Positions 1-33,588 of a DNA stretch of 33,588 bases are shown here, piece by piece. The translations under genes were made by a program, and so were the position numbers. Under the pieces are notes generated by a model. The model had not been told where the DNA came from, searched no databases, and saw nothing but the letters and a program-made list of their open reading frames with translations. The stretch's first letter is position 1, and every line of letters starts with the position of its first letter. The stretch is from Chlorobiota bacterium (GTDB lineage: Bacteria; Bacteroidota; Bacteroidia; Bacteroidales; JAADJA01): NCBI GenBank assembly GCA_013151015.1, contig JAADJA010000029.1, positions 1-33,588 of the forward strand. The letters run 5' to 3'.

Positions 1-137
1 CCCCCAAACCCATTTCCCCGTTATGGACAGTCCCGGTCTGTTTTTCAGGTTTGTTTTTTTGCAATTTGCCTTTTCAACATTTGCAGCTAACAATGTTGTA
101 TATGCAATATTACATATATTTCTGCATTGGCCAAAGG

Positions 138-183
138 AAAAGTTACATTTATATTCCATATATGGATGTAAAGTGTAACTTTT
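138..183. repeat. Imperfect 46-bp dyad (23-bp arms, 18/23 complementary) upstream of the helicase gene
   Basis: AAAAGTTACATTTATATTCCATA / TATGGATGTAAAGTGTAACTTTT; outer flanks TGCATTGGC...GCCATTGCA are also nearly complementary. Confidence 0.6.
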
Positions 184-422
184 GCCATTGCATAATATTT
201 TCAAGTAGCCGCACGCACGGTCCATATCTCGTTTTACCAACCCCTTTTTCAATATACGGCAAATATACCCTTATGGGCAATTTCGTATTTGGTAAGTATT
301 GATATTTTGAAAATGTATCCAACTACCCTTCTCAATTTGTGGATAACTTTTCTTAACCCTCAAATTGATTTCCTTCCTTCGCTTGATATAATCCTTAATT
401 TTGCCCTTTTAAAAGGAAATCT

Positions 423-2729
423 GTGGCAGATATTTTACAACATTTGAACAAGGAACAGCGTGATGCCGTTGAGGCTTATGAAGGGCCGGTGATGGTGATT
501 GCGGGCGCTGGTTCCGGGAAAACGAGGGTTTTGACATACAGGGTGGCACACTTGCTGAACCAGGGGATTGATGCTTTCCGTATCCTTGCGCTTACCTTTA
601 CCAACAAGGCTGCCCGTGAAATGAAGGAGCGGATTCTAAAGCTCGTGGGCGACGGCAATGCACGGAATGTTTGGATGGGGACTTTCCACTCGGTATTTGC
701 AAGGGTGCTGCGCTCCGAAGGCCATCGTTTGGGCTTTCCTTCCAATTTCACGATTTATGATTCCGATGATTCCAAAAGGTTGATAAAGACAATTATCAAA
801 GAAAACAATCTGGATGATAAGGTATATATGCCCAATTTTGTGTTGGGAAGGATTTCGGCCGCAAAGACCAATCTGATAACCGCTGCCGAGTACAATGACA
901 GCTTTGAAATCAAACAACAGGATACGATGTCGGGGAAACCTTTGCTTGGGAAATTGTACCAGGTTTATGCAAACCGTTGCCGAAGGGCCTCTGCCATGGA
1001 TTTTGATGATCTGTTGTTGTTTACCTATATCCTGCTCAGGGATTATGATGATGTTTTGGTAAAATACCAACGGAAATTCCAATATGTACTTGTTGACGAG
1101 TACCAGGACACCAACCGTGTGCAGTATATGATCCTGAAAAAACTGGTGGCCAATGACGAAAACATCTGTGTGGTCGGTGACGATGCCCAGAGTATTTATG
1201 CGTTCCGGGGTGCCAATATCCAGAATATCCTGAACTTCAAAAATGATTATCCCGATGCCCGGGAGTTTAAATTGGAACAAAATTACCGTTCCACCAAAAC
1301 AATCGTAAAAGCGGCAAATTCAATTATCGTAAACAATAAAGACCAGATTTTTAAGGAAATCTGGACCCGGAACGATGAAGGCGATTTGGTTCAGGTGATG
1401 AAGGCCGGTACCGATATCGAAGAGGGGCGGATGGTTGCCAATGCCATTTTTGAACAAAAGATGAACGGGCAACTGCCCAATGACGCCTTTGCCATATTGT
1501 ACCGTACCAATGCCCAGTCCCGTTCCATCGAAGAAGCCCTTAGAAAGCTGAATATCCCGTATCGGATTTATGGTGGCCTCTCTTTTTATAACCGAAAGGA
1601 GATAAAGGATTTGTTGGCCTATTTTCGGTTAACCGTAAACAATAAGGACGAGGAAGCCCTGAAAAGGGTGATCAATTATCCCGCAAGGGGAATTGGGAAA
1701 ACTTCGCTTCAGAAGATTATCATCGCTGCCGATCAGCATAATCTCACAATGTGGGATGTCATTTGTGATGCTGGTAAATATGCGTTGCAAATCAACAGCG
1801 GGACGCTTACGCGGATTTCGGAATTCGTGACCATGATAAAAAGCTTTTCCGTCCAGTTGAAAACCCATAGTGCTTTTGACCTTGCAAAACTGATTACTTC
1901 TTCGAGCAATATCCGGAAAGATTTGTTCAACGATAAAAGCCCGGAAGGGATAAACCGCTATGAGAATGTGGAGGAATTGTTGAATGCCATCAAGGATTTT
2001 ACGGAGAATGAACGGGAGCCCGATCCGGGGAAGGATGATGGGGGAGAGGTTAGCGAAAATGCAAATTCCATCCGCACATTGGATGAGTTTATGCAGGACG
2101 TGGCTTTGCTCACCGATGCCGATTCGCAGGACAAAAACAGTGGCGACAAAGTGACCCTGATGACGATACATGCCGCCAAGGGCCTCGAATTTCCACATGT
2201 CTTTATTGTGGGTATCGAAGAAAACCTTTTTCCGTCCATACAGTCCTTGGGTTCGAGGCAAGACCTTGAGGAAGAGCGCCGCTTGTTTTATGTGGCCATT
2301 ACCCGTGCCGAAAAAAAACTGACCCTTTCTTATGCCGAGACCCGCTATCGCTGGGGGAATACAACCATCTGTGAGCCCAGCCGTTTTTTGGAAGAAATCG
2401 ATCCCAAGTATATTGACTTTCCACGTAAACCGGTTTTGAGAATCCATTCCGAAGCAAAAACAACATCGGCCCAAATGCCGGTTCCAATGGCTCACCGGAA
2501 ATTGAAAAAGATAAAGAAAGGGATTGTTCCTCCTGAAGGGAACGGAGGTTTTGAGAATGCAAATTCCGATAAAATCCAACCCGGCCAGCAAGTGGAGCAT
2601 TCCCGTTTCGGAAAGGGAAAAGTGTTGACCGTCGAAGGGGAGGGGGCAAGTAAAAAAGCGGCCATTTTCTTCAATGCCGTTGGGCAAAAACAATTGTTGC
2701 TGAAATATGCAAAGTTGAAGATCCTATGA
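423..2729 (+). CDS. uvrD: UvrD/PcrA-type superfamily 1 ATP-dependent DNA helicase
   Basis: 768-aa ORF with GTG start; Walker A AGAGSGKT, VDEYQDTN, GDDAQSIYAFRGA, EQNYRST, TIHAAKGLEF, RRLFYVAITRAE motifs. Confidence 0.96.
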   Translation: MADILQHLNKEQRDAVEAYEGPVMVIAGAGSGKTRVLTYRVAHLLNQGIDAFRILALTFTNKAAREMKERILKLVGDGNARNVWMGTFHSVFARVLRSEGHRLGFPSNFTIYDSDDSKRLIKTIIKENNLDDKVYMPNFVLGRISAAKTNLITAAEYNDSFEIKQQDTMSGKPLLGKLYQVYANRCRRASAMDFDDLLLFTYILLRDYDDVLVKYQRKFQYVLVDEYQDTNRVQYMILKKLVANDENICVVGDDAQSIYAFRGANIQNILNFKNDYPDAREFKLEQNYRSTKTIVKAANSIIVNNKDQIFKEIWTRNDEGDLVQVMKAGTDIEEGRMVANAIFEQKMNGQLPNDAFAILYRTNAQSRSIEEALRKLNIPYRIYGGLSFYNRKEIKDLLAYFRLTVNNKDEEALKRVINYPARGIGKTSLQKIIIAADQHNLTMWDVICDAGKYALQINSGTLTRISEFVTMIKSFSVQLKTHSAFDLAKLITSSSNIRKDLFNDKSPEGINRYENVEELLNAIKDFTENEREPDPGKDDGGEVSENANSIRTLDEFMQDVALLTDADSQDKNSGDKVTLMTIHAAKGLEFPHVFIVGIEENLFPSIQSLGSRQDLEEERRLFYVAITRAEKKLTLSYAETRYRWGNTTICEPSRFLEEIDPKYIDFPRKPVLRIHSEAKTTSAQMPVPMAHRKLKKIKKGIVPPEGNGGFENANSDKIQPGQQVEHSRFGKGKVLTVEGEGASKKAAIFFNAVGQKQLLLKYAKLKIL

Positions 2730-2748
2730 ACCTAATAATTATTCAATT

Positions 2749-4446
2749 ATGGAGTTTGCCATACTGGATTATGTGATCTTTATCGCCTACGGAATTGTGA
2801 TCGTGAGTATTGGTTTATGGTTTTCCCGGACCAAGAAAGGCCACGAACGAAGTGCCGAAGATTATTTCCTTGCCGGTAAATCATTGCCCTGGTGGACCAT
2901 TGGTGCCTCTTTGATTGCAGCCAACATTTCAGCCGAACAATTTATTGGTATGTCCGGCTCTGGGTTTGCCATTGGGCTGGCCATTGCGACTTACGAATGG
3001 ATGGCCGCGGCAACATTGATTATCGTGGGGAAATATTTTTTGCCCATTTTCATCGAAAAGAAGTTGTTCACCATTCCCGAATTTCTTGAAAAGCGGTACA
3101 GTACAAACCTGAAATCCATTCTTGCAATTTTCTGGATAGCCCTGTTTGTTTTTGTCAACTTGACTTCCGTGCTTTATTTGGGCGCCAAGGCAATGGACAC
3201 TATTCTTGGGAAAGCGGATGGCTCCATGCTTGTTTATTCCATCATTGGCCTGGCAATGTTTGCTGCTGCATATTCATTGTGGGGCGGGCTTTCGGCTGTT
3301 GCTTGGACGGATTTGGTCCAGGTGGCATTGTTGATTATTGGCGGACTTGTAACAACTTTTATTGCCCTTGGCCACCTTTCTCCCGATGGAAATGTAATAG
3401 ATGGTTTCCTGGTTTTGTATGATTCGGTTCCCGAAAAGTTTTCCATGATCTTGAGCAAAGGGGAAATTATTACGCCCAACGGGAAAGATGCGTATTGGGA
3501 TTTGCCAAGCTTATCGGTATTGGTAGGGGGGATGTGGGTCGCCAATATTTATTATTGGGGCTTCAACCAATATATTATCCAGCGGACGCTTGCGGCAAAG
3601 AGCCTGAAAGAATCACAGAAAGGGATTGCCTTTGCTGCTTTCCTGAAATTGCTCATTCCATTGATTGTTGTGATTCCTGGTTTGGTGGCTTATGTTTTGA
3701 ATTCGGGACCGGACGGTATTTTGTCGTCTTCCACGGTTGACCCAACCTTTCTTACCCATTCGGGGGCGATTGATAACGACAGGGCCTATCCCTGGCTGAT
3801 CAGCACGTTTATCCCGGTTGGCCTGAAAGGTTTGGTTTTGGCGGCATTGGCTGCCGCAATTGTCTCATCACTGGCATCCATGCTTAATTCAACGGCAACT
3901 ATTTTCACAATGGATTTGTATAAACCTTTTATCAACCCGAATGCTACCAATCGCCAGACCGTAAAAGTTGGTAGGATTACTGCTGCCACTGCCCTTGTGA
4001 TTGCTGTTATGATTGCACCCCTGCTTGGAAGTTTGCCACAAGCCTTCCAGTTTATCCAGGAATACACAGGGATAGTCAGTCCGGGGATATTGGCTATTTT
4101 TATCCTTGGCCTTTTCTGGAAAAAAACCACCAACAATGCGGCTATTTGGGGCGCTGTGCTTTCAATTCCCATAGCCATGATTTTTAAGGTAGGATCAAAG
4201 GGATGGGCAGAAGGGACTGCCCTGGAATCCTTTTTCCCCAATCTTGCATGGATGAACCAGATGGGTTTGACATTTATTGTGGTTGCCCTGATTATCATGG
4301 TCATCAGTTATATTGAGGGCAAAGGACAGAATGATGAAAAAGGGATACCCCTGAGCAAAAGCCTTTTTGCCACCAGCCCATCGTTCAATATCAGTGCTTT
4401 TGTTATCATGATAATTTTGGTGGTACTGTACTCGGTTTTCTGGTAG
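2749..4446 (+). CDS. Sodium:solute symporter family (SSS/SGLT-like) transporter
   Basis: 565 aa, many hydrophobic segments; DYFLAGKSLPWWTIGASLIAANISAEQFIGMSGSGFAIG motif typical of SSS. Confidence 0.93.
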   Translation: MEFAILDYVIFIAYGIVIVSIGLWFSRTKKGHERSAEDYFLAGKSLPWWTIGASLIAANISAEQFIGMSGSGFAIGLAIATYEWMAAATLIIVGKYFLPIFIEKKLFTIPEFLEKRYSTNLKSILAIFWIALFVFVNLTSVLYLGAKAMDTILGKADGSMLVYSIIGLAMFAAAYSLWGGLSAVAWTDLVQVALLIIGGLVTTFIALGHLSPDGNVIDGFLVLYDSVPEKFSMILSKGEIITPNGKDAYWDLPSLSVLVGGMWVANIYYWGFNQYIIQRTLAAKSLKESQKGIAFAAFLKLLIPLIVVIPGLVAYVLNSGPDGILSSSTVDPTFLTHSGAIDNDRAYPWLISTFIPVGLKGLVLAALAAAIVSSLASMLNSTATIFTMDLYKPFINPNATNRQTVKVGRITAATALVIAVMIAPLLGSLPQAFQFIQEYTGIVSPGILAIFILGLFWKKTTNNAAIWGAVLSIPIAMIFKVGSKGWAEGTALESFFPNLAWMNQMGLTFIVVALIIMVISYIEGKGQNDEKGIPLSKSLFATSPSFNISAFVIMIILVVLYSVFW

Positions 4447-4470
4447 TGCCATAGGTGTTCCGGGCAATTG

Positions 4471-4636
4471 AACCCGAATTATGCAATTGAAAACATTCTT
4501 CTGTTTTCAATTGCATAACGACAAGGATTTTCATTCATTTTCGGGAAAACCAAAATGGTGAAACTCTAAGTCGGGATTACCCTTGCTAATGCAATAGTTC
4601 AGCTCGTTACTCACTTCCTATTGCATAAGCCGGGTT
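4471..4636. repeat. Nested inverted-repeat intergenic element
   Basis: Outer arms AACCCGaaTTATGCAAT (4471-4487) / ATTGCATAAgcCGGGTT (4620-4636), 15/17 complementary; inner perfect 17-bp hairpin TTATGCAATTGAAAACA-TTCTTC-TGTTTTCAATTGCATAA (4479-4518). Confidence 0.7.
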
Positions 4637-4831
4637 GAACCATGCCTCTGGTTTTTGTTATTTTCCTAAAGGAAGGGGCTGTACATCATCAAAGCGTGAT
4701 TTTCCACAAGAAGTTTTTCTGATTCTGTCCCATCAATATATTTTGCAATTTGGAATTATTATTCATTTGAATTTATCCATAATCCAATTACATTTGCGCA
4801 TTATAAAATCCTTGTTTTAAAACTAAATCTT

Positions 4832-5848
4832 ATGAACTCAACAATTGTTATTTTCGTTTTCGGTGCCCTGTTTGGCGGCATCTTGCAATATGCCCACCTT
4901 AACCGCTTCAATGTGATTTCGGGTCAGGCATTTTTAACCGACAATACGGTTGCAAAAACAATCTTGGTTGCCCTTGGGCTTGGGGCGATTATCCTGAACA
5001 TTGAAATCGGGGCGGGCTTGGCGGTTTATCATGTAAAACCCTTCATCCTGGGGGGGATTATTTTTGGGGGACTGGTTTTTGGGGCCGGTATGGCCATCCT
5101 TGGTTATTGCCCAGGAACCTTGGTGGTTTCGCTTGGAGAAGGTTCGCTCGATGCACTTGTCGGGATTATTGGCGGCTTGTTTGGCGGGTTGGTGTTTACG
5201 CTCCTGCTTCCTTCGATACATTCCATTTTAGGCCCGGACTTTGGAAAAATTTCATTGCACTCCTTAACTGGCGAACAACCCATTTTGTTCTTTATCCTGT
5301 TGTTCGTCATAGGTATCCTGTTTATCTATTTCGCATTTTTCATCAATAAGGCTGAAAAAGGGAAAAACATGAAATGGCTCTATGCAGGTATTGCATTTGC
5401 CGTCCTGAATGGGATTGTTTTCCTTACAGCTACAACAAACAGGCCCATTGGTGCTTCTACGTGCTTCCCTTATCTTGGTGATTTACTTACCGGTACGACC
5501 GAAAACAAATACTTCGATAAAATCCAAACTCCTGGTAATTGGGAGTTCATCTTTCTGTTTGGTGCATTTGCCATGGCCCTTGTAACTTCGATGATCAAAA
5601 AAGAATTCAAGTTTACCCTTATTTATTCCAATTGGAAAGAACGAAAAGGGGACTCAAATATCAAAAGGGTCGTCTGGGCATTTGTAGGTGGTTTTGTCCT
5701 GATCTTTGGGGCAAGGATGGCTGGTGGATGTACGAGCGGGCATATCATTTCCGGTGGGATGCAGCTTGCTGTCAGTAGTCTTGTTTTTGGGGCATTCGTG
5801 TTTATTGGGTTATTGATAACAGGCAAACTATTTTACAACAATAAGTAA
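4832..5848 (+). CDS. YeeE/YedE family (thiosulfate/sulfur transport-like) membrane protein
   Basis: 338 aa, polytopic; Cys motifs GYCPGT and GGCTSGHIISGG characteristic of the family. Confidence 0.88.
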   Translation: MNSTIVIFVFGALFGGILQYAHLNRFNVISGQAFLTDNTVAKTILVALGLGAIILNIEIGAGLAVYHVKPFILGGIIFGGLVFGAGMAILGYCPGTLVVSLGEGSLDALVGIIGGLFGGLVFTLLLPSIHSILGPDFGKISLHSLTGEQPILFFILLFVIGILFIYFAFFINKAEKGKNMKWLYAGIAFAVLNGIVFLTATTNRPIGASTCFPYLGDLLTGTTENKYFDKIQTPGNWEFIFLFGAFAMALVTSMIKKEFKFTLIYSNWKERKGDSNIKRVVWAFVGGFVLIFGARMAGGCTSGHIISGGMQLAVSSLVFGAFVFIGLLITGKLFYNNK

Positions 5849-5986
5849 TATGTGGGTAATATAGCGAATTTGATAGAAAACAATAATGTTTGATTAATCA
5901 AAGGGAAATGCTTTTTACCCAATAATCCCGTACGTATTCTTATGCCGAAGCTTCAGCATAGGCACTACGGGAACAATAGAACCAAA

Positions 5987-6778
5987 ATGTGCTTCGATAT
6001 TAAGTTCGTGATCGCTTCCCAGTTAAAAAGGGAAAAACGGCTCCAAGATATGAACCCTGAAGCTTCAAATATTGAATTGGGGGAAAAACATGCGGGCATT
6101 AAAGACCTATACCATGCTTCTGCATTCACGCATCCACAAATCCTGATTTTTACCAATCGTGAACCTTATAAAGCAACTCCCTCAACATGGGGCTTAATCC
6201 CTAATTGGGTGAAGGACAATAATCAAGGGTTGCAACTTTGGAACAAAACACTGAATGCCCGTGGGGAAACCATTTTTGAAAAACCTTCTTTCCGGTTTGC
6301 GGCAAAGAACAAGCGCTGTTTGATTTACCTTGACGGATTTTATGAGCATCATCATTATAAGGGGAAAACCTATCCTTTTTTCATCTACAGGAAAGATAAA
6401 GAACCAATGCCGGTTGCAGGCTTATGGAGCGAATGGACAGATAAGGAAACCGGTGAACTCCTGAATACTTTTTCCATTGTGACCACGAATGGAAACGCTT
6501 TGATGGGCCGAATCCATAATAACCCAAAGCTGCTTGAACCAAGGATGCCGGTAATTATACCCGATGAACTAAGGGATGCGTGGTTAAGTCCTGTCCGTAA
6601 TGAAAAAGATTTGGCCGGTATCAAGCATTTGATAAAACCCTATCAAGATAATGTATTGACTGCCCATACCGTTCAGAAACTCCGGGGGAAGAATTCCCTG
6701 GGAAATATACCTGGAGTGTGCGATGAATTGATTTATGATGAATTGGCTTTCGATTTTATCGGTTTATCAAACCATTGA
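5987..6778 (+). CDS. SOS response-associated peptidase (SRAP/YedK/HMCES family)
   Basis: Start placed at MCFDI because catalytic Cys2 follows the initiator Met; STWGLIPNWV, NARGETIFEKPSFR, CLIYLDGFYEH, FSIVTTNGN, IHNNPKLLEPRMPVII motifs. The ORF-track start at 5942 would bury Cys2. Confidence 0.92.
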   Translation: MCFDIKFVIASQLKREKRLQDMNPEASNIELGEKHAGIKDLYHASAFTHPQILIFTNREPYKATPSTWGLIPNWVKDNNQGLQLWNKTLNARGETIFEKPSFRFAAKNKRCLIYLDGFYEHHHYKGKTYPFFIYRKDKEPMPVAGLWSEWTDKETGELLNTFSIVTTNGNALMGRIHNNPKLLEPRMPVIIPDELRDAWLSPVRNEKDLAGIKHLIKPYQDNVLTAHTVQKLRGKNSLGNIPGVCDELIYDELAFDFIGLSNH

Positions 6779-9700
6779 TTTTCATTAGAACTGCCTCTTT
6801 GGTCAAGGGCTTGGTGATGAAATCGTCACATCCTGCGGCAAAGGCTTTTTCTTCATCCTCGATCATTGCATAAGCTGTTTGGGCAAGGATAATGATTTCG
6901 TGCCTGATTTTTTTATTTCCTTTGTAGCCTGGCAACCATCCATTATTGGCATTTTTATGTCCATTAAAACCAAATCAATCCCCGGGTTTTCAAGACATTG
7001 GTTTACGGCCTCCAATCCGTTTTCAACATGTATAAGCACCGCCCCGGTATTCTTTAAAACCTCTCTCAACAATAAATAATTTGAATGTTCATCTTCTGCA
7101 ATTAAAATGGTTTTACCTTTTAAGTCAAGCTTTTGATTGGTTTCTTGTTTTAGGCCTAAACCAGCCATTACTTCAGGTTTGTAAGGGATTGAAAAATAAA
7201 ACGTCGAACCTGACCCGGGTTTTGAGGATACCCATATTTTTCCTCCCATCCGTTCCACAATGGCCTTTGAAATGGCTAGCCCCAATCCTGTACCTTCGTA
7301 TTGTTTTGTTGCCGTTATTTCAACTTGTCTGAACCTTTCGAATATTTTGGTTTGGTGTTCTTTGTCGATACCAATGCCAATGTCGCTAACGAAAAACTCA
7401 AGCATTCCTGATTTCAGCTCATATCCGAACTGGATTTCGCCATGATGGGTAAACTTTACCGCATTGTTTATCAGGTTGGTGAGTGCCTGGTTCAACTTAT
7501 TGCCATCGGCTGAAATCGTGCTCAATTCATCATTGAGCCCGGTATTCAAGATTAAGGCTATGTTTTTCGCCCCGGATGGAAACTTGAATGTTTCGTATAG
7601 CTTGCCCATGAGCAAGTTGACATTTGTTTTGCCAATCCGCAAATCAATTTGCCCCGCTTCGATCCTTGAAATGTCGATGATGTCGTTTATCAGGGAAAGC
7701 AACCTGAAGCCATTGTTCTTGATAATCCTGATAAATTCACTTTTCTTTTCATCCTCTATATCCGGCATGTCCAGCATTTCCGAAAAACCAATGATGCTGT
7801 TCATTGGCGTACGTATTTCGTGCGACATATTTGCCAGGAAAGCCGATTTCAGGCTATCGCTTTCTTCCGCGTTCAATTTGGCTTCGAGCAAGGCTTCTTC
7901 GGTTCTTTTTTGTGGCGTAATATCCATCTTCACGGCAATAAAGTTCGTGATCCTGTCCCTCTTGTCCCTTACCGGGGTAATGATGGTACGTTCGGTATAT
8001 TCCTCACCATTTTTTTTCTTGCATTTTAGTTCGCCTTCCCAACCTTTTCCCTGTGCAAGGGTATCAAGTACCTTGCTCTGTTCTTTTGTAAGCCCTTCTT
8101 TAAAGAACGCACAAATGGTTTTTCCTTTCACATCATCGAGCACGAAATCGGTGAGCTTGGTGAAGAACGGGTTGGCGTATTCTATTACCCTGTCTTTATC
8201 GGTAATTACAACGGCAACGAAAACCTGGTCGATGGCCTGGGAGAGTTTATGGATTTCCGCTTCTGATTTTTTTCGGTCTGTTATGTCCCGTATTGCAGAA
8301 ACCCGCCTTATTTCCCCTTTGTAATTGATGTTCTTCGATTCGATTTCAATAGGGACAATTACGCCATCCTTCCTGATAGCTTCTATCTCGTAAGGTTTCA
8401 CATAATCCATTGTTCTTTGTTCCGCAAGGAATTTGTGGTGTTTTTCGGAAACAACCATTGCGATTATGTTTTTTCCCAGAAGCTGCTCTTTTTCAAACCC
8501 CATCATTTTCAGGAAAGCCTGGTTCGCATCTACCAGTATTCCATCCTGATGGATTATGATCCCTTCAAATGTGAGGCTCGACAATTCCCTGAACCTTTTT
8601 TCACTTTTGGTAAGTTCCAGGTTCTTGTCTTTTAGATTGTTTTTCATCTTTACCAGGGCATTTCCCAGCAAATCTTCTTTTCCCATTGGTTCATAGGCCA
8701 AATCAAAATTCCCTTTTCCAAGATTTGAGGCAAAATCAGCATTTTTCGAAATAAAGCTGTTCAGCTTGTTTAGGGATGATTCCATTCCTCCAATTTCGTC
8801 GTACCTGTTTACGGCAATGGTTTCGGCAATATTCCCTTTCGCCAGTATCTTCAAGGATTTGTCCAACCTTAATATCCTCTCGATTGTTTGCGATATGGAT
8901 TTTGTGTTGATAAACATTACGATCAACAACAAAGCAAAGGCCGCGATAGAGATAAAAAAAACAATTTCCCGCAAATGCAAAATATAATCGGATATATCAA
9001 CCTCCAAAATCCCGATGCCTTCAATATTGCCCGAGAAATTATGGATCGGGATTATAGCATACTTGTAATTTCCACTTTGGAATACGGTCAGCTCATCTGT
9101 TTTCTTGTTTAATGCTTCTGTTGAAAGGTTTGACAAGCGAAAGCCGTTTGTTTTTTCCACAAAAATATAATCCCCTATTACCTTTTTGTTGGAAACTATA
9201 TTTGAAGAAGAATCTTCCAGGAATTCGGATGCAACGGCCAAAAGGTCTGTTTTCATAAATACCGAAAACTCCTCATCATAATTTGAGGTTACCTGCTCTA
9301 CAACCTGGTTTATGTCAAAAAACACCTCAACGGAACCGAGGAATTTATTGTCATCGGAAAAAATGGGGACAATCCCCCTTATGACAAAACCACCTCTGCC
9401 GGTCTCTATCCCTTTTACGGCTTTATGGGGTTCTGCTTACTTGTAGAACCGTTTTCCTGGCAGATATATCATCGCCCCGTTTCCCTGACCAGCACCTGAT
9501 GAACGACCGTGCCGGGGGAAGGTGGTAATGGATACGGGCATCGATTCCCCGTATTGCTTTTTATGAGGGAATTCAACTTGCCGGTGTGGTGCTCGATGAG
9601 CTTAGATGCAGATTCCAGGTCATTTGATTCGTAGTATTCCTGGTATGCTTCCTGAACAAATTCAAATTGTGAACAAATGGTTGCCGCAAATAAAGCTTTT

Positions 9701-9897
9701 TCGCTGTAAGCATCGCAGGTTTGGTTGAAATCGTTTATTTTAGAGGATATCAGCTTATCCGTATCATGCCTAAAAGTATTCATTAACAAGTAGTAGCTGA
9801 TTGCAACAATAAGCACCATGTAAACAAAACCTGTGATAATGATGGGGAGTATCAGTTTGGGCTTAAGCTTTAACTTTGAAAAGATCGAATAAGACAT
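6756..9897 (-). pseudogene. Hybrid sensor histidine kinase (Cache-like sensor, HAMP, two PAS, HisKA, HATPase, receiver) interrupted by three apparent 1-bp frameshifts
   Basis: ORFs 9469-9897 and 6863-9325 plus unlisted frame pieces join into one protein. HisKA FLANMSHEIRTPMNSIIGFSEM, HATPase GTGLGLAISKAIVERMGGKIWV, receiver LVLMDIKMPIMDG; the continuation in another frame reads IRHEIIILAQTAYAMIEDEEKAFAAGCDDFITKPLTKEAVLMKINGLINR*. Confidence 0.85.
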
Positions 9898-9969
9898 ATT
9901 ACATTTTGCGATTCAGGGCTGTTTGAATTGAAAACAAAGAGTATGGAATATATTTTATTCAAAAAAAAA

Positions 9970-9977
9970 TATCTTTG
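9970..9977 (+). promoter_or_regulatory. Bacteroidota-type -7 element (TATCTTTG)
   Basis: TAnnTTTG match about 65 bp upstream of the 10042 ORF. Confidence 0.5.
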
Positions 9978-10041
9978 CAGCCAATACAAGATCGACCGAT
10001 CTTTCAATGAGTCTTTTTAAAACTTAAAATGAACGGAAATT

Positions 10042-11427
10042 ATGAAATACCTTTTTACATTATTTGCACTTATATCATTGTCAACTAACATTTTTGCACA
10101 AACAGAAGTGAGTGGTCAGCAATCCGGGACATGGATTGCCGATAGTTCCCCCTATTTGGTCGTGGGTGATATCATTGTTGCAACGGGCCAAACTTTAAAC
10201 ATTGAAGCAGGGGTTGAGGTTAACTTTCAGGGACATTATAAGCTTACCGTTAATGGTGACTTGCAAGCCATCGGTACTGAATCCGATAGTGTTTTCTTTA
10301 CCACGGATAACCAGGCAACGGGCTGGGGTGGAATCAGGTTCGAGAATTCCTCGCAAATAAACACTTTATCGTATTGTAGGATTGAATTTGGGAAAACATC
10401 GGGCGAATACCCTGATAACCATGGTGGGGGAATAGCGTTGATAGGTGCGGACGCAGTTGTGTCAAATTGTGTATTTGCCAACAATGAAGCAATTGCCGAT
10501 GACAGTGGAATGGGTGGTGCCGTATATGCTAATGGCACAGGGAGTCCTTCAGGGCCTTTGACATTCTTTACAGATTGTAAGTTCCTGGGAAACCATGCCT
10601 ATGGTGAAGGCGGGGCAATAAAATTCACCGGGGATATGAACACTGAGATAAAGTCATGCGAATTTATTGGAAATGATTGCAATTATGGCGGAGGGGCTAT
10701 TTCTTGCTACTCCGTATTCGATACAAAAATTATTTATTGCCTGTTTGCTGACAATTACACCATGTATTCAAACGGAGGTGCGGTAAATGCACTTGGCTTT
10801 GGCAATACTCTTTTCTTTGAGAATTGCACTATGTCTGGCAACTCGGCAGTTACGGGCGATGGAGGTGCCGTTGACCTTGCCTATGCCGATGTTGATTTCG
10901 TGAACTGTATTGTTTTTGATAATCCGGGGATGTACAGTGATGATATTTATCTGGATTTTGGTGGTTATGCCGAAATAAACTATTGCAACCTTACGATGCC
11001 CGATGGCGCAACCGGAAGCAATAACATAAACGAAAATCCGCAGTTTCTGGATGCAGGAAATTTTGATTTTCACCTTGACGGGAATTCCCCTTGTATTGAT
11101 GCCGGAACCGATATCGGATACGAATATTTTGGCGAAGCCCCTGATATGGGTTGCTATGAATATGGAATGACGACCGGTTCGATCGAATCTGGGGCAAATA
11201 TTTTTTCAGTTTACCCAAACCCGACAAGTGGGATTGTCTATTTCGAATTGGGAAACGATAAAATACAAAGGGTATCTATTTCTGACTTGACTGGAAAAAT
11301 TGTTGTTGAAGCAATTGTTCCCTATAAAAACCAGGGCATTGATTTATCAGGACTGGAAAAGGGAACCTATATAATTTTGTTTAAAAAGGAGAAGGGGTCA
11401 ATCTCGAAAAAAATAGTGAAAGAGTAA
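10042..11427 (+). CDS. Secreted right-handed beta-helix repeat protein with T9SS type A sorting domain
   Basis: Signal peptide MKYLFTLFALISLSTNIFAQ; repeated GGAI/GGAV + C.F..N motifs; C-terminal FSVYPNPTSGIVYF...KKIVKE. Confidence 0.9.
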   Translation: MKYLFTLFALISLSTNIFAQTEVSGQQSGTWIADSSPYLVVGDIIVATGQTLNIEAGVEVNFQGHYKLTVNGDLQAIGTESDSVFFTTDNQATGWGGIRFENSSQINTLSYCRIEFGKTSGEYPDNHGGGIALIGADAVVSNCVFANNEAIADDSGMGGAVYANGTGSPSGPLTFFTDCKFLGNHAYGEGGAIKFTGDMNTEIKSCEFIGNDCNYGGGAISCYSVFDTKIIYCLFADNYTMYSNGGAVNALGFGNTLFFENCTMSGNSAVTGDGGAVDLAYADVDFVNCIVFDNPGMYSDDIYLDFGGYAEINYCNLTMPDGATGSNNINENPQFLDAGNFDFHLDGNSPCIDAGTDIGYEYFGEAPDMGCYEYGMTTGSIESGANIFSVYPNPTSGIVYFELGNDKIQRVSISDLTGKIVVEAIVPYKNQGIDLSGLEKGTYIILFKKEKGSISKKIVKE

Positions 11428-11472
11428 TTCTTTTTTTGAAAAATTTCCTTGCAGGTTAATTTAAAAAATGTG

Positions 11473-11480
11473 TACTTTTG
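11473..11480 (+). promoter_or_regulatory. Bacteroidota -7 element (TACTTTTG) for tRNA-His, with TTG at 11449-11451
   Basis: TTG-N21-TACTTTTG directly upstream of the tRNA. Confidence 0.65.
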
Positions 11481-11494
11481 CAGCCGTTTTAAAT

Positions 11495-11549
<55 letters not shown>

Positions 11550-11569
<20 letters not shown>

Positions 11570-11672
11570 CAAAAAAGGTCATCGTCTCGGTGGCCTTTTT
11601 TAGTAAATGGCCGATTATGCAATATTATGTTTATGTCCTGCAATCCGAAAGTTCGGGGCTATATTACAAAGG
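11550..11672 (+). repeat. 123-bp direct repeat copy A (tRNA-His 3' end + terminator + GIY-YIG 5' end)
   Basis: Identical to 11999-12121 except 11635 G / 12084 A. Confidence 0.97.
11571..11601 (+). terminator. Intrinsic terminator-like hairpin after tRNA-His
   Basis: AAAAAAGGTCATCG-TCT-CGGTGGCCTTTTTT, 14-bp stem with two G-U pairs, ending in a T run. Confidence 0.85.
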
Positions 11673-11919
11673 CCAGACGAACAATGTTTCCCTTAGGCTG
11701 GAGAAACACAACAAGGGCTATGTGAAATCCACAAAAGCCTACCGTCCATGGAAACCGGTGTTCTTTACGACAGTTGAAACCCGGTCCGAAGCGGTGAAAC
11801 TGGAACGCAAGCTCAAAAACCTGAAAAGCAGGACAAGGCTCGGGGAATGGATTGACAAGAACAAGGGAATAAACAAGTGTCCAAAAGCACGGGGGGCCGT
11901 GGGTCCCGAAAAACAATAA
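11617..11919 (+). CDS. Small GIY-YIG nuclease family protein (UPF0213/YhbQ-like)
   Basis: MQYYVYVLQSESSGLYYKGQTNNVSLRLEKHNKG...RPWKPVFFTTVETRSEAVKLERKLK; the upstream part of ORF 11530 is tRNA/terminator read as protein. Confidence 0.88.
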   Translation: MQYYVYVLQSESSGLYYKGQTNNVSLRLEKHNKGYVKSTKAYRPWKPVFFTTVETRSEAVKLERKLKNLKSRTRLGEWIDKNKGINKCPKARGAVGPEKQ

Positions 11920-11940
11920 TCCCCAGCGGGCTGGGATTAT
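11916..11940 (+). terminator. Hairpin at the 3' end of the GIY-YIG gene
   Basis: ATAATCCCCAGC-GG-GCTGGGATTAT, one bulged C, followed by ATGTTTTT. Confidence 0.55.
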
Positions 11941-11945
11941 ATGTT

Positions 11946-11963
11946 TTTCGAGGATCCTCGAAA
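11946..11963. repeat. 18-bp perfect palindrome TTTCGAGGATCCTCGAAA
   Basis: Direct reading. Confidence 0.9.
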
Positions 11964-11995
11964 TACCATCGAAATTGGAAATTTCGGGTATTTCG
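11959..11995. repeat. Hairpin CGAAATACC-at-CGAAATT-gga-AATTTCG-GGTATTTCG
   Basis: 9-bp plus 7-bp perfect stems with a 2-nt bulge and 3-nt loop; ends 3 bp before direct repeat copy B. Confidence 0.9.
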
Positions 11996-11998
11996 GGA

Positions 11999-12121
11999 TT
12001 CAAATCCCATCATGCACCCAAAAAAGGTCATCGTCTCGGTGGCCTTTTTTAGTAAATGGCCGATTATGCAATATTATGTTTATATCCTGCAATCCGAAAG
12101 TTCGGGGCTATATTACAAAGG
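11999..12121 (+). repeat. 123-bp direct repeat copy B (tRNA-His 3' tail + terminator + truncated GIY-YIG start)
   Basis: Offset exactly 449 bp from copy A; GIY-YIG remnant MQYYVYILQSESSGLYYKG then out of homology. Confidence 0.97.
12020..12050 (+). terminator. Second copy of the post-tRNA terminator hairpin
   Basis: Identical to 11571-11601. Confidence 0.8.
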
Positions 12122-12144
12122 TCATCGGCTCGATGGCCTTTTTT
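12117..12144 (+). terminator. Third, diverged terminator hairpin
   Basis: AAAGGTCATCG-GCT-CGATGGCCTTTTTT. Confidence 0.8.
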
Positions 12145-12307
12145 CGTTAAATAACCCCCTTGCACATAAATGAACCAAGGTAAAGGATATATTTTTGGAA
12201 TTTTGCGGGGCAATAATAATCTTTCCTTTGGGGTTATGTAAATTGTTTGATGCTTTTATTACTTTTGCAGCACAACTTTTTAAATTGAAATTTGAACACA
12301 TAATACA

Positions 12308-14719
12308 TTGAAAAAGAAAAATAACCGTAATAAAAAATCAAATACCGGAACCAGGAAAAACGGGAATTCCAAATCAAAGAAACAAGCTTTTCTCTTTTTG
12401 AAAAATGAAAAATTCCAAAAGATTTTGGGATTGTTTCTAATATTATTCTCTTTCATTCTTGCCATTTCTTTGGTTTCCTGGATTTTTACCTGGTGGGTGG
12501 ACGATGCATCAAGAAGTGCCGGCGCACGCAATTGGATCGGGAATTTTGGCAGGGCCGTTTCCAGTTTCTTTGTCGATAATTTATTTGGCTTGAGTTCCAT
12601 CTTGTTTGCCTTTCTGTTTTTTATTTATGGTGTCAGGCTTTTGTTGAAGAAAAAAATCTTCCCTTTATGGAAGGCCACCCGCATTTCAATTCTTGCCATG
12701 GCCTGGGTTTCTGTTTCACTGGCCTATGTTTTTGGCGATGGTTCAGATGTTGCCGGGATATTTGGTTTGCAAACTTCTGCATGGCTTAAGCAATCCCTTG
12801 GACCCATTGGCGAAGGTTTGTTGTTGCTGTTTTTATTCTTGAGCTTTTTGATAATTTCCTATGACTTTTCAATCCATTTTCCTTCTTTCTCGTTTTTTGG
12901 GAAAAAGAAAATCAATCAGGATAAGAAAAAGGGAAATAATTCAAACCAGGGAGAAGACATATACAATACCGCCGAATATGCAGTTGAAGAAGAAGAGGAG
13001 GTTCCGGATGGGAACTACCTTGAAATGGAGAAAACAACCGAAGTGGATTTGACGGATACGGGCAATCTTGTGATCGAGGAACAAGTGAAAAAAGAAGTGC
13101 CTGAAGTTGCCGACCTGGAGCTTACCATCGAACAACCTGTTGAAGAAGAAAAAACGGAAGTTGAAGAAAACCCTGTTCGCAACCCAGACCACAAAACAAT
13201 CGACGAACCTTACGACCCTACACTCGATTTGCCGGATTATCAGCTTCCGACCATCGATTTATTGGAGAGTTACGGGACGGGTAAAATCTCTGTCCAAAAG
13301 GAGGAATTGGAAAGGAACAAAAACCGTATTGTGGAAACCCTTGGGAATTATTCCATAAAAATATCCAAGATCAAAGCGACAATCGGGCCAACCATTACCC
13401 TCTACGAGATAATCCCGGCGCCCGGTGTCCGAATCTCAAAAATAAAAAACCTTGAAGATGATATTGCCCTGAGCCTTTCAGCACTTGGGATCCGTATAAT
13501 AGCACCTATTCCGGGAAAGGGGACAATTGGTATCGAGGTTCCCAACGAATCACCTGATATAGTTTCGATGAAATCGGTACTGGCTTCGGATAAATTTCAG
13601 AATACAAAATATGAACTTCCTTTCGGGATTGGCAAAACCATTTCCAATGAAAGCTATGTTGCCGATCTTACCAAGATGCCGCACCTTTTAATGGCCGGGG
13701 CCACAGGCCAGGGGAAATCGGTGGGGCTGAACGCGGTGATTACCTCTTTGCTTTACCGGAAACACCCTGCAGAACTGAAGTTTGTTATGGTTGACCCAAA
13801 AAAAGTTGAGTTGACCCTTTATTCAAAAATCGAAAGGCATTTCCTGGCAAAACTGCCCGATTCGGAAGAAGCGATAATTACCGATACCCGTAAGGTAGTG
13901 CGTACGCTCAATTCCCTGAGCATCGAAATGGATAATCGTTACGAATTGTTGAAGGATGCACAGGTAAGGAATATCAAGGAATACAATGTGAAATTCAAAA
14001 GCAGGAAGCTGAGCCCCTTGCACGGGCATCGGTTTTTGCCTTACCTGGTTCTCGTCATTGATGAATTTGCCGACCTGATCATGACCGCGGGAAAGGAAAT
14101 CGAAGTCCCCATTACCCGTTTGGCACAATTGGCAAGGGCGGTTGGTATCCATCTGATTATTGCCACGCAACGCCCATCGGTGAATATCATTACGGGCTCC
14201 ATAAAGGCCAATTTTCCCGCTAGGATAGCTTTCCGGGTTATATCAAAAATCGATTCGCGTACAATTCTGGATTCGGGCGGTGCCGACCAGCTAATTGGCA
14301 GGGGGGACATGTTGCTTTCCACGGGCAGCGATTTGATAAGGCTGCAATGTGCCTTTGTAGATACGCCGGAAATTGACAGGATCACCGATTTCATTGGATC
14401 GCAACGGGCTTATCCCGACACCTTCCATTTACCTGAATATGCCGATGAAGAAAAGGAAGTAATTAGCGAATTTGACCCCAACGAAAGGGATGAACTCTTC
14501 GAAGATGCGGCCCTTATCATTGTGCAGACCCAACAGGGATCTACTTCCCTTTTGCAACGGAAATTGAAACTGGGCTATAACCGCGCCGGAAGGATTATAG
14601 ACCAACTTGAAGCTGCCGGCATCGTTGGGCCATTTGAAGGGAGCAAGGCGCGTGAAGTAAGGGTTGCCAATGAAATGGCTTTGGAACAGTTTTTGAAAGA
14701 CCTCAACAACCCACAATAG
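12308..14719 (+). CDS. ftsK: FtsK/SpoIIIE family DNA translocase
   Basis: 803 aa; N-terminal TM segments, acidic linker, GATGQGKSVGLNAVITSLLY, VMVDPKKVELTLY, LVLVIDEFADLIM, LARAVGIHLIIATQRPSVNIITG, C-terminal gamma winged helix. Confidence 0.96.
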   Translation: MKKKNNRNKKSNTGTRKNGNSKSKKQAFLFLKNEKFQKILGLFLILFSFILAISLVSWIFTWWVDDASRSAGARNWIGNFGRAVSSFFVDNLFGLSSILFAFLFFIYGVRLLLKKKIFPLWKATRISILAMAWVSVSLAYVFGDGSDVAGIFGLQTSAWLKQSLGPIGEGLLLLFLFLSFLIISYDFSIHFPSFSFFGKKKINQDKKKGNNSNQGEDIYNTAEYAVEEEEEVPDGNYLEMEKTTEVDLTDTGNLVIEEQVKKEVPEVADLELTIEQPVEEEKTEVEENPVRNPDHKTIDEPYDPTLDLPDYQLPTIDLLESYGTGKISVQKEELERNKNRIVETLGNYSIKISKIKATIGPTITLYEIIPAPGVRISKIKNLEDDIALSLSALGIRIIAPIPGKGTIGIEVPNESPDIVSMKSVLASDKFQNTKYELPFGIGKTISNESYVADLTKMPHLLMAGATGQGKSVGLNAVITSLLYRKHPAELKFVMVDPKKVELTLYSKIERHFLAKLPDSEEAIITDTRKVVRTLNSLSIEMDNRYELLKDAQVRNIKEYNVKFKSRKLSPLHGHRFLPYLVLVIDEFADLIMTAGKEIEVPITRLAQLARAVGIHLIIATQRPSVNIITGSIKANFPARIAFRVISKIDSRTILDSGGADQLIGRGDMLLSTGSDLIRLQCAFVDTPEIDRITDFIGSQRAYPDTFHLPEYADEEKEVISEFDPNERDELFEDAALIIVQTQQGSTSLLQRKLKLGYNRAGRIIDQLEAAGIVGPFEGSKAREVRVANEMALEQFLKDLNNPQ

Positions 14720-14744
14720 TATTCTTCAGTTAAAAAATCATAGA

Positions 14745-15392
14745 ATGAAAAAAACAAGTTTGATTATCGCAATGGTAATGAGCATCCCGCTTTTTGCCCA
14801 GAACAATGAAAAAGGGGACAGGAAATCCAATGAAATAATGAAGGAGTTTACGGCTAAAACGGAATCCTATGCTAGTTTCATGACAGAGTTTACCTATAAA
14901 ATGGAAAACGAAGAAGCCGGGATTGATGAAAGCAAGGAAGGGGAATTAATGGTTGAAGGGGATAAGTATAATTTGAAAATTGCCGGACAAGAGGTGATCA
15001 GTGATGGCAAAACAATCTGGACCTACATTGAAGATGCCGATGAAGTCCAGATTAATTCCGCAGAGGAAGGTGAGGATGCCATTACGCCAAACAACCTGTT
15101 GACAGCTTATAACAAGGATTATAAATCCAAATTTGTAAAAGAGGATTTTGTGTATGGCACATCGGCCTACATTATTGATTTGACGCCAAATGAAGGCAAA
15201 ACCTTTTTTAAAGTGAGGTTAACGCTCGATAAGGACAAACTTGAGATTCTTGAAATTTCCATTTTCGACAAAAACGGCAGTACCTATTCTTATGTGATCG
15301 GTAAATTTGTTCCCAATGTGGAAATACCCGAAGGCCTGTTTACTTTTGATGCCAGTAAATATCCCGATGTGGATGTGGTTGATATGAGGTAG
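14745..15392 (+). CDS. LolA-like outer membrane lipoprotein carrier
   Basis: 215 aa, signal peptide MKKTSLIIAMVMSIPLFAQ, LolA-like pattern, position after ftsK. Confidence 0.82.
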   Translation: MKKTSLIIAMVMSIPLFAQNNEKGDRKSNEIMKEFTAKTESYASFMTEFTYKMENEEAGIDESKEGELMVEGDKYNLKIAGQEVISDGKTIWTYIEDADEVQINSAEEGEDAITPNNLLTAYNKDYKSKFVKEDFVYGTSAYIIDLTPNEGKTFFKVRLTLDKDKLEILEISIFDKNGSTYSYVIGKFVPNVEIPEGLFTFDASKYPDVDVVDMR

Positions 15393-15559
15393 TTACACGG
15401 TCATGTCTAATCCGTTGAAATGGCATTGTGATGGCATGAGACATCCCTTTGCAAATTGTGACACTCATAAAGTTTGGCCTTTATTCTTTTAAAAGATATT
15501 AACACGCACTTTCTTGATAACTTTCCATGTATCCCTTTAATGGCAAAGGTTTCTTTTGA

Positions 15560-15567
15560 TACTTTTG
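15560..15567 (+). promoter_or_regulatory. Bacteroidota -7 element (TACTTTTG)
   Basis: TAnnTTTG motif 17 bp before the parE start. Confidence 0.5.
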
Positions 15568-15583
15568 CAGAAATTGAATAAAA

Positions 15584-17443
15584 ATGGTCCAGGATTATAC
15601 AGAAGACAATATACGTTCACTGGAATGGAAAGAACACATCCGGATGCGCCCAGGTATGTACATTGGCAAATTAGGTGATGGCGCCTCACAGGATGATGGG
15701 ATTTATGTGATGATCAAAGAGGTGATCGACAACTCCATTGATGAGTTTGCAATGGGCGGTGGAAGGGTCATTGAGATAAACATTGAGGAAAAAACGGTCA
15801 GTATCAGGGATTATGGGCGCGGGATACCCCTCGGTGGGGTGATTGATTGTGTATCAAAAATAAATACGGGCGCCAAATATGATTCCAAGGTTTTCAAAAA
15901 ATCCGTTGGCCTAAATGGTGTGGGCTCAAAGGCCGTAAATGCACTTTCGTCCTATTTTGTTACGCAATCGATCCGCAATGGCGAAACCAAGATCGTCAAG
16001 TTTTCAAAGGGAAATCTCATTGAGGACAGGAAGATTGAAAAAACTGATGGGAAAGATGGCACCATTGTCACTTTCATCCCTGATAGCGAAGTTTTTGGGA
16101 ATTACCATTTTATCAAAGAGTATGTAGAGAAATTACTTTGGAACTATGCTTTCCTGAATACCGGTTTGACGATAAAGTATAATGGGGAACGTATATTTGC
16201 AAAGAATGGGTTACGTGACCTTCTCGAAAGGAACGTGAATGGTAATGGCCCCACACTTTATCCAATCGTACATATTAAGGAAGACGACCTTGAATTTGCT
16301 TTTACGCATAGTACCAAACAATATGGCGAGGAGTATTATTCATTTGTGAACGGACAGCACACGACACAGGGCGGGACCCATCAATCGGCCTTCCGTGAAG
16401 CCATTGTGAAAACCATCCGCGAGTTTTATAAAAAAGATTTTGATACAAGTGATATCCGTCAATCTATTTTGGCTGCAATAAGCATAAAAGTAGGTGAACC
16501 GGTTTTCGAATCGCAGACGAAAACAAAGCTGGGCTCGCAGCACATGGACCCTGGAGGGCAAACCATTCGGAATTATGTGAACGATGTTGTGAAACGCCAC
16601 CTTGATAATTATTTGCACAAGAACCCCGAAACGGCAGATTCGCTTTATCAGAAAATATTGCAATCGCAAAAAGAGCGAAAAGATTTGGCCGGTATTAAAA
16701 AACTTGCAAGGGAGAGTGTGAAGAAAGCCAGTTTGCACAATAAAAAACTGCGCGATTGCAAAGTGCATTACAATACTAACCATGAAAGGCGCCTCGACAC
16801 AACCTTGTTTATTACCGAAGGCGATTCTGCCAGTGGCTCTATTACCAAATCCAGGGATGTTCAGGCCCAGGCCGTTTTTAGCCTGAAAGGCAAACCTTTG
16901 AACTGCTTCGGGTTGAGTAAAAAAATCGTTTATCAAAATGAGGAATTCAATCTTTTGCAGGCGGCTTTGAATATTGATGAAGACCTTGAAAACCTTCGGT
17001 ACAACAATATCGTTATCGCTACGGATGCCGATGTTGACGGGATGCACATCCGTTTGTTGTTGATGACCTTTTTCCTGCAATTTTATCCTGATCTGGTAAA
17101 AGCAGGGCATTTGTATATTCTGCAAACACCACTCTTCCGGGTTCGGAACAAGAAAAAAACCATCTATTGTTATTCAGAAGAGGAGAAACAGGCTGCCATT
17201 AAAAAACTTGTTGGGAAACCAGAAATAACACGTTTTAAAGGCCTGGGCGAAATTTCACCTGACGAATTCAAACATTTCATTGGCAGTTCCATCCGCCTTG
17301 ACCCTGTCCTCTTGCAACGCGAATCTTCCATTAAGGAAATGATGTCGTTCTATATGGGGAAAAACACGCCAGAAAGGCAAATCTTTATTATCGATAACCT
17401 GAGGGTAGAAATGGATAAGCTGGAAGAAGCCAAAGTGGCTTAA
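15584..17443 (+). CDS. parE: DNA topoisomerase IV subunit B
   Basis: 619 aa [86 protein letters not shown]. Confidence 0.93.
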
Positions 17444-17454
17444 TCATAATTTTC

Positions 17455-17505
17455 CTGGCTTACTCATCCAATGACTCTCAGTCATCGGATGAATATTAGT
17501 GCCAG
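17455..17505. terminator. Hairpin between convergent parE and nnr genes
   Basis: CTGGC..ACTCATCCAATGACT-CTC-AGTCATCGGATGAAT..GCCAG. Confidence 0.55.
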
Positions 17506-17588
17506 CTTATCCCTTTGAAATCAATTTGTGCATCCTAACCAATACGATAATTCCATCTTGAAAATTATTTTACATTCGTAATATTGAA

Positions 17589-19103
17589 TTAATCCCTGTG
17601 CATTTTCCTAAATGCCTTCCCCAGATTATCAACAATGTCACCCGCAATCAAAGCTTCATATCCTCTTTTTTCAGCTGCGAAATCACCAGCCAGGCCATGA
17701 AGGAAAACGCCCAGGATAGAAGCTGTTTTTGAGGAATAGCCCTGAGCCATTAAACCCAATAAAATCCCGGTAAGCACATCGCCACTTCCACCTGTTGCCA
17801 TTCCCGGGTTTCCTGTGGAATTAAAATAACAACTCCCATCAGGGCAGGTGATGGCCGTATGCGCACCTTTAAGGATGACATAAGCCCGGTTTCTCACTGA
17901 AAAAACCCTTTGCATTTTATTGCGTTCAAAATCATTTTTGGATTTCCCGATCAATCTTTGGAATTCCCCGGGATGGGGAGTGAATATACTTCCGGGTGGG
18001 ATAAAAGGTATCCATGTTTTGTTTTCGCTCAGGATATTCAAAGCATCCGCATCAAAAATAAGCGGGATGGCTGCATTTTGAACAAGCGTTTTCAAGGCTT
18101 TTTGCGTTTCCTTACCGGTTCCAATTCCGGGGCCAATGGCAATGGCATTGTATTTTGCAAGCTTTGGTACTTCGCTAAAATGCTTTGGGTCAGGATCGAT
18201 GCTGACCATTGCTTCGGGGACGGCCGTTTGGACAATCGTATTCCCTTTTTCGGGAATATGGGCCGTAATCAACCCGGCCCCGGATTTCAGACCGGCCTTT
18301 GCGGCAAGGAGGGCCGCACCCATTTTCCCGTATCCGCCGGCAATCAACAACCCATGGCCAAAAGTCCCTTTATGGGCGAATTTTGACCTGGGTTTCAACA
18401 ATGGCCTGCAATCCCTTGCTCGGACAAAGAAGTTGTCAACCTGGACTTTTTCGATAAACCCTGGGTGAAGACCGATGGGAAGAACGACCCATTGTCCGAC
18501 CAAAATGTCGTTTTCGGGAAAAAGGAAACCCAGTTTCGGGAACTGGAAACTCAAGGTGTAATCGGCTTTGACAATTCCCCCTGCGTTTTCTTTGTTCGTG
18601 CTATCGCAGAAAAAGCCGGACGGGGCATCAATGGAAACCGTAATACCTCCATTGCCGTTTATGTGTTCAACAATATCTGCTATAAATCCCGTTATTGGCC
18701 GGGTAAGCCCAGAGCCAAAAATGGCATCGACAATTAATTCATCGTTTGAAATTTTGGGTAAAATATCCCCTTTCTCGATCTCAATTAGTTCAACTCCTTT
18801 AATTTTCCCAGCTCGCTCATAATTGATCCGGCAACTGTCCGACATCTTATCGGAATACTTCACGATAAAAACCGTCACCTGAAACCCTGAAACGGCCAAC
18901 ATCCTGCCAAGGGCAAAACCGTCACCGCCATTGTTCCCCAATCCACAAAATATTTTGACCGGTTTCCTGGAAGATGTTTTTGCAAGGATCCAATCATGCA
19001 ATTCCGTTGCGGCCCTTTCCATCAGGTCGATGTCCGAAATGGGTTCATGCTCTATGGTATAGGCATCTGCCTTCCTGATTTCTTCAATCGGTAGGATTTT
19101 CAT
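17589..19103 (-). CDS. nnr: Bifunctional NAD(P)H-hydrate epimerase / ADP-dependent NAD(P)H-hydrate dehydratase
   Basis: 504 aa; KIFCGLGNNGGDGFALGRML (YjeF_N), GPGIGTGKETQ, TPHPGEFQRL, NSTGNPGMATGGSGDVLTGILLGLMAQG (YjeF_C). Confidence 0.93.
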   Translation of the reverse strand: MKILPIEEIRKADAYTIEHEPISDIDLMERAATELHDWILAKTSSRKPVKIFCGLGNNGGDGFALGRMLAVSGFQVTVFIVKYSDKMSDSCRINYERAGKIKGVELIEIEKGDILPKISNDELIVDAIFGSGLTRPITGFIADIVEHINGNGGITVSIDAPSGFFCDSTNKENAGGIVKADYTLSFQFPKLGFLFPENDILVGQWVVLPIGLHPGFIEKVQVDNFFVRARDCRPLLKPRSKFAHKGTFGHGLLIAGGYGKMGAALLAAKAGLKSGAGLITAHIPEKGNTIVQTAVPEAMVSIDPDPKHFSEVPKLAKYNAIAIGPGIGTGKETQKALKTLVQNAAIPLIFDADALNILSENKTWIPFIPPGSIFTPHPGEFQRLIGKSKNDFERNKMQRVFSVRNRAYVILKGAHTAITCPDGSCYFNSTGNPGMATGGSGDVLTGILLGLMAQGYSSKTASILGVFLHGLAGDFAAEKRGYEALIAGDIVDNLGKAFRKMHRD

Positions 19104-19170
19104 TGTTTCGGGATTTGTTAAGGTTTCAACCCTGACGTTTCCAGGTCGTACCGACGCTGGAAAGTCCGGG

Positions 19171-19674
19171 CTATTCTTTAATCACAAGGCAACCGGCCAA
19201 CATATCGTGCAGTGCTTGTTTTTTTGCGGTAAAGCCTGCCATGATGTACCCGATCATAAATATCATTGCTGATAAGATTTTTCCAAAATACCTGCCTGTT
19301 GCCCGACCAAAGGAAACCCTTTCGCCGTTCATGTCGGTTACCCTGATGCTCAAGGCCATTTTGCCAAGTGTCCCCCGCAATTTAGAAGATTCCATCAATG
19401 CGAAATAAAGCCAGTTTATAAAAAACGAAACACCGAACATAGGTATCATGGCGGCCAGCATAAGTAAGGCCCCTTCTTCATCCATCATGCCCCCGTTTTG
19501 GCTTGCGTTAAAAAATGAAATGCCCAGTAACCCGAGGAACGGCATGATAACTATTTGTTGTGCAATACCAACAACAATCCAATCAATGATTGCAGCAAGG
19601 AAACGCCACCAGAAACCGGCATAGGTTACGGGTTGTTGATTTACTTCAGAAATGTTTGTGTCCTGATTTTCCAT
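19171..19674 (-). CDS. RDD family membrane protein
   Basis: YAGFWWRFLAAIIDWIVVG; SSKLRGTLGKMALSIRVTDMNGERVSFGRATGRYFGKILS; KQALHDMLAGCLV. Confidence 0.88.
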   Translation of the reverse strand: MENQDTNISEVNQQPVTYAGFWWRFLAAIIDWIVVGIAQQIVIMPFLGLLGISFFNASQNGGMMDEEGALLMLAAMIPMFGVSFFINWLYFALMESSKLRGTLGKMALSIRVTDMNGERVSFGRATGRYFGKILSAMIFMIGYIMAGFTAKKQALHDMLAGCLVIKE

Positions 19675-19776
19675 GATTTAAGTTTTTTGTTAATGATTTG
19701 TTTTAGGGTCGTAAATATACATTGATTTTTTTATATCCTGATTATTTACTGAAATTATCTGTGAACTTAAAATATT

Positions 19777-19784
19777 TACTTTTG
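19777..19784 (+). promoter_or_regulatory. Bacteroidota -7 element (TACTTTTG)
   Basis: TAnnTTTG motif 17 bp before rlmD. Confidence 0.5.
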
Positions 19785-19800
19785 CATCAAATTAAAAAAC

Positions 19801-21225
19801 ATGGGTAGAAAGAAGCGCCTTTTGCCGTTGGTAAAGGAAATGGAATTTATTGATGCCGCCGCAGAAGGTAAGGCTGTTGGGAAATATAATGAAAAAGTGG
19901 TTTTCGTCCCTTATGTTGTTCCAGGAGATATTGCTGATGTGCAACTTATCAGGAAAAAGAAATCTTTTCTGGAGGGGAAAGCAACCCATATCCACAAGTA
20001 TTCGGAAAGAAGGACTGAGCCAAAGTGTGAGCATTTTGGTGTTTGCGGTGGTTGCAAGTGGCAGAACATGAAATATGCCGATCAGTTGTATTTCAAGGAA
20101 AAGCAAGTGGTGGAAGGTTTAAGGCGGATCGGGAAAATCGAAGTGCCCGAAATCCGACCCATCCTCGGTTCTGCAGAAGATTATTTTTATCGCAACAAAT
20201 TGGAATATACGTTCTCCAATATGCGTTGGTTGACCGAATTTTCAAAGGACATTGATTTTGCCGATAGGAACATGAACGGCCTGGGTTTCCATATCCCCAA
20301 AATGTGGGACCGGATCCTGGATATCGAGAATTGTTATCTGCAGGCCAGCCCTTCAAATGATATCCGGCTTGCCGTTAAGAAATATGCCGATGAAAACAAG
20401 CTGGAGTTCTATGATGTGAAAAAGTGGACCGGTTTTTTGCGCAACCTGATAATCCGAAATACCTCGATTGGGGAATGGATGGTGATTTTGGTCGTGAGGG
20501 AAGATGATAAGGAAAAGGTCAATGGGGTTTTAAACCATCTTGCTGATAAATTCCCCGAAATAACTTCCCTTATGTATGTCGTGAACCCCAAAACAAATGA
20601 TACTATTTACGATCTGGATGTTGAGTTGTTTAAGGGACAACCTTTTATAATGGAAGAAATGGAGGGCCTGAAATTCAAGATCGGCCCCAAATCTTTTTAT
20701 CAGACAAATTCAAAGCAAGCATACGAGCTCTATAAAACAGCAAGGGAGTTTGCCGATTTACAGGGCGATGAAATTGTTTACGATTTATACACCGGAACTG
20801 GGACCATTGCCAATTTTGTGGCATCAAAGGCCAAAAAGGTAGTTGGGATCGAATCGGTAGAAATGGCCATCGAGGACGCAAAGGAGAACTCCAGGATCAA
20901 TAATATTGATAATACGGTTTTTTTCGTGGGAGATATGTTGAAAATCCTGGACGACGAATTTATTGGTGAGCATGGAAATCCTGATGTAATCATAACCGAT
21001 CCCCCAAGGGCAGGCATGCACGGAAAAGTCGTAAGGCAGATTTTGAAAGCCGCTCCTAAAAAGATAGTATATGTGAGTTGTAACCCGGCCACGCAGGCAA
21101 GGGACGCTGCCATCTTATCCGAATCCTACAATGTTTTGAAAATCCAACCGGTGGACATGTTCCCGCATACCCAACATGTGGAAAACGTGATGCTGCTGGA
21201 AAGGAAACCTGTTGTGTTGAAGTAA
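19801..21225 (+). CDS. rlmD: 23S rRNA (uracil-5-)-methyltransferase, RumA/RlmD family
   Basis: 474 aa; Fe-S cysteines CEHFGVCGGCKWQ, FYQTNSKQAYELY, VYDLYTGTGTIANFVA, ITDPPRAGMH, VYVSCNPATQARD. Confidence 0.93.
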   Translation: MGRKKRLLPLVKEMEFIDAAAEGKAVGKYNEKVVFVPYVVPGDIADVQLIRKKKSFLEGKATHIHKYSERRTEPKCEHFGVCGGCKWQNMKYADQLYFKEKQVVEGLRRIGKIEVPEIRPILGSAEDYFYRNKLEYTFSNMRWLTEFSKDIDFADRNMNGLGFHIPKMWDRILDIENCYLQASPSNDIRLAVKKYADENKLEFYDVKKWTGFLRNLIIRNTSIGEWMVILVVREDDKEKVNGVLNHLADKFPEITSLMYVVNPKTNDTIYDLDVELFKGQPFIMEEMEGLKFKIGPKSFYQTNSKQAYELYKTAREFADLQGDEIVYDLYTGTGTIANFVASKAKKVVGIESVEMAIEDAKENSRINNIDNTVFFVGDMLKILDDEFIGEHGNPDVIITDPPRAGMHGKVVRQILKAAPKKIVYVSCNPATQARDAAILSESYNVLKIQPVDMFPHTQHVENVMLLERKPVVLK

Positions 21226-21344
21226 GTCTGTGCGACAGGGACACGACAGCTTGCAATTGGGCAGTTTGTTAAAAGCCATATGATTCCATTCTTGAGTCTT
21301 TGAGGCATTTTCCCCTTGAAGCATTAAAGCATTGAATCTTTCTT

Positions 21345-21761
21345 TTACTCCCCAATGATTTTCACAAGAACCCGTTTTCTCCTTTTTCCATCAAATTCGC
21401 CATAGAATATTTGTTCCCAGGGACCAAAATCCAATTGACCTTTGGTGATGGCACAAACCACTTCCCTTCCCATAACCGTACGTTTAAGGTGGGCATCGGC
21501 ATTATCTTCAAAGCCATTGTGACGGTATTGCGAATAAGGTTTTTCCGGGGCCAGTTTTTCCAGCCATGTTTCATAGTCTTGGTGCAGGCCACTTTCATCG
21601 TCATTGATAAAAACACTGGCCGTAATGTGCATGGCATTTACCAGGCACAGGCCTTCCTGTACACCGCTTTCATGGATGCACACTTGCACGTCCGGGGTGA
21701 TGTTGATCAGTTGTCTTCTGCTGTGGGTTTGGAACCAGAGTTCCTTTCGGTATGATTTCAT
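21345..21761 (-). CDS. YjbQ/UPF0047 family protein (secondary thiamine-phosphate synthase type)
   Basis: 138 aa; [49 protein letters not shown]-like tail. Confidence 0.88.
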
Positions 21762-22276
21762 AAGTTTAATGTTTTAAGATTTTTTATTTTTTCGATTAAT
21801 GCACCTGGATTGAAATCTTCCCCCTTGATTGTTATCAATGCCTGTGAATAATAGGGGAGGCGTTTTTTTAAATGAACCTGGATATATCGTTTTAATTCAT
21901 CCGGTGATTTCCCTTCCACCAAAGGCCTTGGTCTTCTGGAAGCGCTAATGCGTTGGAACAACGACAAAATACCCATCTCAATGTAAACAGTTGTCCCGTT
22001 TTTGTTCATCAATTCCATATTGTCAAAAAAACAAGGTGTGCCCCCTCCCGTTGCAATAACCGTATCCGAAGAAAGGAAGGTGGACAAAAGGCTGTCATGT
22101 TCGATTTTCCGAAATGACTTCTCATCATATTTCCTGAAAATACCACTGACATCAATTTTGTATTTCCTTTCGATCATATCGTCAAGGTCGATAAACCCAT
22201 AACCAAGTTTTTTGGCCAATATTTTCCCAATCGTGGTTTTCCCACTTCCCATGTATCCAATTAAGTAGATTAACAT
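21758..22276 (-). CDS. aroK: Shikimate kinase
   Basis: [33 protein letters not shown]...[11 protein letters not shown]; start moved to 22276 because the ORF extension to 22342 translates the GTAATT repeat array. Confidence 0.92.
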
Positions 22277-22285
22277 ATTTATAAT

Positions 22286-22369
22286 GTAATTTACTTCGTG
22301 TAATTTGCACTGCGTGCGTAATTTACTACGGGTAATTTGCACTACGTGCGTAATTCGCTTTGCGTAATT
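22286..22369 (+). repeat. Tandem array: six GTAATT motifs in a 32-bp higher-order repeat (14+18 bp alternation)
   Basis: GTAATT at 22286, 22300, 22318, 22332, 22350, 22364; full units 22286-22317 and 22318-22349 match 29/32. Confidence 0.9.
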
Positions 22370-22399
22370 GATTAATGCATGGTTTTATACGAAGTTCTT

Positions 22400-22459
22400 A
22401 ATTACAACCAATTACAACTTAATTACCATCAATTACAACCAATTACCTTCCCTAATTAC
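22400..22459 (+). repeat. Phased array: six AATTAC motifs about 10-11 bp apart
   Basis: AATTAC at 22400, 22410, 22421, 22431, 22441, 22454; exact reverse complement of GTAATT. Confidence 0.9.
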
Positions 22460-22518
22460 CCATTATTACAATTTAACAAACTTAAATAAATCTTTTTAAA
22501 TAGACTTGATAATTTTTC

Positions 22519-22526
22519 TAATTTTG
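22519..22526 (+). promoter_or_regulatory. Bacteroidota -7 element (TAATTTTG)
   Basis: TAnnTTTG motif 21 bp before the DUF1573 ORF. Confidence 0.5.
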
Positions 22527-22546
22527 CACTCTAAAAAAAAATAAAA

Positions 22547-22993
22547 ATGAGGTCGATTTTTTTTCTTTTAATAACTGCTGGAATCCTGACATCTTGTGGG
22601 AACAATCGTGAAGGCGGAATCTCTACAGATGTTGTGAACAACCCTGTTTCAGCTTCAGGTGATAACTCCCTTGATGAATTGCCGTTAATCAGTTTTGATA
22701 AAGATGTACACGATTTCGGGAAAATAATCCAGGGCGAAAAAGTCTCTTTTAATTTCCGGTTTACCAATACGGGGAAAAGCGATCTGGTGATTTCCCAGGT
22801 AAATTCGTCATGCGGGTGTACCGTGACCCGTTTCCCAAAAACAGCGATCAAGCCTGGGGAAAAAGAAAAAATAACGGTGACCTTCGACAGTGAAGGCAGA
22901 AAGGGAATCCAAAACAAAACAATTACCGTGGCGAGCAATTGCCAGCCGAACAAAACAATACTTAGAATAAAAGCAATGGTGGTTACACCCTAA
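22547..22993 (+). CDS. DUF1573 domain lipoprotein
   Basis: Lipobox ILTSC; FDKDVHDFGKIIQGEKVSFNFRFTNTGKSDLVISQVNSSCGCTV. Confidence 0.9.
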   Translation: MRSIFFLLITAGILTSCGNNREGGISTDVVNNPVSASGDNSLDELPLISFDKDVHDFGKIIQGEKVSFNFRFTNTGKSDLVISQVNSSCGCTVTRFPKTAIKPGEKEKITVTFDSEGRKGIQNKTITVASNCQPNKTILRIKAMVVTP

Positions 22994-23009
22994 CATTAAA
23001 CTTAAAACG

Positions 23010-23342
23010 ATGAACATGAATTTTTTGAACATATTATTAATGACCTCTCCCGAAGGGTCTGAAGGCCAAGGTGGAATTATGAGTTTTCTTCCATTGATCC
23101 TTATTGTCCTTGTGTTTTATTTGTTTTTTATCCGACCACAGATGAAGAAAACCAAAGACCAGAAGAAATACCGCGAAGCCTTGAAAAAAGGGGACAAGAT
23201 TGTTACCATTGGTGGGATTTATGGAAAAATCATAGAAATTCAGGACGAAACAATTACCATAGAGGTAGAAGGGCAGAACAGGTTGAAAATTGCAAAATCA
23301 GCGGTGGCAATGGATGGTTCATCGCAGCTTGGGGCCAAATAG
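23010..23342 (+). CDS. yajC: Preprotein translocase subunit YajC
   Basis: SFLPLILIVLVFYLFFIRPQMKKTKDQKKYREALKKGDKIVTIGGIYGKI; the start may instead be the internal Met at 23016. Confidence 0.93.
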   Translation: MNMNFLNILLMTSPEGSEGQGGIMSFLPLILIVLVFYLFFIRPQMKKTKDQKKYREALKKGDKIVTIGGIYGKIIEIQDETITIEVEGQNRLKIAKSAVAMDGSSQLGAK

Positions 23343-23433
23343 CCAGGAGCATCAATTTATGGATATAATATGTATTTGAAAATGGATGCACTATGGGGAT
23401 ATTGTGTAACACATTACGAAAACCCCCTTTATC

Positions 23434-24429
23434 TTGAAATCAGATCTTATAAAAAGAATAGGTAACCCAAAGGATGAAAAGTTGAGGAATCAGCTTTATG
23501 TTTTTTTGATTTGCCTTGCTATTTCCATTTTGATTTGGTTTCTGATCGTATTGTCGAAGAAGAACATGGAAACCATTGATTTCCCGATTCTTTATGGAAA
23601 AGCCCCTTCCAATCTTGTCCTTACCAATACCCCTGACAGCCTGTTGTCGTTTCGGCTTTCATCCAGTGGCTTTAAACTCATCACATTGGAGTACCTCACA
23701 TTAAAGAAACCTATTCGATTTGACCTCAGGTCGCTTGATATACATAAGGACGGTGGGAAATATGTGGCAAGTATCCCAACATCGGAAATGGCGAAAAAAT
23801 TAATAAGGGAGCATGGCCTTGCCCAGGAATTGGTATCCGTTTCCCCCCAGAACATTTATTTTGAGTTTTCGACGGTGACAAGCAAAAAAGTACCGGTAAT
23901 AGCAAATGTGGATCTTTCTTTTGAAAAACAATTCCAGTTAGCGGATTCGCTTGTACTTGACCCGGACAGTGTTTTTGTTATCGGTGCCAATGATGTAATA
24001 GATACAATTGGTTTTGTGAAGACCGAACTTTGCAAATTGTCAGGGATAAACCAATCAAAAACGATAAACATAAGCTTGACCAACCCTTGGAAAACCTTGG
24101 ATGTCGATCTTTCGGAAAACAAAACCAGTCTTAGCTTGATTGTTGAGCGGTTCACGGAATCAACCATTGAATTGCCCATAACGATTGGCCATTTTGAAGA
24201 TATGCAGGTTAAAACCTTTCCTGAAAAAATAAGCGTAACCTATCTTGTTGCGTTAAAAGATTTTAAGCGGATAAACGGCGATATGTTTATTTTGGGTTAT
24301 GACACCGCCGTTGACCTGAACCTGGCAAACAAGCTGCGCGTGAAAATCATCCGGCAACCTTCATTTATCAAAATCACCAGGATAAACCCAGAGGACGTTG
24401 AATTTTTAGTTTTAAAAAAAGATGGTTAA
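23434..24429 (+). CDS. YbbR-like (CdaR-like) domain protein
   Basis: Single N-terminal TM then repeated beta-rich YbbR-like pattern; located between yajC and coaE. Confidence 0.75.
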   Translation: MKSDLIKRIGNPKDEKLRNQLYVFLICLAISILIWFLIVLSKKNMETIDFPILYGKAPSNLVLTNTPDSLLSFRLSSSGFKLITLEYLTLKKPIRFDLRSLDIHKDGGKYVASIPTSEMAKKLIREHGLAQELVSVSPQNIYFEFSTVTSKKVPVIANVDLSFEKQFQLADSLVLDPDSVFVIGANDVIDTIGFVKTELCKLSGINQSKTINISLTNPWKTLDVDLSENKTSLSLIVERFTESTIELPITIGHFEDMQVKTFPEKISVTYLVALKDFKRINGDMFILGYDTAVDLNLANKLRVKIIRQPSFIKITRINPEDVEFLVLKKDG

Positions 24430-25000
24430 AGTTGGATTGACAGGGAATATTGGTTCTGGCAAAAGCACCGTTGCACGGATATTTGAGGTGTTCGGTGCCC
24501 CTGTTTACCATTCCGATAAAAGGGCAAAGGGCTTTTTGTTGTTCCCTGAGGTAAAGAACAAACTCAAAAATGAATTTGGGGATATTGTTTTTGCCAAAGA
24601 TGAAATTGATCGAAAAAAACTGGCCAATTTGGTTTTTAATGATAAGCAGGCAATTGCTTTTTTGAACTCAGTGATCCATCCGCTGGTAAGGAAAGATTTT
24701 GAGGATTGGTGTTCCAGGCATTCCGAAGAACCCTATGTCGTTCAGGAAGCGGCCATTTTATTTGAAAGTGGATTTTATAGGTTTTTCGACAAAACCATTG
24801 TTGTAAGTTGCCCGGAAGAAATCGCCGTAAAGCGTGTGATGAAACGTGACAATGCCACAGAAAGCGAAGTAAAGGAGCGGATGAAGAACCAATGGGATCA
24901 GGAAAAAAAGAAAAAGCTGGCGGACTTTATTGTTTTCAACGATGGTGAACAATTGATCATTCCGCAGGTTCTGCAGATTCATAAAGGACTTCGGTCATAA
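24422..25000 (+). CDS. coaE: Dephospho-CoA kinase
   Basis: KVGLTGNIGSGKSTVARIFEVFGAPVYHSDKRAK; VQEAAILFESGF; overlaps the upstream ORF by 8 bp. Confidence 0.94.
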   Translation: MVKVGLTGNIGSGKSTVARIFEVFGAPVYHSDKRAKGFLLFPEVKNKLKNEFGDIVFAKDEIDRKKLANLVFNDKQAIAFLNSVIHPLVRKDFEDWCSRHSEEPYVVQEAAILFESGFYRFFDKTIVVSCPEEIAVKRVMKRDNATESEVKERMKNQWDQEKKKKLADFIVFNDGEQLIIPQVLQIHKGLRS

Positions 25001-25038
25001 AAACAAAAAAGGCCATCGTTTGATGGCCTTTTTTGTTT
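25001..25038. terminator. Bidirectional intrinsic terminator between convergent genes
   Basis: Perfect 17-bp stem AAACAAAAAAGGCCATC-GTTT-GATGGCCTTTTTTGTTT. Confidence 0.92.
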
Positions 25039-25053
25039 AAACGCAATAACGCC

Positions 25054-27072
25054 CTATCTGTATAAGTTGATTTTCTTGTTCACAACTGTTTTGTCCTCAA
25101 GTACGGTATGGATAAAATAAATACCGTTCCCAAGATTTGAAAGGTCGATGATATTTCCTGTGAAACCTTCATATGAAGCAACTTCATTTCCGATTGCACT
25201 ATAGACTTTTATATTTGTGTTGTCGGCACCTTTTAGGTAAAGCTTCCCGTTTGTTGGGTTTGGATAAACCTCGACAGCTTCAAATGTTTCGTTTCCGATT
25301 CCGGTCAGAACCGAAAGGTTGACATTGTAAGTATAATGTGTTGCCAAATCCTGGCCATAGGAATCAATTGTTGCGGTTCCCGGGAACCCGTTTGCCGGGA
25401 CAATTACCTTAATTCCATTGGCATCCATTAATTCAGCGGTAATAGCGGGCATTTCAACCGTGCCGGATGGTAAATCAACATCGTAATCCATCACATCGGG
25501 ATCGAAATTGGCAATTGCTTCCCCGTCAACGTAAATTGCAGAAAGTCTTCCTTCGGTGGCATATGCCATATCTTCCAGCGAATAACCGGATTGGAAGACG
25601 AATTTTGAGGAAGTGTTTTGCACAATGACCGCAACACCGAGATCGTCCCATTCTTCAACATTGGTCCCTGCGAGGTCAACGGTTTCGGTAATTGTATAAG
25701 GAACCCTGTCAACCAGGTCAACAGATGTTCCATTGGGCCCGGGCACCATTTTCATCATCACATGCTCAAAGGAGGTTTCCCCGTTTGTCCCTGTATTTTC
25801 TGTTGTCAGGTATTCGAAAACATCAATGGTTACTTTAAAGCCATTAAAGTTGGCATAGGGGAGTATTGTCGTCGTAATTGTCATTACGGTACCGTCCAAT
25901 GAATGTGAACACACAAGGCTCATAAGCCCGGGGGTCGCTGCGGCGGCATCCAAAACAGCCTGGGCCGAGGCAGTATTTGTGTTGCAGAATTCACCATCAC
26001 CAACCAACCATGGCACCCAGGTCACACCATAATAGTTCCTTCTTACCCCACCCTCTTCAGTATAGTAAGGGTCTCCACTTCCGGGCCAGTTCATTTGATA
26101 TTTTACCAGGGTCATTTCGTCTGCATGTGTATCGCACCAAGGAACAAAACTAACATGAAACGCTGCACAAGGTGCGCATGTTGAGCTTGTAAACTCTTCT
26201 AAAGCAGCTTTTTTGTCAACAGTATGGCTAACAACATTTACCTCTTTTGTCAATGAGTTGTTGTCTGGGTCGTCATCTTCTGTCCCATTCACCTGTGCAA
26301 TAGTGACCATCAAATCATAAGACCCGATTGGAAAGTCAAAAAGATCGGTACAGGTGAAATCGTAAGTGTCGCCAAAATCAAGGCTCAACCCATCGATAAA
26401 TGTCGAGTGAACCATTCCATCAACTTCCCAGTCAATATCAAGCGAGGTAATTTGATTGTTTCCAAAGTTCTTTGCAACACCGGTTACTTCGGCAGTACCA
26501 CTAACATATGTTGGTGTTGTGATGGAAATCAATACGCCATCGAGATCAAGAGGGTTGTACAAAATAATGTCATCAATATACCAATCATCGAGATTGTACA
26601 TATTTCCTGAAAAATAAATGCAAAACTGAAAATCGGCCTGTCCAACATCGGCATTGTCGATTTCAAATGAAAGTGTTTCAGGGCCAATGTCACCTGTTGG
26701 GTTCACGGTCCAAACATCTGTCCAGGTACCGCTTGCACCGGAAGTGGTGGCTACGCCCAAAGAATATCCACTTCCTGAATAATCATCAAGGAAATGTGAA
26801 AAAGTAAACGATACGGATGATAATCCGCTTAAATCAACTGCCGGGGAAATCAATCGGCTGGTTGCGTTTCCATTTGTGTAATGGAATTTAGCTTCGGGTG
26901 CAACCCCTCCGGCATTGGCCGAGCCCTCTACGGACCATTGTGCGGCCTGATCGTCAATTGACCATCCTGTTGGTGGCATTTGGTTACTGTTGAAATCTTC
27001 AGAAACATATGTCTGTCCGAATACGAAGGCAGACATACCTAATAAAAGCAATAATGTACTTAATTTTCTCAT
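25054..27072 (-). CDS. Secreted T9SS cargo protein with Omp28/thioredoxin-like domain
   Basis: Signal peptide MRKLSTLLLLLGMSAFVFGQ; EEFTSSTCAPCAAFHVSF..VTWVPWLV (CxxC + cis-Pro-like); C-terminal VEVYPNPTNGKLYLKG...VVNKKINLYR. Confidence 0.85.
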   Translation of the reverse strand: MRKLSTLLLLLGMSAFVFGQTYVSEDFNSNQMPPTGWSIDDQAAQWSVEGSANAGGVAPEAKFHYTNGNATSRLISPAVDLSGLSSVSFTFSHFLDDYSGSGYSLGVATTSGASGTWTDVWTVNPTGDIGPETLSFEIDNADVGQADFQFCIYFSGNMYNLDDWYIDDIILYNPLDLDGVLISITTPTYVSGTAEVTGVAKNFGNNQITSLDIDWEVDGMVHSTFIDGLSLDFGDTYDFTCTDLFDFPIGSYDLMVTIAQVNGTEDDDPDNNSLTKEVNVVSHTVDKKAALEEFTSSTCAPCAAFHVSFVPWCDTHADEMTLVKYQMNWPGSGDPYYTEEGGVRRNYYGVTWVPWLVGDGEFCNTNTASAQAVLDAAAATPGLMSLVCSHSLDGTVMTITTTILPYANFNGFKVTIDVFEYLTTENTGTNGETSFEHVMMKMVPGPNGTSVDLVDRVPYTITETVDLAGTNVEEWDDLGVAVIVQNTSSKFVFQSGYSLEDMAYATEGRLSAIYVDGEAIANFDPDVMDYDVDLPSGTVEMPAITAELMDANGIKVIVPANGFPGTATIDSYGQDLATHYTYNVNLSVLTGIGNETFEAVEVYPNPTNGKLYLKGADNTNIKVYSAIGNEVASYEGFTGNIIDLSNLGNGIYFIHTVLEDKTVVNKKINLYR

Positions 27073-27619
27073 CTTTTAAAGTTTTAATTGATTAAACAAA
27101 TTGTTATTTGTATGGATTTCTGTATTAAGACGCAAAACAGATGGTTTTGGGTGTACGAAAATATGTGGTTTTACGGATTTATCGTAATTTGGAATTGGTC
27201 TTAATAGTGTGCTGTCCCTGACAATTATTTGTCTTTTCCTGTAACCGCTCCAAGGGATTTTGGCAATGGCCGCAGTACAAGATAATCCCGCTACTATGGA
27301 AGGCTTCTGGCAACTATTATGTAGTCATTTCGACCCAATGCGCAAGAACAGGCATAAGAGGGAGAAATCCCCCTACCACGAATGATTGCCAACAACCAAA
27401 AGGCAAAGCCAAAACAACAGTTGTCAGGGCACTCAAAGCAAACACCGGCTGCCATGACCGTAAGGGGATTCCTCACGCTCCGGCACGAGGCCTTCCCATT
27501 GGTTCCTGATGACGCCGATTCCTTTTTTTCCCTTGCTGTTTGGGATTTGTGAAACGGATTCCCAAAAATCCCACCACTCGTTCTCGTTTGCAACAAGAAT
27601 GTATCCATACAAGGCATTT

Positions 27620-28818
27620 GAAATGCCAAAACCATCCACGGTAACATTCAATATAATTCCTTAAATTTGCCACAACAAATCGCAATCAATACAGATAACA
27701 ACTCAAATGCGATTAACTACCTTTACGATGCCATGGGAATAAAACTCAGGAAACATACAAAAATAAATGGCATTACTGAAACTGTAACCGATTACATCGG
27801 AAGTTTTGTATATGAGGATAATGTGTTAAGGTACATCCTCACTGCCGAAGGTCGCATAATGGCAAATGAAGATGGCTCTTTCGAATACCAGTATTTCCTA
27901 AAGGACCACCTTGGCAACACACGGGTGACCTTTGACCAAACAGGAACGGTAATACAGGAAGACAGCTACTACCCCTTTGGTATGGCCATGACAGGTTTGG
28001 CCTACCAGTCCGGTACTGATTACAAAAATAAATACCTGTACAACGGCAAGGAGTTGCAGGATGAGTTTGGGCTGGAGTGGTACGATTACGGGGCTAGGTT
28101 CTATGATGCTACTTTGGGAAGGTTCCATACTTTTGATCCATATGTGGATAAGTATTATTCTTGGTCGCCTTATAATTATACTGGGAATAATCCAATAAAA
28201 AGAATTGACATAAATGGAAAGGGTTGGGGAGAGGATTTACTTAAAATGGCTGCTTCATATGCTGTAACTAAAGCTAATCAAGCAATGCATAGTATTGTTA
28301 AATCTATTGGGGAAACAGGAAAAGAAATTGTTATGGATATTAAAGAGAATACAAAAGTTCAACTAAAGGCTGAAACAAAATCAACAACTGAAATTGGTGG
28401 TCAGGTGAAGTTAAAAGGAGAATTTGGTGCAGGTTTCTCTATTCAAACATCTGAATCCTCTTGGAGTATTTCATCAACATATAGTTTAAGTCAAAATAGC
28501 ATTGAGAATAATTTTGAAAGTGATAGCAATACTGATATAGTTATTAGTGGGCAATTCCAAGTTAAAGGAAATGGAGCTGAATTAAAATATATAAAAGGAG
28601 AAGATGGCATTAATAAAAGTGAAGGCACCATTACTACTGGATCTGGGGTGCCAGGTATTCAAACTGAGACATCTATTGAGACAAATAACAATAAAGTTAC
28701 AAAAATGACAACAGGAGTTGCTGGAGGAGGAAAAGTACCCACCCTGAAAGTCACTCCACAAGGTATACGACACATATCTTTTGATTTAAGTCTAAAGATT
28801 ATATATGAAAGGGAATAA
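27620..28818 (+). CDS. 5'-truncated RHS repeat-associated core protein with variable C-terminal domain
   Basis: [86 protein letters not shown]; Rhs-like reading extends upstream of the listed TTG start ([20 protein letters not shown]) with no start codon or signal peptide. Confidence 0.82.
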
Positions 28819-29275
28819 AATTTATATCTTGGCAGCTTTATTTATAGTTTCATCTGGATTTCAGCTATATATAAATAGTTTTAAAATTGAAGAATCTATC
28901 ATTGGTGTTTTCATGTCACTTTTAGTGTCATTACTTTTAAGTTTTGTTGTAATACAGTTTGTCAAAAAGTATAAAACAGCTTCATTTATTAATTTATGGT
29001 TATACATCTACTTATTAATGCTTGCTGCCTCATTATTAAATTTTATTTGGCAACTGGTAACATTTCGCTTAACCCTGTCTGGCGGGATTTACAATCCGAT
29101 TGTCGATTGTTTTCCTCCCACAATTCCAACTACCGCAATACTAAAAGCCTTTTCATCAACAATTGGGTTCAATTCTTCAAAAAAACCCCAGCCCATCACG
29201 GTTTATAACTGTGATGGGATTAGAAAATTTTGCTTCTCAGCCAAGCTTGCCGTTAGTCAACTGGCGCAAGTCTGA
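28805..29275 (+). CDS. Small membrane protein, candidate immunity partner of the Rhs C-terminus
   Basis: ATG overlaps the Rhs stop by 14 bp; about three hydrophobic segments in the first ~90 aa; the C-terminal third looks like readthrough into repeat-like sequence. Confidence 0.55.
29192..29218. terminator. 12-bp stem hairpin downstream of the Rhs module
   Basis: CCCATCACGGTT-TAT-AACTGTGATGGG. Confidence 0.55.
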
Positions 29276-29400
29276 TATGGAGCATTGCAGGCAAGGGATT
29301 TATGCCTTGCTTGTAAATGAATGTAATTCCTTAAAATACATCCTCATGCCCGAATTGCAATAAAAACACCCTATCTTTACACCTTTTAAATTCAAAAGCA

Positions 29401-31692
29401 TTGGGAACAATGAAAAAGACCTCTTATTTGATTCTTTTATTTATTAATATACTTCTATTCAGTTCATGCAATTTTCAAAAAAACCAAACAAAAGAACCGG
29501 CCACATTTGTCGGAAGGCAGACATGTATGGAATGCCATCCCGATGAGTTTTATTCATGGAAAGGTTCCGACCATGATATGGCCATGGATACCGCCATTGC
29601 AGAAACGGTTTTGGGCGATTTTGACAATGCTGAATTTGAGCGGGACGGTTTTGTGAACCGCATGTACAAAAAGGATGGGAAGTTCTATGTGCATACCCGT
29701 GGCCCGGGGGGAAAGCCCGGTGATTTCCAGATTGCATATACATTTGGTTACAGACCTTTGCAGCAATACCTTGTCCCTTTTGAGGATGGGAGGTTACAAT
29801 GTTTACAGATTACCTGGGACACAGATAAGAACCGCTGGTACCATCTTTCCGATTCGGTATATCATGGGGATGTTGTTAAACCCGACGATTGGCTTTATTG
29901 GACCAATAACGGACAAAACTGGAACGGCATGTGCGCCGAATGCCATTCAACGAACCTCAAAAAGAATTACGATCCCAACACCCATGTTTTCAATACCACC
30001 TGGTCAGAAATAGACGTAAGTTGCGAAGCTTGCCATGGCCCTGGTTCGGAGCATAATAAATGGGCCGCCCTTGGAGAAGGCAAACGACCGGAAATGGCCA
30101 ATTCGGGATTTGAAGTCCAGACCCGCAATCTTACATCGCAGCAGTTAGTAGGTCAATGTGCCTATTGTCATGCCCGGCGGAGTTCGTTCGGTGATTTTGT
30201 GCATCCCCGAAAAAACGAGTTTGATATTATTGGGCCACAAATGCCCGTAGAACCTTATTATCATGTGGACGGACAGATTTTGGAGGAGGATTATGTATAT
30301 GCTTCTTTCACACAAAGCAAAATGTACATGAACAATGTGCGGTGCACCGATTGCCATGATGTCCACAGTCTAAAGGTGAAATTTGGGGGAGATAACAGGC
30401 TTTGCCAACAATGCCATGTGAAAGCGGATTATGATACCCATGCCCATCATTTTCATAAATATGAAGGTGAAGATGGGAATCCCATTGTTCTGAGTAATGG
30501 AAAAGAAACAATAGAAGTGGGAGAGGGGGCGAAGTGCATTAATTGCCATATGCCCGGTGGATATTATATGGGCGTGGATTTCAGACGCGACCACAGTATG
30601 AGGATACCGCGACCGGATCTAAGCGTTTTGCTTGGTACGCCAAATGCCTGTAACAGTCAATGCCACAAAGATAAATCCCTGGAGTGGGCCGCAAGTTTCA
30701 CGAAGAAATGGTATGGAACGCTAAAACGACCACAGTTTGGCGAGGTCTTTTCAAAAGCGATCCTGGGTGATGCCTCTTCTGTTGATGAACTTACGGGAAT
30801 TACAGTTGATAAACTGAACCCGCCGATTGTGAGAGCGGCTGCCACAATTTACCTGGGCCATTTTCCAACCGAAGAGTCAAATGAGTTGGTCCGTGAATTA
30901 CTTGATGATCCCGATCCAATGGTCCGCAACGAAGCTGCAAAGTCATTTGTGGCAACGGATATGGACGACCTTGTAAAGAGCATTTCCCCTTTGCTCAGCG
31001 ATTCCACCCGCCTTGTCCGTTTGTCCGCAAGCCTGTTGTTGTCTGCCGTACCTTCCGTTCAACTTGATTCTTTAATGAAATCATTGCTCGATACCGGGAT
31101 CAAGGAGTATATTGAAGTGATGGAATACAGTGCCGATTTTGCAACAAGCAGGCATAACCTTGGAAATTTGTACTCGAATATCGGGGAAACGAAAAAAGCA
31201 GAAGATAACTTCAAAGAAGCCATCCGGATCGATAATTTATTTTACCCTGCGAAAATCAACCTTGCCATGTTGTACAACCGTGAGGGGAAAAACGACAAAG
31301 CTGAAATCCTTTTAAAAGACGTTGTGGAAAACCACCCCGAATTACCTGATACCTATTATTCTTTGGGATTGTTGATGGCCGAAAAGGGAGATTATCGGGA
31401 AGCGGCGGCCTATTTGCAAGCTGCTTCCGAACTCATGCCCGACAGGCCAAGGGTTTTTTATAACCTGGGGCTTGTTCATCAATATCTGAAAAACGGTCAA
31501 AAGGCCGGGAAAGCATTTGTAAAAGCTTATGAACTTGATCCCGAAAACCCCGATTACCTGATGGCGCTTATTGATTTCCATATGAAAAGCAATATGAACG
31601 AAAAAGCAGGGGAGTACGTGAAGGAATGGTTGAAGAAACACCCGGACGATAAATCTGCCCATGAATTGTTGGAAATGATAAAAACGAAATAA
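29401..31692 (+). CDS. Multiheme c-type cytochrome lipoprotein with C-terminal HEAT-like and TPR repeats
   Basis: Lipobox-like LFSSC; seven CxxCH motifs (CMECH, CAECH, CEACH, CAYCH, CTDCH, CQQCH, CINCH) and one CNSQCH; TPR units such as ATSRHNLGNLYSNIGETKKAEDNFKEAIRIDN. The ATG at 29410 (MKKTSYL) is the more likely start. Confidence 0.93.
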   Translation: MGTMKKTSYLILLFINILLFSSCNFQKNQTKEPATFVGRQTCMECHPDEFYSWKGSDHDMAMDTAIAETVLGDFDNAEFERDGFVNRMYKKDGKFYVHTRGPGGKPGDFQIAYTFGYRPLQQYLVPFEDGRLQCLQITWDTDKNRWYHLSDSVYHGDVVKPDDWLYWTNNGQNWNGMCAECHSTNLKKNYDPNTHVFNTTWSEIDVSCEACHGPGSEHNKWAALGEGKRPEMANSGFEVQTRNLTSQQLVGQCAYCHARRSSFGDFVHPRKNEFDIIGPQMPVEPYYHVDGQILEEDYVYASFTQSKMYMNNVRCTDCHDVHSLKVKFGGDNRLCQQCHVKADYDTHAHHFHKYEGEDGNPIVLSNGKETIEVGEGAKCINCHMPGGYYMGVDFRRDHSMRIPRPDLSVLLGTPNACNSQCHKDKSLEWAASFTKKWYGTLKRPQFGEVFSKAILGDASSVDELTGITVDKLNPPIVRAAATIYLGHFPTEESNELVRELLDDPDPMVRNEAAKSFVATDMDDLVKSISPLLSDSTRLVRLSASLLLSAVPSVQLDSLMKSLLDTGIKEYIEVMEYSADFATSRHNLGNLYSNIGETKKAEDNFKEAIRIDNLFYPAKINLAMLYNREGKNDKAEILLKDVVENHPELPDTYYSLGLLMAEKGDYREAAAYLQAASELMPDRPRVFYNLGLVHQYLKNGQKAGKAFVKAYELDPENPDYLMALIDFHMKSNMNEKAGEYVKEWLKKHPDDKSAHELLEMIKTK

Positions 31693-31699
31693 TAGATAA

Positions 31700-32836
31700 A
31701 TGGGGATGTTGGTCAAAAGGTTCTTTGTTGTTTTCGCTTTTTTGTTGATTTTGGCAAATGTAAATGCACAGGAGAGTGATGTTTCAGATACTTCCGGGGT
31801 CAATCTGTTTATTGAGAAGGTGATGAACGTCCTCACGATGGACAGGGAAAAGTATTCCGTTACATTTTTTCCAACAATTACTTATAGCGATGAGGCAGGT
31901 TTTGCCCTTGGTGCATTTGCGGCCATTATTTTAAATGAAGATGAGCCTGTTTCCAAATCAAGGTATTACAGGCCCACTACACTTGTCCCCTCTGTTTCTT
32001 ATTCCACAAAAAGCTTTCTTGAATTTGAAAGTGATTTTTTCAGGTTCACGAAAACCAATTGGTTCATCGGTTCAAAAATCAACATTTATAAAATGCCCTT
32101 GGTGTTTTTTGGGATAGGCAAACCTTCTGAGGGTTTTTCGGTTTATGATCAAAATACGTATTCGGTTTTTGGTTCGTTCCTGAAATCACTACATGAAAAC
32201 TATTTTATTGGACTTAAGTATGACATTGGTTACATCCTGAACAGGAATTTCGAGGGGAATTTGCTGAACAATTCCATCACCGGTTATAACGGAGGCTTCC
32301 ATGGAGGTGGCGGATTGGAAATAAGGGTCGATACACGGGACGATATTTTGTACCCCGGCCGGGGGATTTATTTCAGTGCAAGTGTCATGGAATATGGGTT
32401 TGATTTCAGTTTTGACATAACCGAATTTGACCTGCGGTTTTTCCACGATGTGATTTCAAAGAAGAATGTTTTGGCATTTCAGGCATTGTGGACAAGAAGT
32501 GGCGGCAATGCCCCATTTTATAAACTCCCCAAATTAGGTGGGCAAAACCTGCTCAGGAGCATCGATAATTCCAATAAGCATATCGACAAACAAAAATATT
32601 TGGTACAGGGGGAATACCGGAGAGGATTTGGTGGCAGGTTCGGGGCGGTTGCCTTTGCGGGCTTTGGTCAAAGTGCCCCGGAACTGGGTGCTTTTTACTT
32701 AGATGACCTGGTTTATATGTATGGATTGGGGTTTCGGTTCCGGTTGCTAAAGAATGATAAACTGAATTTCCGGTTTGATTACGGAATGGGGAATGGGCCT
32801 GCGGCAATTTTTATGACCATCAGGGAAGCGTTTTAA
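31700..32836 (+). CDS. BamA/TamA (D15)-like outer membrane beta-barrel protein
   Basis: Signal peptide; GGGLEIRVDTRDDILYPGRGIYFSASVMEY barrel motif; ends in an aromatic residue (REAF). Confidence 0.85.
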   Translation: MGMLVKRFFVVFAFLLILANVNAQESDVSDTSGVNLFIEKVMNVLTMDREKYSVTFFPTITYSDEAGFALGAFAAIILNEDEPVSKSRYYRPTTLVPSVSYSTKSFLEFESDFFRFTKTNWFIGSKINIYKMPLVFFGIGKPSEGFSVYDQNTYSVFGSFLKSLHENYFIGLKYDIGYILNRNFEGNLLNNSITGYNGGFHGGGGLEIRVDTRDDILYPGRGIYFSASVMEYGFDFSFDITEFDLRFFHDVISKKNVLAFQALWTRSGGNAPFYKLPKLGGQNLLRSIDNSNKHIDKQKYLVQGEYRRGFGGRFGAVAFAGFGQSAPELGAFYLDDLVYMYGLGFRFRLLKNDKLNFRFDYGMGNGPAAIFMTIREAF

Positions 32837-32911
32837 ACTGCAAGAATGCTTTCTTGATTGTTGAACTTTCCTGTGAGCAATTTCTTACCCATTTTTCAAA
32901 GATAAATTCAA

Positions 32912-32919
32912 TACTTTTG
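32912..32919 (+). promoter_or_regulatory. Bacteroidota -7 element (TACTTTTG)
   Basis: TAnnTTTG motif upstream of the last ORF. Confidence 0.45.
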
Positions 32920-32966
32920 AAGCCCTCAAGCTAAATAAGGATTTTGTCATGATAATCAATAATAAC

Positions 32967-33588
32967 ATGAAGTTCAACACGATTTTATTTCCCCTTGTTT
33001 TCTTCTTTTCGGCGCAGTTTGTTTTTGCCCAGGACTCGGAAACAGTTTCACCAAAACCCCAAAAGAAATATGCAAAATACATAGATGCCCGTTATGAATT
33101 TGGGGCGATGATGGGTACGGATACCGAATGGTCTGATCAAATCCTGAACAGCTCTTTTTACCAGGGGCTGGATTTTCGCCTGGGTTTCAGGAAAACCGAT
33201 CCGAATGATATTTACAGCAATGTTTACCGGAGGCCTTACTTTGGACTGGGTTTTTATAGTTCCACGTTTCACAATGCCGATGTGGGATATCCAAATGCCC
33301 TTTATTTTTTCCTGACGATCCCCATTAAATTCGAAGAGAATAAAAAATTCACCCTTTCCTATTCAGGTGCATATGGGATTTCGTACAACTTCAATGCCTT
33401 TGATTCGATCAACAACCCCACGAATGTATTCCTTGGTTCGGAAAGAAATATATATGTCCATCTTGAACTCGACATGAACTATAAATTCAACGAAAAGTGG
33501 GCAGCTTATGGGGCCGTTGGTTTTAAGCATTTCTCGAACGGTTCGTTCAAGCAGCCCAACTTTGGCATCAACCTTTTACCGGTAAACA
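32967..33588 (+). CDS. Acyloxyacyl hydrolase / PagL-like lipid A deacylase, truncated by window end
   Basis: Open frame not in the ORF track (runs off the end): MKFNTILFPLVFFFSAQFVFAQD...VGFKHFSNGSFKQPNFGINLLPVN; HFSNG motif near the C-terminus. Alternative in-frame ATG at 32949. Confidence 0.75.
   Translation, partial: MKFNTILFPLVFFFSAQFVFAQDSETVSPKPQKKYAKYIDARYEFGAMMGTDTEWSDQILNSSFYQGLDFRLGFRKTDPNDIYSNVYRRPYFGLGFYSSTFHNADVGYPNALYFFLTIPIKFEENKKFTLSYSGAYGISYNFNAFDSINNPTNVFLGSERNIYVHLELDMNYKFNEKWAAYGAVGFKHFSNGSFKQPNFGINLLPVN

Follow-up and report, generated by a model that had tools for sequence, protein, structure and literature searches.

IVP/S23 proteins are widespread and their structures have been solved. 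Reading frames of this family are found in the intervening sequences (IVSs) of rRNA genes, where they lie between complementary ends and from where the insertion is excised by RNase III (PMC4990558). In the Coxiella IVS, the terminal inverted repeats form a 28-bp stem and tandem heptamers stand directly upstream of the start codon (PMC4990558). It has long been suspected that rRNA IVSs are what remains of mobile elements that moved by means of their reading frame, and the function of IVP/S23 proteins is not known according to the Coxiella work (PMC4990558). Here, we describe IVP genes placed between locus-specific inverted arrays of short repeats in operon gaps, together with copies of the arrays that have no gene. 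This arrangement is apparently undescribed; the protein family and the rRNA IVSs are already known. The literature searched, which was published and openly accessible, yielded no paper that places such genes between locus-specific inverted arrays in operon gaps or that reports gene-less copies.

The locus under study is an intergenic array in a window of 33,588 nucleotides, meaning the whole stretch of DNA that was analysed, from a Bacteroidota MAG of 4.3 Mb in 237 contigs (G000). GTAATT starts at positions 22286, 22300, 22318, 22332, 22350 and 22364 (spacing 14/18/14/18/14) and is followed by AATTAC at 22400, 22410, 22421, 22431, 22441 and 22454 (spacing 10/11/10/10/13), which are exactly the counts and spacings of the original prediction. 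A 32-bp unit, with copies 91% identical, and a unit of 10-11 bp were each recovered independently by two repeat finders, and the small stems expected in the former are present as GCAC-GCA-GTGC and GCAC-GTA-GTGC. The divergent flanks are also as predicted: the shikimate kinase gene aroK occupies 21761..22276 on the minus strand, and the array end is separated by 87 bp from the start of a gene for a DUF1573-type (choice-of-anchor-D-like) lipoprotein at 22547..22993 on the plus strand, a position outside any 23S rRNA gene. The excess of the motif over AT-rich background is large, with 12 sites in the array against 28 in the remaining 33.4 kb and 0.15 expected in the array (Poisson P ~1.7e-19); a first-order Markov simulation built from the region itself averaged 0.7 sites and never yielded more than 5 in 2000 runs. 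An Rfam search of the array region returned no match even at E 1. The predicted mirror orientation holds for the 6-bp cores, to which strict complementarity of the arms is confined, and fails for the arms as one long exact inverted repeat, no inverted pair of at least 12 bp being found between them. Elsewhere in the window, a GIY-YIG-like reading frame (11530-11919) comes after a tRNA-His gene (11496-11570). The start of this frame and the stretch preceding it recur in another copy, which is truncated and extends to 12173, so that 11496-12173 reads as a partial tandem duplication beside the tRNA.

A genome-wide search, as proposed originally, demonstrated that the window array is not a private regulatory array, since it recurs in its own genome and in related genomes. 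Three GTAATT at short spacing gave 39 overlapping matches in the source genome and 97 in the sister species G016, versus 0 and 4, respectively, for the reversed control pattern. Pattern searches and reading of the matched places put the number of intergenic GTAATT/AATTAC arrays in the source genome at about 15, with more sites in the sister species. Both G016 contigs that reach the aroK site terminate at this array. The comparison of copy numbers, also proposed at the outset, revealed wide variation, even between sister species. At one shared site, two plus about two intact units in the source genome (C10, L050) correspond to ten plus eleven in G016 (C68, L139), which indicates that array copy number changes fast, and about 40 units are found in the array at G016 C562. 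Array sites near G010 C451 and G016 C305 are common to distant species, and some copies must therefore be old rather than freshly inserted. The arrays L049, L051, L053, L055, L144, L145 and L147 adjoin another dispersed repeat, of the CGCCTTCGCAAGCTACGGACGG type, so that the source genome has gaps into which repeats of both families have gone. Strong variation at the same site, and the very long array at C562, are what a plain minisatellite would produce by replication slippage of short units in AT-rich gaps, any association with IVP genes being secondary. However, slippage yields direct arrays and not inverted ones, and here each arm holds the unit in one orientation without exception, and the same unit recurs at many unrelated sites.

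The location between two divergent genes, the many units at 10-11 bp and the retention of the array in G016 could be taken as signs of a cis-regulatory site for aroK/DUF1573 that works through multi-site protein binding, phased curvature or leader structure. In G016, moreover, the first unit (L104, reverse strand, contig end) forms TTTG-N18-TAATTTTG toward aroK, by sequence a good match to a Bacteroidota promoter that has no counterpart in the window copy. The array also adjoins many unrelated genes with variable copy number and spacing, and in G004 the DUF1573-aroK pair is separated by an array-free gap of 152 bp, versus 270 bp in the window. The -7-box-like TAATTTTG ahead of the DUF1573 gene (22519..22526, plus strand), which we take to be a putative promoter element from its likeness to Bacteroidota -33/-7 promoters, is also present in that array-free gap of G004. 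A cis-regulatory site is regarded as quite improbable. As to its variants in the original prediction, protein binding at multiple sites of a single locus and phased curvature both sit badly with copy numbers that differ so widely between sister species and with the 68 of 181 spacings that are not 10-11 bp. Helical phasing as the purpose of the array was likewise considered and rejected: 113 of the 181 spacings are 10-11 bp, yet 13, 14, 15 and 18 are common.

A gene-bearing form of the same repeat was found in the source genome between nosL and nosY (C217), where a 5' array of GTAATTnnnn units is followed by a reading frame of 133 aa and a 3' reverse-complement array with small hairpins. The frame encodes a four-helix-bundle protein of the 23S_rRNA_IVP/TIGR02436 family (82.7 bits to PF05635 and 81.1 bits to TIGR02436), whose sole PDB match is Xanthomonas XCC0516 (2gsc). 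The nosL-nosY gap holds an IVP gene between GTAATT arms in three species (G000, G016 and G007), while in a fourth, G015, it measures 49 bp and contains neither gene nor array; in G003, an IVP relative with 70% identity lies between GTAATT arms at a different site. The polarity of full elements is fixed, with simple units in the arm upstream of the gene and hairpin units (GTGC-GCA-GCAC, GTGC-GAA-GCAC and AGCGAAGCG) in the downstream arm. IVP relatives that are 52-53% identical to the nosL-nosY protein occur in Brocadiaceae and Cloacimonadota MAGs (L187, L188), and the Cloacimonadota gene is flanked by hairpin-bearing arrays of its own, from which it follows that this type of element may cross phyla.

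Read on the minus strand, in the sense of aroK, the window array shows the polarity of the full elements with 30 bp in the place of the gene. Its 5' arm (22400..22459, minus strand) consists of six GTAATT (AATTAC on the plus strand) in units of 10-13 bp without hairpins, like the simple 5' arms of L047, L138 and L180. The 3' arm (22286..22369, minus strand) carries six AATTAC (GTAATT on the plus strand) interleaved with the hairpin units GCAAAGCG, GCAC-GTA-GTGC, GCAC-GCA-GTGC and ACGAAGT, resembles the hairpin-bearing 3' arms of L047, L138, L179 and L180, and stops 9 bp from the aroK start codon. Between both arms, the 30-bp spacer (22370..22399) occupies the position where the full-length elements L047 and L138 have the IVP gene, and no IVP or other coding remnant is recognisable in it. 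This polarity, together with the spacer in place of a gene, speaks for a gene-less derivative rather than a full member. Its membership in the repeat family of IVP-array elements is well supported, and it is probably a MITE-like, gene-less derivative of a relative of the rRNA intervening sequences that resides in mRNA gaps.

Other IVP genes of the source genome are flanked by different inverted arrays (AGAAGT/ACTTCT; GATGAC/GTCATC), an observation that motivated a wider test across 104 IVP loci, 102 of them usable, nearly all from the same order with a few from other phyla added by similarity. When each upstream flank was scored against the reverse complement of its downstream flank, the median was 23, compared to 12 for flanks of different loci and 13.5 in direct orientation. 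Inverted similarity exceeded the 95th percentile of the null at 67/102 loci (5 expected), against 1/24 for aroK control flanks, and the 99th at 35/102. As the null was built from flanks of further IVP loci, alike in composition, the test is conservative. A 6-mer with at least 3 copies per side, inverted, was shared at 43/102 loci versus 1.9% of cross-locus pairs. At 88/102 loci, G predominates over C on the sense strand ahead of the IVP gene and C over G behind it, with a GC skew of +0.32 upstream and -0.18 downstream, and RNA pairing of a locus's own arms reaches -73.7 kcal/mol, compared with -53.7 kcal/mol for mixed arms. About one third of the 102 loci show no significant inverted flank match, and direct repeats are present at several IVP loci. 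The frequency of inverted arms around IVP genes, well beyond what the null and the controls give, argues against slippage as the sole cause, and a plain minisatellite is considered unlikely.

The repeat unit of these arrays differs by locus and drifts even inside one IVP subfamily, from GTAATT to GTCATT. IVP proteins that are at least 60% identical nevertheless have similar arrays (upstream median 18 versus 12), and array sequence common to close relatives implies that unit and gene travel together. A GNA-triloop rule, of the kind known from DNA mini-hairpins, was suggested by the GCA, GTA and GAA loops of the GTAATT family and then discarded, as loops of other kinds are also present and the IVP flanks taken together showed no excess of GNA. 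The odds are about even that the IVP four-helix-bundle genes of Bacteroidota at large mark out a big and so far undescribed class of selfish elements, which would be to mRNA gaps what intervening sequences are to rRNA. Such elements would be bounded by inverted arrays that match within an element though the unit differs between elements, and would give rise to gene-less copies like the one upstream of aroK.

IVP elements are mostly sense-oriented within operons, in the gaps between genes. Neighbours are co-directional with the IVP gene in 165/192 cases, against a rough baseline of about 68% counted from gene order in the window, and GTAATT-type arms often start 7-15 bp past the stop codon of one gene or reach to within 7-19 bp of the start codon of another. 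Of these two tendencies, the window element follows the one for start codons; the gene on its upstream side is divergent and not an operon partner. Directly ahead of the dihydrofolate reductase gene, two species carry an IVP element whose arms are of the GAATTGGTT type (L262 and L281), apparently a conserved site. At L066/L071 (G000:C79), an IVP domain is in frame with an outer-membrane-efflux-type frame within an open frame of 365 aa, apparently through an insertion that truncated the efflux-type gene.

The mechanism that we propose leans on the rRNA intervening sequences. The element would insert as one unit into transcribed gaps, and its two arms would pair in RNA with the IVP frame held in the loop, as in rRNA IVSs. 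RNase III could then trim the arm stem and render the insertion tolerable, and the IVP protein may help to copy or insert the element that encodes it and, in trans, gene-less copies. In the window, the element would constitute the leader of aroK. The element is presumed to be mobile; the genomes compared include species with and without the insert, and no insertion event was observed among them. The window arms can pair (-25.3 kcal/mol), but comparison with shuffled sequences gives z values of -1.1 to -2.1 (-1.1 for the minus-strand RNA), so folding of the window copy by itself is unconvincing, and the large cruciform of the original prediction draws little from it. If this explanation is correct, the inverted locus-specific arrays around most IVP genes in the order would be an obvious substrate on which to test IVP/S23 proteins. 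Split rRNA genes, orphan IVP genes and a large class of short-repeat arrays between genes would also be linked to one another, and an origin for arrays of this sort would be at hand.

Several known systems share features with these elements. Avd accessory proteins of diversity-generating retroelements are counted in the same four-helix-bundle family as IVP; on inspection of the surroundings of the gene-bearing copy L047, no reverse transcriptase was recognised. REP/BIME palindromes mobilised by RAYT (Y1 HUH) transposases consist, as here, of many copies of intergenic hairpins with a short tag, and an unrecognised REP-type element was the nearest of the four options put forward originally, correct in that the array is a repeated intergenic sequence. 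Small hairpins beside a fixed tag (GTAATT/AATTAC) do resemble tagged REPs, and the source genome encodes Y1 transposases at six loci, but none of these six genes has a GTAATT array within ~1.5 kb. The units vary by element, many IVP elements with other units lack obvious hairpins, and the gene between the arms is IVP and not a transposase, which renders mobilisation by RAYT very unlikely. MITEs, among them one of Porphyromonas that contains an internal minisatellite (PMC4596501), are likewise small, gene-less and intergenic with inverted ends. Their probable dependence on a full element also has its parallel here, as a matching full element was found. They differ in that neither terminal inverted repeats of the transposase type nor a target-site duplication could be identified in the present elements, whose arms are arrays instead of one repeat and whose putative parent has an IVP gene. 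In the 23S rRNA IVSs of Coxiella, Leptospira and others, an S23p/IVP frame is also placed between complementary ends. Unlike these, the elements described here reside in the gaps of protein-coding operons, their arms are arrays of units with 6-bp cores that vary by locus, and gene-less copies such as the one upstream of aroK exist.
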